The notes beneath the pieces were generated by a model. That model did no database searches. It had not been told where the DNA came from and worked only from the letters and a program-made list of their open reading frames with translations. Both the position numbers and the translations under genes were made by a program. This document shows positions 1 through 64,000 of a stretch of DNA of 64,000 bases, piece after piece; positions within the stretch are counted from its first letter, which is position 1; each line of letters starts with the position of its first letter. This stretch comes from Actinoalloteichus hymeniacidonis (GTDB taxonomy: Bacteria > Actinomycetota > Actinomycetes > Mycobacteriales > Pseudonocardiaceae). Where the stretch lies: assembly GCF_014203365.1 (NCBI RefSeq), contig NZ_JACHIS010000001.1, positions 3,348,001 through 3,412,000 on the forward strand, written 5' to 3'.

Positions 1-1590
1 CACCGTGCGTCGGAGGTCGTTCGCGATGCCCGCCAGCGCGTCCAGCGCGACCCCGTCGCAGGTCATCAACGCCATGGCCGCCTCGGTGTTGGCCGGGTCC
101 AACAGCGCGGCCGGGTCGTCGGCGGCGATGCGCAGGCCCTCGCGGACATCGGTGTCCAGGCGTTGGGGGGCCGAGGTGTCCGGCAGACTGGATTTGAGCG
201 CGTCCCAGTCGCCGTAGACGGTGTCGAAGTCGCCCCGGCGGTCCTCGGTGCGGCCTGCGGTGTCGATGCTGGCGTGCAGGTCGGTGCGACCGATCGACTC
301 GATGCCGCCGTCGGGCTCCTGCCAGGCACGGCCGGTGAGCTCGGCGTCGGGCTCGGCGAGGCCCTCGGCGGTGGCGAGGGCTGCGACATGGGCCGCCACC
401 CGCGTGTCCAACCACTGGGTGCTGTCGCCTGCCAGGCCCTGCCGGAGATGCCTTGGGTAGATCGTGAGCCGCTCACGCAGGGTGAATCCGTTGGCGGCGG
501 TCATCTCGGCGAGGGTGTCGATGGCGGGCCAGGGGCGCTCTGGGTTGACGTGGTCGGGGGTGACCGGGGAGACCCCGCCCCAATCGTCGATACCCGCGCG
601 AAGCATCAGGGCGTGTTCGGCTCCGACGAGGTTCGGGGGCGCCTGGACGCTGACTCCGGAGGGCATCAGTAGCCGGGCGACCGCGATCGTGGCCGCCAGT
701 TCGTGCAGGTCGGCGTCGGGCATCCCGCGCATCGCGGTGTCCGGCTTGGCACGGAAGTTCTGCACGATCACCTCTTGGAGGTGCCCGTACTGGCGGGCGC
801 TGGCCCGTAGCGCCAGCAAGGACTCGGCGCGTTCGAGGTGGTTCTCGCCGATGCCGATGAGGATGCCGCTGGTGAAGGGGATTCCGATCCGGCCCGCTTC
901 GGCCAACACCTTGAGTCGGACGGCGGGTTCCTTATCGGGGCTGGCGAAGTGCGGCATGCCCTTCTCGCTCCACAGCCGCTCGGCCGTGGTCTCCAGCATC
1001 ATGCCCATGCTCGGTGCGACGGGCTTGAGCCTGGTCATCTCCGACCAGCTCAGTACGCCCGGGTTGAGGTGCGGCAGCAGGCCGGTCTCCTCCAGTACCG
1101 CGATGGCGCAGGACCGCAGATAGTCCACGGTGGACGAGTAGCCGCGGGCCTCCAACCACTCTGCGGCGGCGTCCCAGCGCAGTTCCGGTCGATCCCCGAG
1201 GGTGAACAGCGCCTCTTTACAGCCTGCCGCGGCGCCCTGACGGGCGATCTCCACGACCTCCTCGCGCTCCAGGTAGGCCGACTCGACCTTGTGCGGCACG
1301 GTCGCGAAGGTGCAGTAGTGGCACCGGTCGCGGCACAGCCTCGTCAACGGGATGAACACCTTGCGGCTGTAGGTGATCAGTCCGGGGCGGCCTTCGGCGG
1401 TCAGGTGTGCATCGCGGGCGCGCCCTGCGATGACGAGCAGCTCGTCGAGATCGCTCTCACGGGCATGCAGCAACACCGCTGCCTCGGTCGCATCCAGCGC
1501 TACTCCGTCGCGGGCGCGCCGCAGCGCGCGGCGCATGGCCGACGGCGTGGGAGCGACTCCGGTCGAGGATGACTCGATTTCGATCGACAC
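1..1590 (-). CDS. fbiC: FO synthase FbiC (CofG/CofH fusion), 3' end beyond window
   Basis: Partial gene: the first 530 codons are present and the rest lies left of position 1. FbiC makes FO, the deazaflavin core of coenzyme F420, from tyrosine and 5-amino-6-ribitylamino-uracil using two radical-SAM domains. The N-terminal CofG-type domain carries the CxxxCxxC iron-sulfur motif (CRDRCHYC, residues 86-93) inside the family hallmark LTRLCRDRCHYCTFA. Later segments (LRERLTIYP and WLD near residues 370-390) also fit FbiC. The window ends in the linker to the CofH half, so the second cluster motif cannot be seen. The GTG at 1590 is taken as start because an in-frame TAG lies just upstream; ATG 1533 is an alternative. 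It lies downstream of metNIQ on the same strand but is separated by 165 bp with a terminator-like hairpin, so it probably has its own promoter. Confidence 0.93.
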   Translation of the reverse strand, partial: MSIEIESSSTGVAPTPSAMRRALRRARDGVALDATEAAVLLHARESDLDELLVIAGRARDAHLTAEGRPGLITYSRKVFIPLTRLCRDRCHYCTFATVPHKVESAYLEREEVVEIARQGAAAGCKEALFTLGDRPELRWDAAAEWLEARGYSSTVDYLRSCAIAVLEETGLLPHLNPGVLSWSEMTRLKPVAPSMGMMLETTAERLWSEKGMPHFASPDKEPAVRLKVLAEAGRIGIPFTSGILIGIGENHLERAESLLALRASARQYGHLQEVIVQNFRAKPDTAMRGMPDADLHELAATIAVARLLMPSGVSVQAPPNLVGAEHALMLRAGIDDWGGVSPVTPDHVNPERPWPAIDTLAEMTAANGFTLRERLTIYPRHLRQGLAGDSTQWLDTRVAAHVAALATAEGLAEPDAELTGRAWQEPDGGIESIGRTDLHASIDTAGRTEDRRGDFDTVYGDWDALKSSLPDTSAPQRLDTDVREGLRIAADDPAALLDPANTEAAMALMTCDGVALDALAGIANDLRRTV

Positions 1591-1707
1591 CCTCGCAGGC
1601 TACAACTCGGCCGACCTTCGAACCGTTGTCGAATATGTCTCACACCCCGCTGTCCTCGGTATTCCCATCATCTGGACGGGGTGATCGATGCACCGCCGGA
1701 TATCGGG

Positions 1708-1731
1708 AATAAAAGAGCCGATCTTGATCGG
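1708..1731 (-). terminator. Terminator-like hairpin after metI
   Basis: Read on the minus strand, the metI stop is followed by a short stem CCGAT-CAAG-ATCGG and then CTCTTTTATT. A U-rich tail is unusual in this GC-rich DNA. The stem is short (5-6 bp), so efficiency is uncertain. Confidence 0.4.
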
Positions 1732-1755
1732 TGGACTCCACAACGGACGGTGCGG

Positions 1756-2418
1756 TCAGCGTCGCAGCACCGCCCGCGAGAGTCGATTACCGATGAACTG
1801 GGCGAGTTGCACGAGGACGATCATGATGACCACCGCGACGGCGGTGACCGCCCAGTCGAAGCGCTGGTATCCGTAGGCGATCGCGAAGTTGCCGAGCCCG
1901 CCGCCGCCGACCGCGCCCGCCACCGCCGTCATGTCGATCACGGCGACGAAGACGAAGGTGTAGCCGAGGATCAGTGGCCCGAGCGCCTCGGGAACGAGAA
2001 CCGTGACGATGATGCGCATCGGACCGGCACCCATCGCCCTGGCCGCCTCGATCACGCCGGGGTCGACCGACACCAGGTTCTGCTCGACGATCCGGGAGAT
2101 GCCGAAGGTCGCCGCGACGATCAATGCGAAGGTGGCGGCCGCCGTTCCGAGCGTGGTGCCCACGACGCTGATGGTCAGCGGACCGATCGCGGTGATGAAG
2201 ATGATGAACGGAATCGGTCGGATGATGTTGACGAGCACGTTCAGCACCACGAACACCACCGGATTGGCCAGGATGCCGCCCTTGCGGGTGGTGTAGAGCA
2301 GGATTCCCAGTACCAGGCCGAGAAGGCCGCCGAGGATCATCGTGGCCAGCACCATCCACAGCGTCTGCCCGATGGATTCGAGCAGTACCGGGCCGAGACG
2401 CTCCCAATCGGTGCTCAT
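1756..2418 (-). CDS. metI: Methionine ABC transporter permease MetI
   Basis: A 220-residue inner-membrane permease with about five hydrophobic segments and the BPD-permease EAA loop (EAARAMGAGPMRIIVTVLVPEA, near residues 124-146) that docks onto the ATPase. Length and motifs, including the PIPFIIF segment and the AGAVGGGGLG loop, are typical of MetI of the methionine uptake transporter family. The start overlaps the 3' end of metN by 4 bp, which implies translational coupling, and metQ precedes metN. Together the three form a complete MetQ-MetN-MetI importer for D/L-methionine or related amino acids. Nothing in the sequence distinguishes methionine from close analogues, so the substrate is inferred from family membership. 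Confidence 0.92.
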   Translation of the reverse strand: MSTDWERLGPVLLESIGQTLWMVLATMILGGLLGLVLGILLYTTRKGGILANPVVFVVLNVLVNIIRPIPFIIFITAIGPLTISVVGTTLGTAAATFALIVAATFGISRIVEQNLVSVDPGVIEAARAMGAGPMRIIVTVLVPEALGPLILGYTFVFVAVIDMTAVAGAVGGGGLGNFAIAYGYQRFDWAVTAVAVVIMIVLVQLAQFIGNRLSRAVLRR

Positions 2419-3449
2419 GCCGCCAGCTCCTCGACCTCGGTGGTCTCCCGAAGTTCGGCGATCAGTGCGTCCACACCGTCCGGCGGACCGATCAGCTCCA
2501 GGGTCAGTCGACCGATCGGCTCGCCACCGAGTTCCTTGATGCCGCCGTAGACGATCTCGAAACGGACCTGATGGCGGCTCAACGCGCTGGACAGGGTCGT
2601 GCCGATGCGCTGGTCGTCGCGGATCCGGGCGGTGATCAGTCGGCCGCCGTGCCGAGTACGCAACCGGGCCAGGTCGTCCCCGTCGGGTTGATCGTGCAGC
2701 ACGGTCGCGACGAAACGCCGGGTGGTCTGCGTCCTCGGTTCCGCGAAGACGTCGATGACCCGGCCCTGTTCCACTATGCGACCAGCGTCCAGCACGGCCA
2801 CCCGATCGGCGATCTGTCGGACCACCTCCATCTCATGCGTGATGACCAGAATCGTCACCCCGAGCTCCGTGTTGACCCGTTTGAGGAGCCGCAATACCTC
2901 GCCGGTGGTCTCGGGGTCGAGGGCGCTGGTGGCCTCGTCGGCCAAGAGGATGGTCGGATTGGTGGCCAGGGCTCTGGCGATCCCGACGCGCTGCTTCTGT
3001 CCGCCGGAGAGTTGGTCGGGGTAGTGCCAGGCCTTCTCGGTGATCCCCACGAAGTCGAGCAACTCGGTGACGCGTTCGGTGCGGCGTTGTCGATCCCAAC
3101 CGGCGATCGTCAGGGGGTAGGCCACGTTGCCGAACACGGTTCGGGACCGCATCAGGTTGAACTGCTGGAAGATCATCCCGATCCCGAGCCGCACCGTCCG
3201 CAGCCGCCGCTCACTCAACCGGGTGATGTCGGTGCCGTCGATCAGCACCGAGCCCTCGGTCGCGGTCTCGAGTGCGTTGACCAGTCGTACCAGGGTGCTC
3301 TTCCCCGCGCCGGAGTACCCGATGATCGCGAAGACGTCGCCCGCGTCGATGGACAGGTCGATCCCGTCCAGAGCGGTGACCCGCCTGCCGCCGGACTCGA
3401 ACACCTTGGTGACACCCCGGAACTCGATGAGCCCGCTCACCTCGCTCAC
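2415..3449 (-). CDS. metN: Methionine ABC transporter ATP-binding protein MetN
   Basis: A 344-residue cytoplasmic ATPase that powers methionine import. Visible motifs: Walker A GYSGAGKST (44-52), Q-loop in MIFQQFNLM (about 92-100), signature LSGGQ (147-151), Walker B ILLADEA (167-173) and the switch His in VITHE. The C-terminal ~80 residues (RLITARIRDDQRIGT... to the end) match the NIL domain, which in MetN binds methionine and causes trans-inhibition, so activity is probably feedback-regulated post-translationally. The GTG start overlaps the metQ stop by 4 bp and the 3' end overlaps metI by 4 bp. Confidence 0.94.
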   Translation of the reverse strand: MSEVSGLIEFRGVTKVFESGGRRVTALDGIDLSIDAGDVFAIIGYSGAGKSTLVRLVNALETATEGSVLIDGTDITRLSERRLRTVRLGIGMIFQQFNLMRSRTVFGNVAYPLTIAGWDRQRRTERVTELLDFVGITEKAWHYPDQLSGGQKQRVGIARALATNPTILLADEATSALDPETTGEVLRLLKRVNTELGVTILVITHEMEVVRQIADRVAVLDAGRIVEQGRVIDVFAEPRTQTTRRFVATVLHDQPDGDDLARLRTRHGGRLITARIRDDQRIGTTLSSALSRHQVRFEIVYGGIKELGGEPIGRLTLELIGPPDGVDALIAELRETTEVEELAA

Positions 3450-4405
3450 TCCTGCGAGTCCCGCACGGTCTGGGTCAGCCGATCGAGGATCTCCGCGAGC
3501 TCCGTCTGCGGGCGGTCGATTCGCACCGAGGTGCCCTGCGACTGGGCTTGGGACTGCTCGATGACACGCTCGTCGGCGAAGATCTCGGCCACGCGCCGAT
3601 AGAGCGGGTTGTCCACATCGGCCGACCGGACGGCGAAGATGTTGATGTACGGCTCGGCCTCGGGACTCTCCGGGTCGTCGCTGTACAGCGCGCCGGTGAG
3701 GTCGAGTTCCGCGTCCAGGGCGAAGTTGTTGTTCACGATCGCCGCGTCCACCGACGGCAGTGAGGCGACCGTCTGGGCCGCGTCCACCGGGGTGACCGTG
3801 ACCTTCGAGGCCGCCTGGTCGATATCGGCGGGGGTGGACAGCACGGTGCCGCCGCCCGTCAGCTCGACCAGCCCGGCCTGTTGCAATACCAGCAGCGCTC
3901 TGGCCTGGTTGGTCGCGTCATTGGGAATGGCGACCTCGGCCCCGTTCGGGATGTCCGCCAGCGCCGAATGCCGTTGTGAATACAGACTGAGCGGCACCAC
4001 GAATGTCGAACTCAACGGTGCCAGTGTGTCGTCGTTGGCGACGTTGTAGTTCGCCAGGAACAGCAGATGCTGAAACTGATTGAGATCGACCTGACCCTGG
4101 GACAAAGCCGGGTTCGCCTGGTTGTAATCGCTGAAGTTCACCAGTTCGATCTCGATGCCCTCTTCAGCGGCAATGGTACGGAAGGTCGCCCAATGGTCGG
4201 CGGCGGCATCGGTGACTCCGATCCGCACCACCTGACGCTCTCCACCGCCCGTCCCGTCGTCGCCCGGTTTGACCAGGAAGAACACCGACAAGGCGACCGC
4301 GACCACCACTGCTGCGGTGCCGAGCACGAGCCCCAGTCGGTTCTTCCTCGGTTTCTCGGGAAGCGCACTGGGGCCGCCGGTGGACGGCGCGTCGTTCTCG
4401 GACAT
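3446..4405 (-). CDS. metQ: Methionine-binding protein MetQ/NlpA family, membrane-anchored
   Basis: A 319-residue extracytoplasmic solute-binding protein of the NlpA/MetQ family (VRIGVTDAAADHW, VDLNQFQHLLFL, VAIPNDATNQARALLVLQQAGL and VDAAIVNNNFA are family blocks). It is the first gene of metQ-metN-metI. Oddity: most MetQ proteins are lipoproteins, but here the N-terminus is a polar 20-residue segment, a KPRKNR stop and one hydrophobic helix (about 24-46) with no cysteine near its end. It therefore looks like a type II signal-anchor protein held by its TM helix. A downstream start cannot supply a lipobox, since no Cys is present in this region. Upstream is a 456-bp divergent intergenic region. 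Confidence 0.87.
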   Translation of the reverse strand: MSENDAPSTGGPSALPEKPRKNRLGLVLGTAAVVVAVALSVFFLVKPGDDGTGGGERQVVRIGVTDAAADHWATFRTIAAEEGIEIELVNFSDYNQANPALSQGQVDLNQFQHLLFLANYNVANDDTLAPLSSTFVVPLSLYSQRHSALADIPNGAEVAIPNDATNQARALLVLQQAGLVELTGGGTVLSTPADIDQAASKVTVTPVDAAQTVASLPSVDAAIVNNNFALDAELDLTGALYSDDPESPEAEPYINIFAVRSADVDNPLYRRVAEIFADERVIEQSQAQSQGTSVRIDRPQTELAEILDRLTQTVRDSQE

Positions 4406-4861
4406 CGTCGGACCTCTCCATCGGGACGGCGCGGACGACCATCGCGGTCCGCGCTTTCGACTCTGGACACGATGCCCGGGTAGTCGGGCCGCCGGGAAAT
4501 CGTTTCAGCATCTGGCGGGAAACGGCGGGATTTGTCACCGGGTGAGTCGTTGTGTTATTCGCCGGCCGACTGCGCATCGTCACCGAATCCGGGGTGGACA
4601 TTGGTCGATGTCGCCCAGCCGGTGGACACGCGCGACTCGGTATCCATCGGCGACGCTGTCCGGCCGCAACCCGGACCACGAGCGGCTCGATGACCCGGCT
4701 CGCTTCCGCATCTGTCCGACGTTGCCCCTGCGGTCCCGAATCCGCAGCCTGCATCGATCTTGACAGTGTCGGCGCTCACACTTAGCCTCAGATTCGACGA
4801 GATCACGGACTACGTCCGACATTTCGGACATTGGTGGACCTCTGGAGACAACGGAGTCGAC
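4406..4861. other. Divergent intergenic region metQ / MFS
   Basis: 456 bp without a convincing gene. On the minus strand the leader of metQ contains nested inverted repeats around 4490-4535: CCGCCG pairing with CGGCGG, and inside it GTTTC pairing with GAAAC. I looked for SAM-I and SAM-IV riboswitch signatures and did not find them. The promoters of metQ and of the MFS gene must lie here, but no clear -10/-35 pair stands out. Confidence 0.45.
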
Positions 4862-6274
4862 GTGTCCTCAGCCTTCGCTGCCGCTCCGAGCGCCTCCGCA
4901 GCCACCCTGCGCAAGATCTCGCTCCGTCTACTGCCGCTGTTGGGTCTGCTGTATGTCATCGCCTACATCGACCGATCCAACGTGGGTTTCGCGAAGCTCA
5001 CTCTGCAGGCCGAGCTGGGGCTGTCCGCGACGGTGTTCACGCTCGGCCAGGTCTTCTTCTTCGTGGCCTACGCCCTCTTCGAGGTGCCCAGCAACCTGGC
5101 GCTGCACCGCTACGGGGCGCATCGGTGGATCGCGCGGATCATGTTCACCTGGGGCCTGGTCACCGTCGCGACGGCGCTGGTCGACCAGACCTGGCAGTTC
5201 TATCTCGCCCGGTTTCTGCTCGGAGCCGCCGAGGCAGGCTTCTTCCCCGGGGTCCTCTACTACCTGACCCGCTGGTTCCCCGCCTCACACCGCAGCACGG
5301 CCATCGGACTGTTCATGCTGGCCGGGCCGCTGTCCTTCATCATCGGCAACCCACTGATGGGCGGTCTCAACGATCTACACGGACTCTGGGGTCTGGACGG
5401 CTGGCAGTGGATCTTCGTCGCCACCGGATTGCCCGCCCTGCTGATGACGCCCGTCGTGCTGTGGATCCTGCCGCGCGACCCCGAGACCGCGCGGTGGCTG
5501 GCGCCTGCGGAGCGGTCGTGGCTGACCGGCACACTGCGCGCCGAGGCACAGCAGGCGGGCGCACAACCGCACAACCCGCTCGCGGTGCTGGCCGACCGCC
5601 GGGTGCTGTCGATGGCGCTGTTCTTCCTCTGTTTCCCGCTGGCCACCTATGGTCTGGCCTTCTGGCTGCCGACGATCGTCGAGGGCTTCGGCGAGATGTC
5701 CGGGCTCACCGTGGGCCTGGTCTCCACCATCCCGTATCTCTGCGTCATGGTGGGTCTGTTCCTGGTGCCGAGGCTCGCGGCCCGCCGGGGCAGCCCGTTC
5801 TTCTGGCTGGGTCTGATGTTGGCGTTGTCGGTGGCCGGTTTCCTCGTCGCGGCCACCGCGAGCGCACCCTGGCTGCAGATGATCGGTTTATGCATCGCCT
5901 CCGTCGGCGGGTACTCGGCACAACCGGTGATGTGGAGCCTGGTCCCGAGATTCCTGGCGGGCGCGGCCGCAGCGGCGGGCATCGCGGCGATCAACGGAAT
6001 CGGCAATCTGGGCGGCGGGTTCGGGCCGATGGGCATCGCGGCGATCGTCGACGCGACCGGCTCCCCCGTCACCGGGTTGATCTTCTTGATCGTCGTCTCG
6101 GCGATCGGTCTCGTGGGCACCCTCGGGCTCCGCCGGGTGCTTCGGGTCCGCCCGGCCGACACCGAGGGCACCGGCCTGGTGCAGGCAGATCCAGCGCAGA
6201 CACACGACGATGCGGGCGCGACGCCGTTCGATGCCGTTCGAACCGAGCGGGACCGGCCGAGCTCGAAGGACTGA
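4862..6274 (+). CDS. MFS transporter, ACS (anion:cation symporter)-like family
   Basis: A 470-residue integral membrane protein with twelve predicted TM segments. The N-terminal LRKISLRLLPLLGLLYVIAYIDRSNVGFA is characteristic of the ACS/phthalate-permease branch of the major facilitator superfamily (tartrate, glucarate, 4-hydroxyphenylacetate and aromatic acid transporters). The motif-A-like VPSNLALHRYGAHRWIARIM fits too. The GTG at 4862 is chosen over the earlier in-frame GTG because GGAG lies 7-8 nt upstream and the protein then begins just before the conserved block. No catabolic genes are adjacent, so the substrate cannot be assigned beyond 'probably an organic anion'. Confidence 0.85.
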   Translation: MSSAFAAAPSASAATLRKISLRLLPLLGLLYVIAYIDRSNVGFAKLTLQAELGLSATVFTLGQVFFFVAYALFEVPSNLALHRYGAHRWIARIMFTWGLVTVATALVDQTWQFYLARFLLGAAEAGFFPGVLYYLTRWFPASHRSTAIGLFMLAGPLSFIIGNPLMGGLNDLHGLWGLDGWQWIFVATGLPALLMTPVVLWILPRDPETARWLAPAERSWLTGTLRAEAQQAGAQPHNPLAVLADRRVLSMALFFLCFPLATYGLAFWLPTIVEGFGEMSGLTVGLVSTIPYLCVMVGLFLVPRLAARRGSPFFWLGLMLALSVAGFLVAATASAPWLQMIGLCIASVGGYSAQPVMWSLVPRFLAGAAAAAGIAAINGIGNLGGGFGPMGIAAIVDATGSPVTGLIFLIVVSAIGLVGTLGLRRVLRVRPADTEGTGLVQADPAQTHDDAGATPFDAVRTERDRPSSKD

Positions 6275-6351
6275 TCAGGCTTGATGTCCGTCCGCACGCC
6301 CAGGTCTCGCCGCCGCAGGACGGACGGGCTACTGCGGTACCGTCCGCGACC

Positions 6352-6648
6352 ATGCCCTCCTTCCGGCTGACGATGACGATCGGACTCCTACGACCCGACG
6401 CCGCCCCGGAGGACGTTCTGCCGCATGCGGCGAACGCCACCGCCGAGCTGGCCACGCTGGAGTCCAGAACGGTCACGGTCGTGTCGGGCGAGGCGCGCAT
6501 CGTCATCCGATTCACCGCCGATGACGCCGAGGAAGCGGCGCGGATCGCCGCGCAGGTCGTCGAGGCGACCGCGACCTTGGCACAGGTCCTGGCCTGGCGG
6601 GTCACGGGCCGGGTGCGCGGGCGGTGGGCGGATCTCGTCGTCCGGTGA
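6352..6648 (+). CDS. Hypothetical protein, 98 aa
   Basis: Small soluble acidic protein beginning PSFRLTMTIGLLRP and ending RWADLVVR. It has an alternating beta-alpha-beta pattern (TVTVVSGEARIVIRFTADD followed by an alanine-rich helix with EEAARIAAQVVEAT), suggesting a compact ferredoxin-like or ACT-like fold. That is only a secondary-structure impression. Codon use has the strong G/C third-position bias of real genes here. It lies 77 bp after the MFS gene on the same strand and may be co-transcribed. No family recognised. Confidence 0.55.
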   Translation: MPSFRLTMTIGLLRPDAAPEDVLPHAANATAELATLESRTVTVVSGEARIVIRFTADDAEEAARIAAQVVEATATLAQVLAWRVTGRVRGRWADLVVR

Positions 6649-6783
6649 GATGGGCCCCGCTCGGCTCGGCAGCCGGCCCGCGAACGACCCGATATATCAC
6701 TCTGTGAGACGACCTGCCCATGGTGCGAGCAAGGACCTAGCCTCCGGGTGAGTCCGTTCGTTCGCCCGCGCCCTGGAGTCCCC

Positions 6784-8052
6784 GTGTCCGCAGCACCCGA
6801 TCAGACCGTCACCCGCAGCCGGTTGGCCTCGCCGACCTCCTGCGCTGCGCCCGCCGCAGCACCGGCGGATCCGGTCCGCGTGGTGCCGCTGACCATCGCG
6901 GCGGTGTTGGCGGTGGCGCTGAGCTGGTACGTCTGGTCGGCCCACGGCGCACGATTCGGCGCGCTGTTGGTGATCGGGCTCTTTCTCGGGGTGGCGCTGT
7001 TCCACTCGCGTTTCGGTTTCACCTCCGCTTGGCGGCAGCTGATCGCGGTCGGCAACGGCCAGGGATTACGGGCCCACACGCTGCTGCTGGGCACGGCCGC
7101 GACCTTGATCACGCTGATCCTGGTGTCGGGTGCCGGTCTCTTCGGCAGCGTCCCCGAGGTGACGGCCAAGCCGATCGGGTTGGCGCTGTTCGCCGGGGCG
7201 GCGCTGTTCGCCATCGGCATGCAGCTCGGTGGCGCCTGCGCCTCCGGGACGCTGTTCGCGGTCGGCGCCGGGCAGTCCACGATCCTGTTCACCCTGGCGG
7301 GTTTCATCCTCGGTTCGATCTTCTACACCTGGGCCTTCCCGATCTTCGACGGTTGGCCGCAGGTGCCGGGCATCCTGCTCTCCGATCACGTCGGCTGGTT
7401 CGGGTCCTGGGCGATCACCATCGTGGCGCTGCTCGGCGTCGTGCTGCTGACCAGGGTGATCCAGGCACGGCGGACCCCGCCGCCGGTGGCGTCGGTGCCC
7501 ACGGCACGCGGCATCGCCCGGGTCTTCCGAGGATCGTGGCCGGTGCTGGTGGGAGCCGTGGTCCTGGCGGTGTTCGCGGCCGCGGTCGTGCTGGTCTCCG
7601 GCGGAACCTGGGGCGTGACGTTCTCTTTTGCTCTCGTGGGAGCGAAATTCCTCCAGCTCATCGGGCTGCACCCCGAGACCTGGGAGTTCTGGTCGTCGGT
7701 CAACAACGCTCAGGCACTGGCGAACCCGGTGTGGACGGACAAGACCAGTCTCACCAACATCGGCATCATGATCGGTGCGGGCGTCGCGGCGGCGGCCGCG
7801 GGCGCCTGGCGATTCCGTGCCGAGATCCCGTGGCGGACCGCGTTGGCCGGGATCCTCGGCGGGATCCTGATGGGGATCGGTGCCCGACTCGCGGGCGGCT
7901 GCAATATCGGCGCCTATCTCGGGGGCATCTCGACCGGCAACCTGCATGGCTGGCTCTGGGGCCTGTTCGCGCTGGGCGGTACCTGGATCGGCCTCCGGCT
8001 GCGCCCGCTGTTCGGATTGGCGACTCCGAAGCCGACCGACAGCGTCTGCTGA
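6784..8052 (+). CDS. YeeE/YedE-type sulfur (thiosulfate-like) transporter
   Basis: A 422-residue membrane protein with about ten TM segments and the internal duplication of the YeeE/YedE family. Both halves carry the signature with a conserved cysteine: GGACASGTLFAVGAGQ in the first half and RLAGGCNIGAYLGGISTGNLHGW in the second. These cysteines line the conduction path in thiosulfate-transporting YeeE proteins, and some YedE members are linked to selenium metabolism. GTG 6784 is preferred because GGAG sits about 6 nt upstream; an earlier in-frame GTG at 6748 would add twelve residues. No TusA or rhodanese partner is adjacent, so the exact substrate is unknown. Confidence 0.85.
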   Translation: MSAAPDQTVTRSRLASPTSCAAPAAAPADPVRVVPLTIAAVLAVALSWYVWSAHGARFGALLVIGLFLGVALFHSRFGFTSAWRQLIAVGNGQGLRAHTLLLGTAATLITLILVSGAGLFGSVPEVTAKPIGLALFAGAALFAIGMQLGGACASGTLFAVGAGQSTILFTLAGFILGSIFYTWAFPIFDGWPQVPGILLSDHVGWFGSWAITIVALLGVVLLTRVIQARRTPPPVASVPTARGIARVFRGSWPVLVGAVVLAVFAAAVVLVSGGTWGVTFSFALVGAKFLQLIGLHPETWEFWSSVNNAQALANPVWTDKTSLTNIGIMIGAGVAAAAAGAWRFRAEIPWRTALAGILGGILMGIGARLAGGCNIGAYLGGISTGNLHGWLWGLFALGGTWIGLRLRPLFGLATPKPTDSVC

Positions 8053-8098
8053 GCGCAGGCCGATCCCGCGCAGGCTCGGGCCTGATCGTCGGCGCACC

Positions 8099-8124
8099 GG
8101 GCAGGCGAGATACTCAGCCTGCCC
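8099..8124. terminator. Convergent terminator hairpin
   Basis: Perfect inverted repeat GGGCAGGC / GCCTGCCC with a 10-nt loop between the YedE-like gene and the convergent gene ending at 8114. It overlaps that gene's stop codon, so it probably works for the plus-strand gene or for both. Confidence 0.55.
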
Positions 8125-8812
8125 AGTCGACCCGGGCGGCCACGACCCAGCCGTGCGCGCAGGCGCCGCGAAGCTCCTCGGCATCGACGGCATCGGTATC
8201 GGTCTGTGCGGATGCGTCGGCGATTCCGCCGGACTGCCGGACGCCGAGACGGAAGCCGTAGAGCACCACGACGTGTCCGGCGGCCGCGGCCGCCGCCGAC
8301 CACGCAGGATCGAGCTCCAGCGGTGTTCGCGCCCACAGCCCGTCCTCCTGGTCGGACAGTTGCAGTTCGCCGTCGAGCAGGCGCAGCGTCCAGCCTCGGG
8401 CGGTGTCGACGTCGGCGGACGGTTCGGCGATACGGCCGCCGAAACCAGCCTGGACGATCATCTCGATCTGGAGTTCGGTCTCCGAACCAGCGCCGTCATC
8501 GATCAGCAGGGCTCGTCGCGGTTCGCACAACAACACCGGCGCCGCTGCACCGTCAGGTCCGTCGGTTCCCAGCGCGGGATGGCCTGCGGGCAGGGCGCGG
8601 GCGATCACCCGGGTATCGGCCGCGATGCGCTCTGCCTCGGCTTGCTCGGGAGCACCGATCCGAGGAGCCGTTCCGGGTCCGGCGGGCTTTCCGATCAGCG
8701 GATTCGGCGGCGCCGAGTCTCGCGACGCCGCCGATCCCGCAGTTCCTGGCGCGTCCGAATCGCTCTGATGTCGCCCGGCTCTGCGCTGTCGTTTCGCTCG
8801 TCGTCCGCTCAC
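8114..8812 (-). CDS. Hypothetical protein, 232 aa
   Basis: Unknown protein. The first ~60 residues are basic, then Pro/Ala-rich and probably disordered (SGRRAKRQRRAGRHQ, then APPNPLIGKP). The remainder alternates hydrophobic strands and helices (RIAADTRVIARALPAGHPALG, APVLLCEPRRALLID, ELQIEMIVQAGFGG, GHVVVLYGFRLGV, GWVVAARVDWAG). No signal peptide, TM segment or catalytic motif is obvious. It is convergent with the YedE-like gene and divergent from the iron-regulated gene at 9041. The strand was chosen because its codon use is strongly G/C-ending and its composition is protein-like, whereas the overlapping plus-strand frame is arginine-rich and begins inside the YedE-like gene. Confidence 0.6.
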   Translation of the reverse strand: MSGRRAKRQRRAGRHQSDSDAPGTAGSAASRDSAPPNPLIGKPAGPGTAPRIGAPEQAEAERIAADTRVIARALPAGHPALGTDGPDGAAAPVLLCEPRRALLIDDGAGSETELQIEMIVQAGFGGRIAEPSADVDTARGWTLRLLDGELQLSDQEDGLWARTPLELDPAWSAAAAAAGHVVVLYGFRLGVRQSGGIADASAQTDTDAVDAEELRGACAHGWVVAARVDWAG

Positions 8813-8988
8813 CCCACCGAGCCTGCCCCGCCTCGATCGACGTGCACACCGGACTCACCCCATCGAGGCGGCGGCCTGTGGGCGACCACGGCGGGACGGT
8901 GGTCGCCCACAGGACGAGGCCTTCATGCGCCCCCGAGGTTGTGATTGTCTTCATGGGTCTCCGAGATTCACCTCGCCCGCGAGGTAGC

Positions 8989-9007
8989 TTAGGCTAGCCA
9001 AAATTAG
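8989..9007 (+). promoter_or_regulatory. Iron box (IdeR/DmdR-type operator)
   Basis: TTAGGCTAGCCAAAATTAG matches 13 of 19 positions of the actinobacterial iron-box consensus TTAGGTTAGGCTAACCTAA. It ends 33 bp before the start of the siderophore-binding lipoprotein gene. A second TTAGGCA half-site follows directly. This predicts repression by an Fe2+-loaded IdeR/DmdR1 regulator. Confidence 0.75.
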
Positions 9008-9040
9008 GCAATGCTTAGCAAAGTTCCGGAGAGTCTCCTG

Positions 9041-10042
9041 ATGCGCACCACCCCACGACGTCGAGGCCGGCTGGCCGCCACACTGCTCGGCTGCGCCCTG
9101 CTGATGTCGGGTTGTGGCGCGGCGCAGGAACGGTCCACCCCCGAGATGCCGCAGGCGGATGAGGGCGCCTTCCCGGTCACCATCTCCACCGCGTTCGGGG
9201 ACGTCACCATCGACGAACAACCGCAACGGGTGGTGGCGCTCGGTTGGAACGATGCCGAGACAGCCCTCGCGCTGGGTGTGCAACCCGTCGGAGCCGCGGA
9301 CTGGCTCGACATCGGCGGCGACGGAGTCGCACCGTGGGTCGAGGACGGTTACGACCACCCGCCGACCATGCTGGGCACCCTGCAGCTCAACATCGAGGCG
9401 CTCGCCGAGCTCGATCCCGACCTGATCCTGGACACCCGAGCCAGCGGCGAGCAGGACCGTTACGACCTACTCAGCGGACTCGACGTGCCGGTGGTGAGCA
9501 TTCCCGAGAGCGGCCACGCCTATCTGACGAGCTGGGAGGACCAGCTCGACATGATCGGACGTGCCGTCGGTCGCGCCGAGGAGGCCGATCGACTGCGCAC
9601 CGAGCTGGACGAGAAGTTCGCCACGGCCAAGGACGCCCATCCCGAGTTCGACGGCGCAACGACCGTGGTGGCGGCCCGCACCACCTCGACATGGGGCGCC
9701 TACATCACCGATACCTCCCGCATCCAGTTCATGGAGAAGCTCGGCTTCGTCAACTCCCCCGCCATCGAGGAGCTCGCTGACGAGGGTTTCTCCGTCGACA
9801 TCTCCCATGAACGTCTGGACCTGTTGGACGCCGACCTCACCGTGGTGTCGGGCATCGGGGTGGCCGCCGAGGAGATCGAGGACGACCCGCTGTTCCAGGC
9901 GGTCCCCTCGGTTCGGGACGGCCACAGCATGGTGCTCGACGACGAAGCCCTGGACCAGGCCTTCGCCAGCGCATCGGTGCTCGGCCAGTCCTACGCGCTG
10001 GACGGACTCGTCCCCGGATTCGCCGCCGCCGTGGCGGGCTGA
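9041..10042 (+). CDS. Iron-siderophore ABC transporter substrate-binding lipoprotein
   Basis: A 333-residue FecB/FepB-type periplasmic-binding protein. The N-terminus MRTTPRRRGRLAATLLG... ends in a lipobox LMSGC, with the lipidated Cys at 25. Family blocks include the beta-strand VTIDEQPQRVVALGWND, then LNIEALAELDPDLILD and DADLTVVSGI. ATG 9041 is chosen because GGAGAG lies 7 nt upstream; the ATG at 9011 immediately abuts the iron box and would add ten residues before the signal peptide. It should capture ferric siderophores on the outer face of the membrane. No permease or ATPase genes are adjacent. The iron box just upstream predicts induction under iron limitation. Confidence 0.9.
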   Translation: MRTTPRRRGRLAATLLGCALLMSGCGAAQERSTPEMPQADEGAFPVTISTAFGDVTIDEQPQRVVALGWNDAETALALGVQPVGAADWLDIGGDGVAPWVEDGYDHPPTMLGTLQLNIEALAELDPDLILDTRASGEQDRYDLLSGLDVPVVSIPESGHAYLTSWEDQLDMIGRAVGRAEEADRLRTELDEKFATAKDAHPEFDGATTVVAARTTSTWGAYITDTSRIQFMEKLGFVNSPAIEELADEGFSVDISHERLDLLDADLTVVSGIGVAAEEIEDDPLFQAVPSVRDGHSMVLDDEALDQAFASASVLGQSYALDGLVPGFAAAVAG

Positions 10043-10286
10043 GCCGATCATGGAAACACTCACATCGGACCGGGAGACGGCGTATCCCGACACGTCGACT
10101 CCCGGCCGTCGTACTCGTCGGGACGGGAACCACCTGCTGTGCGGGCCCGGGAGGATGAGTTGACCGCGACGCATCCGTCCGCCGCCCGGACCCAGCACGG
10201 TGGGTTCCACCGACACCTCGCTGTCCGACTCCCCGACGTCCCCATCGAGGCGGTTGCACAGCGACCGCTGGTTCTAGGAGCAGTCG

Positions 10287-11129
10287 ATGTCTGTCAACAC
10301 GGAGATCCGCGCCCCGCGCTCGACGGTGGTCCGACCGTTCTCCCTCTTCTACATCACCGTGACCGAGGCTCGCGCCATCACGCCGAACATGGTGCGGGTC
10401 ACCTTCGGCGGCCCGGACCTGGCGGGTTTCACCAGCGGCGGGCTCGACCAACGGGTCAAACTCTTCTTCCCGTTGGCCGGGCAGGACGTGCCGGTGCTGC
10501 CCGCCCCCGACGACTGGTACCAGGCGTACAAGGACATGCCGGACTCGGTTCGGCCGGTCATGCGGACCTTCACCATCCGAGACCACCGCAAGGACGATAC
10601 CGAGATCGACATCGATTTCGCCGTGCACGGCGATCTCGGACCTGCCTCGCGCTGGGCCGGGCGGGCGCAGGTGGGTGATGTGCTCGGATTACTCGGGCCG
10701 GACGCGCGTCATGCCGACAACGGCGGGGTGGAATACCGACCGGAGGGTGCCGACTGGCAATTGATCGTGGGAGACGACACCGCGTTGCCCGCCATCGGCG
10801 CCATCATCGAATCGCTCCCGGCCGGCACCCCGGCGCAGGTGTTCCTCGAGGTCGCCACGGCCGCGGACGTCCAACGATTCGACACCGAGGGCGACGTGCG
10901 GATCACCTGGTTGTCGCGGGCGCAGGCCGACCCGGATCAACCCTCGCAACTGGTCGCCGCCGTACGCAACGCGCAGCTGCCCTCGGGCAGGCCGTACGCG
11001 TGGACGGCGGGCGAGGCAGGCATGGTCCGCGAGTTGCGCAAGCACCTGGTGACCGATCTCGGCTGGGATCGCAAGCACGGCTACTTCGGTGGGTACTGGC
11101 GGGTCGACACGGCCGAGGACGCCCGCTGA
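10287..11129 (+). CDS. Siderophore-interacting protein (FAD-dependent ferric-siderophore reductase, ViuB/SIP family)
   Basis: A 280-residue cytoplasmic SIP-family flavoprotein expected to release iron from imported ferric siderophores by reduction. It has the N-terminal FAD-binding barrel (VTEARAITPNMVRVTFGGPDL, residues ~23-45) with the flavin signature VMRTFTIR, followed by a C-terminal NAD(P)H-binding-like domain (LIVGDDTALPAIGAIIESLP) and the family-typical end LGWDRKHGYFGGYWR. It lies 244 bp after the siderophore-binding lipoprotein on the same strand. I saw no separate iron box in the gap, so it could be co-transcribed with the iron-regulated gene or have its own promoter. Confidence 0.9.
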   Translation: MSVNTEIRAPRSTVVRPFSLFYITVTEARAITPNMVRVTFGGPDLAGFTSGGLDQRVKLFFPLAGQDVPVLPAPDDWYQAYKDMPDSVRPVMRTFTIRDHRKDDTEIDIDFAVHGDLGPASRWAGRAQVGDVLGLLGPDARHADNGGVEYRPEGADWQLIVGDDTALPAIGAIIESLPAGTPAQVFLEVATAADVQRFDTEGDVRITWLSRAQADPDQPSQLVAAVRNAQLPSGRPYAWTAGEAGMVRELRKHLVTDLGWDRKHGYFGGYWRVDTAEDAR

Positions 11130-11159
11130 CCTCGCAGGCCCGACCGGCACCGCGACGCA

Positions 11160-11191
11160 GGCTGACGGCGAGACAGAGCCCGCCGTCAGCC
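11160..11191. terminator. Bidirectional terminator
   Basis: Perfect 11-bp stem GGCTGACGGCG / CGCCGTCAGCC with a 10-nt loop, exactly between the convergent siderophore-reductase gene and the end of the tetramate macrolactam operon. There is no T-tract, as is usual for actinomycete intercistronic hairpins. Confidence 0.7.
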
Positions 11192-11241
11192 GAACGCCTC
11201 GGCACCCAGGGCACCGGAGAATCCGGCGCATCCGATGTCGG

Positions 11242-12300
11242 TCAGTCCAACGCGACCAGTACCTTGCCCCGGTTGACGGCCCGGTCGACGTACAGACTGC
11301 CGTAGGCGGCGGGGATGTCGTCGAAGCCGTGCCGAACGGTCTGGATGTAGTCGACCTCGCCGCGACGGATCATCCCGCCGAGGTCCTCGTGCAACGCCGC
11401 CCAGTTCTGCTCGGTGAACCACTCCAGCGAGAAGATCCCTCGGATCGTCGTCCGGGGGAACATGATGTACGGCAGCAGACGGGGCCCGGTGTAGTCGTTG
11501 CCGACCTGGGTCGCCCACTGCCAGCACACCGCGACCTGGCTGTCCACGTTGAGCATCGAGAACGCCGCGTCGGTGATCGCGCCGCCCAGGCAGTCGAAGT
11601 ACTTGTCGATGCCGTCCGGTGCGACCGACCGCAGGGCCTCGCCGACGGTATCGAGGTCGTCGCCCTGCTGGTAATCGATCACCGCGTCGAAGCCGAGTTC
11701 CCTCAGGTAGGCCGCCTTGGCGGGCGACGAGGTGCTGCCGATCGCCCGGCCGCCCGCCCGTCGGACCAGTTGGCCGAGCAGGGAACCGAGGGCTCCGGAG
11801 GCACCGCTGATGAGCACCGTGTCACCGGGTTTGACGGTCATGAACTTGTTCAGCGTGCCCCAGGCCGTCATGCCCGGCCCGCCCAGCACCCCCAGCGCCG
11901 TGCTGAGGGGCAGGCGTTCGTCGTAGTCGTCCGGGTTCAGTTTCCGGAACGCCGGAAAGACCATGGGGAAGGTCCCGGTCTGCCACAGCGCGGGGGTCCC
12001 GTCGCTCACCAGGTGGCTGCGCCAGCCGCCGAAGCCCTGAACGAGGTCGCCGGGGCGGAACGGGGCGTTGGGACCCGACTCGAGCACCTCCATGACCGAG
12101 TCGGCACCCATGTGATCCCCGATCGGGGTGTCCAGGGTGATGCCCTGCAGATACGGATCGACCGAGACGTACAAGGTCTTGAACAGCATCTGCCCGTCGC
12201 CGAGTTCGGTGTCGAGGTCCTCGGTCACCTTGTGGTAGACCCGCTCGACATCGGGCACGCCCTCGTGGTGCTCGGCGACGACCCATTTCTCGATCTTCAC
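11242..12300 (-). CDS. ftdE: Zinc-independent MDR-family NADP-dependent oxidoreductase (PTM alcohol dehydrogenase, FtdE/IkaC-like)
   Basis: A 352-residue medium-chain dehydrogenase/reductase of the leukotriene-B4 dehydrogenase/2-alkenal reductase type. It has the GroES-like N-terminal domain (VYHKVTEDLDTELGDGQMLFKTLYVSVDPY), the MTAWGTL segment and the NADP(H) Rossmann motif ISGASGALGS; structural zinc ligands are absent. It is the last gene of a five-gene minus-strand operon with PTM organisation. In ikarugamycin and frontalamide/HSAF systems the equivalent enzyme performs a reductive cyclisation closing a ring of the carbocycle. The GTG start has AGGAG about 7 nt upstream and lies next to the stop of the preceding oxidoreductase, so the genes are translationally linked. 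Confidence 0.85.
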   Translation of the reverse strand: MKIEKWVVAEHHEGVPDVERVYHKVTEDLDTELGDGQMLFKTLYVSVDPYLQGITLDTPIGDHMGADSVMEVLESGPNAPFRPGDLVQGFGGWRSHLVSDGTPALWQTGTFPMVFPAFRKLNPDDYDERLPLSTALGVLGGPGMTAWGTLNKFMTVKPGDTVLISGASGALGSLLGQLVRRAGGRAIGSTSSPAKAAYLRELGFDAVIDYQQGDDLDTVGEALRSVAPDGIDKYFDCLGGAITDAAFSMLNVDSQVAVCWQWATQVGNDYTGPRLLPYIMFPRTTIRGIFSLEWFTEQNWAALHEDLGGMIRRGEVDYIQTVRHGFDDIPAAYGSLYVDRAVNRGKVLVALD

Positions 12301-12302
12301 TC

Positions 12303-14048
12303 TCAAGCTCCTGTTCGGTAAGACGACGAGGCGACGGCGGGCACCGGGTCGGCTTCTGGCGCGGTGGTCGGCGCGGGACCGACCGGGATCAGGCGATGGG
12401 TGGGCGGCGGCTTCGTCTCGTCGACGGAGGCGGTGAACTCCAGTCCGTCGTCCCGGCAGATGAACTGCATGACGTGTCGGCCCGCTGCGGCGGCGCGGAT
12501 CAGCCCGCCCGTGGTGGCCCACACGCCCGACAGGTAGAAGTTCTTCAGCCCCGGCAATCCGGGTCCGTGTTTGCGGATCAGGACCTCCAGGGTCTCGCCG
12601 CTCTCCACGAACGGCTGCCAGCCCAGCACCGTGCCGTCGTAGTTGCCGGTGTAGCGCAGTTGGGTGAGCGGACTCGACATGTCCTTCACCGCGATGGCGT
12701 CCTTCAGCCCGGGATAACGCTGGTCGAGGAATCGCACCATCGCGTCGCGCACGCGCCGCTTGGCCTGGTGGTATTCGCGGCCATGCCGGACCGGCAGGGT
12801 GTGCAGCTCCTCGCCTCGACGGATCCGGCTGGCCTGCTCGGGTCCCTCGTTGAGTGCCCGCCACGGTTCGATGTCGCAGAAGTACGTGGCGTAGACGACG
12901 GTCGTTCCCTCCGGCGACAACTCCGGGTAGTGCTGGCTACGGAACTGGACGTTGATGCTGGAGTGCCGGATGCCGAGCATGTCGGCGGCCGCCTCGTCGT
13001 CCAGTAGATGCGTGGTGCACGGCTCGCCCTCCGGGAACGGCCGCCGCAGTCCGAGGAACAGGATGAAGTAGCCGGGGAAGACCATGCCCGGTTCCTCGAT
13101 GGTCTTCGTGTACAGCTTGCGGTACTCCTTGTTCAGGTATCGACCCTTGAGCAGTTTCATCGTCGTGGTGTGGCCGTCCGCGGCCGAGACGACGATGTCG
13201 GCGCGGTACTCGCGTCCATCGCTGAGCCGGATGCCCACGGCCCGGTCGTCCTCGACGAGCACCTCCTCGACCTTGGCGTTGTAGGTCACCTCGCCGCCGA
13301 GCCGTTGGTAGCGCTCCTCGATGGACTTGGCCAGGCCGAGGGAGCCGCCTTCCGGGACGCCCGCCGACATGTTCGCGTGCGAGGCGAGCTGGAAGTAGTT
13401 GGGCAGCACCGGGAAGGCCGGATGCCGCTCGTACAGGATGAAGTTGAACGCCTCTCGAAGGAGTGGGTGTTGGAACTTCGAGGAGTAGTCCGACATCAGT
13501 ACGCTGATCGACTTCCGGACCACGTTGAAGTACGGCAGATATCGCGACATCATCCGCCAGCGTTCGAGGGTGCCCATCAAGCCGACCGGCTTGAGGAAGG
13601 GATACACCGCCAACGCCTTCTTGAATTTGCGCAGTCCGTCGCAGAAGTTCCGGATCAGCCGCGCGTCCGCGGGTGAGATCTCGGTCAGGTGCGTCTGCAG
13701 ACGATCCGGGTCGGAGTAGAAGTACACCGGCTGGCCATCGCGGCCGCGCACGATGTTGAAGACGTCGAAGTGCCGCATCTCCTTGCCCTGCAGGGCACCG
13801 AGTTCGAGCCAGATCTGGTGCATCTCGTTGCCGGGGCCGTTGCCCAGCAGCCAGCTGATGCAGCAGTCGAAGGTGAAGTCACCGCGATCCCATGCGGTGC
13901 AGCATCCCCCGGGGATCTCGTGCATCTCGAAGATCTGGCTCTGATATCCGTTCATCTGCGCGTAGCAGCCGGTGGACAGGCCGCCCAGGCCTGCGCCGAC
14001 GATGATCATCGACTTCCTGGGCTGTGCTCGCGTTGTCGTTCGTGGCAT
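12303..14048 (-). CDS. ftdD: FAD-dependent phytoene-desaturase-like oxidoreductase (PTM cyclisation, FtdD-like)
   Basis: A 581-residue flavoprotein of the CrtI/phytoene dehydrogenase superfamily. The N-terminal dinucleotide motif is IIVGAGLGGLSTG (about 15-27), followed by the Glu-ending strand (QIFEMHEIPGGCC); a C-terminal FAD/substrate motif is visible at GVWATTGGLIRAAAAGRHV. It resembles its neighbour at 14084 along the whole length, implying an old duplication. In PTM pathways such paralogues reductively fold the polyene arms of the tetramate precursor into the five-membered rings. The open frame continues upstream, but the ATG at 14048 has GGAG 9 nt before it and starts just ahead of the FAD motif. 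It ends 3 bp from the dehydrogenase start. Confidence 0.88.
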   Translation of the reverse strand: MPRTTTRAQPRKSMIIVGAGLGGLSTGCYAQMNGYQSQIFEMHEIPGGCCTAWDRGDFTFDCCISWLLGNGPGNEMHQIWLELGALQGKEMRHFDVFNIVRGRDGQPVYFYSDPDRLQTHLTEISPADARLIRNFCDGLRKFKKALAVYPFLKPVGLMGTLERWRMMSRYLPYFNVVRKSISVLMSDYSSKFQHPLLREAFNFILYERHPAFPVLPNYFQLASHANMSAGVPEGGSLGLAKSIEERYQRLGGEVTYNAKVEEVLVEDDRAVGIRLSDGREYRADIVVSAADGHTTTMKLLKGRYLNKEYRKLYTKTIEEPGMVFPGYFILFLGLRRPFPEGEPCTTHLLDDEAAADMLGIRHSSINVQFRSQHYPELSPEGTTVVYATYFCDIEPWRALNEGPEQASRIRRGEELHTLPVRHGREYHQAKRRVRDAMVRFLDQRYPGLKDAIAVKDMSSPLTQLRYTGNYDGTVLGWQPFVESGETLEVLIRKHGPGLPGLKNFYLSGVWATTGGLIRAAAAGRHVMQFICRDDGLEFTASVDETKPPPTHRLIPVGPAPTTAPEADPVPAVASSSYRTGA

Positions 14049-14083
14049 GTGATCTGCTCCTCGAGATGGGCTCGGTCTGGTCG

Positions 14084-15751
14084 TCAGCGGACCGGCCGGG
14101 CGTCGAGCTGCGGCAGGTGACCGAGTTTGTCCGGATGCCAGGGCTCGGTTCCCGAGCTCTCCCAGGCCTGGAACTCCACGCCCAGCTCCGCGCACAGGAA
14201 CTGGGTGACGAAGCGGCCGGTGGATGCGGCGCGGATCAGCCCGCCGAGGCCGACCCATTGGCCTGCCATCGAGAATCCGCGTAGGCCTGGCAGGCGCATG
14301 TGTTCCTTGTTGATCAGCTTCGCGGCCAGGTCGTCGGCATCGGAGAACGCCTTCCAGGCGAGGATGCTGCCGTCGAAGTTCCCGGTGTAGCGGTTCGTGG
14401 TCGCGGGAGTGGCGATGTCGACCAGATCGATCCGACCGGCCAGTTCCGGCAGTCGGCTGACGAGGAATTCGCGGACGAACTCGGCGATCTGCCGTTTCTG
14501 CGCCCGGTACTCCCGTCGGTCCGTGTTGCGCAGCGACTTCCAGTACGAGTAGTCGCTGAAGTAGGTGCAATGGATGACCGACTTGCCCTCGGGCGCGAAG
14601 CCGTCCGAATACTGCGAACGCAGCTGCACGACGATGCTGTTCTGCAGAGATCCCGGCAGTCCCGGTCCCGCGGAATCGGGGAGCAGATAGGTGGTGCTGT
14701 GGGCGCGGTCGGCATCGAGATCGCCCTCGATGCCGACGAAAGCGGAGACCACGGCGGGGAACAGGGTGCCCGGTTTGGTCAGCAACTCGTCGTACAACCG
14801 GTCGATGGTGGGACCGGTGTAGCGCCCGTCGAGGAAGTCGTAGATGGTTGTTCGACCATCGCAGGCGGCGACGACGTGATCGGCGTACAGCCGTTCGCCG
14901 CCCTTGAGTTCGACGCCCACCGCCCGGTCGTCCTCGACCAGGATGCGGGCCACCCTGGCCCGGTAGGTGATATCGCCGCCGAGACCGAGATAGCGTTCCT
15001 CGATCGATCGGGCCAGGCCGAGCGACCCGCCCTGCGGGAAACCCGCGTTGTCGTTGTGCGCGGCCGCCATGTTGAACAGGAACGGCAGGAGCGGGAAGTC
15101 CTCCGGGTCCTGGAAGAAGATGTTGCGGAACGCCTTGCGCAGCAACGGATCGGCGAACTTGTCGGCGAAGGTCTTCATCTGGGTGGCCGCGGTGCGCCAG
15201 TACAGCACGAACGCGGGCAGGATCGTCCGCAGCTTCGCGATCTTCTCTCCGACGCTCTCCAGCGGCGGCGGGGTCAGGAAGGGATACAGGTTCATCGGGA
15301 TGAACCGGCGCAGGTCCCGACAGAACGCGCGGATCAGCTTGGCGTCGGCCGGCGAGATCTCCAGCAGGTGCCGTTCGAGGCGATCCGGGTCGTTGTAGAA
15401 CACCACCGAGCGACCGTCGGAGTCGACGACCTTGTTGAACATCGCGAAGTTCTTGATCGTCTTGCCGTCGAACGCGCCGAGTTCCCGCCACAACTGGTTG
15501 GCGTCGTTGCCCTCGGCGGTGCCGATCAACCACTCGATGGTGTAGTCGAAGATGTAGCCCTCCCGCGCCCACGCGGTGCAGCAGCCGCCGGGGAGCACAT
15601 GCTTCTCCAGAATCCGGGTCTCCATCCCGCTCATCTGGGCATAGCAGCCGGTGGACATCCCGGCGATGCCCGCCCCGATCACCAGGACCCTGGGTTTGTC
15701 CCCCGGTGCTCGGTCTCGGCGGTCCCAGCCTGCTACGAGATCACGCGCCAC
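14084..15751 (-). CDS. ftdC: FAD-dependent phytoene-desaturase-like oxidoreductase (PTM cyclisation, FtdC/IkaB-like)
   Basis: A 555-residue flavoprotein of the CrtI family. FAD-binding VLVIGAGIAGMSTGCYAQM lies near residue 20, followed by LPGGCCTAW; the C-terminal motif is GQWVGLGGLIRAASTGRFV. It is paralogous to the next gene and directly downstream of the PKS-NRPS, whose stop codon it overlaps by 11 bp. The GTG at 15751 is chosen over the GTG at 15760 because GGAGG is then 8 nt upstream rather than touching the start. In PTM biosynthesis the first such enzyme forms the initial ring(s) from the polyene chains; IkaB and FtdC are the named relatives. The exact ring closed cannot be read from sequence. 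Confidence 0.88.
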   Translation of the reverse strand: MARDLVAGWDRRDRAPGDKPRVLVIGAGIAGMSTGCYAQMSGMETRILEKHVLPGGCCTAWAREGYIFDYTIEWLIGTAEGNDANQLWRELGAFDGKTIKNFAMFNKVVDSDGRSVVFYNDPDRLERHLLEISPADAKLIRAFCRDLRRFIPMNLYPFLTPPPLESVGEKIAKLRTILPAFVLYWRTAATQMKTFADKFADPLLRKAFRNIFFQDPEDFPLLPFLFNMAAAHNDNAGFPQGGSLGLARSIEERYLGLGGDITYRARVARILVEDDRAVGVELKGGERLYADHVVAACDGRTTIYDFLDGRYTGPTIDRLYDELLTKPGTLFPAVVSAFVGIEGDLDADRAHSTTYLLPDSAGPGLPGSLQNSIVVQLRSQYSDGFAPEGKSVIHCTYFSDYSYWKSLRNTDRREYRAQKRQIAEFVREFLVSRLPELAGRIDLVDIATPATTNRYTGNFDGSILAWKAFSDADDLAAKLINKEHMRLPGLRGFSMAGQWVGLGGLIRAASTGRFVTQFLCAELGVEFQAWESSGTEPWHPDKLGHLPQLDARPVR

Positions 15752-18700
15752 GGTGGCCACCTCCGACGAGGATCTCGCGGGTCAGCCCCGCGTTGTGCTG
15801 GAGGTGCTGCTCGTCGAGCATCTCCGCGTGCGTGCCGAGCCCTCGGAACACCGAGGTGCCGGTGGTGGAGCTGCCGTGCCAGGTGCCCTGTTCGGACACC
15901 CCGTAGAACTCCACCTTCTGTTCGTCGGAGATCACGTCCACCGACGCCTTGATCAGCGCCAGGTTCGGGGTTCGGCCACAGAAGCGGATGTAGTCCCTGG
16001 CCTGCTCCAGGGTCTCCTCGGTGAGGACCTCCGACCCGGTGTGCTTGCGCAGGTGCTCGCCCAGCTCCTGTTCGAAGGCGTCGAAACGCATTCCCTCCAG
16101 CTCGAAGGCCTCCGGGATGCGGTAGGAGTCCATGATCACGACGTTCTCCACGGCCCGACCCCTGGCCTCCAGCACCGAGGCCACCTCGAAGGCGAGGTTG
16201 CCGCCCAGCGAATAGCCGAACAGCGGGCAGGGCCCCACCGGATGGAGTTCCTCGATGAGATCCGCGTAGCGCTGCACCTTGTCGTCTCCCGGCAGGTAGT
16301 TGAAGGCGATGAACTCGTATTCCGGCAGGTGGGCGGCGAATCGCCGGTAGATCAGGCCGTGCCCACCTGCGGGCGGGAAGCAGAACAACCGTCGTTCGCC
16401 GCCCGGGTTGAAGCGCAGGTACGGTCGGGCGCCGCCGATGCGGCCCGTGACGATCTGTTCGACGGTGCCCGCCATGCCCTGCAGGGTGGTGACGGTGAAC
16501 AGCTGGCTCACCGGGATGTTGATCCCGAACTCGTCCTGCAGGTGGTAGATCAGTTCGATCAATTTGATCGAGCTGCCACCGGACTCGAAGAAGTCGTGCC
16601 GCAGGCCGACGCGTTCCAGCCCCAGCAGCGACTCCCAGTGCGCGGCCATCCGCACCTCGTAGAGGCTGATCGGTGCCTCGTACTCCCTGTCGTCACCGGT
16701 CCGCGCGGGCGCGGGCAGTGCGGCCACATCGACCTTGCCGTTGGCGGTCAGTGGCAGGGCAGGCAGCTCGACGAAGTAGGCGGGGATCATGAAGGTGGGC
16801 AGGTACTCGGCCAGGTGCCTGCGCAGTGCCCGCAGGTCCAGCTCGCCGTCGCCGCCGGGTACGCAGTAGGCGCAGAGCACCGACTCCCCTCGGTCGTCCG
16901 GGAGCAGTGTCACCACGGCCTCGGCGAGGTCGGGCCAGTCGGCGAGTTGGGATTCGATCTCACCGAGTTCGATGCGATGGCCTCGGACCTTGATCTGGCC
17001 GTCGATCCGGCCGAGGAGCTGCACGCGCCCGGCGCTGTCCCACCGTGCGAGGTCGCCGGTGCGATAGAGCCGCAGCGGTTCGCCGTCGGTCGAGCGCGCG
17101 GTCCACCTCGTGGTGACGAAGCGGGTGGCGGTCTGCTCCGGGTCTCCCGCGTAACCGATCGCCACGCCCGCGCCGCCCACCCAGAGTTCGCCGGGCACCC
17201 CGACCGGGACCGGCTCGGCATGTTCGTCGAGGATGTAGAGCGCGCTGTTGGGCAGCGGCCTACCGATCGGCACCATCCGGCTCGGTTCCAGGCCATCGGT
17301 GGGGCCCTCGAAGTAGGCGCTGTCGATCGTCGCCTCGCTGAGCCCGTAGGAGTTGACGACGCGGGTGTCCTCGGCGCACAGCGCGCGCAGCCGGTCGTAC
17401 TCCTCGACCTTCCAGGCGTCGGAGCCGACGATCAGCAGCCGCAGCGAGTCGAGTCGCCGATCGGTCTGCTCGCAGTGATTCATCAGCGCTCGCACCACTG
17501 CGGGGACGAATTCGCCGCAGTCGACCCGTTCGTCGAGCATCGTCTGGTGCAGCCGAGCGGTGTCGAACAGCAGCTCGCGGTCGACCAGCACCAGGGTGCC
17601 GCCGGAGCACAACGCGCGCACCAGGTCGCCGGTGAAGACGTCGAAGGAGAAGCTCGCCATCTGCAGGTGTACGCGCACCTCGTCGTCCAAGCGGTACTCC
17701 CGGCGCCAGGACTCGTAAGCGGAGGCGAGATTGTGGTGGCTGACCTGCACCGCTTTGGGCCTGCCGGTCGAGCCGGAGGTGTAGATGACGTACGCGGGTT
17801 CGGCGAGGTCGATCGGACCGGCGACCTCGGCAGGTGCGGCCTCGACCACCGATCGCGTCTGCGGGAGCAGGCTCGTCGTCTCGGCGTTCTCCGCTTCGGC
17901 CGCACGGTGCAGATCACCGAGCACCAGCACGTCCTCGCCCACCAGGCCGGCGAGTCGGTCGCGGCGAGACTCGTCGACGATGGCGAGGACGGCGCCGACG
18001 TTGCGCACCATGAAAGCCAGTCGATCGGTCGGGTGGTCGGGATCCAGCGGGAGATACGCGCCGCCCGTCTTGAGCACCGCCAACACCGTGACGACCAGTT
18101 CCGGCGACTTCTCCAGGCACAACGCCACCACGGAGCCCTTGCCGACGCCGAGGGCGCCGAGTCGGCAGGCCAGGTTGCAGGCCCGGCGTTCCAGCTCGCC
18201 GTAGGTCAGCGTCCGCCTACCCCGATCGTCGGTGCCGGAGCGCAGTGCCTCGGGCGCCGATGTCAGCCCGGCGGGCATCGACACGGCGATCGCGTCGGGG
18301 TCCTGTGCCGCGGCCGAGGTGATCAGTTCGTGCACCGGCACGTCCACGTCGACGGTCGAGCTCGCCCCGCTCCAGTCCTCGAGGATCTCGCTGCGCTCTT
18401 GGTCGCCGAGCAGCGGCAGTCGGGAGATCGACTCGGTGGCCGGTGCACTGGTCAGCGCGTCCAGCAGCGTGACGTAGTGCGACGCCATCCGCTGCATCGT
18501 CTCCGCGAAGAACAGGTCGGTGTTGTACTTGAAGACACAGTGGAAGCTCTGGTCCGCCTCCTCCTCATACACCGACAGGGTCAGGTCGAACTGGCCCTCC
18601 TCCTCGGGAAGCTCGATGTAGTCCAGTCGATAGCCGTATTTCTCGGTGGCGACCTTGTGCACGAGCAGGATGAACATCGCCTGGAACACCGCGGAGCGGC

Positions 18701-21700
18701 TCGGGTCGTGCTGCAGGCCCAACTTCTCGACCAGCAGCACGAAGGGGTACTCCTGGTTGTCCAGTCCGTTGAGGACCGTGGCGCGGACCTGTTCCAGCAG
18801 CTGCGCGATGGACGGCGAGCCGGCCAGGTCCACGTGCAGGGGCAGCGGGTTGACGAAGTATCCGTAGACCGAGGAGAACTCCTTCTGGGTTCGGCCGGTC
18901 ACCGGGCTGCCCACGATGACGTCGTCCTGACCGGAATAACGGTGTAGGAGCAGGTAGTAGGCGCTCATGAGCACCATGAACACCGTGACGTCGTGCTCAC
19001 GGGCCATCGCGTGCACCCGGCCGCTGAGTTCCCGGTCGAGCACGAAGAACTCGGAGGCGCCGTTGTAGGTCTGCACGACGGGGCGGGGCTTGTCGGTCGG
19101 CAGGTTGAGGATCGGGACCTGTTCTGGCAGGTGCCCGCGCCAGTACTCGAGCATCCGCTCGGCGTCCCGGGAGGCCAGGAAGCGGTTCTGCCAGTTGAGG
19201 AAGTCGACGTATCGCGACGACGGGGGCGCGAGCTCGACGGGCCGCTCGGCGCGCAGCCCCTCGTACACCGCCAGGAGTTCCTCGATGAAGGTGAAGGTGG
19301 AGATGGCGTCGGAGATGATGTGGTGGACGGCCTTCATGATCACCCAGCGGTCGTCGGCGCGCTTGAACAGCCGGAACCGGATGAGTGGATCGCGTTCGAG
19401 GTCGTAGGGCTTGCGGTATTCGGCGATGATCATCTGGTAGATGTCGTCCCAGTCCCGATCGACGACGTCGAACAACGCGATGTCGTGGACGAGGTCGGAG
19501 ACCTCACGCAGCTCCTGGACCGGCACGCCGTCACGCAGGTGGAAGTTCGCCCGCAGGCTCGGATGCCGAGCGGTCAGGGTGCGTACCGCGTCGAACATCA
19601 ACTCCGGGTCCAGCTCGGCCCGGACCTCGACCGCGCCGCCGATGTTGTAGGCGAATCCGTCGGGGCTGAGTTGTTTGAGGAACCACAGCGCCTTCTGGTT
19701 CTGGGTGAGCGGGTGACTGCGCTCGTCCTCGAAGATCTCCACCGCCTCGACGGCCGTCTCACCGTCGTCGTCGGCGATCACCTCGACGAGTCCGTCGTGG
19801 AGCTGGTCGATGGCATCGCTGATCGGTGCGCTGCTCAGCAGGGCCACGACCGGCAGCGCGATCCGCATCTCGGTGTGCACTCTGGCCCGCAGTTCCATCG
19901 CCAGCAGCGAGTCCAGACCCAGGGCACCCAGGCTGACCGAGGGGTCGACCTGACCGGTGCGCACCCGGAGTACTCCCGCCACCACCGAGGTGAACTGCTC
20001 GGTGACCAGCAACCGTCGTTTCTCCTCGTCCGCGGCGCGGAAGGCGTCGAGGAAGCTGCTGCTCTCCGAGGCGCCGTCGGTGCCTGCGGCTGCGGCGAGT
20101 TCGGCGACCAGCGGCGGCGGGGCGGGGTACCAGGCCAAGAAGATCGGCCAGTCCACCACGGTCGCGACCAGCAGTTGGGCCCGGTCCTGACCGATGACGC
20201 GTTCCAGCACCGCCATTCCCGCGTCCGGCGACAGGGAACTCATGCCCCGGCTGTTGCGGTAGTGGTCGATCAGTCCCAGTTCCTCGATCATGCCGGTGGC
20301 CCACGGGCCCCAGTCGATGCTCAGCGCGGGCAGCCCGCGAGCTCTGCGGTGGTGGGCCAACGCGTCGAGGAAGGCGTTGCCCGCGGCGTAGTTCGTCTGT
20401 CCGGCGGTCGTCAGCAGGGAGGCGATCGAGGCGAACAGCACGAAGTGCTCGATCGGTTCCTCGATCAGGTGCCGATGCAGGAGGTAGGCGCCGACGACCT
20501 TCGGGTCGTGGACGGAGTCGAAGACCTCGCGGTCCATGTCGGGGACCAGGGTGTCCTGCACGTGTCCGGCGAGGTGGAAGACGCCCCTGATCGGCGTCGA
20601 CTCGGTGCGGCGATAGTCGGCCAGCCACGTGGTGAAGGCGTTCTCGTCGGTGATGTCCAAGGGCGCGAGCACCGCCTCGGCACCCATCGCCTCGAGCTCC
20701 GTGAGCAGGTGCACCGCCCGGCCCACCCGGGTTCCCGGGTCGACCTCGTGCCAATGACCTCGCTCGAGCAGTGTGGTGCGACCCACCAGGATCAGGCGGC
20801 GCGCGCCCCTGGCGACCAGGGTCTTGCACAGGACCCGGCCCAGTGCGCCGAAGGCGCCGGTGACCAGGTAGCCGCCGTCCGGACGCAACCGCAACGGCAG
20901 CGGTCGGGTGAGCCCGTCTGCGATGCGGAGCCTGCCCGACCGGCGTCCGTCGGCTCGCAGCGCGACCTCGTCCTCGTCCGAGATCGACGCCTCCCGAAGC
21001 AAGGCGCGGGCCTCGGCACTGCGGGACTCCTGGTCGGTGCCGCCCGCCGGGTCGAGGTCGATCAGCCTGCCTCGGTGTGCGATGAGCTCCTGATTCCACA
21101 GCACCCGACCGATTCCCCAGGCGGGGGCGCCCAGCGGTTCGACCGGGTCGTCGAGCGCGACGGCCTGTGTGCCCCGGGTGACGATGTGCAGTCGACCCGC
21201 CCGCTCCGGATCGGATGCCAGGGTCTGGGCCAGTGCGATCAGCGAGTAGGTGCCGAGGCTCTCGTGGTCGGTGAGGCTCGACCGAGCGGTCTCATCGATC
21301 GAGGGCAGGTCGAGGTTCCACAGGTGCACGATGGTCGCGAAGGAGTCCAGCCCCGCCGCAGCCAGTTCGGCGAACAGGCGGGCCAGGTCCTCGGCCGAGC
21401 CCGGTACCACCACGGATTCCCGGTTCCCCGGTTCCATCCGGTACTGCTCGCCCGGCCGCACCAGGTGGCACCGGCCGCCTCGACCGGCGACCAGCTCGGC
21501 CAGCTCGGTGCCGATGCCGCCCGCGTCGCAGAAGATCAGCCACTCGTTGCTGACCGGGTCGGCCGCGCCGAGCGCGTTGAGGTCGTCCTCGACGGCGGCC
21601 GCCTCCGCCGGGAGTGGGGCATCGACCCATTCGACCTCGGTCAACCAGTGGTCGATCGTCGACAGGCCGACCGTTGCGGTCGCCTTCTCGACGTCGGCGG

Positions 21701-24700
21701 CGCGGAATCCCTCGATTCGACCCAGCGGGACCCCGCTGTCGGAGTAGACGACGATGTCGCCGACCAGCTCGTCGCCCTGCTGTCGGGTGATCGTGGCGTG
21801 CGCCCACACGGGTTGCGTTCCGATCGGGGCGACCCGCATCTCCTCGATCGACAGGGGCAGTCGGATCCCGGTGCTCGTCGGGTCGGTGTCGTCGTCGAGC
21901 AACTGCGGGGTCAGCAGTGATTGGAAGCAGGCGTCGAGCAGGACCGGGTGGAAGTGGTACTGCCCGTCCTGGTCGGTCGGTGCATCGAGCGCGGCCGAGG
22001 GGCGGATCCTGGCCAGTGCCTCGCCCGGTCCGATCCAGACGTCCTCGATGCTCTGGAATGCCGGGCCGTAGTGGTAACCGAGTCCCGCCAACGCCGAGTA
22101 GCAGTCCGCAGAGCCGAGCCTTCGGACGGTGCGCGACTGGATCGCCGTCAGGTCCAGTGTCGAATTCAGCCTGCGGCGCTGCCCGACGCGCACGACGCCG
22201 TCGGCGTGCACGGTCCGTTCCGGCGCGGCCGGGTTGACCGTGGCGATGGTGAAACCGGCCGCGTCCGAGGAGAAGGCCAGTTGGACCGTCGTGGCGGCGT
22301 CGTCGGTCAGGAACAGTGCCTTGCGTAACCGGATGTCGGCCAGGGTCGCCTCGGCCGAGCCGGTCATCGCGTGTACGGCCTGGGCCGCCATCTCCAGGTA
22401 ACCGGCGGCGGGGAACACCACGTTGCCCTGGATGCGGTGGTCGGACAGGTAAGGCAGGTCCTCCACGTCCAGACGTGCCTCCCACGTCGGCTCCACGGTG
22501 GCCATCCGACGTCCCAGCAATGGGTGGTCGAGCCTGCCGAGCCGCACCTGCTCGACGGAGGCGGGTTCGACCCAGTAGCGGTCTCGCTTGAACGGGTAGC
22601 GCGGTAGGACGACCGCCGGGCGTTGTGGGTACATCGAGTGCCAGTCGATCTCCCGGCCCAGGTTGTGCAGGGTGGCCAGCGACATGGCGATCCGCGCCGC
22701 CTCGTCTTCGCCACGCCGGATCGAGGGCACCGTGCGCCCCTCCACCTCCCGGGCGTCCAGGGCCTCGCGGATCGAGTGACCGAGCACGGGATGCGGTCCG
22801 ATCTCCAGGAAGAGTCCGTAGCCGTCGTCGATCAGGCCGTCGATCGCCTCGTGGAACCGAACGCTGTCGCGCACGTTGTGCCACCAGTAGCCGGCGTCCA
22901 GTTCGGTTCCGTGGGCGCGGCCCCGGCGCGCGGTCAGGTACAGCGGCACCTCGGCGACCTGCGGGGTGATGCCCGCCAGCGCGGAGAGCAGTTCGTCCTT
23001 GATCGAGTCCATGCGGGCGCTGTGGTAAGGCACCCGCACGGTGAGGAATCGGGCGAAGGTCTGTTCGGAGCGCAGCGCGTCGGCGATCTCGGCGAGCACG
23101 TCCTGGTCACCGGCCAGCGTCATGGCGGTGGGACTGTTGATCGCCGCGATCGACACCCGGTCGCCATAGGAGGCGATGCGGTCGGCGGCCTCGCTCTCGG
23201 TGAGGCTCACCGCGAGCATCGTGCCGGTGCCCACCAGCTTCTGCTGGAGCCTGCTGCGGTGCAGGACCACCGTCACGGCGTCGCGTAGTGAGTAGACACC
23301 AGCCTCGTAGAACGCGGCGACCTCGCCGGTGCTGTGCCCGACGATGGCGTCGGGGGTGATGCCGTAGGACCGCCACAGCGCGGCGAGTCCCATCTGGACC
23401 GCGAAGTTCGCAGGCTGGGCCAGCCAGGTCTCCTCCATCCTGGAGTCCGCCTCGTCGGCCGACATCTCCTCGATCAACGACCAGCCAGACTGCGCCTGGA
23501 ACTCGGCGTCGCACCGTTGGACGGCCTCGCGGTAGACGGGCTCGCTGTCGAACAGCATCCGGCCCATCGCCCACCACTGCGGGCCCATCCCGGTGAACGC
23601 CCAGACCAATCCACGCCGTGCGGGGTCCCACTGTTGGTCCAGCAGCACATGCGGGTCCGCCTCACCCGCGAGGAAGCCCGCCAGCTTCTCGTCGAGCGAC
23701 TCTCGGGAGGAATAGACGACCGAGAGTCGGGAATCGAGGTGTTGCCTGCGGTGCGCCAGGGTGCTGCCCAGATCGGCCAGCGAGATCCCGGTGGCGTCGG
23801 CACCGGCGAGTTCACGACGGATGCCCTCGACCAATTCGGGAAACACCGCCGGGTCGCGTGCCGTCAACGGCAGGATCGCGTAGCCGGCGGAGGGTTCCTC
23901 GGGTTCGTGGTCGGCATCCCGTCGAGCGGGTGCCTCCTCCAACAGCACATGCGCGTTGGTGCCGCCGAAACCGAAGGCGTTGACCCCGGCGCGGGCCGGG
24001 CCCTCGTGGTCGGGCCAGTCGGTGACCTCGGTGGGAATCTCGTAAGGCAGCGTGGCCAGGTCGATGGCTGGGTTGACGGTTCCGAGGTTGATGTGCGGCG
24101 GGATCTTCTTGTGCTTCAGACACATCGCGGCCTTGATCAGACCCGCGATGCCCGCTGCGGACTCGGTGTGCCCGATGTTGGTCTTGACCGAGCCGACGTA
24201 GCAGCGGGAATCGGGTTTGCGCCCCATACGCAGCGCTCTACCCAGCGCGTTGGCCTCCAGCGGATCGCCTACCGGGGTGGAGGTTCCGTGTGCCTCGACG
24301 TACTGGAGATCGCCCGGCGCGATACCCGCCTCGGCGCAGACCCGTTCGATCAGGTCGATCTGCGCCTCGGGGTTGGGCACGGTGATCCCGCTGGTGCGGC
24401 CGTCCTGGTTGACACCGCTGCCGATGATCACCGCGTGGATCGGGTCGCCGTCGCGCACCGCGTCGTCCAACCGTTTGAGTGCGATCACACCGACCCCCTC
24501 GGCACGCACGTAGCCGTTCGCGTCGGCGTCGAAGGTGCGCGACCTCCCCTCGGGCGAGAGGAAACCGCCCTTGGTCTCCGCGATCGTGTACTGCGGGGTC
24601 ATGTGCAGCAGGGTTCCGCCCGCGAGGGCGAGGTTGGTCTCTCCACGGCTCAGGCTCCGACAGGCGAGGTCCACGGCCACCAGCGAGGAGCTGCAGGCGG

Positions 24701-25244
24701 TGTCGATCGAGATGCTCGGGCCTCGGAAGTCGAAACAGTAGGAGATCCGGTTCGAGACCATCGTCATCATCGTGCCGGTGGCTGTGTGTGCCGCCAGGGT
24801 GTCGAAGGACAGGTCGGCGAACTGCACGATCTTGTAGTCCAGGGTGAAGGCGCCGACGAACACCCCGACATCCGATCCGGCCAACCGGCCGGGTTTCTGT
24901 CCGCCGTCCTCCAGTGCCTCCCATGCGACCTCCAACAGCTTGCGCTGCTGGGGGTCCATGTGGTGGGCCTCGCGCGGGCTGATGCCGAAGAAGGCCGGGT
25001 CGAACTCGTCGAAGCCGTCGATGTACCCGCCTCTACCACCGACCAGTCGACCCGGTTTCGACTTGTCCCGGCTGCCGAGGGTCCCGATGTCGTATCTGTC
25101 GGCCGGGGTCGGTGTTATGCAGTCCTTACCGTCGATCAGGTTCTGCCAGAAGGTCCGGTAGTCGGAGGCGCTGCCGGGCAGCCGACAACCGATACCGATG
25201 ATCGCGATCTTGTCGCGGGAGGCGGATGTGGATGAGTCCGACAC
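15741..25244 (-). CDS. ftdB: Iterative hybrid PKS-NRPS of polycyclic tetramate macrolactam biosynthesis
   Basis: A 3167-residue megasynthase with the order KS-AT-DH-KR-ACP-C-A-PCP-TE. KS: DTACSSS (active Cys ~183). AT: GHSTGE (~636). DH: HRIQGNVVFP (~935). KR: VTGAFGALG (~1463) and NYAAGNAF (~1620). ACP: LGLDSLLAMEL (~1777). C: HHIISDA (~1978). A: YTSGSTGRPKA (~2490). PCP: GGSSIKL (~2891). TE: GYSLGGN (~3013). One PKS module plus one NRPS module is the hallmark of PTM synthases (ikarugamycin, HSAF, frontalamide): the PKS works iteratively to build two polyene chains joined through ornithine, and the TE forms the tetramate. By-eye alignment of A-domain pocket residues reads about D-V-G-E-L-V-S-I-D, close to known ornithine codes. 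The GTG at 25244 has AAAGGA 8 nt upstream; another GTG nine codons earlier is possible. Confidence 0.95.
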   Translation of the reverse strand: MSDSSTSASRDKIAIIGIGCRLPGSASDYRTFWQNLIDGKDCITPTPADRYDIGTLGSRDKSKPGRLVGGRGGYIDGFDEFDPAFFGISPREAHHMDPQQRKLLEVAWEALEDGGQKPGRLAGSDVGVFVGAFTLDYKIVQFADLSFDTLAAHTATGTMMTMVSNRISYCFDFRGPSISIDTACSSSLVAVDLACRSLSRGETNLALAGGTLLHMTPQYTIAETKGGFLSPEGRSRTFDADANGYVRAEGVGVIALKRLDDAVRDGDPIHAVIIGSGVNQDGRTSGITVPNPEAQIDLIERVCAEAGIAPGDLQYVEAHGTSTPVGDPLEANALGRALRMGRKPDSRCYVGSVKTNIGHTESAAGIAGLIKAAMCLKHKKIPPHINLGTVNPAIDLATLPYEIPTEVTDWPDHEGPARAGVNAFGFGGTNAHVLLEEAPARRDADHEPEEPSAGYAILPLTARDPAVFPELVEGIRRELAGADATGISLADLGSTLAHRRQHLDSRLSVVYSSRESLDEKLAGFLAGEADPHVLLDQQWDPARRGLVWAFTGMGPQWWAMGRMLFDSEPVYREAVQRCDAEFQAQSGWSLIEEMSADEADSRMEETWLAQPANFAVQMGLAALWRSYGITPDAIVGHSTGEVAAFYEAGVYSLRDAVTVVLHRSRLQQKLVGTGTMLAVSLTESEAADRIASYGDRVSIAAINSPTAMTLAGDQDVLAEIADALRSEQTFARFLTVRVPYHSARMDSIKDELLSALAGITPQVAEVPLYLTARRGRAHGTELDAGYWWHNVRDSVRFHEAIDGLIDDGYGLFLEIGPHPVLGHSIREALDAREVEGRTVPSIRRGEDEAARIAMSLATLHNLGREIDWHSMYPQRPAVVLPRYPFKRDRYWVEPASVEQVRLGRLDHPLLGRRMATVEPTWEARLDVEDLPYLSDHRIQGNVVFPAAGYLEMAAQAVHAMTGSAEATLADIRLRKALFLTDDAATTVQLAFSSDAAGFTIATVNPAAPERTVHADGVVRVGQRRRLNSTLDLTAIQSRTVRRLGSADCYSALAGLGYHYGPAFQSIEDVWIGPGEALARIRPSAALDAPTDQDGQYHFHPVLLDACFQSLLTPQLLDDDTDPTSTGIRLPLSIEEMRVAPIGTQPVWAHATITRQQGDELVGDIVVYSDSGVPLGRIEGFRAADVEKATATVGLSTIDHWLTEVEWVDAPLPAEAAAVEDDLNALGAADPVSNEWLIFCDAGGIGTELAELVAGRGGRCHLVRPGEQYRMEPGNRESVVVPGSAEDLARLFAELAAAGLDSFATIVHLWNLDLPSIDETARSSLTDHESLGTYSLIALAQTLASDPERAGRLHIVTRGTQAVALDDPVEPLGAPAWGIGRVLWNQELIAHRGRLIDLDPAGGTDQESRSAEARALLREASISDEDEVALRADGRRSGRLRIADGLTRPLPLRLRPDGGYLVTGAFGALGRVLCKTLVARGARRLILVGRTTLLERGHWHEVDPGTRVGRAVHLLTELEAMGAEAVLAPLDITDENAFTTWLADYRRTESTPIRGVFHLAGHVQDTLVPDMDREVFDSVHDPKVVGAYLLHRHLIEEPIEHFVLFASIASLLTTAGQTNYAAGNAFLDALAHHRRARGLPALSIDWGPWATGMIEELGLIDHYRNSRGMSSLSPDAGMAVLERVIGQDRAQLLVATVVDWPIFLAWYPAPPPLVAELAAAAGTDGASESSSFLDAFRAADEEKRRLLVTEQFTSVVAGVLRVRTGQVDPSVSLGALGLDSLLAMELRARVHTEMRIALPVVALLSSAPISDAIDQLHDGLVEVIADDDGETAVEAVEIFEDERSHPLTQNQKALWFLKQLSPDGFAYNIGGAVEVRAELDPELMFDAVRTLTARHPSLRANFHLRDGVPVQELREVSDLVHDIALFDVVDRDWDDIYQMIIAEYRKPYDLERDPLIRFRLFKRADDRWVIMKAVHHIISDAISTFTFIEELLAVYEGLRAERPVELAPPSSRYVDFLNWQNRFLASRDAERMLEYWRGHLPEQVPILNLPTDKPRPVVQTYNGASEFFVLDRELSGRVHAMAREHDVTVFMVLMSAYYLLLHRYSGQDDVIVGSPVTGRTQKEFSSVYGYFVNPLPLHVDLAGSPSIAQLLEQVRATVLNGLDNQEYPFVLLVEKLGLQHDPSRSAVFQAMFILLVHKVATEKYGYRLDYIELPEEEGQFDLTLSVYEEEADQSFHCVFKYNTDLFFAETMQRMASHYVTLLDALTSAPATESISRLPLLGDQERSEILEDWSGASSTVDVDVPVHELITSAAAQDPDAIAVSMPAGLTSAPEALRSGTDDRGRRTLTYGELERRACNLACRLGALGVGKGSVVALCLEKSPELVVTVLAVLKTGGAYLPLDPDHPTDRLAFMVRNVGAVLAIVDESRRDRLAGLVGEDVLVLGDLHRAAEAENAETTSLLPQTRSVVEAAPAEVAGPIDLAEPAYVIYTSGSTGRPKAVQVSHHNLASAYESWRREYRLDDEVRVHLQMASFSFDVFTGDLVRALCSGGTLVLVDRELLFDTARLHQTMLDERVDCGEFVPAVVRALMNHCEQTDRRLDSLRLLIVGSDAWKVEEYDRLRALCAEDTRVVNSYGLSEATIDSAYFEGPTDGLEPSRMVPIGRPLPNSALYILDEHAEPVPVGVPGELWVGGAGVAIGYAGDPEQTATRFVTTRWTARSTDGEPLRLYRTGDLARWDSAGRVQLLGRIDGQIKVRGHRIELGEIESQLADWPDLAEAVVTLLPDDRGESVLCAYCVPGGDGELDLRALRRHLAEYLPTFMIPAYFVELPALPLTANGKVDVAALPAPARTGDDREYEAPISLYEVRMAAHWESLLGLERVGLRHDFFESGGSSIKLIELIYHLQDEFGINIPVSQLFTVTTLQGMAGTVEQIVTGRIGGARPYLRFNPGGERRLFCFPPAGGHGLIYRRFAAHLPEYEFIAFNYLPGDDKVQRYADLIEELHPVGPCPLFGYSLGGNLAFEVASVLEARGRAVENVVIMDSYRIPEAFELEGMRFDAFEQELGEHLRKHTGSEVLTEETLEQARDYIRFCGRTPNLALIKASVDVISDEQKVEFYGVSEQGTWHGSSTTGTSVFRGLGTHAEMLDEQHLQHNAGLTREILVGGGHRGA

Positions 25245-25308
25245 CGTGGAGTCCTTTGGTCGAGGGAACACTGCAGTGGGCTTTCTGGGTAGGGAGGCGA
25301 CGGGTCGG

Positions 25309-26253
25309 TCAGTCGCCGGGCGGCGCCTGCTCCGGCGGCGTCGTCTTCTTCGGTGACCGCCACGGCTGCAGGAGCGTGGCGAGGATCGCGCCGGTCTTCG
25401 GGAAGGAGTCCGGATCGGACAGGCCGACCGCCACCGGCTTACGGCCGGGGTACCAGGTGAAGCTGCCGAACACCCGGTCCCAGAGCGAGAGGTCCGAGCT
25501 GTAGTGCCCTGCTTCGTCGAGGTCGATGCTGTGATGCAGTCGATGTTGTTCCGGGCCTGCGACGATGTGGTTCAACCAGCCGAGACGGACATCGATGTTG
25601 GCGTGGACGAAGTAGCCCTGCAGGACGATGAACAGGCCCGCGACGAACACGGACTGGTGCGAGAAGCCCACCAGGGCCAGGCCGAGTTGCACCAGGCATT
25701 GGGTGATCGCGATATCGACGACGTGATTGACGCCGTTGTTGGCCACGTTCACCTTGTCCGGGACATGGTGCACGCCGTGTAACCGCCACAACCAGGCATG
25801 GGTATGGAAGAGGCGGTGGATTCCGTAGCTGACCAGCGAGCCGAGCAGGACCGCACCGGGGATCTCCACCCAGAGCGGCAATACCGGTTCGGGCATGGCC
25901 ACCGAGCTGACCAGTGCGTTGACCGGCAATTGCGCGATACCGGCGCCCGCCATCGTCAGCAGCACGTAGATCGCATAGAACCCCCACTCACGACGGCTCG
26001 GGTGCCAGTCGCGCTCGTAGGGGATCAGTCGTTCGAGGAGCGCGAGGAAGGCTATCGTCCCCACGAGGAAGGCGAAGTTCACCCGCCCGAAATCCCAGCC
26101 GTAGTGCACGGCGGACACCGCAGTCGCGACCATTGCCGCGAGCATGATCGGGTAGGTGATATGACACAGGATCGAGCGCGGTCCGGTGGTCGTCCCGGCG
26201 TCGTCGCGCAGTCTCTTCTGTAGTGATCTTCCGGACTTCGATTGAGTGTCCAT
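25309..26253 (-). CDS. ftdA: Sterol desaturase/fatty acid hydroxylase family (PTM hydroxylase, FtdA-like)
   Basis: A 314-residue integral-membrane di-iron hydroxylase. It shows several TM segments and the three histidine clusters of the family: HRLFHTH, HGVHH and HRLHHS. It precedes the PKS-NRPS gene by 64 bp and begins the operon. In PTM clusters (HSAF, frontalamide) this enzyme hydroxylates the ornithine-derived C-3 position of the macrolactam. Its presence suggests a hydroxylated PTM of the HSAF/frontalamide type rather than plain ikarugamycin, whose minimal set lacks it. ATG 26253 is used; the open frame extends 24 codons further without a better ribosome site. The C-terminus is proline/lysine-rich. 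Confidence 0.88.
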   Translation of the reverse strand: MDTQSKSGRSLQKRLRDDAGTTTGPRSILCHITYPIMLAAMVATAVSAVHYGWDFGRVNFAFLVGTIAFLALLERLIPYERDWHPSRREWGFYAIYVLLTMAGAGIAQLPVNALVSSVAMPEPVLPLWVEIPGAVLLGSLVSYGIHRLFHTHAWLWRLHGVHHVPDKVNVANNGVNHVVDIAITQCLVQLGLALVGFSHQSVFVAGLFIVLQGYFVHANIDVRLGWLNHIVAGPEQHRLHHSIDLDEAGHYSSDLSLWDRVFGSFTWYPGRKPVAVGLSDPDSFPKTGAILATLLQPWRSPKKTTPPEQAPPGD

Positions 26254-27539
26254 GACTCGATTCCATCCATGAGGGGGCATCGGGACCGACGAATGTCGGG
26301 CGCCGAATGTTTTCCGTTTCAACATCGGAGCGCTGGCCGGATAACGATCGCCATCGACCTCGGACAGACTCCGGCTCTGGAATCACCGGAACAGCGGCTC
26401 AACGCCGTTCTCGTCGTTACCAACCCCGCTTGTCACGGTTTCCATCGTCAGGTCTACAACTTCCATTCGTGAGGTGGGCAGCGCTGATCCAAGCAGCGGT
26501 GCACAACGGGAAGACCGACGGCGACGTCGCCGACGCCGCGATTCGCAACCGATCTCGGTCGCCGACGTATTTCTATCCAGTGGTCAGCGCTGACCGCTTC
26601 CGGCGCTGTTTCGGCCGGATCGGAATAGGTATCGCCTGGCGCCTGGACGGCGCGGCTCTCCGGTGCCACGACTCGGCACCATGGCGCTCGGATCGGTTGC
26701 CGAGCTCTAGCGCGATCGACTACCTCTCTCGGATCCCCCGGTCATTCGGACTCGATGCCCACGAACAAGTCCGGTCCGCCCTGTTCTGATGTCGTCCGCC
26801 TTCGCCCATCACCATCGAATCCCACCCACCTGCCCGCGCGATGCCACGCAGCCGGCGCGCAGGCCGCGCCGGAGGAGCGGGCCGTCGAAGCTCACCCATC
26901 GGTCCGACGCCCCGGGACGGGCTGCCACCGAGTGCCGAGTGACGACATCCCCACCCGCTTTGCCCACGGCACCTTCAGACACGACGTCCTCCCCACAACG
27001 GACCATCACCTAAAGTGTCCGATCAGATGCTAACCGTAGTTGTCAGAGTTCAGGGATCACCCGATCGGTGAGAGCTTGACGAAGATCATGCCTGCAGACA
27101 GCGATACAGCGACGGCCTCCGCCACGAGGGGATCACCCACGATCCGGCGAGCGAGGACCGCGAGGCGCCTGGCCCGCGCATCGGGACCGCGACCCGGACC
27201 GGCCGCTCGGCGACCGGCCAGGCATCACGACACCGACGGCCTAACGGTCGGCAATGCGAACTACCGACGGTCGGCCGCCGAGGCCTCCCGCCGGAATTCC
27301 CGACCAACCCGCCACCGAATCGGCCCATTCATTCAGCACCTGGATCACCGCATGCGACGTGATCGATATCATGCAGATCCGAGCATTCCGGCGGCCGGTA
27401 ATTTTCCTCCCCTCGGAACGACTTGGAAATTAACAACATTCCCAGGAAATCCATCCTGTACGTAGTAGTGTCAGACCGCTTCGGCGACACAGGCCGCCTC
27501 GGCCGCAGCTGCGCGTCCACCGAAAAAAGGAAAACAATA
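26254..27539. other. Gene-poor 1.3-kb region upstream of the PTM operon
   Basis: No frame has convincing codon bias or recognisable protein features. It must hold the PTM operon promoter (minus strand, near 26254-26450) and the promoter of the gene at 27540. From about 27330 the DNA becomes clearly less GC-rich (runs such as TTAACAAC and GAAAAAAGGAAAAC). No transposase, tRNA or direct repeat was seen. Confidence 0.5.
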
Positions 27540-28469
27540 GTGCGAGCACTACACAGCAGGAACCTGACGGCATGGGCCGTCGGCATCATGTCGACCATAC
27601 TGATGGCTGGCGTCCCGACCATCGCAGGCGCGGAAGCGGCCGAACCCGCCGTCGATTGCAGGAACTTCGCGTCTCTGTACTCCGCGGACGAGGACGGCAG
27701 ACTCTACGAGAGATCTCATAGCCGACCGACCGAAGGACAGGGCTTCTGGGATTCGGCGATTGGATCCATCGGGAGCGGTGTCACCGGAAACATGCTTGCG
27801 GGAACCGACGGGCTGATGTACCAGATCAAGCCGGACGGAATCGTGGAAGCGTATCGGCACATCGGCGGCAGATCCTGGTATCAGTGGGAGGACGGCTCGT
27901 ACTCACGGAATATCAGCACGACGCTGGGCGGCTACACGGACCCGGTATGGCGGAAACGAATCACGGTCGACTCGAACGGCACGTTCTACCTTATTCGAGG
28001 AAACAATCAACTTTATCGCGCAACAGTCGATATCGAAGGTCTTGAATTCCGTCAGCAATCCATCGCCGAGGATTGGAGTCGTTTCGACGCCATCACGGCG
28101 GCCGGCCCGGGGGTGCTCTATGCCCGAGAGAGCGACGGTACGTTGTACCGCTTCCATTACGAGGAATCCTCACAACGCTGGATCGACGAGGGGACACACG
28201 TCGACGACGGCTGGGATCGCTACACCGCGTTCGTATCGCCGGGCGCCGACATCCTCTACGCCGTCGACACGGAGAGCGGCGGCGTGTATTGGCATCGGTT
28301 CTTCCCCTACTCCGAGGAAACCGTCGAACCACGCCTGATGGTGGTCGCGGGCACGCACGACTATCGGGTTGCCATGCCGTCGGACTCCTGTGCGTGGATT
28401 CCGCCGACGGAAGACACGACACCCGAATCGGGTGCCGCAACGAAACCAGGTTCGACCGAGGGCGCCTGA
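27540..28469 (+). CDS. Secreted tachylectin-like beta-propeller protein
   Basis: A 309-residue secreted protein. After an N-terminal signal peptide (LTAWAVGIMSTILMAGVPTIAGAEA) there are five or six imperfect repeats of about 45 residues containing D/E-x-D/N-G-x-L/F-Y strands: DEDGRLYE, GTDGLMYQI, DSNGTFYLI, ESDGTLYRF and DTESGGVYW. This is the pattern of tachylectin-2-type five-bladed propellers, known as carbohydrate-binding. The C-terminus is a Thr/Pro/Gly-rich tail. Two conserved-looking cysteines (Cys near 40 and near 280) could join the ends. The GTG start follows an unusual A-rich AAAAAAGGAAAA ribosome site. Codon use is noticeably less GC-biased than in neighbours (TTT, CTT, CAA, AAA present), suggesting later acquisition. 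The function as a lectin is inferred. Confidence 0.72.
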   Translation: MRALHSRNLTAWAVGIMSTILMAGVPTIAGAEAAEPAVDCRNFASLYSADEDGRLYERSHSRPTEGQGFWDSAIGSIGSGVTGNMLAGTDGLMYQIKPDGIVEAYRHIGGRSWYQWEDGSYSRNISTTLGGYTDPVWRKRITVDSNGTFYLIRGNNQLYRATVDIEGLEFRQQSIAEDWSRFDAITAAGPGVLYARESDGTLYRFHYEESSQRWIDEGTHVDDGWDRYTAFVSPGADILYAVDTESGGVYWHRFFPYSEETVEPRLMVVAGTHDYRVAMPSDSCAWIPPTEDTTPESGAATKPGSTEGA

Positions 28470-28547
28470 CTCACGATCGGAGCGGTGCGGCTCGGCGCCG
28501 GTCCTCCATCATGATCGCCTGCCGTCGTGATCGATCGGTTCGGTGAG

Positions 28548-29231
28548 TCAGCCGACCTGGCCGCCGTCTCCCACCACAGCGGTGCGATCGGGCAGGTGCC
28601 TGCCGAACCAGTCCGCGCTGAGTCTGGCGACCTCGTCCAGGGCGCCCGGCTCGGCGAACAGGTGGGTCGCGCCGGCGACGATCTCGATCCGATGCGGGGC
28701 GGACAGTTCCGCCGAGGCACGTCGGTTGAATGCGAGCACCTGCTCGTCCGCCCCACCGACGACGAACAGCGTCGCGGCGCGCACCGATCGCAGCACGGCA
28801 GGCTCTACGAGATCCGGGCGACCACCTCGGGACACCACCGCACGAACTTCCGGCAGTCGCGCCGCCGAGGCCAGTGCGGCGGCGGCTCCGGTGCTGGCTC
28901 CGAACAAGCCGATCGGCAGTCGGCCCGTGGAATCGGCCTTGATCCAGGCCACCGCGTCGATCACCCGTTGGGTCAGTAGCGGGATGTCGAAGCGCAGCTC
29001 CCCGGTTCGCTCGTCCAGCGTGGACTCCGCCTCGGTCAGCAGGTCCAGCTGCAGCGTCGCCAATCGGTGTGCGTGCAACACCGCTGCGACCGTCCGGTTA
29101 CGCGGGCTGCGCCGCGAGCTTCCCGAGCCGTGGACGAACACGACGATCCCCCTCGGCGCATCCCCCACCGTGAGATCGCCTGCGAGAGAACCCGCCGACG
29201 TACTCACCGAGATCGGAACCGACACCGCCAT
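28548..29231 (-). CDS. Alpha/beta hydrolase (dienelactone-hydrolase-like)
   Basis: A 227-residue cytoplasmic alpha/beta-hydrolase. The oxyanion segment FVHGSGSSRRSPRN, the nucleophile elbow GASTGAAAAL (Ser near 113), an acidic residue in VVGGADEQV and a His in GATHLF complete the triad. This compact form is common in actinobacteria, sometimes fused to or beside a phosphoribosyltransferase; no such partner is present here. Substrate unknown; small esters or lactones are plausible. The ATG at 29231 precedes the first beta strand. Confidence 0.82.
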   Translation of the reverse strand: MAVSVPISVSTSAGSLAGDLTVGDAPRGIVVFVHGSGSSRRSPRNRTVAAVLHAHRLATLQLDLLTEAESTLDERTGELRFDIPLLTQRVIDAVAWIKADSTGRLPIGLFGASTGAAAALASAARLPEVRAVVSRGGRPDLVEPAVLRSVRAATLFVVGGADEQVLAFNRRASAELSAPHRIEIVAGATHLFAEPGALDEVARLSADWFGRHLPDRTAVVGDGGQVG

Positions 29232-29370
29232 CGCCCGCCCCCTGGCTTCTCGAGGCCACCTCTGTTCCGGGGTTGCCGCCGATCACTGCGGGCAAACGTG
29301 ATCTTGCTGTCCTCGTCGGAGCGCAGCCCCGCTGCAACCCGTGATCCGCTCGTCGCAGGCACCGATCGGG

Positions 29371-29907
29371 TCAGGACGAGGCACGCGCCGGATCCCGTTC
29401 CCACACCCCGCGCAGGAAGGCCGCCTGGCCTGCGTGTTGGAGATCGTCGCCGACCACACTCACCAGTCTGGATGCCAGCGAGACCGGGGGATCCCAGCTC
29501 TCGTCGACGATGCGGTCGAAGTCCGAGTCGGTCACCGACGACAGGTATTCCACCGTCATCGCGTGCACCGCATCGTGGTAGCCGGTCAGAAGATCCGCGG
29601 AATCGACGCAGACCACGCCCACCTCCCGCGCGGTATGTCCGAACCCGGTGTCGGCGGCATCGAAAGGAAGCCCGAACCGGTCGAACCATCCCTCAGCGGT
29701 CCAGATCTGCTCGGACCCCGCCAGTTCCGAGACGTGGTCGTCCTGGATTCGCGTGAGGTGCCACAGCAACCAGGAGATCGAGTTGGACCCGCCGTCGAGT
29801 CGAGCGGACAACACCTCCGGGCTCAGGCCGGTCGCATTCTGCGCGACGAGCTCGCGGATTCGGTCGAACGCGTCGATCAGCACTCGTGCTGCTCTGTGGG
29901 CCGTCAT
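29371..29907 (-). CDS. DinB/DUF664-like family protein (putative mycothiol-dependent enzyme)
   Basis: A 178-residue four-helix-bundle protein of the DinB superfamily. It has the first-helix pattern ARVLIDAFDRIRELVAQNATGLS, the metal-ligand histidines in ISWLLWHLTRIQDDH and DDLQHAGQAAFLRGV, and the conserved tryptophans of this group. In actinobacteria many relatives are mycothiol-dependent transferases or isomerases, while others have no known role. The ATG at 29907 is preceded by GGGAGGA almost touching it, an unusually short spacing; the next in-frame starts are too far inside. It stands alone, 139 bp from the hydrolase upstream of which it reads. Confidence 0.75.
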   Translation of the reverse strand: MTAHRAARVLIDAFDRIRELVAQNATGLSPEVLSARLDGGSNSISWLLWHLTRIQDDHVSELAGSEQIWTAEGWFDRFGLPFDAADTGFGHTAREVGVVCVDSADLLTGYHDAVHAMTVEYLSSVTDSDFDRIVDESWDPPVSLASRLVSVVGDDLQHAGQAAFLRGVWERDPARASS

Positions 29908-30157
29908 TCCTCCCACGCTAGGAGACCGGCGGGCCGCTGTCCGGCTGAAACGGCACCAACCAACTCGTCGGGTCCGCGCTGCGGATCCGGCACCGCGACT
30001 CGGCCGGGCGCGACCGCGGCCGATTCGGCCGTTCGGCCCTGGAGCCCACCGCTGCCGATTGCGCTGTCCGGTGGCTGTCACCGCCGAATCCCCACGGTTA
30101 CCTTCATTCCGGGTGCGCGGTCTCGATGTCAATCCTCCACGAGGTACGGAGAACGAG

Positions 30158-30829
30158 ATGTCTTCTCACACGCATGCCCGAATGTCTTTCGCCGCCCGAC
30201 TGGCGGCCATCGGATCGGCGGTGTTGCTGCTCCTTGCGGGCCTGTTCACCGGGACCGCCTCCGCACACGGCTCGGTGATCGACCCCGGTTCCCGCAACTA
30301 CGGCTGCCACGACCGGTGGGGCACCGACCACCTGAACCCGGAGATGGCCACCGAGGACCCGATGTGCTGGCAGGCGTGGCAGGACAACCCGAACGCGATG
30401 TGGAACTGGAACGGGTTGTACCGCGAGAACGTCGGCGGAAACCACCAGGCGGCCATCCCCGACGGACAATTGTGCAGCGGCGGCCAGACCGAGGGTGGAC
30501 GTTACAACTCGATGGACGCGGTGGGCGACTGGAAGGCCACCGACATCGCGAACGACTTCTCGGTACACCTGTACGACCAGGCCTCGCACGGCGCCGACTA
30601 CTTCCAGGTGTACGTCACCGAGCAGGGTTTCGACCCGACCAGTCAGAGCCTGGGCTGGGGTGACCTCGAGTTGGTGGAGGAGACCGGGTCCTACGCGCCT
30701 GCCACCGACATCACCTTCGACGTCAGCGCTCCCGGTCGGACCGGCCGCCACATCGTGTACACGATCTGGCAGGCCAGCCACATGGACCAGTCCTACTACA
30801 TCTGCAGCGATGTGAACTTCACCGGCTGA
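30158..30829 (+). CDS. Secreted lytic polysaccharide monooxygenase, AA10 (CBM33)
   Basis: A 223-residue secreted copper enzyme that oxidatively cleaves chitin or cellulose. The signal peptide ends ...TASA, leaving His37 as the mature N-terminus (HGSVIDPGSRNYGCHDRW). This His and a second one in GGNHQAAIPDGQLCSGG form the copper histidine brace. The C-terminal block HMDQSYYICSDVNFTG is also typical of AA10. There is no extra carbohydrate-binding module or linker, so it is a single-domain form. ATG 30158 has GGAGA 6 nt upstream. Chitin versus cellulose preference cannot be decided by eye, although the GNHQAAIPDGQLCS block is shared with cellulose-active streptomycete enzymes. Confidence 0.93.
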   Translation: MSSHTHARMSFAARLAAIGSAVLLLLAGLFTGTASAHGSVIDPGSRNYGCHDRWGTDHLNPEMATEDPMCWQAWQDNPNAMWNWNGLYRENVGGNHQAAIPDGQLCSGGQTEGGRYNSMDAVGDWKATDIANDFSVHLYDQASHGADYFQVYVTEQGFDPTSQSLGWGDLELVEETGSYAPATDITFDVSAPGRTGRHIVYTIWQASHMDQSYYICSDVNFTG

Positions 30830-30968
30830 GTCGGCCTGGTGGGTCCGCCCCTCGCCTCACCTCGACCCCGCGCCACCCGACGCACGGCATCGGTGCGACA
30901 TGATGTCGGGTGGGGCGACGAGGTCGGTGTCGGGTGCGGCGGGGTGCGGCCCGCAGGAGGCGATGGTG

Positions 30969-31436
30969 ATGGACGGACACGACGATCGGGCGGTGCACGA
31001 TCTCGGTGCCTTCCTCCTCGGACGATGGCGTCTGGATCGGAGGATCGTCGACGACCGGGGCGACCTGCTCGGCACCGTGGTCGGCTCGGTCGTGATCACC
31101 GAGGTCGCGGCGGAGGTGGCGACGCCCCCGCCGCGCAGCCTCGACTACCACGAGGAGGGCGAGCTGGTGCTCGCCTCATACCGGGGCCCGATGAGCCGAC
31201 GGTTGGAGTATCGCCTCGGTGAAGCGGGCCGGGCGGTGGTCCACTTCGATCACGGCGGATTCTTTCACGATGTGGACCTGCGTAGCGGGCATTGGCAGGC
31301 ACGTCATCCCTGCGGCGATGACCGCTACCTCGGCACCTATTCCGTGCTGGGCCCGGACCGCTGGCGGCAGGAGTGGCAGGTCGAAGGCCCGTCGAAGGCC
31401 CACACGATCCACTCCGAGTTCCACCGTGTCGGCTGA
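30969..31436 (+). CDS. DUF6314-like protein
   Basis: A 155-residue soluble protein with a predicted lipocalin-like barrel: FLLGRWRLDRRIVDD at the N-terminus, alternating strands through the middle, and GTYSVLGPDRWRQEWQVEGPSKAHTI at the end. The FLxGxWxLxRxI start and the late WxxxWxVxGPxK block are what I associate with DUF6314. Function unknown; such barrels usually bind small hydrophobic ligands. AGGAGG at 30955-30960 is 8 nt before ATG 30969, which was preferred over ATG 30963 only 2 nt away. Convergent with the proline iminopeptidase gene. Confidence 0.68.
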   Translation: MDGHDDRAVHDLGAFLLGRWRLDRRIVDDRGDLLGTVVGSVVITEVAAEVATPPPRSLDYHEEGELVLASYRGPMSRRLEYRLGEAGRAVVHFDHGGFFHDVDLRSGHWQARHPCGDDRYLGTYSVLGPDRWRQEWQVEGPSKAHTIHSEFHRVG

Positions 31437-31488
31437 GCGGGTAGACCGCCCTTCATCGATCCCCTTACGCCGAGTCGAGCCGCTCGGT

Positions 31489-32451
31489 TCATCGCCGGCA
31501 GGCGAATCGGTCTAGGGCCCGGCGGAACTCCTGCCGCATGGTGTCGCTTCCGGTGTGCCCGGCATCCTCGACGATGACCAGTTCCGCGTCCGGCCACCGG
31601 CCCGCCAGTTCCCAGGCATTGCCCAACGGCCCGCCCAGGTCGTGCCTGCCGTGGATCAGCACGCCGGGGATGCCGGTCAATCGGTCGGCCTGTTGCAGCA
31701 GCACACCCTCGGGCAGCCAGGCGGCGTTCGAGAAATAGTGCGCACAGATCCGAACGAAGGCCGACAGATCCCGATCCGGCCGGTCGCTGTAGGCATTGCG
31801 TCGGCCGTTGGGCTCCTGGGAGATGACCGTGTCCTCCCAGTCGGCCCAGTCCCGGGTGGCGCGGGCCCGTACCTCGGGGTCGGGGTCCGAGGTCAGTCGC
31901 GCGTAGGCCGCGAGTAGGTCGCCGTCGCGGTCGACCTCGGGAACGCCGTCTCGGAATCGTTCCCATTCCTGGGGGAACAGCAGACCGACACCTCGGTACA
32001 ACCAGTCGATCTCCGAGCGACGGGTCATGGTGACACCGGCGAGGACGATCTCCGAGACACGATCCGGATGTCGCTGTGCGTAGGCCAGAATCAGGGTGGA
32101 GCCCCATGATCCGCCGAAGAGCAGCCAGCGGTCGATGCCCAGGTGTTCACGCAGCCGCTCCATATCGGCGATCAGATGGTCGGTGGTGTTGACCGTCAGG
32201 TCGGTGGCAGGGTCACTCGCGTGCGGGGTACTTCGGCCACAGCCGCGTTGATCGAACAGCACGACCCGGTACTCGGCCGGATCGCAGTACCGGCGCAGGC
32301 CCCGCGAACGCCCGGCCCCGGGACCGCCGTGCACGATGAGGACGGGCTTGCCATCGGGGTTGCCGCCGACCTCCCAGGCCACGTGGTTTCCGTCACCGAC
32401 GTCCAACATACCTTCGTCGAACGGCTCGGTCGGCTCGTAGTACTCGGACAT
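31489..32451 (-). CDS. pip: Proline iminopeptidase
   Basis: A 320-residue alpha/beta-hydrolase of peptidase family S33 that removes N-terminal proline from peptides in the cytoplasm. The HGGPGAGRSRG oxyanion segment, the DQRGCGRSTPHA block, the nucleophile elbow GGSWGSTL, the acid in HGRHDLGGP and the His in DAGHTGSD are all diagnostic. The length matches the family. ATG 32451 follows GGAGG with 5-nt spacing; an upstream in-frame start adds five residues. It is divergent from a MarR regulator across 47 bp containing a palindromic operator, so its expression is probably controlled by that regulator. Confidence 0.92.
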   Translation of the reverse strand: MSEYYEPTEPFDEGMLDVGDGNHVAWEVGGNPDGKPVLIVHGGPGAGRSRGLRRYCDPAEYRVVLFDQRGCGRSTPHASDPATDLTVNTTDHLIADMERLREHLGIDRWLLFGGSWGSTLILAYAQRHPDRVSEIVLAGVTMTRRSEIDWLYRGVGLLFPQEWERFRDGVPEVDRDGDLLAAYARLTSDPDPEVRARATRDWADWEDTVISQEPNGRRNAYSDRPDRDLSAFVRICAHYFSNAAWLPEGVLLQQADRLTGIPGVLIHGRHDLGGPLGNAWELAGRWPDAELVIVEDAGHTGSDTMRQEFRRALDRFACRR

Positions 32452-32472
32452 AACCGCCTCCAACAACGCAGA

Positions 32473-32490
32473 TGTATTAGCGCTGTTACA
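32473..32490. promoter_or_regulatory. Palindromic MarR-type operator
   Basis: TGTATTAGCGCTGTTACA is an imperfect palindrome centred in the 47-bp gap between pip and the divergent marR gene, ending 8 nt before the marR ATG. Its size and position fit an autoregulatory MarR-family site controlling both genes. Confidence 0.6.
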
Positions 32491-32498
32491 TTAACGGC

Positions 32499-33050
32499 AT
32501 GACGGTCCGATCCAGCCTCCCGGGCAGCGGCAGCGAACTTCTCGGCACGCGACTGCGTCATCTCCTGGAGCTTCTGGAGGGCGATGTCGCCGCGGTCTAC
32601 GCCGATCTCGGCCTGACGGGCTTCCGTCCGAGATTCACACCGATCGTGGTGTTGCTGCACACCGACGGCCCACAGTCGATCCGTGACATCGCGACGGCGA
32701 CCGGCGTGACGCACTCCGCCGCGAGTCAGACCATCGCGCAGATGGTCACCGAGCAACTGGTCATCCTGTCCACCGGCTCGGACGCCCGCACCCGGCTCGC
32801 GCGGCTTACCCCGAAGGCGACCAGGCTCATCCCCGCCCTGGACGCGGAATGGGCGGCCACCACGGCCGCCGTCGGCGAATTGGAAGCCGAGTTGTCGGCA
32901 CCGCTGAGCGACGTGATCGACGAGGCGCTGGCCGCACTGCGGCGACGATCGATGCGCGAACGCATCGCAGCGGCGGCATCGAATCAGGAACCTTCGAACA
33001 CGGCGCGCTCCGCCACCTGGGATGCGATCTCGCGCGTTCCGAATCCCTGA
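32499..33050 (+). CDS. MarR-family transcriptional regulator
   Basis: A 183-residue winged-helix DNA-binding protein. The recognition region SIRDIATATGVTHSAASQTIAQMVTEQLVI (about 65-95) and the wing STGSDARTRLARLTPKA are typical MarR elements; N- and C-terminal helices form the dimer interface. No ribosome site is visible before ATG 32499, and the palindrome ends 8 nt upstream, suggesting a leaderless or near-leaderless transcript. It presumably represses itself and pip. The ligand is unknown. Confidence 0.87.
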   Translation: MTVRSSLPGSGSELLGTRLRHLLELLEGDVAAVYADLGLTGFRPRFTPIVVLLHTDGPQSIRDIATATGVTHSAASQTIAQMVTEQLVILSTGSDARTRLARLTPKATRLIPALDAEWAATTAAVGELEAELSAPLSDVIDEALAALRRRSMRERIAAAASNQEPSNTARSATWDAISRVPNP

Positions 33051-33073
33051 TCAGCAGGGCTCGCCCCTGCACC

Positions 33074-33096
33074 GGGGAACGCCCGGAACGGTTCCC
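33074..33096. terminator. Possible terminator hairpin
   Basis: Inverted repeat GGGAAC / GTTCCC with a 10-nt loop, 25 bp after the marR stop and upstream of the convergent GH114 gene end. No T-tract. Confidence 0.35.
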
Positions 33097-33209
33097 GTCG
33101 CGCCGCCTGCCGAGTCGGCGGGTAGGCCGATCATCGTCCCTGCGACGCGACGGGTATCGCACTCAGCGAGCGCCTGCTCGGATCGCCAGCACTCGGTGGT
33201 GAACGCCGA

Positions 33210-34118
33210 TCAGCAGGCGTCGTACTGATAGGTCGAGCTGCCGGGCCTGCTGACGGGGACGTCCCGCAGCACAACCGAGATGGAATCGCCGACCTGGTCG
33301 CAGGTCCAATCGAAGTTCTCGCGCTCGTACTCGATGGCGATCACCCGGTCGCCGAAGACATCGCGGTAACCCTGGCACTCGGTCCACTCGCCACAGTTCT
33401 CGGCGATGGCGAAGTCGAAGCCGATCACCTCCAGCGAGACCTCGGCTTCGAGCTCGACGGTGTTCTTCTGCGCGGAGGCCATGCCCTCGGAGTGCGCGAC
33501 CTCGGTGATCAGCGTGGCGAACTCGACGGCCTCCTCCTCACCGAAGGGCACCTGCCCCTCCAACGGCGTCCCGTCGAAGCGGATCCACGAATCGAGGTTG
33601 TCGTACTCGACGGCCTCGAAGCCCTTGTCCGCACAGGTCTCGATCATCGGACGCAGATGCTCGACCGCGTCGGCACGGTTGCTCTCGGTCGAGATGTCGA
33701 CCAGGTACTCGCCACCCCAGTTCGGGTCGTCGCCCAATTCGTTCAGCACGAGGTGCGCAGGCCAGTTCGACTGCGCGTCCGGCCGGTCGAGACCACCGTC
33801 GTCGCTCTGGGTCTGGAAGGCGTTCACATAACAGATCCCATAGGCACCCGCAGGCGCGTCGCCCGCGAACCAGTCTCTGGAGACGACGGAGACACCCTCG
33901 GGCAGCTCGTAGTCACCACCGATCTGGTAGTCGAAGGTCGCGTCGACCGGCGGCGCACTCCACGCCTGGTCGGCCGCATTCTCGACCTGAGCCGTGGAGC
34001 CCGCGACCAGTTCGGGCGTCCCGGCGGACATGGTGGGGGTCTCTCCGCAGGCTGCCGCCAGCGGGAGTACCACGGCGAGAGCCGAGATCCGACGAATCAC
34101 GATGCGATCCCTCTCCAT
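33210..34118 (-). CDS. GH114-type endo-alpha-1,4-polygalactosaminidase-like lipoprotein
   Basis: A 302-residue exported lipoprotein (signal VLPLAAAC, lipidated Cys near 24). The catalytic region resembles glycoside hydrolase family 114 TIM barrels: FDYQIGG near the start, then YGICYVNAFQTQ, WGGEYLVDIS, KGFEAVEYDNLDSW (likely catalytic acid residues), the GMASAQKNT block and VIAIEYE. GH114 enzymes cut alpha-1,4-galactosaminoglycans; many bacterial members are uncharacterised. It stands alone on the minus strand, with a 460-bp gene-free stretch upstream. Confidence 0.82.
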   Translation of the reverse strand: MERDRIVIRRISALAVVLPLAAACGETPTMSAGTPELVAGSTAQVENAADQAWSAPPVDATFDYQIGGDYELPEGVSVVSRDWFAGDAPAGAYGICYVNAFQTQSDDGGLDRPDAQSNWPAHLVLNELGDDPNWGGEYLVDISTESNRADAVEHLRPMIETCADKGFEAVEYDNLDSWIRFDGTPLEGQVPFGEEEAVEFATLITEVAHSEGMASAQKNTVELEAEVSLEVIGFDFAIAENCGEWTECQGYRDVFGDRVIAIEYERENFDWTCDQVGDSISVVLRDVPVSRPGSSTYQYDAC

Positions 34119-34578
34119 CGATCCGATTGGGAGTCGCAGTGGTCGGGTTCGACCACCGCAACCCAGCCCACAAGTTGATCTCTCGGGGCGTTCAGCACCC
34201 TACGCGTCCGTGCGCGGGCAACGACCGGCTTCGCGGGCCGATCTGGAACCCGGGATTGCGGGGTGGAGATGATGCCCGCCAAACCCTTGCCAGGACCGGT
34301 TCGATGGTGTGGAGACGGGGCCTGCGGGTGCCGGAGATCGCCATCGCCTGCGATCTGCGCAACCGCTCGCACACCCAGCGTACTCGCTTCGTGACCCGCG
34401 TCACTCCAATGCGAATTCTTCTCGGGAACTGTGGTGCGTGACACAGCGACTTGTCCACTGTGTACGTGTCGAGCACGAGTGACCGAGACGAGACCACCGC
34501 ACACCGCGCCGGAGGGCGCGGGATCGTGGGCGGCCTCGCTCCGGCACCACTCGGCAACGCCGGGAGGAGGTGATTCCC
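34119..34578. other. Divergent intergenic region GH114 / basic peptide locus
   Basis: 460 bp with no convincing protein. Near 34438-34475 there are several short inverted repeats (for example GACAC...GTGTC) of the kind found around regulated promoters, and the promoters of both flanking transcripts must lie here. Nothing more specific can be supported. Confidence 0.4.
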
Positions 34579-34653
34579 ATGCGCAAGAAGGTGATGACGG
34601 CGAAGGTTCGCCGGAAGAAGACCCGCACCCGCACCCTCACCAACCACGGCTGA
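34579..34653 (+). CDS. 24-residue basic peptide ahead of SagB-type dehydrogenase
   Basis: A very short reading frame with an exceptionally good ribosome site (GGAGGAGGTGA, core ~8 nt before ATG). The peptide starts MRKKVMTAKV, has ten Lys/Arg residues and ends with the repeat TRTRTLT and NHG. It has five Thr but no Cys or Ser. It could be a precursor peptide for the SagB-type enzyme starting 155 bp downstream, a translated regulatory leader, or a small basic structural protein. The ideal Shine-Dalgarno is the main argument for translation. Codon use cannot be judged in 24 codons. Its stop overlaps the next ATG as TGATG. No known RiPP precursor family recognised. Confidence 0.55.
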   Translation: MRKKVMTAKVRRKKTRTRTLTNHG

Positions 34654-34807
34654 TGAGTTCGGCGGTCGCCGGCATTCTCGACGGCGACCCCGGACAGCGA
34701 TCCGCAGCAGCCGGTCGGCGCTTCACGGGTGGGGTCGCGGTTGCGACCTTCCGCTCGTCGGCGCCGGCCGGCCTGCGCAACCGAGTGGCAGAAAGGCGGT
34801 CCTTGAG

Positions 34808-35986
34808 GTGGAGTACCGACGCTCGCGCAGCCTGGTGCTGTACTGGCACGACGGCGAGCTGACCGTGGAGAACTATCTGGAGGTCCGGTCCACGGACGTC
34901 GAAGGCGACAACGCGGTGGCCATCGACGAGGAGGCCGTCGCGTTGCTGAGCCGCTTCGACGACTTCACCGACGTCGAGGACGTGGTGGCGGACTTCCCCG
35001 AACACGAGCCCGATTCGGTGCGAGGTGTGATCAAGGACCTCGCCGAGGACGGACTGCTCCTGACCAGGCAGCAGACCGATCGGGAGGACCGGTTCCTCGA
35101 CTCCTGGGGCTCGTGGGGCGAGGAGGCCCGGTACTTCCACTTCGGAACCCGCAACGCCCTCTACTCCGGCGACAGCCTGGAGCAGCGACGCTCCGATGCC
35201 CGGTGGATACGCGAGACCGGCGGCGACCCGCCCGCCATCTTCAAGAGCTATCCCGATGCCCCTCGGGTGTACCTCCCCCGGATCCCCCGCCGGATCGACG
35301 AGGATTTCCTCACCGTCTTGACTCGACGCCGTACCCATCGGGTCTTCACCGGGGAACAGGTGCGCCTGGCCGATTTCGCCGCAGCGCTGTTCTACACGTT
35401 CGCGCCGATGCAGCTCTACGACGCGGGCGACCTCGGAACCCTGATGCTGCGGACCAGCCCGTGTGGTGGGGCGCGACACGAGCTGGAGGGCTATGTGGGG
35501 GTGTTCGACGTACAGGGCGTGCAACCGGGCCTCTACCACTACAACGCCGAGTGCCACGCCCTGGAACTGATCGACGGCGACTTCGACCGCGAACGGCTGC
35601 ACCGACTCACCTACGAGTCGGAGATGTGCACGCCGTCGGCCTTCGTCTGCTTCGTGACCGCCGTCTACGAGCGGACGATGTACAAGTACCGACACTCCCG
35701 CGCCTATCGGGTGACGCTGCTGAGCGCCGGCCACCTGGGCCAGACCTTCGTGCTCACCAACACGGCGCTGGGGCTCGGGGCATGGCAGACGGCCGCCTTC
35801 CGTGACGACGAACTCGACGCCGCGCTCGGTGTGGACGGTTTCACCGAGGGCGTGCTGTACATGTTCGGTGCGGGCCATCCGGTCTACGCCCCCGACGGCA
35901 TGCCCGCCGGGATCTCGCGCGCGGGCCTGGTCGACGGCGCCGCGCTGATGGCACCGCGACGACAACCCGACGGCGACCAGGACTAG
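34808..35986 (+). CDS. SagB/ThcOx-type FMN-dependent dehydrogenase with N-terminal winged-helix-like domain
   Basis: A 392-residue nitroreductase-fold flavoenzyme. The first ~100 residues (YWHDGELTVENYL... AIDEEAVALLSRF ... VRGVIKDLAEDGLLLT) look like the winged-helix leader-binding region found in many RiPP enzymes. The rest is the SagB-type oxidoreductase: RRTHRVF (FMN-binding Arg), TSPCGGARHELEGYV, GLYHYNAECHALE and the final GAWQTAAFRDDELDAALGVDG. Such enzymes oxidise azolines to azoles in TOMM peptides, or act in other peptide or small-molecule pathways. GTG 34808 has AAAGGCGG 8 nt upstream. No YcaO cyclodehydratase is in the window, so an azole role is uncertain. Downstream is a heme-type membrane protein. 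Confidence 0.83.
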   Translation: MEYRRSRSLVLYWHDGELTVENYLEVRSTDVEGDNAVAIDEEAVALLSRFDDFTDVEDVVADFPEHEPDSVRGVIKDLAEDGLLLTRQQTDREDRFLDSWGSWGEEARYFHFGTRNALYSGDSLEQRRSDARWIRETGGDPPAIFKSYPDAPRVYLPRIPRRIDEDFLTVLTRRRTHRVFTGEQVRLADFAAALFYTFAPMQLYDAGDLGTLMLRTSPCGGARHELEGYVGVFDVQGVQPGLYHYNAECHALELIDGDFDRERLHRLTYESEMCTPSAFVCFVTAVYERTMYKYRHSRAYRVTLLSAGHLGQTFVLTNTALGLGAWQTAAFRDDELDAALGVDGFTEGVLYMFGAGHPVYAPDGMPAGISRAGLVDGAALMAPRRQPDGDQD

Positions 35987-36054
35987 CCACATCCCGAGTC
36001 GGGCCCGCGCCGGTGTCAGTGCGCCGGCCCGACTCGTCCGACCGATCACCACCG

Positions 36055-37026
36055 ATGACCACGGCCCGAGCCGACGGCCCGGAGCCAGGCGAGAACGAGG
36101 AGCTGCTCGTGGAACGGACCGACGACGCCCCCAGACGGTCCCGAGGGGAACTGCGTACGGATCTGGTCGCGACCTCGGTCGAGCTGGTGATCGCCACCGT
36201 GCTGACCAGCGCGGTATTCCTGCTGCTGTACCAGCGGATCGAGGCGGACACCTCGGACACCACGCTGGTCATGCCCTTCATGAACGACGCCGCGATGCAC
36301 TGGCCGTACTGGCTCAGTCAGGCCTTCGGTTGGACCGCGCTGCTGTGGTCCTGGGTGACGGTGATGCTCGGACTCGCGGTCTCGGGTCGATCGCCCGACT
36401 GGCTCACCATCTCCCCCGCCCGGATGGAACGGCTGCACCGGTCCACCAGTCTGACCACGATCGTGCTGATCTTCGCGCACGCCCTGGTGCTCTCCTGGGA
36501 TCCGGCCGATCCCAATCTCGCGGGCAGCTTCATCCCCTGGATGTACTCCCACCCACCCGGTCGGTTCGGAGTGGCGCTGGGCGTGATCGCGTTCTGGTTG
36601 GCCATCCCGCTCGGTCTGTCCTTCTATCTCCGGCGGCGGATCGGCCCCCGCACCTGGCGCATCGCGCACCGGTTCGTGATCGTCGTCTACATCCTCGGGG
36701 TGTGGCACACCCTGTTGTGGGGGACGAATGTCTGGTTCGACGGCTGGGTGCGCTGGCTGCTGTGGGCGTTGCAGATCCCCGTCGCGGTGCTCCTGGTCGC
36801 GCGGCTGCTGGCACCGGCGCGGCGGGGTGAACGGCTGCCGCTGCGTCTGAGCGAGCTCCGGCAACGGTGGAGCGGCGGCACGCTGGCCCGGCTCGGTGGC
36901 CGGCTGGTAGCGGTGCTCGCGGCGGTGGCGCTGGTCGTGGTGGTGGTGACCGGTTCGATCGGCGGCCGGGATCGCGAGGACTACGACCGCACCCCGGCGG
37001 AGACCGGGCACGAACACGAGCACTGA
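36055..37026 (+). CDS. Ferric-reductase-like transmembrane heme protein
   Basis: A 323-residue membrane protein with about six TM helices in a ferric-reductase-like transmembrane domain. Two helices carry paired histidines with the spacing of bis-His heme b ligation: HRSTSLTTIVLIFAH and HRFVIVVYILGVWH. It lacks the FAD/NADPH domains of full-length ferric reductases, so it needs an electron donor or acceptor partner. It follows the SagB-type dehydrogenase by 68 bp on the same strand, suggesting the flavoenzyme and the heme protein could exchange electrons. ATG 36055 is chosen; GTG 36013 is possible and neither has a clear ribosome site. The C-terminus ends in a His/Glu-rich HEHEH tail. Confidence 0.82.
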   Translation: MTTARADGPEPGENEELLVERTDDAPRRSRGELRTDLVATSVELVIATVLTSAVFLLLYQRIEADTSDTTLVMPFMNDAAMHWPYWLSQAFGWTALLWSWVTVMLGLAVSGRSPDWLTISPARMERLHRSTSLTTIVLIFAHALVLSWDPADPNLAGSFIPWMYSHPPGRFGVALGVIAFWLAIPLGLSFYLRRRIGPRTWRIAHRFVIVVYILGVWHTLLWGTNVWFDGWVRWLLWALQIPVAVLLVARLLAPARRGERLPLRLSELRQRWSGGTLARLGGRLVAVLAAVALVVVVVTGSIGGRDREDYDRTPAETGHEHEH

Positions 37027-37338
37027 GTCGCTGTCCGACAGGGCGTTGCGCTCGGCCGTCTGCTGCCTTCTCGATTCGCCGAAGGCCGATGGCCGCGACG
37101 GAGCGAGGTTGGTCGCCGCCCTGCTCCAGCCCAACCGATCGGAGGCCGCACGCCGCGCTGAGAACCACCCGTGCCACGCGGCGAACCGCAGGCGACCTAC
37201 GGATTCGCTGCCCGGTATCCGATCGCGGCGTTCGGCTTCGTTCTCTCCGAACGGGCATCATCGCGCGCAGGCCGCCATCGCGGCTGTTTCATAGCGAGGC
37301 TCGACCGACTCCGCCTCCCGATCGCGCGAACCTCTGTC
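37027..37338. other. Gene-free stretch before sigma-factor remnant
   Basis: About 310 bp without a supported gene; open frames are short and lack codon bias. It may include further decayed sequence from the pseudogene that follows. Confidence 0.35.
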
Positions 37339-37606
37339 ATCGAGCGGGGCCATGCCGTTGCCGTGGCCATGTTCACCGATCCTCGCGACGGCCTGGCGTT
37401 GCTCCACGCCTTGGATGACTCGCGGTTGGCCTACGACCGGCGGCCCCCTGCGGCGCGGGCACAGCTGTTGGAGAAGGCCGACGGACTCGATGCCGCTCGA
37501 CATGCTTACCTCCGAGCAGCCCAGCCCGGCCACCGACGTGCACCACATGCGCTACCTGAACGCTCGAGCTCATCGACTTGGCAGTGGCCTCGACGCCGAC
37601 CGGTAG
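37339..37606 (+). pseudogene. Remnant of an ECF sigma factor (DUF6596 type), frameshifted and truncated
   Basis: The frame from 37339 reads IERGHAVAVAM, then DGLALLHALDD, RPPAARAQLLEKAD and GLDAARHAYLRAAQ. This is the C-terminal helical repeat region of the large ECF sigma factors with a DUF6596 domain, whose usual form is LNRAVAVAMADGP...GLALL. Around 37517 the homology jumps to the overlapping frame (ATDVHHMRYLNARAHRL), as expected from a frameshift. The N-terminal sigma-2 and sigma-4 regions are missing. This is therefore a gene fossil. Confidence 0.6.
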
Positions 37607-37913
37607 ACCGGCTGACGATTCTCGGGGCGAGGCGCATCGCTGCAAGGTTTTGCGGCGGCTCGAGACACGGCTAGCGCCCGCTCGGGCAATCAATCATGCA
37701 GAACAAGAACCAGTTCGTCGACGTCTCCCCCTTGACGATCAGCCGACCGCTCTTTACCTTCAGGAAACATCCACGTCACTCCTGCAAAATCTTCTCGACG
37801 TTTGCAAGAAAGCGTCAGCCACTCCTCGGCTACGCCAGTTCGTCTTACCCCTTCGGTCAACGGTCGCGGCGCCACGAGCGCCGGGCTGAGTCACGCGTTC
37901 CAAGGAGGTAACC
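37607..37913 (+). promoter_or_regulatory. Alpha-amylase promoter region with TGCAA repeats
   Basis: The 300 bp before the amylase gene contain CCTGCAAAA (37781-37789) and TTTGCAAGAAAG (37801-37812), two TGCAA motifs spaced about two helical turns apart. Streptomycete amylase and maltose operons carry comparable TTGCA-type MalR (LacI-family) sites. The assignment to a MalR-like repressor is inferred from this resemblance. No other gene is visible. Confidence 0.35.
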
Positions 37914-39758
37914 GTGAGATCGAATCCCCGCCCACGCATCGGTTCCGCCCGTACGGCGGCGCCCGACGCACGTCGCACGACCCGACGACGCAGATCGATC
38001 GGCGCATTATTCGCAGGCGCGATGGCGATGGTGATGACCATCGGCGCCGCCGTTCCCGCCCTCGCCGAGTCCCGGTCCGAGGCATCCCAGGCCGCCGGGA
38101 CCGTCTCCGCCGAACCGGCGCTGGCTCCGCCCGGCGACAAGGACGTCACCGCGGTGCTCTTCGAGCAGACCTTCGCCTCGGTGTCCCGCGCCTGCACCGA
38201 GGTACTCGGCCCGAAAGGCTACGGGTACGTCCAGGTCTCGCCGCCGCAGGAACGGATCCAGGGTTCACAGTGGTGGACGGCGTACCAGCCGGTCAGCTAC
38301 CGGATCGCCGGACCGCTGGGCGATCGAGCCGCCTTCCAGAGCATGATCGGTGCCTGCAACGACGCGGGCGTCGAGGTCATCGTGGACGCGGTGGTCAACC
38401 ACATGTCCGCAGGCTCCGGAACTGGCACCGGCGGCACGCAGTACTCGAAGTACGACTACCCCGGGCACTATCAGGACCAGGACTTCCACGGCTGCCGCCG
38501 AGACATCGACAACTACAACGACCGGTACAACGTCCAGCAGTGCGAACTCGTCGGTCTGTCCGACCTGAACACGAGCAGCGAGTACGTGCGCTCCGAGATC
38601 GCCGAATATCTCGACGATCTGATCGGGATGGGCGTGGCGGGCTTCCGCGTCGACGCGGTGAAACACATCGACACCGATGATCTCCGGGCCATCAAGGACC
38701 GACTGTCCGACCCCGGCGTCTACTGGGTCCAGGAGGCCATCTACGGCGCGGGCGAGGCGGTGAGCCCGAGCGAGTATCTGCAGAACGGTGACGTGCAGGA
38801 ATTCCGCTACGCGACCGATCTGAAGCGGGTCTTCAACAACGAGAACCTCGCGTACCTGGAGAATTTCGGCGAGGCGTGGGGATACATGCCCTCGGCGCAG
38901 TCGGGCGTGTTCGTCACCAATCACGACACCGAACGCAACGGGTCGACGCTGAGTTACAAGGACCAGGCGAACTTCACGCTGGCCAATGTCTTCATGCTCG
39001 CCCATCCCTTCGGCACCCCCTCGGTGCACTCCGGCTATGACTTCTCCAACCACGACGCGGGCGCGCCGAACGGGGGCGAGGTCAGCGCCTGCTACACCGA
39101 TGGCTGGGGCTGCCAACACGCCTGGCCGCAGATCGCCAACATGGTCGGCTTCCGCAACGCCGCAGGCGATACCGCCGTCACCCACTGGTGGGACAACGGC
39201 AACGACGCCATCGCCTTCGGTCGGGGCGACCGGGCCTTCGTCGCCATCAACCAGGAGAACGGCGGGCTCACCCAGACGTTCCAGACCGGACTACCCGCAG
39301 GCACCTACTGCGACGTGCAGCACGGCGGCCCGACGGGATCCGGCGGCTGCACCGGGCCCACCTACACCGTCGACGGCGACGGCCGGTTCACCGCGACGAT
39401 CGGCGCGCGCGACGCCGTGGCGCTACATGTCGGCGCCACCGGCTCCCCCGCTCCCGAACCGGGACGCGGCGGTGCCTCGTTCAGCGTGACCGCGAGCACG
39501 GTCTTCGGCGAGAACATCTTCGTCGTCGGCGACCGCGCGGAGCTGGGCAGCTGGAATCCGGCGGCCGCCCTGCCGTTGTCCGCCGCCGACTATCCGAGGT
39601 GGACCCGGGACGTCGCGCTGCCCGCCGGGGTCGTCGCGCAGTACAAGTATCTGCGCAAGGACGCGAGTGGGGCCGTCACCTGGGAGCAGGGTGGTAACCG
39701 GTCGTTGACCGTGCCCGCCACCGGAACGATCCGGCTGACCGATTCCTGGCGCTCGTAA
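37914..39758 (+). CDS. Secreted alpha-amylase, GH13 with C-terminal CBM20 starch-binding domain
   Basis: A 614-residue exported alpha-amylase. After a Tat/Sec-like basic signal region ([32 protein letters not shown]) comes the GH13 barrel with its four conserved regions: [22 protein letters not shown] (nucleophile Asp), WVQEAIYG (acid/base Glu) and [10 protein letters not shown] (stabilising Asp). Then follow domain C and a CBM20 starting near [25 protein letters not shown]. The layout matches streptomycete amylases of subfamily GH13_32. GTG 37914 follows AAGGAGGTAACC, a strong ribosome site. It degrades starch outside the cell; products may be imported by the sugar ABC system at 41-44 kb. 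Confidence 0.95.
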
Positions 39759-39793
39759 CCGAGCTGATCCACCGCCCCGGCAGGCGGTGACGA

Positions 39794-39821
39794 CGCCCGA
39801 TCTGCACACGCAGGTCGGGCG
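39794..39821 (+). terminator. Terminator after alpha-amylase
   Basis: Stem CGCCCGATCTGC / GCAGGTCGGGCG (one G-U wobble) with a 4-nt loop ACAC, 35 bp after the amylase stop, followed by TTCGTCGCTTTCG. Confidence 0.7.
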
Positions 39822-39869
39822 TTCGTCGCTTTCGGGCCGCCCCTCCCGGCCACACATGACAGGATGTGC

Positions 39870-39893
39870 TTATATAAGAGATGACTGATATAA
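39870..39893. promoter_or_regulatory. AT-rich inverted repeat, probable ArsR-type operator
   Basis: TTATATAAG and CTGATATAA form a 9-bp inverted repeat (8 of 9 matching) around a 6-bp spacer, in DNA that is otherwise very GC-rich. It lies 100 bp before an SRPBCC-family gene, a family usually controlled by and co-transcribed with an ArsR repressor. No arsR gene is adjacent. Confidence 0.5.
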
Positions 39894-39992
39894 ATCGGCC
39901 TTCATCTGGACCGTGCCACGACGACCACCGCGAGTCGGGTGCGGTGTGACGGCCCGCCTGCCACAGGCGAGAGGAAGGGAAGAACCACCGCC

Positions 39993-40643
39993 ATGAGCGA
40001 CATCGTCGACCAGATTCGCAACACCCACCGCGAGGTGGGCACCGGCCGCATCCCTGCGGGCGAGGGCTACACCGTGCTGCTGCGCAGGCACTACGACGCC
40101 GACATCGACGACGTCTGGACCGCGTGCACCGAGCCCGACCGGTTGGCCCGCTGGTTTCTCCCGGTGTCCGGCGACCTGCGGGTCGGCGGGCGCTACGAAC
40201 TTCGTGGCAACAACACCGGCGGGGAGATCCTGCGGTGTGAGCGTCCCACCTCGCTGACGGTGACCTGGGTGTTCGGCGAGACCCCGACCGAGGCAGACGT
40301 CACCGAGGTCCGGATTCGGCTCTCGGCCGCGCCGGAGGGCGGCACCGTCTTCGAACTGGAGCACACCGCAGTGATCGACGAGGAGCGTTGGAAGCAGTAC
40401 GGACCGGGTGCGGCAGGCGTCGGCTGGGACATCAGCCTGACCTCGCTCGGTCGATTCCTGGCAGGCATCCCGATCGAGGACCCCGTCGCGTGGGAGAACT
40501 CGGAGGAGGCCCGCGAGGTGAGCATCGCGAGCAGCCGGGCGTGGGGCGCCGCGTTCGAGGCTTCGGGGGCGAGCGCAGCGGCGGCCGCAGCCGCGACCGC
40601 GCGGACCACGGCGTTCTACGCACCGGAGCCCGACCAGGGCTAG
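39993..40643 (+). CDS. SRPBCC (AHSA1-like) family protein
   Basis: A 216-residue START-like protein. The segments YTVLLRRHYDADIDDVWTACTEPDRLARWFLPVSGDLRVGGRYEL and EVRIRLSAAPEGGTVFELEHT are the classic AHSA1/SRPBCC barrel pattern with the WxxxTxPxxLxxW motif. The family binds hydrophobic ligands, and AHSA1-type members are often stress-linked and paired with ArsR regulators. The C-terminus is an alanine-rich helix (ASAAAAAAATA) unusual for the family. The predicted operator at 39870 suggests regulated expression. Ligand unknown. Confidence 0.83.
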   Translation: MSDIVDQIRNTHREVGTGRIPAGEGYTVLLRRHYDADIDDVWTACTEPDRLARWFLPVSGDLRVGGRYELRGNNTGGEILRCERPTSLTVTWVFGETPTEADVTEVRIRLSAAPEGGTVFELEHTAVIDEERWKQYGPGAAGVGWDISLTSLGRFLAGIPIEDPVAWENSEEAREVSIASSRAWGAAFEASGASAAAAAAATARTTAFYAPEPDQG

Positions 40644-41055
40644 GCCGACGGCGGGCAGCATCCGCCGCCACGACCCCGCGTGAATCGCCCGCCTGCGCCG
40701 CAGGCGGGCGATACGTTTCGTCCCGGATTTCGATCTCCCGTCGACGTCGGGGTCGATATGCCGCTCGAATTTCGATTCGATCGACCGAGTCAACCCTCCA
40801 ATTCGACGCCGTTTCCAGCGAACGCAATTCGATCCCGCCGACTCGCAGCCGGCGCAGTCCTCGACGGCAATCGTCGGAATAACCGCCGCCGAATGTCGGA
40901 TCGCCTGCCATGATTCTTTTTTCCTCGACAATGGTGCGCTAGTGTCCGACGGCGCCGAGGCTTCGTCGAATGCACGTATCGACGGGCGGCGGCCACCATG
41001 GTCGACGGCCCTGGGTCGACCGTTCTCGCCGATGCGGTCGACGGAGGTTCACGGG
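40644..41055. other. Intergenic region SRPBCC / sugar ABC operon
   Basis: About 410 bp. It begins with the strong hairpin at 40684-40712 and then has moderately AT-richer DNA (40720-40940, including GATTCTTTTTTCC). No supported gene. The promoter of the sugar-transport operon should lie in 40900-41050, but I cannot pick out a -10/-35 pair or a clear LacI-type palindrome. Confidence 0.4.
40684..40712. terminator. Strong hairpin terminator
   Basis: Perfect inverted repeat ATCGCCCGCCTGCG / CGCAGGCGGGCGAT around a single central base, 40 bp after the SRPBCC stop. No T-tract, as usual in actinomycetes. Confidence 0.65.
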
Positions 41056-42333
41056 GTGCACAGCTCACGCGAGCGCGGCAAGCCGCTGCGATCACCCACG
41101 CCCGGTTCGTTCAGCAGAAGAAACCTGCTGCGTGGCACCGGCCTGGGACTGCTCGCCGCAGGCGGGATCGGCACCCTCTCGGCCTGCGGTTCCTCTCGGG
41201 ACGATGCCGCGCTGCAGTGGTGGGACTACATCATCGAGCCCGAACGGCAGGCGGGCGTCGAGGCCTTGATCGCCGAGATCGAGCAGGCTCATCCCGACAT
41301 CCGCATCGAACGCCGGGTCTTCCCCTATGCCGATCTGCAACCCGCGTTATTGCGCGGGGCGATTTCGGGCGAATTACCCGATATCGCGGTCGTGGATACC
41401 GTCCAGGTCGGCATTCTCGGCGGCTATGGCTTATTGGCCGACCTGACCGAACAGGTGCATCGCTGGGGCGAGGCGACCAACTACGTCCCTGCCGCCTGGG
41501 ATGCAGGCGTGATCGACGATCGGATTCTCTCGATTCCCAATAACAGCAATTGCCTGGCACTGATCTCCAACGTCGATCACCTGGAGGAGGCCGGTGTCGA
41601 GGTGCCCTCGGACTGGGCCGAGCTGGCCACGGTGGGCCACGCATTGACGACCCCGGAGCATCGGGGGCTCGCGGTCTGCGCCACCGCCTCGGAGGAGGGC
41701 GTCTTCCAGTTCCTACCGTTCCTCTGGCAGACCGGCGGCGATCTCGCCGACTTCGACACCTCGGGCGCCGAGGCGTTGGAACTACAGCAGCAGCTCGTCG
41801 CCGACGGCGTGCTGTCCGGGCAGGCCGTCGGGTGGACGCAGCAGGACGTGGCAGGCCAGTTCATCTCCGGAGCCGCCTCGATGATGATCAACGGACCGTG
41901 GCAGCTGCCCACGCTGCGCGCAGCCGAAGACCTGCGGTTCCGCGTGGACCCCCTGCCCGCCGGACAGACCAGGGCCTCCTGTCTCGGCGGCGAGGGCTGG
42001 ACGGTGATCGCGGGCTCGACGAAGGTCGACGCCGCCTGGCGGGTCATCGAGTACTCGCAGCGCCGCGAGGTGCTGGTGCCCTATCTGGACACCATGGGCC
42101 TGTTGCCCGCCCGAGCCGACCTGACCGATGCGGGCCCGTGGGCGCGCGACCCCGAGCTCCAGATCTTCCTGGCCGAGTTGCATCACGCCCGCCCGAGGGC
42201 CTACGGCGCGGCCTATCCGGAGATCTCCAACGAGGTGTCCCGCGCGCACCAGACGGTGCTCTCCGACCCGGACGCCGACCCCGCCGCCGTCGCCGCCGAC
42301 GCCTTCACCCGGATCGCGGGTGATCTGCCGTGA
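41056..42333 (+). CDS. Sugar ABC transporter substrate-binding lipoprotein
   Basis: A 425-residue extracellular solute-binding protein of the maltose/trehalose/oligosaccharide family (family 1). The signal region has a twin-arginine motif SRRNLLRG (about 20-27) and a lipobox LSAC (Cys 44), so it may be a Tat-exported lipoprotein. Family blocks: LQWWDYIIEPE, ALIAEIEQAHPDIRIE, LPDIAVVDTVQV, GAASMMINGPWQLP and GWTVIAGSTKV. GTG 41056 has GGAGG 8 nt upstream; longer in-frame starts would add a non-signal-like extension. It starts a three-gene importer; the sugar cannot be told, though the nearby amylase makes alpha-glucans plausible. Confidence 0.9.
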   Translation: MHSSRERGKPLRSPTPGSFSRRNLLRGTGLGLLAAGGIGTLSACGSSRDDAALQWWDYIIEPERQAGVEALIAEIEQAHPDIRIERRVFPYADLQPALLRGAISGELPDIAVVDTVQVGILGGYGLLADLTEQVHRWGEATNYVPAAWDAGVIDDRILSIPNNSNCLALISNVDHLEEAGVEVPSDWAELATVGHALTTPEHRGLAVCATASEEGVFQFLPFLWQTGGDLADFDTSGAEALELQQQLVADGVLSGQAVGWTQQDVAGQFISGAASMMINGPWQLPTLRAAEDLRFRVDPLPAGQTRASCLGGEGWTVIAGSTKVDAAWRVIEYSQRREVLVPYLDTMGLLPARADLTDAGPWARDPELQIFLAELHHARPRAYGAAYPEISNEVSRAHQTVLSDPDADPAAVAADAFTRIAGDLP

Positions 42334-43319
42334 CGAGGCCGACGGCGACCTCCGATGCCACCGACGAGCCGGGAACGGCGACCAGTCTGCACACGGCGAG
42401 GCCCGGCTCGCACCGACGGCGACGACGGGGGCATCTGGCGGCCACCCGGCGCACCGAGGGTCTGCTGCTCGCTGCGCCCGCGTTGGTCTTCCTGGCCGCG
42501 CTGCTGCTGTTCCCACTGCTCTACAACCTCGTCACCTCGTTCCTCGACGTCGATCTGGCGGGTCTGCTCGGTGAGGGGACCCCGTTCGTCGGCGGCGAGA
42601 ACTACCGCGCCGCCGTGTCGGAGTCGGACTTCTGGGCGGCCGTCGGGTTGACCCTCGTGTTCACCGTCGGTTCGCTGGTACTCCAATTCGGGATCGGGTT
42701 CGCGCTGGCGCTGCTGTTCGCCAGGGACTTCCCGTTCAACGGTCTATTGCGCTCCCTGATGCTGGTCGCGTGGCTGCTGCCGCCGGTGGTGAGCGGCTCG
42801 CTGTTCCGCTGGATGCTCGATGGCGACGTCGGCGCCTATAACGCGATCCTGCGCTCGCTGGGGCTGGACGCCCTGACCAATACCTGGCTCACCGACACCG
42901 GAACCGCGTTGGGCGGGGTGATCTTCGCCAACGTGTGGATCGGTGTGCCCTTCAACATGATCCTGCTGTTGGTCGGATTGGTCTCCCTGGACCGCGACCT
43001 CTACGCCTCCGCCGCGCTGGATGGAGCGAGTGCCTGGCAACGGTTCCGCTTCGTGACGCTGCCGCTGATGCGCCCGGTATCGGCGGCGGTGCTCCTGCTC
43101 GGATTGATCTACACGTTCAAGGCCTTCGACATCGTCTTCGTGATGACCGGTGGTGGCCCGGTGGACGCGACCCGGGTGCTGCCCCTGCTGGCCTACGAGC
43201 AGTTCTTCGAGTTCTTCCGCTTCGGCGAGGGAGCCGCGATCACGGTGCTGCTGTTGGTGATCCCGTTGGTGGTGTCCATCTGGTACGTCCGCCGGATCGG
43301 CAAGGAGGGCGATCGGTGA
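42330..43319 (+). CDS. Sugar ABC transporter permease (MalF/ThuF type)
   Basis: A 329-residue membrane protein with about six TM segments after a ~45-residue cytoplasmic N-terminus (GSHRRRRRGHLAATRRTEGLLLAAPALVF). It carries the BPD EAA-like loop DLYASAALDGASAWQRFRFVTLPLM and the ending QFFEFFRFGEGAAITVLLLVIPLVV, typical of MalF-like sugar permeases. GTG 42330 overlaps the binding-protein stop by 4 bp, and its own stop overlaps the next permease by 4 bp. Confidence 0.91.
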   Translation: MTRPTATSDATDEPGTATSLHTARPGSHRRRRRGHLAATRRTEGLLLAAPALVFLAALLLFPLLYNLVTSFLDVDLAGLLGEGTPFVGGENYRAAVSESDFWAAVGLTLVFTVGSLVLQFGIGFALALLFARDFPFNGLLRSLMLVAWLLPPVVSGSLFRWMLDGDVGAYNAILRSLGLDALTNTWLTDTGTALGGVIFANVWIGVPFNMILLLVGLVSLDRDLYASAALDGASAWQRFRFVTLPLMRPVSAAVLLLGLIYTFKAFDIVFVMTGGGPVDATRVLPLLAYEQFFEFFRFGEGAAITVLLLVIPLVVSIWYVRRIGKEGDR

Positions 43320-44143
43320 CCCGCACCCGCAGACCATGGCTGCTCACCGGCATCGCGACGGCGATCGTCGCGGTCTTCCTGCTGCCGCTCTATTGGATGG
43401 TCGCCACCAGTCTGAAGCGGCCGGAGAACGTCCTGGCCATCCCGCCGCAGTGGGTGCCGCTGCCGCCTTCGGGCGAGAACTACGCCTCGGCCATCGCCGA
43501 TCCACTGCTGACGCAGGCGTTGCTGAGTAGCGCGATCATCGCCCTGGGGACGACGATCCTCACACTGCTGCTGGCCGCGCCGCTCACCTATGCGATCACT
43601 CGGACGGGGGTGCCGGGCTCCCGTTCGATGCTGTTGGCCATGATGGTGGCCCAGCTGCTGCCCAGCATCGTGTTGGCGGCGCCGTTGCTGCTGCTCATGC
43701 GCATCATCGGCCTCACCGACACTCACCTTGGGCTCATCCTGGCCGACACCACGCTGACGCTGCCGTTCGCCGTGATCGTGCTGCGGCCGCTGATGGCCGC
43801 GCTGCCCATGGAGTTGGAGGAGGCCGCCAGGATGGACGGGGCCTCGATGGTGGACGTGCTGCGGCGGGTGGTGCTGCCGGTGCTGCGTCCCGGACTGATC
43901 GCGGCGGGCGCCTTCGCGTTCCTGCTGGCCTGGGGCGAGTTCGTCTTCGGTATCACCCTGGCCAGTTCGGAGTCGGTGCAGCCGGTCACCGTGCTGCTGA
44001 ACTCCTTCGTCGGCCGGTACGGAACGGCCTGGGGATCGTTGATGGCTGTGGCGACGCTGATCAGCGTCCCGATCGTGCTGATCTTCGCGGCGTTCCAGCG
44101 TTTCATCGTCAGCGGTCTCACCTCGGGCAGCGTCAAGGCCTGA
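43316..44143 (+). CDS. Sugar ABC transporter permease (MalG/ThuG type)
   Basis: A 275-residue membrane protein with six TM helices and the MalG-type EAA loop ELEEAARMDGASMVDVLRRVVLPVLRPG. GTG 43316 overlaps the upstream permease stop by 4 bp. The first TM (WLLTGIATAIVAVFLLPLYWMVATSLK) is followed by the PPQWVPLPPSGENY loop typical of carbohydrate permeases. No ATPase gene follows. In actinomycetes a shared ATPase (MsiK) often serves several such importers, so one encoded elsewhere is expected. Confidence 0.92.
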   Translation: MTRTRRPWLLTGIATAIVAVFLLPLYWMVATSLKRPENVLAIPPQWVPLPPSGENYASAIADPLLTQALLSSAIIALGTTILTLLLAAPLTYAITRTGVPGSRSMLLAMMVAQLLPSIVLAAPLLLLMRIIGLTDTHLGLILADTTLTLPFAVIVLRPLMAALPMELEEAARMDGASMVDVLRRVVLPVLRPGLIAAGAFAFLLAWGEFVFGITLASSESVQPVTVLLNSFVGRYGTAWGSLMAVATLISVPIVLIFAAFQRFIVSGLTSGSVKA

Positions 44144-44283
44144 CCACATCCGTCGCCGCCGTGATGCCGGTCGGAGCGGACTACGAAACGGCGGCGACTC
44201 GACACGGTCTCGAAGTGGCAGCGAAGCACTTGAACGACGCTTCCGACGTCTTCCGCTGCGCGAGGTGATGGGTTACGTTCGAA

Positions 44284-44410
44284 TCGGCCGTCACTCCAAT
44301 GAGGACGGTGCAGTTTCTGCTGCGCGATGGGGGAAGCCGGTGCGAATCCGGCGCTGACCCGCAACCGTGAGCGCCTGCCTGTGGCAGGTGCGAGTCGGAC
44401 TGCCCATCGT
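44284..44410 (+). ncRNA. Cobalamin riboswitch
   Basis: The leader contains the conserved cobalamin (B12) riboswitch core: GGGGAAGCCGGTGCGAATCC, then GGCGCTGACCCGCAACCGTG, an optional hairpin GCGCCTGCCTGTGGCAGGTGC, and the 3' element GAGTCGGACTGCCC. It lies 102 nt upstream of the first of three exported-protein genes on the same strand. B12 binding should reduce expression of the operon. This is the only metabolite riboswitch I recognise in the window. Confidence 0.93.
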
Positions 44411-44511
44411 GCCGCATTGTCCAGCTCCTCTGTCGTGGAATGCAGCGCGGAGCTTCGGAGCCGATCGGCTCCGGACTGCGGTCTGCGGTGAACCGAAGGG
44501 AACTCCAGGCC

Positions 44512-45084
44512 ATGTCCTCGAGTCGTTCGATCCATCGTGTCTTAGCCGGATTCTTCGCGGGCGCCCTGCTGGTGGCGGGCGCACCCGCCGTCGCTGCGGC
44601 CGACCCGCTGCCCGACGAGGTCGGTATCGCCGCCTGGACCGACGGGCCGTGCACCGGAAGCAGCGGTGTCACGGTGGTCGTCGACTTCACCGGGCACGCC
44701 GGTGGCGAGGTGGTCCGGCGGTGCACCGACCTCGACCCCGCCACGGCCTTCGCCGCGCTGACCGATGTCGACGTCGCACCCGAGCACGGCGTCGGAGAGG
44801 GCGAGGCGGGCCCCTACCAGTACCTGTGTCGGATCGACGGCCTGCCCAGTGCGACCGACGACAGCTGCACCGGGTTCCTGCCCGACGCGTCCTACTGGGC
44901 GTTCTGGGTGCCCGACGTGACCGGCACGGCCTGGGGCTACGCCGACGAGGGCGTGGACACCTACGACCCGCCGTCGGGTGATGTCCTCGGCTTCTCCTTC
45001 GGTGCGGGCACCGCCGCAGACCCGAACGAGATGAGCCTGACGCTGGCCGAGGCCCTCGATCCCGATTGGGTGCCCGCGCCCTGA
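44512..45084 (+). CDS. Secreted DUF4430/transcobalamin-beta-domain-like protein under B12 riboswitch
   Basis: A 190-residue exported protein: signal peptide to about residue 30 (HRVLAGFFAGALLVAGAPAVAAA), then one ~150-residue domain with no membrane anchor. It reads VTVVVDFTGHAGGEVVRRC, QYLCRIDGLPS, SYWAFWVPDVTGTAWGYADEG and LGFSFGAGTA. The aromatic YWAFWV/WGY pattern and its cysteine-paired layout are shared with the protein at 46685, its paralogue. The domain resembles DUF4430, the family to which the C-terminal beta domain of animal transcobalamin/intrinsic factor is related. It directly follows a cobalamin riboswitch, so a role in corrinoid capture is inferred. Its stop overlaps the next start (ATGA). 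Confidence 0.72.
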   Translation: MSSSRSIHRVLAGFFAGALLVAGAPAVAAADPLPDEVGIAAWTDGPCTGSSGVTVVVDFTGHAGGEVVRRCTDLDPATAFAALTDVDVAPEHGVGEGEAGPYQYLCRIDGLPSATDDSCTGFLPDASYWAFWVPDVTGTAWGYADEGVDTYDPPSGDVLGFSFGAGTAADPNEMSLTLAEALDPDWVPAP

Positions 45085-46679
45085 TGGTCCGATTCCGCTC
45101 CGGGCTCGCGGCAGGCGCACTCCTGCTGATCGTCGGGCTCGTTCATCCCACCGCCTCGGCGGATCCGACACCGGGTGTCGGATCCGCCGAGGCGGGCACG
45201 GCGGCCGGGTTCCTGGAACGGGAACTCGTCCGACTGGACTACGTCTTCCCGTCCACCACCCCGGGGACGCCGGACAGTGGCCTGCTGGCGGACACCCTGA
45301 TCGGGCTGCACGCGGCCGACCGGCATGGCGAGGCCTTCTCCCAGGGAGTGCGCTCGCTGCGGGAGATGTACTACAACGGCCGGATCACCGTCTCCGGCGG
45401 TGTCGCGAAACGCCTGATGGTCGCCGTTCGGGCGGGCGTCGACCCCACCGATTGGGGGGTGGACTCCGAGGGCGTGCCGATCGACCTTCCCGCGCGGTTG
45501 TCCGCGACCCTCGACGTCGACGGGCGCTATCGCAATCTCAACGTCGGCGAGTACGACCCTCGTCGCGACCTGTCCAACACCTTCTCGCAGTCTCTGGCGT
45601 TGATGGCGATGCAGGAGCACGCCGACCAGGCGCGGCTGACCCTCGATCAACAACCCAGCATCGACTACCTGGTCCGCCAACAGTGCCCGAGCGGCGGATT
45701 CCGCAACGCCCCGCCCGTCGCCGACGTCGGATCGACGTGTTCGGAGACCGACGACGCACTGGTCAGTGTGGACAACACGGCGATGGCGGTCTGGGCGCTG
45801 GCGGAGGTCGGCGGCGACCAGGCGGCCTTGGACCGGGGTGTGCGGTGGTTGCGCGAGCGGCAACACTCCGGCGGCGGATTCGGCTTCGACTCCTCCTCGC
45901 CGCAGCTGATCGAGCAGACCCTCAACGCCAACAGCACCGGACTGGCCGCGCTCGCCCTCACCTCGGCGGGCGCAGCCGAGCCCGCCGGGAGGGCGGGTGG
46001 CTGGCTGAGTTCGGTACAGCTTCCCCCCGACGTCGCACCGGGGGACATGGCGGGCGCGGTGTCCTACTCGACACAGGACTATCTGGACGTCTTGGAGGAC
46101 GGCCCGCTCTATTGGAGTCGCGCGGGCAACCAGGACCGGCTGCGCCGCTCGACCTCGCAGGCGCTGCTCGGGTTGTCCGCGACGCCACCGACGGACCCGC
46201 CTCCGCCACCCGCGCCGGAACCTCCCCCGACCGATCCTCCGCGAGAATCCGAACCGCCCGAGCCCGGTGAACCGGGAGTACCGGGAGTACCGGGAGCGCC
46301 GGGCCGACCGGGGGCTCCTGGGGAGCCGGGTGCGCCGGGGCAACCCGGCCTGCCGGGTCTACCGGGTCATGCCGGGTCACCCGGGTACGCCGGTACGAAC
46401 GGCCTCGATGGGGAGTCCGCCGAGGAGACGGCCGAGGAGACCGAACAGGCGACCGGTGAATCCGACCGTTCCGAGCTGTCTTGGTTCGGCGGCCAGACTC
46501 CACAGCCGAGCACCGAGGACCACGCGTCCGCAGCGACGAACCCGCCGGGCCCGGCCGCAGCGCTCATCGCCTTCCTTCGGACTCCGGCGGGTTCGGCGAC
46601 GGCGATCGGTGCGGCATTACTGCTCGCGGCGGCGAGTTATCTGTTGATCGGCCGGTTGGGTCGACGAGCGAAGGTGTGA
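45084..46679 (+). CDS. Surface-anchored alpha/alpha-toroid protein with collagen-like stalk (transcobalamin alpha-domain-like)
   Basis: A 531-residue exported protein. Signal peptide (about 1-27); then ~330 residues of helical-hairpin repeats with prenyltransferase/terpene-cyclase-toroid motifs such as VDNTAMAVWALAEVGG, GVRWLRERQHSGGGFGF and NSTGLAALALTSAG. The same DxTAMAxLAL-type repeats build the cobalamin-binding alpha domain of intrinsic factor and transcobalamin. Next come a proline-rich linker, sixteen uninterrupted Gly-X-Y triplets (about 395-443), an acidic segment and one C-terminal TM helix (ATAIGAALLLAAASYLLIGRL) with a basic tail. It sits between two beta-domain-like proteins in a B12-riboswitch operon. 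Cobalamin binding is inferred; no enzyme active site is seen. Confidence 0.75.
   Translation: MVRFRSGLAAGALLLIVGLVHPTASADPTPGVGSAEAGTAAGFLERELVRLDYVFPSTTPGTPDSGLLADTLIGLHAADRHGEAFSQGVRSLREMYYNGRITVSGGVAKRLMVAVRAGVDPTDWGVDSEGVPIDLPARLSATLDVDGRYRNLNVGEYDPRRDLSNTFSQSLALMAMQEHADQARLTLDQQPSIDYLVRQQCPSGGFRNAPPVADVGSTCSETDDALVSVDNTAMAVWALAEVGGDQAALDRGVRWLRERQHSGGGFGFDSSSPQLIEQTLNANSTGLAALALTSAGAAEPAGRAGGWLSSVQLPPDVAPGDMAGAVSYSTQDYLDVLEDGPLYWSRAGNQDRLRRSTSQALLGLSATPPTDPPPPPAPEPPPTDPPRESEPPEPGEPGVPGVPGAPGRPGAPGEPGAPGQPGLPGLPGHAGSPGYAGTNGLDGESAEETAEETEQATGESDRSELSWFGGQTPQPSTEDHASAATNPPGPAAALIAFLRTPAGSATAIGAALLLAAASYLLIGRLGRRAKV
46266..46412 (+). repeat. Collagen-like Gly-X-Y repeat tract
   Basis: Sixteen consecutive triplets, GEP-GVP-GVP-GAP-GRP and onward to GYA-GTN-GLD, mostly with proline in the third position. 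The DNA is repetitive (CCGGGAGTA units). It encodes a probable triple-helical stalk, which would make the protein a trimer. Confidence 0.85.
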
Positions 46680-46684
46680 CGCCG

Positions 46685-47578
46685 ATGAGGCTGGTGCAAC
46701 GGGTCGGTGTCATCGCGGTCGCGACCCTCGCGGCCCTCGCGGGCACGGTGATCGGAACGGCTCCGGTTCCCGCCGAGGCCCAGGCCTGCACGGCGTCCAC
46801 CGGGGTCGTGGTCGTCGTCGACTTCGGCGCCCTCGGCGGTTCGGCGGTGTCCCGCTGTGTGCCCGGCACGCCCGAGACCGGCTACGCCGCCCTGCAGGAG
46901 GCGGGGTTCCGACTGGCGGGCACCGCGCACGACGGGGCGGGGTTCATCTGTCGTATCGACGGTCGGCCCGGGCCCGAGCAGGAGGCGTGCGATGACACGC
47001 CCTCCGGCGACGCCTACTGGTCGTACTGGGTCGACGAACCGGGCGGTAACGGCTGGTCGTACAGCAGCAGGGGCGCACTGGCGTCCTATCCCGAAGTCGA
47101 CCGGATCGAGGGCTGGTCCTTCGGCGCGGGCGATCCGCCCGGGTTGACCGGCGCGGCCGCCAGGTCGCATTTCACCGGCGCCGAGCCGCCCGAGGAGGGC
47201 CCCGGCGCGCCGGACGCCGACCGGCCGGGGACGCCGGACCGTCCGTCGCCGGGCGATCCAGCAGCACCGCCCGAGGAACCCCGAACACCGGATCAGGCCC
47301 AGCTTCCCGACGCGCCGAATTCCGACCAGAACGGCGATCGAGCCGACGTCGACTCGAGCGACGCACCGGAATCCGCATCGCAGGACCCGTCCGCAGGGCA
47401 GGAAGCCGAGTCCCCCGGTTCGGCGTCGCAGGACGGTGGGCAACAGGTCGCAGGCGAGGCCGCCGAGGAGACCGCCGGCGGCGTGCCCTGGGCGACGCTG
47501 ATCGCCTTCGCGGCGATCTGGGTGCTGGGCATCGCCGCCGGGATCGCAGCGAGGAGGAGACGACGTCGGGCCGAGTAG
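46685..47578 (+). CDS. Membrane-anchored DUF4430/transcobalamin-beta-domain-like protein
   Basis: A 297-residue exported protein. A signal peptide (VGVIAVATLAALAGTVIGTAPVPAEA) precedes a domain paralogous to that of the 44512 protein (VVVVVDFGALGGSAVSRC, GFICRIDGRPG, YWSYWVDEPGGNGWSYSSRG, GWSFGAGDPPG). A long Pro/Glu/Asp-rich linker (about residues 160-255) leads to a C-terminal TM helix (TLIAFAAIWVLGIAAGIAA) and a basic RRRRRR tail. It starts 5 bp after the toroid gene. The topology places the domain outside the cell on a flexible tether. With the toroid protein it could form the two halves of a split transcobalamin-like receptor. The function is inferred from operon and riboswitch. Confidence 0.72.
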   Translation: MRLVQRVGVIAVATLAALAGTVIGTAPVPAEAQACTASTGVVVVVDFGALGGSAVSRCVPGTPETGYAALQEAGFRLAGTAHDGAGFICRIDGRPGPEQEACDDTPSGDAYWSYWVDEPGGNGWSYSSRGALASYPEVDRIEGWSFGAGDPPGLTGAAARSHFTGAEPPEEGPGAPDADRPGTPDRPSPGDPAAPPEEPRTPDQAQLPDAPNSDQNGDRADVDSSDAPESASQDPSAGQEAESPGSASQDGGQQVAGEAAEETAGGVPWATLIAFAAIWVLGIAAGIAARRRRRRAE

Positions 47579-47626
47579 GCCTGTCGCCCCCTCGACGACG
47601 TGGCCGCCGGGTCCGGCGCGCGGGTG

Positions 47627-48523
47627 CTAGACGATGCTCGATCCCCTGGCGAGGAACAACATGACGACCAGACCCGAGGTCAGGACGGTGGCGTGGAAGG
47701 GCCACCGACTCGTCGGAGCGGCCGGTAGAGCGGTGCCCGTGATCGCCACAAGCCCGGCCACCCCGGCGAGGAGCAGGCTGATCAGCGTGATCCGGTCGGG
47801 CGCCGCCAGCAGGACGGCGACGGCCGTGAGCAACAGCAACGGCGTCAGGACACGGCAGGCGGTACGGCCGATCCGTTGAGGGAACCCGTGCACTCCGGTC
47901 GCCACATCGCCCTCGATGTCGGGCATCGCGTTGACCAGGTGGGCGGCCACCCCCAGCAGGGCCGCCACCAGGACCGCCCACCAGGCGGGCCACGGCCTGT
48001 CGGGCAGGCCGAGGGTGATGAACGGCAGCAGCGAGCCGAAGCCCACCGCGTAGGCCAGTGGGGACATCAGGGTGCGCTTGAGCCCCAGGTTGTAGGCCCA
48101 TCCCGCGACCGTGCCCACCAGGTGGATCGACCCGGCGAGCACCCCGCCTGCCAGTGACAGCGGAATGCAGACCGCCAACGCGATCGCGGCGGCCACCGCC
48201 ACCGAGTTCCCGTCGATCCCGCCGGTCGCCGCGGGCTTGTCCCGACGGCCGGTGCGCAGATCTCGGCGAGCGTCGATCGCGTCGTTACTCCAGCCGATGG
48301 ACAGCTGCCCGGCCAGCACCGCCGCCGCGACCAACGTCGCTCCCGCAGATCCCCGGCCGACCGCCACCGCGAGAATCGTCGCGAAGGCGGTGACCGCCAC
48401 CGTCGGTCCGGGGTGGGCGCTGCCCAGCAGCGCCACGATCCGCCGTCCGGTCGACGGCGGCCGGTCGAGACCGACGGCGGGCTCGGTCGGGGGCGGTGGG
48501 CTGGTCCGACGGCGCAGTTCCAC
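47627..48523 (-). CDS. agqD: UbiA-family prenyltransferase (AgqD-like)
   Basis: A 298-residue membrane prenyltransferase with about eight TM segments. It has the first Asp-rich motif SNDAIDARRD (NDxxDxxxD) and the second region MPDIEGD, which bind prenyl diphosphate through Mg2+. It is convergent with the B12 operon and next to a methyltransferase, a FAD monooxygenase and a type III PKS. That gene set matches the agqA-D cluster of Actinoplanes missouriensis for alkyl-O-dihydrogeranyl-methoxyhydroquinones, so it probably attaches a geranyl-type chain to an alkyl-quinol. GTG 48523 is used; longer frames run into the divergent methyltransferase region. Confidence 0.85.
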   Translation of the reverse strand: MELRRRTSPPPPTEPAVGLDRPPSTGRRIVALLGSAHPGPTVAVTAFATILAVAVGRGSAGATLVAAAVLAGQLSIGWSNDAIDARRDLRTGRRDKPAATGGIDGNSVAVAAAIALAVCIPLSLAGGVLAGSIHLVGTVAGWAYNLGLKRTLMSPLAYAVGFGSLLPFITLGLPDRPWPAWWAVLVAALLGVAAHLVNAMPDIEGDVATGVHGFPQRIGRTACRVLTPLLLLTAVAVLLAAPDRITLISLLLAGVAGLVAITGTALPAAPTSRWPFHATVLTSGLVVMLFLARGSSIV

Positions 48524-48673
48524 TCGGTCAGTCTTACCCGCAGCGCGCGGGATCCGACACCGCCGCCACGCGCGAGGACATACCTTCGGGCCTCGCCGAC
48601 GACTATGTTCGGCAGCAGGATTCTCGCCAGCAGGCAGGCCCGAGGGAAACCCGTCGACAAGGGATGGTCGCCA

Positions 48674-49195
48674 ATGCCGTGGTATCTCCTGCTCGTAGCG
48701 GCCGTGGGGTTGGAGCGGCTGGCCGAGCTCGTCGTGGCCCGCCGCAACCAGCAGCGAAGCCTGGCCAGGGGCGCCCGAGAGTACGGGCAGGGCCACTACC
48801 CGGTCATGGTCGTGCTGCACACCAGTCTGTTGGTGGCCTGTGTGGCCGAGGTCGTCCTAGCGGATCGACCGTTCATCCCCGCGCTGGGGGTGCCCATGCT
48901 GGTCCTCGTGCTGCTCGCACAAGCCCTGCGTTGGTGGTGCATCCGCACTCTCGGCGATGCCTGGAACACCCGGGTGTTGGTCGTGCCGGGGGCCGAGTTG
49001 GTCGCGGGTGGGCCTTATCGCTTCCTCCGGCACCCCAACTACGTCGCGGTCGTCGTGGAGATCGTTGCACTGCCACTGGTGCACTCGGCCTGGCTGACGG
49101 CGGTGGTGTTCAGCGTCGCCAACGCGGCGCTGCTCACGGTGCGCATCCGATGTGAGAACGCCGCGTTGGACCAGCCACGGCCCGCGATCGCGTGA
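48674..49195 (+). CDS. agqB: Isoprenylcysteine carboxyl methyltransferase-family protein (AgqB-like O-methyltransferase)
   Basis: A 173-residue membrane methyltransferase with four to five TM segments and the ICMT hallmark GPYRFLRHPNYVAVVVE near residues 115-131, which binds S-adenosylmethionine. Small ICMT-like enzymes beside type III PKS genes (BpsB, AgqB) methylate alkylpyrones or alkylresorcinol-derived phenols rather than isoprenylcysteine. AAGGGA lies ~9 nt before ATG 48674. It overlaps the next gene by 4 bp (GTGA) and is divergent from the UbiA gene. Confidence 0.86.
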   Translation: MPWYLLLVAAVGLERLAELVVARRNQQRSLARGAREYGQGHYPVMVVLHTSLLVACVAEVVLADRPFIPALGVPMLVLVLLAQALRWWCIRTLGDAWNTRVLVVPGAELVAGGPYRFLRHPNYVAVVVEIVALPLVHSAWLTAVVFSVANAALLTVRIRCENAALDQPRPAIA

Positions 49196-50223
49196 CCGGG
49201 GACGCCGATCTGTTGATCGCCGGGGGCGGCCCGGCAGGGTTGGCGACGGCCCTGTACGCACTTCGCGCAGGGTTGCAACCGATGATCGTCGAACCCCGCT
49301 CCGAGGGGACGGACAAGGCCTGCGGCGAGGGCCTGATGCCGAGCGCGGTACGGGCGCTGGACGAGCTGGGCGTGTCGGTGCCGGGACAGCCGATCAGCGG
49401 GATCCGCTATGTCCAGGATGGACTTCGCGTGGCAGCGGAATTCCGGGATGGCACGGGATTGGGCGTACGCAGGACGGTCCTGCACACCGCGTTGCACCGA
49501 GCGGCGGTGGCGGCGGGGGTGCCGATCCGCCGTGGCAGGGTGACGGAGGTCCGGTCCGAGTCCGCCGGTGTCGTCGTCCCGGAGCTAGGGCTGCGCGGGC
49601 GCTGGCTCGTCGCCGCCGACGGATTGCACTCGCCGGTGGCCCGCGGTCTCGGCCTGGTGGTCGACGATCGGCGGGCTCCCCGGTTCGGTCTGCGCAGGCA
49701 CTTCGCCGTGGCGCCCGGTTCCTCCTCGGTGGAGGTGCACCACGGACCACACGGCGAGGCCTATCTGACGCCGGTGGGCCCCGAGCTGACCGGCGTCGCG
49801 TTGTTGACGACACGTCGGGCGCCGTTCGGCACGCAGCTCGCCGCGTTTCCCGCCTTGGCGCAGCGTTTCACGCCCGAGCTGGCGGTGACGGCCGTGCGTG
49901 GCGCCGGTCCGCTGCGACGGCGGGTCCGCCGCCGCGTCGCCGATCGAGTCCTGCTGGTCGGCGACGCGGCGGGCTATGTGGATGCCATCACGGGCGAGGG
50001 CATCGCCTTGGCGTTGTCGGGGGCGGCGGCGTTGGTCGACTGTCTGCGGCGGGGTCGACCGCAGGACTACGAGGCTGTGTGGCGGCGGGCCACCCGACGG
50101 CATCGGTTGTTGACGGAGTTGCTCGTCGCGGCACGGACCACTCCGCTGACGGCGAATCGGATCGTGCCCGCAGCCAGGCGGTTCCCCTCGGTGTTCGCCG
50201 CCGTGGTCAACGCCCTGGCGTGA
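49192..50223 (+). CDS. agqC: FAD-dependent monooxygenase (AgqC-like)
   Basis: A 343-residue flavoprotein of the p-hydroxybenzoate-hydroxylase/geranylgeranyl-reductase superfamily. It has the N-terminal GxGxxG motif LLIAGGGPAGLATAL, a DG-type motif (WLVAADGLHSPVARGLG) and the second FAD motif VLLVGDAAGYVDAITGEGIALAL. In the agq system this enzyme hydroxylates the alkylresorcinol ring to a hydroquinone. GTG 49192 overlaps the methyltransferase stop by 4 bp. It is convergent with the type III PKS gene, only 27 bp apart. Confidence 0.87.
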   Translation: MTGDADLLIAGGGPAGLATALYALRAGLQPMIVEPRSEGTDKACGEGLMPSAVRALDELGVSVPGQPISGIRYVQDGLRVAAEFRDGTGLGVRRTVLHTALHRAAVAAGVPIRRGRVTEVRSESAGVVVPELGLRGRWLVAADGLHSPVARGLGLVVDDRRAPRFGLRRHFAVAPGSSSVEVHHGPHGEAYLTPVGPELTGVALLTTRRAPFGTQLAAFPALAQRFTPELAVTAVRGAGPLRRRVRRRVADRVLLVGDAAGYVDAITGEGIALALSGAAALVDCLRRGRPQDYEAVWRRATRRHRLLTELLVAARTTPLTANRIVPAARRFPSVFAAVVNALA

Positions 50224-50250
50224 CGGCCGAGCATCCCATCGACATCGGGG

Positions 50251-51384
50251 TCACCAGCGGAGCAGGACGAGCTCCGAGCAGAAGCCGGGGCCCATCGCGA
50301 GCAGCACCGCGAAGGAGCCCGGAGCGGGTGCCTCGGCGATCGTGCGACGCAGCACGTCCAGGACGGAGGCGGAGGACAGGTTTCCGTTGGCGGCCAGCGA
50401 TGCCACGGTGTGCCGCAGCGCGTCGGGAGCCAGGTCGAGGGAGTCCCGGACCGCCTCGATGACCTTGGGGCCGCCGGGATGACAGATCCAGTGCGCGATG
50501 TCGCCCGTGGTGAGACCGTGGTCGGAGAGGAAGGCGACCACGTCCTTGCTGAGGAATTCCCGGGCGATGGCCGGGACGTCGGTGGAGAGCACCAGCCGGA
50601 AGCCGTCGGCTCCGATGTCCCAGCCCATGACCGCTTCGCTGTCGGGATAGAGCCTGCTACGGGTGGCGATCACGGTCGGCCCTGGGTGTTCGATCTCGCA
50701 GGCGCTGCCGGTCAACACGACGGCGGCGGCCCCGTCGCCGAACAGACTGCTGCCGACGATGTTGGCCGCCGAGGCATCGCCGCGTTGCAGGGTCAGCGAG
50801 CACAGTTCCACCGAGAGCAGGATCGCCACCTGATCGGGCCAGGCCAGCAGATAGTCGTGCACCCGCGCGATCCCCGCAGCGCCCGCGACGCAACCGAGGC
50901 CGAACATCGGAATTCGCTTCACGTCCTCGCGCAGCCCCAACCGCTGCGCCAATCTGGCCTCCAAAGACGGGACGGCCAATCCCGTGACGGTCGTCGAGAC
51001 CACCAGATCGACCTCCTCCGGTGCGATGCCCGCCACCGCCAATGCGCGGCGCACCGCCTGCTCGCCCAGTTCCAACGCGGAGGCGAGATAGGCCTCGTTG
51101 GCCTCGGTGAAGTCCGCCAATCGGCGCAACCGTTCGATGGGAACCGCGAAATGTCTGGTCCGAACGCCGGAGTTACCCGAGATGCGCTGCGCCGCACGCC
51201 GACGTGAGTCACCGGGAGAGAGGATCTCCTCGACGAATGCCGCCGAGATCTCCTCCTGCCGATAGACGTGCTCGGGGAAGGCCATCGCGGACGAGGCCAC
51301 CCGTGCTCCACTGCCGGGCCACCGGGTCGCCTCCCGTGTCGCGGCACCGTGGTGACCGGCGGAGTTCTCCCTGCGCTGAGACAT
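50251..51384 (-). CDS. agqA: Type III polyketide synthase (AgqA-like)
   Basis: A 377-residue chalcone-synthase-fold homodimer subunit. The catalytic triad is visible: Cys in FGLGCVAGAAG (about 165), His in WICHPGGPKV and Asn in ANGNLSSASV. The C-terminal LAMGPGFCSELVLL is the conserved GPG loop. Together with AgqB/C/D-like neighbours it should build an alkylresorcinol or alkylpyrone from a fatty acyl starter and malonyl-CoA. ATG 51384 is preferred over ATG 51390 because GGAGG touches the latter. It is transcribed alone on the minus strand, convergent with the FAD monooxygenase. Confidence 0.92.
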   Translation of the reverse strand: MSQRRENSAGHHGAATREATRWPGSGARVASSAMAFPEHVYRQEEISAAFVEEILSPGDSRRRAAQRISGNSGVRTRHFAVPIERLRRLADFTEANEAYLASALELGEQAVRRALAVAGIAPEEVDLVVSTTVTGLAVPSLEARLAQRLGLREDVKRIPMFGLGCVAGAAGIARVHDYLLAWPDQVAILLSVELCSLTLQRGDASAANIVGSSLFGDGAAAVVLTGSACEIEHPGPTVIATRSRLYPDSEAVMGWDIGADGFRLVLSTDVPAIAREFLSKDVVAFLSDHGLTTGDIAHWICHPGGPKVIEAVRDSLDLAPDALRHTVASLAANGNLSSASVLDVLRRTIAEAPAPGSFAVLLAMGPGFCSELVLLRW

Positions 51385-51797
51385 CGACATCCTCCACTCG
51401 CGTCCCCGGTTCGCGTCCCACTGCGCGGCAGGCGCGATCGCCGCTCAAGCCGGACGTCGAGTGTCTGCGGTCACGACTGAGAAAGCTCAATGCCACCGCC
51501 GGGGATGGAATTGGTTCAACGGTCGATGTTCATCATCCATGGGTTGGGGCGGGCCGGCAGCCGTGCGACGCACGTCGGCGCTGGTCGGCGCAGCGCACCA
51601 TCCATTCGCGACTCGCCGGTAGGCCGGTCGTCCCATCGCAGCACGCCGAAGGGCGTAGCCAGGACCGGCGCGTCGGGCTCTGCCGCCGGCCGGCGGCCGC
51701 AGGCCATCCGACCCGCATCGCAACTGCCGGTCGGCGGCCATCGCGTCGTCGTGCATGGTTCACGCGGTGGCCGCTCGCCTGCCCCTGCTCGGTTCGT
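51385..51797. other. Intergenic region type III PKS / methyltransferase
   Basis: About 410 bp with no convincing gene. Short open frames on both strands are arginine/proline-rich and lack codon bias. The type III PKS promoter should lie at its left end (minus strand). No hairpin of note apart from scattered GC-rich stems. Confidence 0.4.
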
Positions 51798-52928
51798 TCA
51801 GTCCAGAGTCAGGACGGGCTGGTCCGGGCAGTCCAGCCACAGGGTGTGGACGCCGTCCGGAGTGATGGTGAGCCCGTAGCGAGCGGGCTCCGGCCTGCCG
51901 TGGCCGTTCCACAATCGAGCGATGCGCATGTAGTCGTCCCACAGATCGCGGGTGCCGCCGTGCACGATGGCGGCGCGTGCCGATCCGATCGACCGGGCCC
52001 GCGCCCAGGAACCGGTCGCCGGATCGCCGAGCACGTGGGCCTCCCCGCCACCGTCGTGCCGGATCACCCGGTGCACGTCCGGGTGGACCAGCGCACGCAG
52101 GCACTCCAGCGGCCGCGCCCCGAGGAAGTCGGGGAAGCCGTCGGTGCGCACGGCACTGTCGACGCCCTCCTCGGTGGCCATCTCGATGATCTCGCGGCCG
52201 GTGGGCGTCCGGAACGAGGGATACGGCCGCAGCCGCATGAAGGCGGCGTAGTCGGTGAACGGGCCGACTGCTTTGCCCTCCGCGTCGACGGTCAGCCGGG
52301 CCAGCGCGTACCCGAGGTTGACCAGGATCACCCCGCCGGTGGAGACCTGCCGCAGCCAGGCGGTGGGCACCCTGGCGACGCCGCAGGTGGCGATCAAGCG
52401 GTCGAAGGGCGCGTACTCGGCGACGCCGTCGGCTCCGTCGCCGATGATCAGGTGCGGATGCTGGCCGAGTCCGGCCAGCGCGTCCCTGGCCCGCACCACC
52501 AATGTCGGATCGATGTCGATGCTGGTGACCGCGTGATCGCCGAGCGCATGGCAGAGCAACCCGGTGTTGTAGCCGGTGCCGGTGCCGATCTCCAGCACCT
52601 TGTGGTCGAGTCGGACGTCGAGACGTTCCAGCATCAGGGCCATCAGGCTGGGGGTGGTGGACGAGCTGGTCGCGGTGCCCCCCGCATCGCGCTGGGTCAG
52701 GAGATTGGTGTCCCGGTAGACGGCCTCCAGCGCCGGGATCCGATCGACGGTCAGATCGAACAGGGTCTGCTCGCCTGTCGGGCTGCTGACGATGAAGCGC
52801 TCGACGAAGGCCTCGCGGGGCACGGTGCGGAATGCCTCGAGCCAACGACGGCTCTGCAGGTAGCCACTCGCACGCAGGGAATCGGCCAGACGGTGACGCA
52901 GTCGGTAGCTGTCGACGGTGGTGATCAT
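51798..52928 (-). CDS. PCMT-like methyltransferase (similar to ATP-grasp peptide maturase-associated methyltransferases)
   Basis: A 376-residue SAM-dependent enzyme whose first ~220 residues are a protein-L-isoaspartate methyltransferase fold. It has motif I VLEIGTGTGYNTGLL, VTSIDIDPTLV, FDRLIATCGVARVP and the post-I region GGVILVNLG; an N-terminal leader reads RLRHRLADSLRASGYL. The C-terminal ~150 residues are an extension absent from ordinary PCMT. This size and layout match methyltransferases accompanying ATP-grasp peptide maturases (graspetide systems), yet no ATP-grasp gene or clear precursor is nearby, so it looks orphaned. ATG 52928 is 7 nt after GGAG. It is divergent from an XRE regulator. 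Confidence 0.75.
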   Translation of the reverse strand: MITTVDSYRLRHRLADSLRASGYLQSRRWLEAFRTVPREAFVERFIVSSPTGEQTLFDLTVDRIPALEAVYRDTNLLTQRDAGGTATSSSTTPSLMALMLERLDVRLDHKVLEIGTGTGYNTGLLCHALGDHAVTSIDIDPTLVVRARDALAGLGQHPHLIIGDGADGVAEYAPFDRLIATCGVARVPTAWLRQVSTGGVILVNLGYALARLTVDAEGKAVGPFTDYAAFMRLRPYPSFRTPTGREIIEMATEEGVDSAVRTDGFPDFLGARPLECLRALVHPDVHRVIRHDGGGEAHVLGDPATGSWARARSIGSARAAIVHGGTRDLWDDYMRIARLWNGHGRPEPARYGLTITPDGVHTLWLDCPDQPVLTLD

Positions 52929-53493
52929 GTGCACGCTCCGAAGGATTCCTCGGCCGGTGGCGGCATCGAGAGGACACGGTGGAGTCCTACGGCTGCCTTC
53001 GGCCTACTAGCTGGCAGATGCTGTCGCGTGACGCCGTCCGGTGCGCGGGTTCAACCACGCAGCCAAGGCGGCGGTGTTCTCGCGCGCAGCGGACGAGGAG
53101 AGCCGATGCTCCCGACGACGACCCGGTCCACTCGGCGGGCCGGCCTGCGAGGGCCGGAAGTCGGTCGAGTGGCTGCCTCGGGTGCTCCGCCTGCTGTCGG
53201 GTCCGTTCCGGCGGACCTGGGTTCACCGCCGGTCATGGTGTCGAGACACCCGAGTGAGCGTGGGATGCGGCCTGGACGAGCGAATCACGATCGACGAGAC
53301 GGTTCATGCCTTCCCCCTTGATTGACACGCACTGTGCTCGTGCGGACACTCTGAGTGTCCATCGTGGTGGGACTTCGAACATTCACAGTCCATGCACAAC
53401 CGCCTACGCTGTGAAGTCGAGTCTTTATGGATCTGCCACGCCATGAGTCCCTCGGGCACGGGGACGACGACCTATAAGAGAAGAGACGTAGTC
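52929..53493. promoter_or_regulatory. Divergent promoter region methyltransferase / XRE regulator
   Basis: 565 bp without a supported gene. On the plus strand there is TTGACA (53322-53327) and, 17 bp on, GACACT (53345-53350) as a possible -35/-10 pair for the regulator gene, the latter embedded in the 53344-53360 palindrome. A second inverted repeat TTCACAG...CTGTGAA spans 53382-53415. I looked for a short precursor peptide gene for the methyltransferase and found none convincing. Confidence 0.45.
53344..53360. promoter_or_regulatory. Perfect 17-bp palindrome, candidate XRE operator
   Basis: GGACACTCTGAGTGTCC is a perfect palindrome around a central T, 133 bp upstream of the XRE-family regulator start and overlapping its likely -10 element. 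Autoregulation is the simplest reading. Confidence 0.5.
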
Positions 53494-54690
53494 ATGGCCG
53501 AGGACGCATCCCATGTCGGCGCCGCCATCCGTCGCGCGCGGCTGGCCGCCAATCTCACCCAGCCCCGACTCGCTCGACAGGCCGCGGTCTCCCTCAGCCT
53601 CCTCGGCAAGGTCGAATGCGGCGACCGGGTCGCGACCCACGCATTACTGGCCGCCGTCTCACGGGCGTTGAAGATCCCGGTGGAACGTCTGACCGGGCAG
53701 CCCTACGCGGACAATCACCGCGACGAACAGACCCACCGAGCCGTGGCGGCGTTACGCACGGTGTTGCGGCACTACGACCTGCCCGGCGACATCACCCCGC
53801 GCCCACTGGCCGAACTGACCTCGGACGTCGAGTCGATCGCTCGGATGCGCCGCAACGCCCAGTACAGCGCTCTGGCCGTGCGGTTGCCCGCCCTGGTCGA
53901 GGAACTCACCGCGGCGACCCAGACCACCGATGCCACCAACGCCCCGCACGTCTTCGGGTTGTTGGTCACCGTCTACCACGCGACGCACACCCTGCTCCAC
54001 CGCTTGGGATACGCCGACCTCGCCGAGTCCGTGGAGCATCATCTGGCTCATGCCGCTCACCGGGCGAGCGACCCGCTGGCCGCGGGCCTGGCGCATTGGG
54101 CGCGGGTGCAGAGCTTCCAGTCGGCGGGCGACTACGCCCACGGGTTACGCCTGATGGACGCCGCCCGGGCCGAGCTCGACGACACCCTGCGCGCGCCGGA
54201 CGAGGCCGCGATCACCGTGTACGGCAGCCTTCATCTGCGTTCGGTCACGCTCGCCTCGCGAGCCGGTGACGCCGACACCGCCCGGTCGCACCTGATCGCC
54301 GCCCGCGATCTCGCCAGGGAGCTGACCACCGACCACGTCCACTATGGACTGACCTTCGGTCCGGCGAACATCACGACGCACGAGGTGGCCGCGCAGGTCG
54401 AACTCGGCGACGGCGCCGCAGCGCTCACCGCCGCCAGGGCCTGGTCACCGCCGCGCACGATGCCGAGGACCCGCCGGGGCCATCACCATCTCGATCTGGC
54501 CAGGGCGCATCTGATCCAAGGCGACCGCAACGGTTGTTTCGATGCCCTGCAACAGGCGAGGCACATCGCGCCGCAACAGACCAGGCTGCACCCCATGGTC
54601 CGGGAGACCACCTCCGTGTTGATCAGCCTGTACCGCCGATCCCACCCGGAGCTGTCGCACTATGCCGACTGGCTGGGTCTGACCGCGTGA
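53494..54690 (+). CDS. XRE-family regulator with C-terminal TPR-like domain
   Basis: A 398-residue protein. Residues ~9-70 form an XRE helix-turn-helix (IRRARLAANLTQPRLARQAAVSLSLLGKVECGDR, then ISRALK-like AAVSRALKIPVERLTG). The remaining ~300 residues are alpha-helical, resembling tetratricopeptide repeats (AHRASDPLAAGLAHWARVQSFQSAGDYAHGLRLMDAA). Large XRE-TPR regulators are abundant in actinomycetes and often respond to peptides or control neighbouring biosynthetic genes. It is divergent from the PCMT-like methyltransferase, a pairing seen in several actinobacterial peptide-modification loci. ATG 53494 is preceded by AGAAGAGA. Confidence 0.82.
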   Translation: MAEDASHVGAAIRRARLAANLTQPRLARQAAVSLSLLGKVECGDRVATHALLAAVSRALKIPVERLTGQPYADNHRDEQTHRAVAALRTVLRHYDLPGDITPRPLAELTSDVESIARMRRNAQYSALAVRLPALVEELTAATQTTDATNAPHVFGLLVTVYHATHTLLHRLGYADLAESVEHHLAHAAHRASDPLAAGLAHWARVQSFQSAGDYAHGLRLMDAARAELDDTLRAPDEAAITVYGSLHLRSVTLASRAGDADTARSHLIAARDLARELTTDHVHYGLTFGPANITTHEVAAQVELGDGAAALTAARAWSPPRTMPRTRRGHHHLDLARAHLIQGDRNGCFDALQQARHIAPQQTRLHPMVRETTSVLISLYRRSHPELSHYADWLGLTA

Positions 54691-54718
54691 TCGGCCGACG
54701 GGCCGTCGCGGCACCCGG

Positions 54719-57010
54719 CTATCGCGTGGTGGCCGAGGTCTCCGTGATCAGATAGCTCTCCCCCGCCCGCATCGGGATGATCACCACATCGCCGAGGTGC
54801 TCCGATGCGATCGGCTTGCCGGTCGCATCGGTGACGGCCGTCTCGGAGGCGAAGCGGCCGACGCCCACTCGCACCGGCCCGGTGCGGCCGGCGTGCAGCA
54901 CGACCCTGCTCGGCACGCCCCGGGTCCATTCGATGTCCACCGTCAGGTCGCCGCGCGCACGCAGCCCGCTGACCGAACCGGTGGGCCAGGCCGAGGGCAG
55001 TGCGGGCAGCACCTCGATCACGTCTCCGTGGCTCTGGACCAGCAGCTCCGCCACCCCCGAGGTCGCACCGAGGTTGCCGTCGATCTGGAAGGGCGGGTGG
55101 GTGTCCCACAGATTCGGCAGGGTCGAGTGTCGAAGCTGGTCGATCAGCGCGGCGTGGGCGCGATCGCCGTCGCACAGCCGCGCCCACAGATTGATCCGCC
55201 ACGCCTTGCTCCAGCCGGTCTCCCCGGCACCGCGTGCGCGCAGCGAGACGCTCGCGGCCGCGGCCTCGGGGCTCTCCGGCGCGAGACCGGGACCGGGATA
55301 CACGGCGAACAGGTGCGAGACATGCCGGTGATCGTCGGCGGGGTCGTCCCAGTCGGCCTTCCACTCCTGGAGCTGCCCCCAGGATCCGACGCGGATCCCG
55401 GAGTCCAGTCCGTCTCGCGCATCGGCCAGTCGAGCGGGCAGGTCCGTGTCATCGGCGAGCAGCGTCGCAGCCGCCGAGGTGGCCGCGAACAGAGCTGCGA
55501 CGATCTGTTGAGACATCGCCGCCCCGGCGGAGAAGCCGCCGTGCTCCGGCGAGTAGCTCGGCGAGACGACCAGCGTGCCGTCGCGCGGATCGACGTGCAG
55601 GGCGTCCAGCCAGAACTCGCTGGCCGCGCGCATGATCGGATACGCCACCGTGCGCAGCCGGTACTCGTCGCGGGTGAACAGGTACCGCTCGTGAAGCTGC
55701 AGGCTCAGCCACGCCGCGGCCTCGGGGAACCAGAACGCGGTGGCCCAATCGTGCACACCGGTGAATCCGTACGGGTTGGTCTCGTTGTGCACCACCCAGC
55801 CGCGCGCGGCGTGGATCTGCCGTGCGGTGTGACTGCCGGGCGCCTGCAGCGCCGTCACGAACCTGTCGTAGGGGTCGAGGGTCTCCGCGAGGTTGGTGGT
55901 CAACGCAGGCCAGTAGTTCATCTGCAGGTTGATGTTGAGGTGATAGTCGCAGGACCAGGCCGGTTGCGTGGACGCGTTCCACATGCCCTGCAGGTTCGCG
56001 GGCAGCGGTCCGTGGCGCGACGAGGCGATCAGCAGATAACGGCCGTAGGAGAAGAACAGCACTTCCAATGCCCGGTCCTGGGCGGAGCCGCCGCCGGTGT
56101 ACTCGGCCAGCAGCACGTCGGTGGGCTTGGTCGAGTCCGACCTCCCGAGATCCAGTCGGACTCGATCGAAGAGCCCGCGATGGTCGTCGAGATGCTCGGC
56201 ACGGATCGCGTCGTAGCCTGCGGCCATGGCACGGTTCACCGTCTCGGTCACCCGGATGTGCGGGTCCTCGCCTCGGTAGCGCGGGTGGTCGTCGGAGTAG
56301 TCGGTCCCTGCCGCGATCAGGAAGACGAGCCTGTCGGCTTCGGTGATCACGAACGAGGCATCCGGGCCGGTTGTGAGGCTGCCGCCTTCGACGAGCACTC
56401 GGATCTGCACCTCCCAGCGAAGCCCGTTGTCCGCCAGCGCGCCCCGAAGTGTCAGTCGGTCGCCCGCGATGGTCGCGGTGCCGCCGTGTGGCGATTCGAG
56501 GCGCAGTCGGCCGGACACCGCGCCGGGCCGGTCCGCACTCACTCGGCCCGCGATGACCTCGTGGGGATGGCTGGCCAGGTACTCGCGTCGATATCCGACG
56601 CCCGCACACCGGTAGCGCACGCCCGCCGTGGCCTCGGCCAGCGCCAGTTCACGGCGGTAGTCGGTGATGGGGGCGGGCGCGGGGAGATCCACCAGGAGTG
56701 CGCCGAGCGGTTGATAGGCGCCGAACCCGCGACGCGGTCTGCCGAGTAGGTCGACCACCTCCTCCGGTGATATCCGGTGCACGGCGTCGATCCTCGACCG
56801 CACCCGGCGAAGCGCTTCGGGTCTCGGAGTGTCCCCGTCACCGTGGTCGTAGCCCTGGATCGAACCGGGGCCACCGGTCCACAGGGTCTTGTGGTTGAGA
56901 GCGAGCCGCTCGGTGGGCACGCCGCCGAAGACCGTCGCTCCCAGCGAGCCGTTGCCGACCGGGAGGGATTCGGTCTCCCAGTCCTCGGCGGGCTCGTCGT
57001 ACCACAGCAT
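54719..57010 (-). CDS. Glycoside hydrolase family 95 (alpha-L-fucosidase-like)
   Basis: A 763-residue GH95 enzyme without a signal peptide, hence probably cytoplasmic. The N-terminal beta domain starts WYDEPAEDWETESLPVGNGSLGATVFGG, a very typical GH95 opening. The (alpha/alpha)6 barrel holds YHLNINLQMNYW (the two activating Asn residues), SPSYSPEHG (acidic residue) and FQIDGNLGATSGVAELL (catalytic Asp region). Family members are 1,2-alpha-L-fucosidases or alpha-L-galactosidases. AAGGAG lies 13 nt before ATG 57010 and 10 nt before the in-frame GTG 57013, so either may start. It precedes no other sugar gene; the alditol oxidase gene reads towards it from upstream (71 bp). Confidence 0.9.
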   Translation of the reverse strand: MLWYDEPAEDWETESLPVGNGSLGATVFGGVPTERLALNHKTLWTGGPGSIQGYDHGDGDTPRPEALRRVRSRIDAVHRISPEEVVDLLGRPRRGFGAYQPLGALLVDLPAPAPITDYRRELALAEATAGVRYRCAGVGYRREYLASHPHEVIAGRVSADRPGAVSGRLRLESPHGGTATIAGDRLTLRGALADNGLRWEVQIRVLVEGGSLTTGPDASFVITEADRLVFLIAAGTDYSDDHPRYRGEDPHIRVTETVNRAMAAGYDAIRAEHLDDHRGLFDRVRLDLGRSDSTKPTDVLLAEYTGGGSAQDRALEVLFFSYGRYLLIASSRHGPLPANLQGMWNASTQPAWSCDYHLNINLQMNYWPALTTNLAETLDPYDRFVTALQAPGSHTARQIHAARGWVVHNETNPYGFTGVHDWATAFWFPEAAAWLSLQLHERYLFTRDEYRLRTVAYPIMRAASEFWLDALHVDPRDGTLVVSPSYSPEHGGFSAGAAMSQQIVAALFAATSAAATLLADDTDLPARLADARDGLDSGIRVGSWGQLQEWKADWDDPADDHRHVSHLFAVYPGPGLAPESPEAAAASVSLRARGAGETGWSKAWRINLWARLCDGDRAHAALIDQLRHSTLPNLWDTHPPFQIDGNLGATSGVAELLVQSHGDVIEVLPALPSAWPTGSVSGLRARGDLTVDIEWTRGVPSRVVLHAGRTGPVRVGVGRFASETAVTDATGKPIASEHLGDVVIIPMRAGESYLITETSATTR

Positions 57011-57081
57011 CACGGGCGATCCGCTCCTTCGGTGCAGGGGGTCGTCGTCCGAACGGCGACGATGCGAGAACGCCTGTCCGC

Positions 57082-58323
57082 TCAGAGATCGGCGAACCAG
57101 GTGTCGATCGTCTCGTTGCGGAACCGACCGTGTGGGTCGAACTCCCGCCGCAGGCTGCGGAACCGGTCGAACTCGGGGTAGCGACCGCGCAGTTCCTCGG
57201 GCGGCAGGACGAACAGCTTGCCCCAGTGCGGCCGGAACGACCATGGTGCGAGGGACTGTTCCAGTCGCGTCAGCACGTCCAGGACGGCAGGCGTGTCGGG
57301 GCGCCAGGTGAAGTGGAAGACCACACTGGACCGACGGTAGGTCGGGCTCAACCACTGTTCGTCGGCGGCGACCGTGCGGATCTCGCCGGTCAGCAGCACC
57401 GGGGCCAGGTCGGCTCGCAGGGCCGCCACCGCGCGCAGTGCGGCCCCCGCCTCCTGCCGGGCCACGAAGTACTCGGATTGCAGCTCGGCACCGACGCTGG
57501 GCGCGAAATCGGCACGGAAATGGGGCAGCCGTTCGTGCCATGGACCGGTCTCGCCCAGCTGCGGGGTGCAGTGCTGCACGGGTTGCCCCACGATCGGGTG
57601 GCGGGGCGCCGTCGCCTCGCGCGCACCGGTCCAACCCAGGTCGACGGGCTGATCGCCGACCCGGTGCTTGACCAGGACGTCGGCGGTGTCGTCGAAGGTG
57701 GTGAACGTGCTCACGCTGAAGGACTCGGAGTACACGCCGTCGAAGTCGTCGGCCAGTACGGCCAGCGGCACTCCTTGATAGACCCGTTGTTCGACGTCGA
57801 AGGTCGGCGTACAGCGCAGTTCCATGCTCGTCACGATGCCGAGCGCACCGAGCGAGACCACCGCGCCGTCGAAGCCGGGCTCGCCTCGACGCAGCGTTCG
57901 CAACGAGCCATCGGCCAAGACGAGGTCCAGCGCGACGACCGCGTCGGCGAGCGAGCCGTGGGCGTCGCCCGAGCCGTGGGTGGCGGTGGCGCAGGCACCG
58001 GCGACAGTGATGTGTGGCAAGGACGGCAAGGTCGGCAGCGCCAGTCCGTATTCGTGCAGATAGGCGGCCACTCGACCGAGCCGTAAGCCCGCGCCGACGC
58101 GGATCGTGTCGGACCCGATCTCGAGGATCTCGGGAAGTTCGTCCAGAGAGAGCAGGGTCCCCTCGGTGTCGGCGATCCGGCTGAAGGAGTGCCCCGCCCC
58201 GACCACCCGGACCCGCCGCGAGGCGGTGACCACCTCGCGTAACCCGTCCAGCGAATCGGGCGAGACGATCCGCTCGGCGCCGAAGGTGACGTTGCCCGCC
58301 CAGTTCGTTCGCATGGTGGTCAT
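57082..58323 (-). CDS. aldO: Alditol oxidase (AldO-like, FAD-binding)
   Basis: A 413-residue VAO-family flavoprotein closely resembling streptomycete alditol oxidase: NWAGNVTFGAERIVSPDSLDGLREVV at the start, VRVVGAGHSFSRIADT with the His that covalently carries FAD, LPSLPHITVAGACATATHGSG, GPWHERLPHFRADFAPSVGAELQSEY, EIRTVAADEQWLSP and RPHWGKLFVLP. It oxidises sugar alcohols such as xylitol or sorbitol at C1, making H2O2, and is soluble. ATG 58323 is used; a second ATG three codons on is possible. It is on the same strand as the Cmx-type transporter upstream and the GH95 gene downstream, so the three may be co-transcribed. Confidence 0.9.
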   Translation of the reverse strand: MTTMRTNWAGNVTFGAERIVSPDSLDGLREVVTASRRVRVVGAGHSFSRIADTEGTLLSLDELPEILEIGSDTIRVGAGLRLGRVAAYLHEYGLALPTLPSLPHITVAGACATATHGSGDAHGSLADAVVALDLVLADGSLRTLRRGEPGFDGAVVSLGALGIVTSMELRCTPTFDVEQRVYQGVPLAVLADDFDGVYSESFSVSTFTTFDDTADVLVKHRVGDQPVDLGWTGAREATAPRHPIVGQPVQHCTPQLGETGPWHERLPHFRADFAPSVGAELQSEYFVARQEAGAALRAVAALRADLAPVLLTGEIRTVAADEQWLSPTYRRSSVVFHFTWRPDTPAVLDVLTRLEQSLAPWSFRPHWGKLFVLPPEELRGRYPEFDRFRSLRREFDPHGRFRNETIDTWFADL

Positions 58324-58475
58324 CAACGGGATTCTGCCGGGTGAGCGTTGCCCGGTCGACCACTGTTCTTCCGAGGCCCCGCAGGCGGTGCCGCCGTCCG
58401 GGATCACGTCGGATCGTCCGGACGGCAGCACTACGGCGTGCCTGGGTGAGCAGGGACGAGGTCCACCCGGCCGGG

Positions 58476-59666
58476 TCAGCGCATCGAGGGCGACATCTCG
58501 CCGTCCGGTGGTGGCACCGCGTCTCGTCGCCCGGTGGCCCACGCGGTGCCGCCGACCACGAGCGCCGAGGCCACCAGCGCCGCGCTGATCCACAACGGCG
58601 ACCGGTAACCGAAACCCGCGCCGATGGCCAGGCCGCCCAGCCACGGTCCCAGCGCCGCGCCCACGTTGAAGGCGGCCGTGGCCAGTGCACCCGCCAGATT
58701 CGGCGCCTCGGTCGCCGCATAGAGCATCTGCGAGATCAGCGTGGATCCGACCGCGAAGGACAGGGTCGCCGTGATGAGCACCAGCACGGTCGCCGCCACC
58801 GGGTGTCCCGCCGTCACGGCGAATCCGACCCAGCCGACGCACAGCGCGAGTCCGCCCCATCCCAACAGCGGAATCGGCCGGGTATCGGCGATGTGCCCGG
58901 CCGAGGCGACCCCGATGAAGGAGCCGAATCCGAAGAGCGCCAGCATGGCGGGCACCCAGGCCGCGCCGAGGCCGGCGATCTCGGTGATCACCGGCGCGAG
59001 GTAGGTGAACGTGCAGAAGGTGGCACCGTTGACCAACGCCGCCAACAGCAGCGTCACCGCCAACCGAGGGCGACGCAGTGCGCGCAGCTCCCGGCGAGCA
59101 CTCGGCCGCCGCGTCTCGACCGCGCCGGTGGGGACGGCATGCAGGATCCCGACGACCGCGGGTACCGAGATGATCGCCACCGCCCAGAACGCGGAACGCC
59201 AACCCCACAGCTGACCGAGCAGTGCCCCGGCGGGCACCCCCGCGATGCAGGCGATGGTGACACCACCGAGCAACGTCGCGGTCGCACGCCCCTTCGCATC
59301 GGGGGCGACCAGGTCGGTGGCGGTGATCAGCGCCACGGCCAGGAAGCCTGCGTTGGCCAGGGCACCGAGGATCCGCATCGCCAACAGCAACCAGTAGCCG
59401 GTGGTCAACGCGCCGACCACGTGGGCGAACAGGAAGCAGAGCAGGAACAGCAATAGCGCGCGGCGCCGAGACCACCGCAGACTCAGGATCGCCGCCAGCG
59501 GCGCCCCGACGATCATTCCGAGCGCGAACGCCGAGGTCAGCGCGCCCGCAGCAGGCAGCGACACCGCCAGGTCGGCGGCAATGGCGGGTCCGAGGCCCGA
59601 CAGCATGAATTCCGAGGTGCCCTGCGCGAAGACCGCGAGGCCGAGCAGGTAGAGGGAGAAGGGCAT
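58476..59666 (-). CDS. Cmx/CmrA-type MFS drug efflux transporter
   Basis: A 396-residue, 12-TM major facilitator. The N-terminus PFSLYLLGLAVFAQGTSEFMLSGLGPAIAADL is the signature of the Cml/Cmx/CmrA chloramphenicol-exporter group (DHA1 family), and motif A-like GMIVGAPLAAILSLRWSRRRALL follows TM2. Relatives export chloramphenicol or sugars, so the substrate is only a family-level guess. ATG 59666 has GGGAGAAGG just upstream. No regulator is adjacent. Confidence 0.85.
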   Translation of the reverse strand: MPFSLYLLGLAVFAQGTSEFMLSGLGPAIAADLAVSLPAAGALTSAFALGMIVGAPLAAILSLRWSRRRALLLFLLCFLFAHVVGALTTGYWLLLAMRILGALANAGFLAVALITATDLVAPDAKGRATATLLGGVTIACIAGVPAGALLGQLWGWRSAFWAVAIISVPAVVGILHAVPTGAVETRRPSARRELRALRRPRLAVTLLLAALVNGATFCTFTYLAPVITEIAGLGAAWVPAMLALFGFGSFIGVASAGHIADTRPIPLLGWGGLALCVGWVGFAVTAGHPVAATVLVLITATLSFAVGSTLISQMLYAATEAPNLAGALATAAFNVGAALGPWLGGLAIGAGFGYRSPLWISAALVASALVVGGTAWATGRRDAVPPPDGEMSPSMR

Positions 59667-60003
59667 GACTGACTCCGCAACCACATCGAGGAATCGACGA
59701 AGCAGCAGGTCGTGGCGTATCGACCGAGACCAGGAGAGTGCGGACCGCGACAACGCCCGACCGCCGCACGGGGAGGATCTCCGGCGTCACCACGGTGACG
59801 CGCGCCCGGCATCGCAAGGGCGATGCGGGCCGAGATCGAACACGAGACGGTGCTACGGCGATCCGGTGGCAGCGGACGGACACAGCCGACACCGCGCGGT
59901 CGAGGAACGCGCGGATCAGTGTGTGAAGTGGAGCAGCCACCGGACGACCGGTGGCTTGGTTCTCGATGCCTCTGGGCTGGACACGGGCGCAGCGTAAACG
60001 GGA
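59667..60003. other. Intergenic region upstream of the efflux gene
   Basis: About 340 bp without a supported gene; it should contain the minus-strand promoter of the efflux/alditol-oxidase genes. No clear motif was recognised. Confidence 0.35.
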
Positions 60004-60049
60004 CCGGCCCCGACGTCCACCGAATTCTCGAGGTGGTCGTCGGGGCCGG
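60004..60049 (-). terminator. Strong terminator hairpin after GH84 gene
   Basis: Stem CCGGCCCCGACGTCCACC / GGTGGTCGTCGGGGCCGG (one mismatch in 18 bp) with a 10-nt loop, 72 bp beyond the GH84 stop. Confidence 0.7.
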
Positions 60050-60120
60050 GCGTTCGTTCGATCGGTCCCCGCCGGGAGCGGGGAGGCCGCCGGGGCGGCT
60101 ATGTCCGAGTCGGTGCCAGG

Positions 60121-62070
60121 CTAGCCTCGGCCCGCCAACTCGGGTGCGTCGGCGATGAAGGTGTCGAGTACCCCGTCGGCGACCTTGATCGGCCCCTGCG
60201 GGCGCGTGGTGCCGGGAATCGTCTGGATCGCCGATGCCTCCTCGGCCAGTTCGGCGGACTCGGCGAACGCCCGGTCGGCGCCCTGCGGGTCCTCCGCAAC
60301 CCGGTCGAGACCGTCCACGGTGAGCTGTAATGCCCGACCCCACAGGGCGAGGGCGTCCAGCCATGGTTGGGTCTGCTCGAGGAACGCCGGGTCCGCCACG
60401 CCCGCCCTGATCTGCTCGGATGCCGTGGCGAGCAGGTCGGCCCGCTCCCTCAGCTCGCGCAACGGCAACCCCGAGGGCTGCGCCCGCACCGCATCGACGG
60501 CGGCGGCCAGCGCCGGAGCCTGCGGCTGCCAGGGGGTGTCGCCGAAGGTCGGGGCCAGGTGCTGGGTGTCGAAGAAGGCCACCAACGCCTCGGCCGTACG
60601 GGCATCACCGTCCGCCAGGTACTCCGCTGCGGCCCACCAGGTGGTCTCGGCGTCGTAATCCCGACCGTTCCAGGCGAAGGACGCGCCGCCGAAGAGCGCG
60701 ACCTTGCTCGGGGCGGCCTGGTTCATCGGGTTCAACACGATTCCGCTCAGCGCCGAGTCGAGCCCGGCCTCCCGTTTGCTGTATGGCGCCATCAGCAGCC
60801 GGCCGGTGGTCTGCCCGAAGTCGTTGACCGGGTAGTTGTCCCAGAGGAAGACCTTGCGACCCCAGACCCGAGCGGCGGCCTCGGCGTCGGCCACGGTGAT
60901 CGAGGCGGGCACCACATCGGTCCCGGTCCACTGGATCACGATTCGCTCGTCCAGTGCCGTCCGCAACGCGGTCTTGTACGGGGAGTCCTCGACGTCGGAG
61001 TACTCGGTGGGCACGGTCTGCAGCGGCTGGGCACCCTCGACCGTGTCGAGGTAGTCGTGTTGGACCGCATTGAGCAGGTCGGCTTGGGCTCGGCCCGCCG
61101 CCTCCTGGTCGGCGGGGCCGTAGTGCTCCTCGTCGGCGGCACAGTTCCATCTGCCGTACTCGATGTCGTCGAGGGCGACGTAGAAGCTGCGGACACCCAG
61201 TTGGTAGAGCGAGTCCAGCTTGTCGATCAGGCTCGCCCGGTCGGCCGGGTCGCTGTAGCAGATGGACAGCCCGGGCGAGATCGCGTAGGTGAACTGGACG
61301 TGGTGCCATGCGGCGGCCTCGACGAGCTCGGCCAGCTTCGCGAGTTCCTCGGCGGGGTAGGGATCGCGCCACTGCTCGCGCAGGTAGACGTCGTCCTTCG
61401 GGGTGTAGATGTAGGTGTTGGCCTTGATGTCGCCGTAGAACGCGAGTTGGTCCAAGCGGTCGGCATGCGACCACGGCGCCCCGTAGAAGCCCTCGATGCT
61501 GCCGCGCAGCGCCATCAGCGGATGGTCGAGGATGGACACCGCCGCGATCGTCCGGTCCTCGACCAACTGACGGAAGGTCTGGGCGGCGTAGTAGACGCCG
61601 TTGCCGTCGTTGCCAGCGAGCGCGACCAGCCCGCCTCGACGGGAGGCCTTACTCGCCAACGAGTAGCCCTCGGCCGCCGGTTCCGGGGCGACCTCGCCGC
61701 CGGCCTCGGTCAGCGCCTCGGTGACGGCGGGGTCCTCGATGGAGCCGACCACCACGGTCAACCCGGCCCCCGCATCCGCACGGATCTCGCGGGCACCGGC
61801 CCGTTCCAGCGCGGCGCGCAGCACGTCCTCGGTCGCCTGATCGACTCCCGAGCCCAGGACCAGGGAGACCTCGGGACCGACCCGGAGGTCCCGGCCGTTG
61901 GGTTCGATCTGTTGCGGTGTCGGGGTCACCACCGGTAGTCGGCGGGCGTCGTTCGTCGCGTCGGTGGCGGGCTGGTCGGCCGGTTGTTGGGCGAATGCGG
62001 GTTGCGGCAACAACACGAGGGCCGCGAGCAGCGCGGTCAGAGCACCTGGTCTGGAAGGGCGTCGAAACAC
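60121..62070 (-). CDS. Secreted GH84 beta-N-acetylglucosaminidase (hyaluronidase/O-GlcNAcase-like)
   Basis: A 649-residue exported enzyme: signal FRRPSRPGALTALLAALVLLPQPAFAQQ; a GH20b-like N-terminal domain (VVTPTPQQIEPNGRDLRVGPEVSLVLG); then the GH84 barrel with RGSIEGFYGAPWSHADRLDQLAFYG, YAISPGL and the catalytic Asp pair in FYVALDDIEYG (about 301-302). A helical C-terminal domain follows. The family cleaves terminal N-acetylglucosamine by substrate-assisted catalysis. GTG 62070 is chosen because AGGAGG lies 5 nt upstream and the protein then begins at the signal peptide. Unlike many secreted GH84 proteins it has no extra carbohydrate-binding modules. Confidence 0.92.
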   Translation of the reverse strand: MFRRPSRPGALTALLAALVLLPQPAFAQQPADQPATDATNDARRLPVVTPTPQQIEPNGRDLRVGPEVSLVLGSGVDQATEDVLRAALERAGAREIRADAGAGLTVVVGSIEDPAVTEALTEAGGEVAPEPAAEGYSLASKASRRGGLVALAGNDGNGVYYAAQTFRQLVEDRTIAAVSILDHPLMALRGSIEGFYGAPWSHADRLDQLAFYGDIKANTYIYTPKDDVYLREQWRDPYPAEELAKLAELVEAAAWHHVQFTYAISPGLSICYSDPADRASLIDKLDSLYQLGVRSFYVALDDIEYGRWNCAADEEHYGPADQEAAGRAQADLLNAVQHDYLDTVEGAQPLQTVPTEYSDVEDSPYKTALRTALDERIVIQWTGTDVVPASITVADAEAAARVWGRKVFLWDNYPVNDFGQTTGRLLMAPYSKREAGLDSALSGIVLNPMNQAAPSKVALFGGASFAWNGRDYDAETTWWAAAEYLADGDARTAEALVAFFDTQHLAPTFGDTPWQPQAPALAAAVDAVRAQPSGLPLRELRERADLLATASEQIRAGVADPAFLEQTQPWLDALALWGRALQLTVDGLDRVAEDPQGADRAFAESAELAEEASAIQTIPGTTRPQGPIKVADGVLDTFIADAPELAGRG

Positions 62071-62138
62071 AAGGACCTCCTGAGCACGGTTGGTCCAGAC
62101 CACCATGGGGATCGGCTCGGGTCAAGGGTTCCGCGCAG

Positions 62139-62160
62139 GCCACCCGGCTAGCCGGGTGGC
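62139..62160. repeat. Perfect 22-bp palindrome between GH84 and beta-helix genes
   Basis: GCCACCCGGC followed by its exact complement around a central TA, 69 bp upstream of the GH84 start. It could be a second terminator for the beta-helix gene or an operator for GH84. Confidence 0.5.
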
Positions 62161-62166
62161 GACGAA

Positions 62167-62193
62167 GCCCGGGATCACCGCCGTATCCCGGGC
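62167..62193 (-). terminator. Terminator hairpin after beta-helix gene
   Basis: Stem GCCCGGGAT / ATCCCGGGC with a 9-nt loop, 84 bp beyond the stop of the beta-helix gene on the minus strand. Confidence 0.55.
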
Positions 62194-62276
62194 CGCCGCC
62201 CGCCGGGCGATCCGGTGGCACGCGGTGGGTTCCCGCGCTGTGCTCGAAGATCGCCCGGCCGTGCAGAACGAGAGAC

Positions 62277-63491
62277 TCAGCAGACGTTGTAGCTGCTGTT
62301 GACCCTGGTGATGTTGCGGAAGGTGATGTTGTTCCCGCAGGGATTCTCGGTGACCGCCGAGTTGGTGACGGTCAGATTCTGGATCGTCACGTCGGAGTTG
62401 CCGGGAAACTCCGTTCGGGCGGCCAATCGGATGTCGCCGGGCCCGGAGACACTGCCGCTCTGTGCCGCGAGATTGACGTTGTAGCAGTTCTCGATCAGGA
62501 TCGCGTTGTTGCCGGTACCGGAGATGTCGATCCGGTCGATGACCACGCCGCCGCTCTCGGAAACGCAGAAGATCCCTCGGCCGCCGCCTCGGGCGATCAC
62601 CTCGCCGACGCGGATGTTGGTCGGGTAGGAGTTGTTCACCCGACCATTGCGATTCGCCATCCGGAACGCCGCGTAACCGGTGCCTGCGCCGGTGCCCTCA
62701 CCGTCCACCCGGTCCACCGTCGCGTTGATGGTGTCGTTGAGCAGGAGCCCGGATTCGCCGGTGTTCCTGGCCGTCACGGTGCCGATCGAGAGACCGTCGA
62801 CGCCGTAGGTCTCGACGCCGTGTGCACTCGCACCGGAGACGAAGACGTTGTCGATCCGGATGTTGCGGCTGCGGACGCTCGTGTCACCCCGGTTGTCGAT
62901 CCGGATACCCAGGCCTGCGGACAATCGCATGTCGATCTGGCCGAGGTGGACGTTGGTCACGTTGCGCATGAAGATGCCGTAGAGCGGAGCGCCGGTGACG
63001 TTGAGGTGCTGCACCTCGATGTCGGTGGTCCCCCGGGAGTACACCGGGGCCTGGTCGCCCGCTCCCGAGCCGGTGACGTTGATGGTGCCGCAGACATCCA
63101 GGACCGTGTAGCTGGGCAGTGAGATCCGGGAACCTGCGCTGATGGTGCCGGAACCGCGCACGACGACGCGTTCCTTCGAGGTGCGGCCCGAGCTGAGACT
63201 GCCGATGGCCGCCTGCACGGCCTCTCGCATGTCGTTGCCGGTGTAGACGGTGCTGTTCCCGCGTCGGGAGGTCCAGGTACCGCCGCTCTCCACCGCTTCG
63301 GCGTGGAAGCTCCCGCTGCCGCACTCCTGGGCGATCGCGGGTCCGGACGAGGAGGTCGTGTCGGTCTGCGCGGGAGCGGCCGTGGCGGCGGGCGACCCCA
63401 CCACCTGGATGGACCCGGTCAGCATCGCGGCCGCGAGAACGGCACCGCCCAGCAGTGATCCGAGTCTTCGAGAACCTGTCGAACGATTCAT
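62277..63491 (-). CDS. Secreted right-handed parallel beta-helix protein
   Basis: A 404-residue exported protein: signal peptide (RRLGSLLGGAVLAAAMLTGSIQVVGSPAATAA), a short Ser/Thr linker, then repeated coils of about 22-25 residues typical of pectate-lyase-like parallel beta-helices (DIEVQHLNVTGAPLYGIFMRNVTNVHLGQIDM and later NIRIDNVFVSGASAHGVETYGVDGLSIG). Helices of this type bind or cleave acidic polysaccharides, but no lyase catalytic motif could be assigned. The chain ends with a cysteine (NSSYNVC), and CGNNI shortly before could disulfide-bond to it. ATG 63491 has GGGAGA 5 nt upstream. Confidence 0.82.
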   Translation of the reverse strand: MNRSTGSRRLGSLLGGAVLAAAMLTGSIQVVGSPAATAAPAQTDTTSSSGPAIAQECGSGSFHAEAVESGGTWTSRRGNSTVYTGNDMREAVQAAIGSLSSGRTSKERVVVRGSGTISAGSRISLPSYTVLDVCGTINVTGSGAGDQAPVYSRGTTDIEVQHLNVTGAPLYGIFMRNVTNVHLGQIDMRLSAGLGIRIDNRGDTSVRSRNIRIDNVFVSGASAHGVETYGVDGLSIGTVTARNTGESGLLLNDTINATVDRVDGEGTGAGTGYAAFRMANRNGRVNNSYPTNIRVGEVIARGGGRGIFCVSESGGVVIDRIDISGTGNNAILIENCYNVNLAAQSGSVSGPGDIRLAARTEFPGNSDVTIQNLTVTNSAVTENPCGNNITFRNITRVNSSYNVC

Positions 63492-64000
63492 TCGATCTCC
63501 CTGTTCGTCGTCGTTGACGGAGAAGGCGGCGGCATCGATGCGGCCGAATTTCACCGACTCGCCTCGCCCGGAATAATCCGAAGCGGATTCGATGCCATCG
63601 ACATCCCTCGGGTCGAATAAGGCGATCACGAACCCCGAATCAACCGCCGAGCGCGGTGCGCACTGATTCGATACCGACCGAGGGAATGTCGAATAGAATT
63701 CGATTGAATTCCATTTGTCGGCAGGTTAGTAGGATCTTTCCAGCCCCGTCAACAGACCTGCGGTTCGCGCATCACGGGACAATCACGCAGCCGAATGCGA
63801 CCACTGAATTCCCCGGCGGGCTCGCGGCACCCGGATCGAACGAGATCACCGGCGATGGGTGGTTCCCCGGGCACCCACGGCCGCCGGACTCCGCCCTGGC
63901 GCGCCGGGACGCCGCCGAACCGCACAGCCGGAGCAGGAAACAGCAGGTGACAGCAGGTTCTTCCGATCCGATGCAGCGGCGCAACGCCACCGGATGCGCG
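63492..64000. other. Right-edge region upstream of the beta-helix gene
   Basis: About 510 bp. From 63500 to 63740 the DNA is AT-richer (GAATTC-containing repeats such as GAATTCGATTGAATTCC) and forms the leader and promoter of the beta-helix gene. From 63760 to the edge I see no supported gene; a 72-codon minus-strand frame there is cysteine-rich and lacks a ribosome site. Confidence 0.4.
63723..63752 (-). promoter_or_regulatory. Putative promoter of the beta-helix gene
   Basis: On the minus strand TTGACG (63752-63747) and TAACCT (63728-63723) are separated by 18 bp, about 230 bp upstream of the ATG, in unusually AT-rich DNA. This fits a housekeeping sigma promoter with a long leader. Confidence 0.35.

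Follow-up and report, generated by a model that had tools for sequence, protein, structure and literature searches.

A cobalamin-riboswitch operon of Actinoalloteichus hymeniacidonis with a putative split, transcobalamin-like capture module for an ECF-type B12 importer

Three genes headed by a cobalamin riboswitch in Actinoalloteichus hymeniacidonis probably encode a module, repressed by B12, that captures the vitamin at the cell surface for a B12 importer of the ECF type. They lie in a window of 64 kb (the whole stretch of DNA that was analyzed), taken from a single-contig genome of 6.3 Mb. The evidence consists of the riboswitch, the order of the genes, the predicted fold of one beta domain, the family of the toroid, the natural fusions of the two domains, and the linkage and co-occurrence of these genes with those of ECF importers. 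In the mechanism that we propose, low cobalamin would let the riboswitch permit expression of the operon, as expected from its class. P0002 and P0003 would be anchored at the outside of the membrane, the former by a collagen-like stalk, and P0001 would be secreted free. Judging from the fold, the beta domain would bind a corrinoid, presumably B12, and the toroid would close over it, like the separately made halves of transcobalamin. An ECF importer (T, A, and S components) would then receive the captured molecule through its S component. The importer genes adjoin the cassette in most relatives found and in this genus lie elsewhere, with a B12 riboswitch of their own. The features of the operon are listed in Table 1.

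Table 1. Features of the operon, with positions in the window and the basis of each assignment
Feature	Position	Strand	Basis
Cobalamin riboswitch aptamer (RF00174)	44290..44425	+	cmscan, 39.2 bits vs gathering score 31.5, model positions 1-189
Shine-Dalgarno-like GAAGGGA (putative), 10 bases 5' of the P0001 ATG	44495..44501	+	sequence
P0001, exported beta-domain protein (beta1 type), 190 aa, without membrane tail	44512..45084	+	ORF, hydropathy
P0002, exported alpha/alpha-toroid protein with stalk and C-terminal membrane segment, 531 aa	45084..46679	+	ORF, Pfam, NCBIfam, hydropathy
P0002 toroid domain	45162..46187	+	profile A1 vs PDB
P0002 collagen-like G-x-y stalk, residues 394-445	46263..46418	+	Pfam Collagen, 2.8e-9, 37 bits vs cut-off 27.2
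P0002 C-terminal membrane segment, residues 505-523, then basic residues	46596..46652	+	hydropathy 1.95
P0003, exported beta-domain protein, long linker, C-terminal membrane segment, 297 aa	46685..47578	+	ORF, hydropathy
P0003 beta domain, transcobalamin-type beta-grasp fold, four conserved cysteines	46775..47185	+	predicted structure
P0003 C-terminal membrane segment, residues 270-288, then basic residues			hydropathy

A preliminary description of this DNA, made by reading the sequence, had seen a clear cobalamin riboswitch at the head of the operon, and the covariance-model search bears this out (Table 1). The interpretation offered in that description is supported by the present results: neither the riboswitch search nor the predicted folds, two of the outcomes by which it could have been refuted, contradicted it. 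The aptamer is the sole Rfam match at gathering score in the window, and each of the two congeners likewise has this family above the cut-off (42.0 and 42.3 bits), ahead of the corresponding genes. A chance match is ruled out by the Rfam score, by these congener matches, and by the survey of relatives given below. The whole leader folds more stably than its shuffles (z = -2.57); the part 3' of the aptamer shows no clear excess stability (z = -1.08, with 32 of 200 shuffles equally stable). The Shine-Dalgarno-like element is identical in three aligned species. The ATG of P0001 is identical in both aligned congeners, where an in-frame ATG at 44440 is replaced by GTG, and the signal-like stretch of the protein starts directly at that P0001 ATG. 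The genes overlap or nearly do so, as had been described: the P0002 ATG and the P0001 TGA overlap by one base, and P0003 starts 5 bases past the P0002 stop. All three products appear exported, each starting with a hydrophobic signal-like stretch (as judged by hydropathy only). The idea of surface anchoring stood for P0002 and P0003, which have a C-terminal hydrophobic segment, and failed for P0001, which has none by hydropathy. Hence, two of the three proteins look anchored and one released. Regarding the neighborhood, the earlier statement that no ABC transporter adjoins the operon holds for B12 importers and not in general, since a sugar-type ABC importer (a binding protein and two permeases, 40942-44143) ends 5' of the riboswitch. 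We rejected it as a partner because it is of sugar type and lies ahead of the riboswitch.

The best structural matches of the predicted P0003 beta domain are the corresponding domains of intrinsic factor, transcobalamin, and haptocorrin, well separated from the next match. This agrees with the transcobalamin-like beta half that had been proposed. In the model, a helix (residues 36-42) is followed by strands 47-50 and 54-61, i.e., by an extra beta-hairpin, and a hairpin at this place is described as the mark of the transcobalamin-like SLBB clade (PMC1796856). The modeled domain thus shows both the beta-grasp fold matching the three animal carriers and the hairpin insert of this clade. The YWxxWV and WxY pattern previously pointed out in the two short beta paralogues is present and falls in strongly conserved columns. 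The DUF4430 relationship that had been put forward was not recovered by profile, as 0 of 74 beta rows match this Pfam family at E up to 1. Pfam gave no family for P0001 or P0003, and the beta-domain profile found no transcobalamin or intrinsic factor among the PDB sequences up to E 10. This shows that the kinship with transcobalamin and intrinsic factor is visible in the predicted fold only, and not in the Pfam and PDB sequence searches. The E-values of P0001 and P0003 against profile A2 follow by construction, both proteins being rows of it, and we relied instead on single-sequence matches: P0003 matches the P0001 of a congener at 7.9e-23, P0001 matches the P0003 of a congener at 3.6e-15, and with the P0003 beta domain as sole query, 70 loci have a matching ORF (E up to 1e-3). 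P0001 clusters in a beta-domain tree with the upstream beta proteins from three Amycolatopsis loci.

The nature of the ligand can be approached through the needs of the genome. CobN has no match in it, CobJ/CbiH has none over the cut-off (three matches are weaker), and the methylase-family matches are only four, one of which is an rRNA methylase. In this search with models of the standard pathway, the results are suggestive of a genome that may not make the corrin ring, and the lack of matches to CobN and of CobJ/CbiH matches over the cut-off indicates that it may need to import corrinoids. In such a genome the salvage of incomplete corrinoids would also pay, and CbrUVT, an importer for cobyrinate diamide, is on record (PMC8123684). 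It is thus conceivable, if rather improbable, that the ligand is another corrinoid-related molecule or tetrapyrrole (cobinamide, incomplete corrinoids, heme) imported by the ECF system for salvage. The present data do not separate corrinoid species from each other, but the riboswitch family senses cobalamin and the beta fold matches that of cobalamin binders, which argues for B12 itself as the cargo of the capture module.

The other half, P0002, belongs by its profile to the alpha/alpha toroids. Profile A1 (19 rows, the P0002 toroid among them) matches squalene-hopene cyclase at 9.1e-21 in the PDB, and its 37 matches there include squalene cyclases, related cyclases, and complement TED domains, with transcobalamin absent among the 37. 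The DNTAMAVWAL-type stretch noted earlier is present and lies in strongly conserved alignment columns, and the toroid has an invariant Asp. The predicted structure of a fused relative (L065) is also an alpha/alpha toroid, with a high pTM. Terpene cyclases and sugar enzymes make up the 50 structural matches listed for its toroid, with neither transcobalamin nor intrinsic factor among them. The comparison of the toroid half with transcobalamin is therefore sustained at the level of the alpha/alpha toroid, by the A1 profile and the fold of the relative, and terpene cyclases are the nearer structures among the 50 matches listed. A profile search for the cobalamin-binding alpha-domain family, which had been suggested as a check, was negative for P0002: its toroid has no match to PF01122 (Eukaryotic cobalamin-binding protein) at E up to 1. 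Among relatives, this family is matched by 6 of the 19 rows of A1 (best 0.014); in A3, where 55 of the 89 rows hold a toroid, 14 rows match it, with 4.3e-4 as the best value. One might thus ask whether the toroid works instead as an exported enzyme, similar to class II terpene cyclases or to AprG, with a corrinoid or another molecule as substrate, while the beta proteins alone bind the corrinoid and feed the ECF importer. We consider this unlikely. Alpha/alpha toroids generally look alike, so that the nearest structural rank says little, and the export signals, the fusions of beta and toroid, the high-pTM fused model, and the riboswitch control fit binding better. Exported terpene cyclases are, moreover, not known to act together with vitamin importers.

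The collagen-like stretch of P0002, which is absent from the preliminary description, sits between the toroid and the membrane segment and is kept in both congeners. The regular expression that finds it has 0 matches in 9938 ORFs of 79 relative loci and four loci of the same genome (L009-L012). In these 79 loci, 44 of the 69 toroid ORFs end with a sortase-like L[A/P]xTG motif. Thus, judging from these sequences, the anchoring seems to differ between relatives while the head is kept.

To place the capture module in context, we collected relatives through one peptide pattern and, with an upper limit of 80, kept the best 79 of 107 confirmed candidates. The ECF T, A, and S components and a beta domain are all present within 9 kb on either side of the toroid match in 65 of the 79 loci, and the common order is riboswitch, (beta), toroid, beta, T, A, S. 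The other 14 loci are without the full set; eight of them have neither the ECF genes nor a beta domain, two of these being on contigs of less than 7 kb. In six loci beta and toroid are in one reading frame, with the beta domain first. A regular expression for the B12-riboswitch core, built after the Rfam consensus and looser than Rfam, matches the + strand at most 2.5 kb 5' of the toroid match in 69 of the 79 loci, as against 1 match in 694,335 shuffled bases from 40 of the loci (a control that keeps single-base composition only). The co-occurrence with B12 riboswitches that the earlier reader had asked about is thus seen. Among the ten loci lacking such a match ahead of the toroid, one (L043) passes Rfam. 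Of the seven relatives scanned with Rfam, L043, L066, and L099 match at the gathering score and L065 does not; at a looser threshold, below the 31.5 cut-off, L050, L044, and L045 score 30.3, 25.1, and 20.9 bits. Since the same genes mostly adjoin a membrane importer in the relatives, they are probably the outside catching parts of that importer.

The association extends to the family. With the P0002 toroid as single query (E up to 1e-6), a toroid match was found in 70 of 297 genomes of the family, and the S component (E up to 1e-20) in 86 of them; near-relatives inflate these family-wide counts, those of the beta domain, and those of the 79 loci. All 70 genomes with a toroid carry the S component, and the two are at most 12 kb apart in 63. 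Counted by genus, the toroid is found in 13 of 46 and the S component in 14 of 46. The Fisher p-value for the co-occurrence (6.5e-53) treats kin genomes as independent and is not a true probability. Sixteen genomes have the S component and no direct toroid match. A beta domain occurs in 15 of them, and the toroid profile matches strongly (E < 1e-50) in 6; nine have the beta domain together with no strong toroid match. Hence, within the 16 genomes in which the beta domain was surveyed, the beta protein seems to form the core of the system, with the toroid added to it.

Human transcobalamin offers a precedent for a carrier in two pieces, as its alpha and beta halves, expressed separately, assemble only with cobalamin, and the same cobalamin-dependent assembly is cited there for intrinsic factor (PMC5599065). 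A natural split carrier is therefore mechanistically plausible. Going further, we find it reasonably likely that the actinobacterial ECF vitamin importer has an extracytoplasmic, two-lobed clamp of the transcobalamin type. Its separate polypeptides would close round B12, some of them anchored (here by the collagen-like stalk) and others released; the beta lobe would form the core and the toroid an optional lid. If so, bacteria would have an equivalent of the animal B12 carriers that is made of several proteins, and ECF importers would have a class of exported receptors. In contrast with intrinsic factor, transcobalamin, and haptocorrin, the halves are here on separate polypeptides, or fused beta-first in 6 of the 79 relatives; there are two beta proteins, two of the three proteins have membrane segments, DUF4430 is not matched, and the 50 matches listed for the fused relative's toroid place it closer to terpene cyclases. 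The bacterial proteins with a transcobalamin-like SLBB domain and a toroid (Burroughs et al. 2007, PMC1796856) are likewise exported and partly anchored, and the two domains were predicted to bind B12 together. That clade was placed in low-GC Gram-positives, planctomycetes, and less often euryarchaea, and, unlike in the present operon, no actinobacterial cassette, riboswitch, or ECF partner is named in the sections of that work used here. The B12 importer ECF-CbrT also has T, A, and S parts and imports corrinoids; as far as its description in PMC5997447 goes, the membrane S component is the binding protein and no exported binder is mentioned.

The families SCO2321 (NF053823) and SCO2322 (NF040672), whose model names give no function, are matched far under their curated cut-offs. 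P0002 scores 81.4 bits (6.1e-23) vs 300 for the former; P0001 scores 22.5 bits (1.2e-4) and P0003 15.2 bits vs 85 for the latter. BtuG and BtuH of Bacteroides have folds that differ from those of the present proteins and, unlike them, belong to an outer-membrane system. They too are surface B12 catchers for an importer, and were found via their linkage to B12 transport genes (PMC6143338, PMC8941943). Among the best-ranked matches in the open-access literature, we found nothing linking the actinobacterial proteins to an ECF B12 importer. The SCO2321/SCO2322 families, the ECF B12 importers, and the SLBB and toroid proteins were thus known already, and we did not find the actinobacterial link with riboswitch, split halves, and stalk in these matches. 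Little seems to be known of B12 capture outside the Gram-positive membrane, and ECF importers are described with a membrane-embedded binding part only, at least in the account of PMC5997447. Should the proteins bind B12, the SCO2321/SCO2322-type families, now bearing only locus-tag names, could be assigned a function, the animal carriers would have a bacterial equivalent open to study, and there would be a natural system in which to test how cobalamin drives two separate halves to assemble.

In the genome of A. hymeniacidonis itself, the sole toroid match and both beta matches found fall inside the window, and a good candidate for the partner, an ECF importer, was found elsewhere, where the preliminary description had expected the partners to be. 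Its S gene lies around 274 kb from the operon, behind T and A genes and a B12 riboswitch of 40.3 bits. The parts match PF12822 for S (31.8 vs 30.7), CbiQ (31.7 vs 25), and ABC_tran in two stretches. The ECF operon is likewise unlinked in two other species of the genus, where each operon has its own riboswitch above the cut-off. The S component matches general ECF models only, with the riboflavin and folate types both below the cut-off and no B12-named model, and it is the riboswitch control and the linkage in relatives that suggest B12 as what this candidate importer carries. The absence of an anchor on P0001 and of linkage to the importer in this genus would also fit a module hoarding B12 outside the cell, for denial to competitors or storage and uncoupled from the importer, which is very improbable given that 65 of the 79 loci hold T, A, and S components together with a beta domain and that 70 of 70 toroid genomes carry the S component. 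Apart from the ECF importer proposed as partner of the capture module, the same genome has a BtuFCD-like candidate importer near a sub-threshold B12 riboswitch.

Among the 297 genomes surveyed in the family, nine (G140, G170, G192, G193, G222, G238, G245, G277 and G290) carry a transcobalamin-type beta domain and the ECF S component, the membrane part of the proposed partner importer, without a strong match to the alpha/alpha-toroid domain, or lid. They possibly represent a lid-less version. In Crossiella, a single chain combines one beta domain with two toroid stretches, and its C-terminal end has a weak match to the LAxTG sortase motif.

The BtuF-, BtuC- and BtuD-like genes of locus L011 are a candidate second B12 importer of the genome. 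Each of them scored under the NCBIfam cut-off of its model, and a nearby B12 riboswitch match (27.8 bits) fell short of its own cut-off. An ABC permease lies near both riboswitches of locus L010; its best match, also under cut-off, was an 'anchored repeat-type' model.

Regarding corrinoid synthesis in the same genome, the uroporphyrinogen-III methyltransferase of locus L142 matched TIGR01469 over cut-off and the adjacent CobM/CbiF-like protein matched under cut-off. The genome-wide search returned no match for CobN and nothing over cut-off for CobJ.

The genes grouped downstream of the operon are possibly a small prenylated-polyketide cluster. On the other side, the sugar-type ABC importer is adjoined by an alpha-amylase-like protein, whose top NCBIfam match was under cut-off.

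Coordinates of the features discussed
Feature	Location	Remark
Uroporphyrinogen-III methyltransferase, neighbouring CobM/CbiF-like protein	L142:9356-12249	
Alpha-amylase-like protein	window 37914-39758	
Sugar-type ABC importer (SBP_bac_8 binding protein, two permeases)	window 40942-44143	immediately upstream of the cobalamin riboswitch
UbiA prenyltransferase, ICMT-type methyltransferase, FAD-dependent oxidoreductase, type III polyketide/chalcone synthase-like gene	window 47627-51390	grouped
BtuF-, BtuC-, BtuD-like genes	L011, within G000:C1:2068000-2082000	minus strand
Two B12 riboswitches	L010, within G000:C1:4006000-4025000	73.6 and 61.3 bits
Crossiella beta/toroid protein	L050:8482-11151
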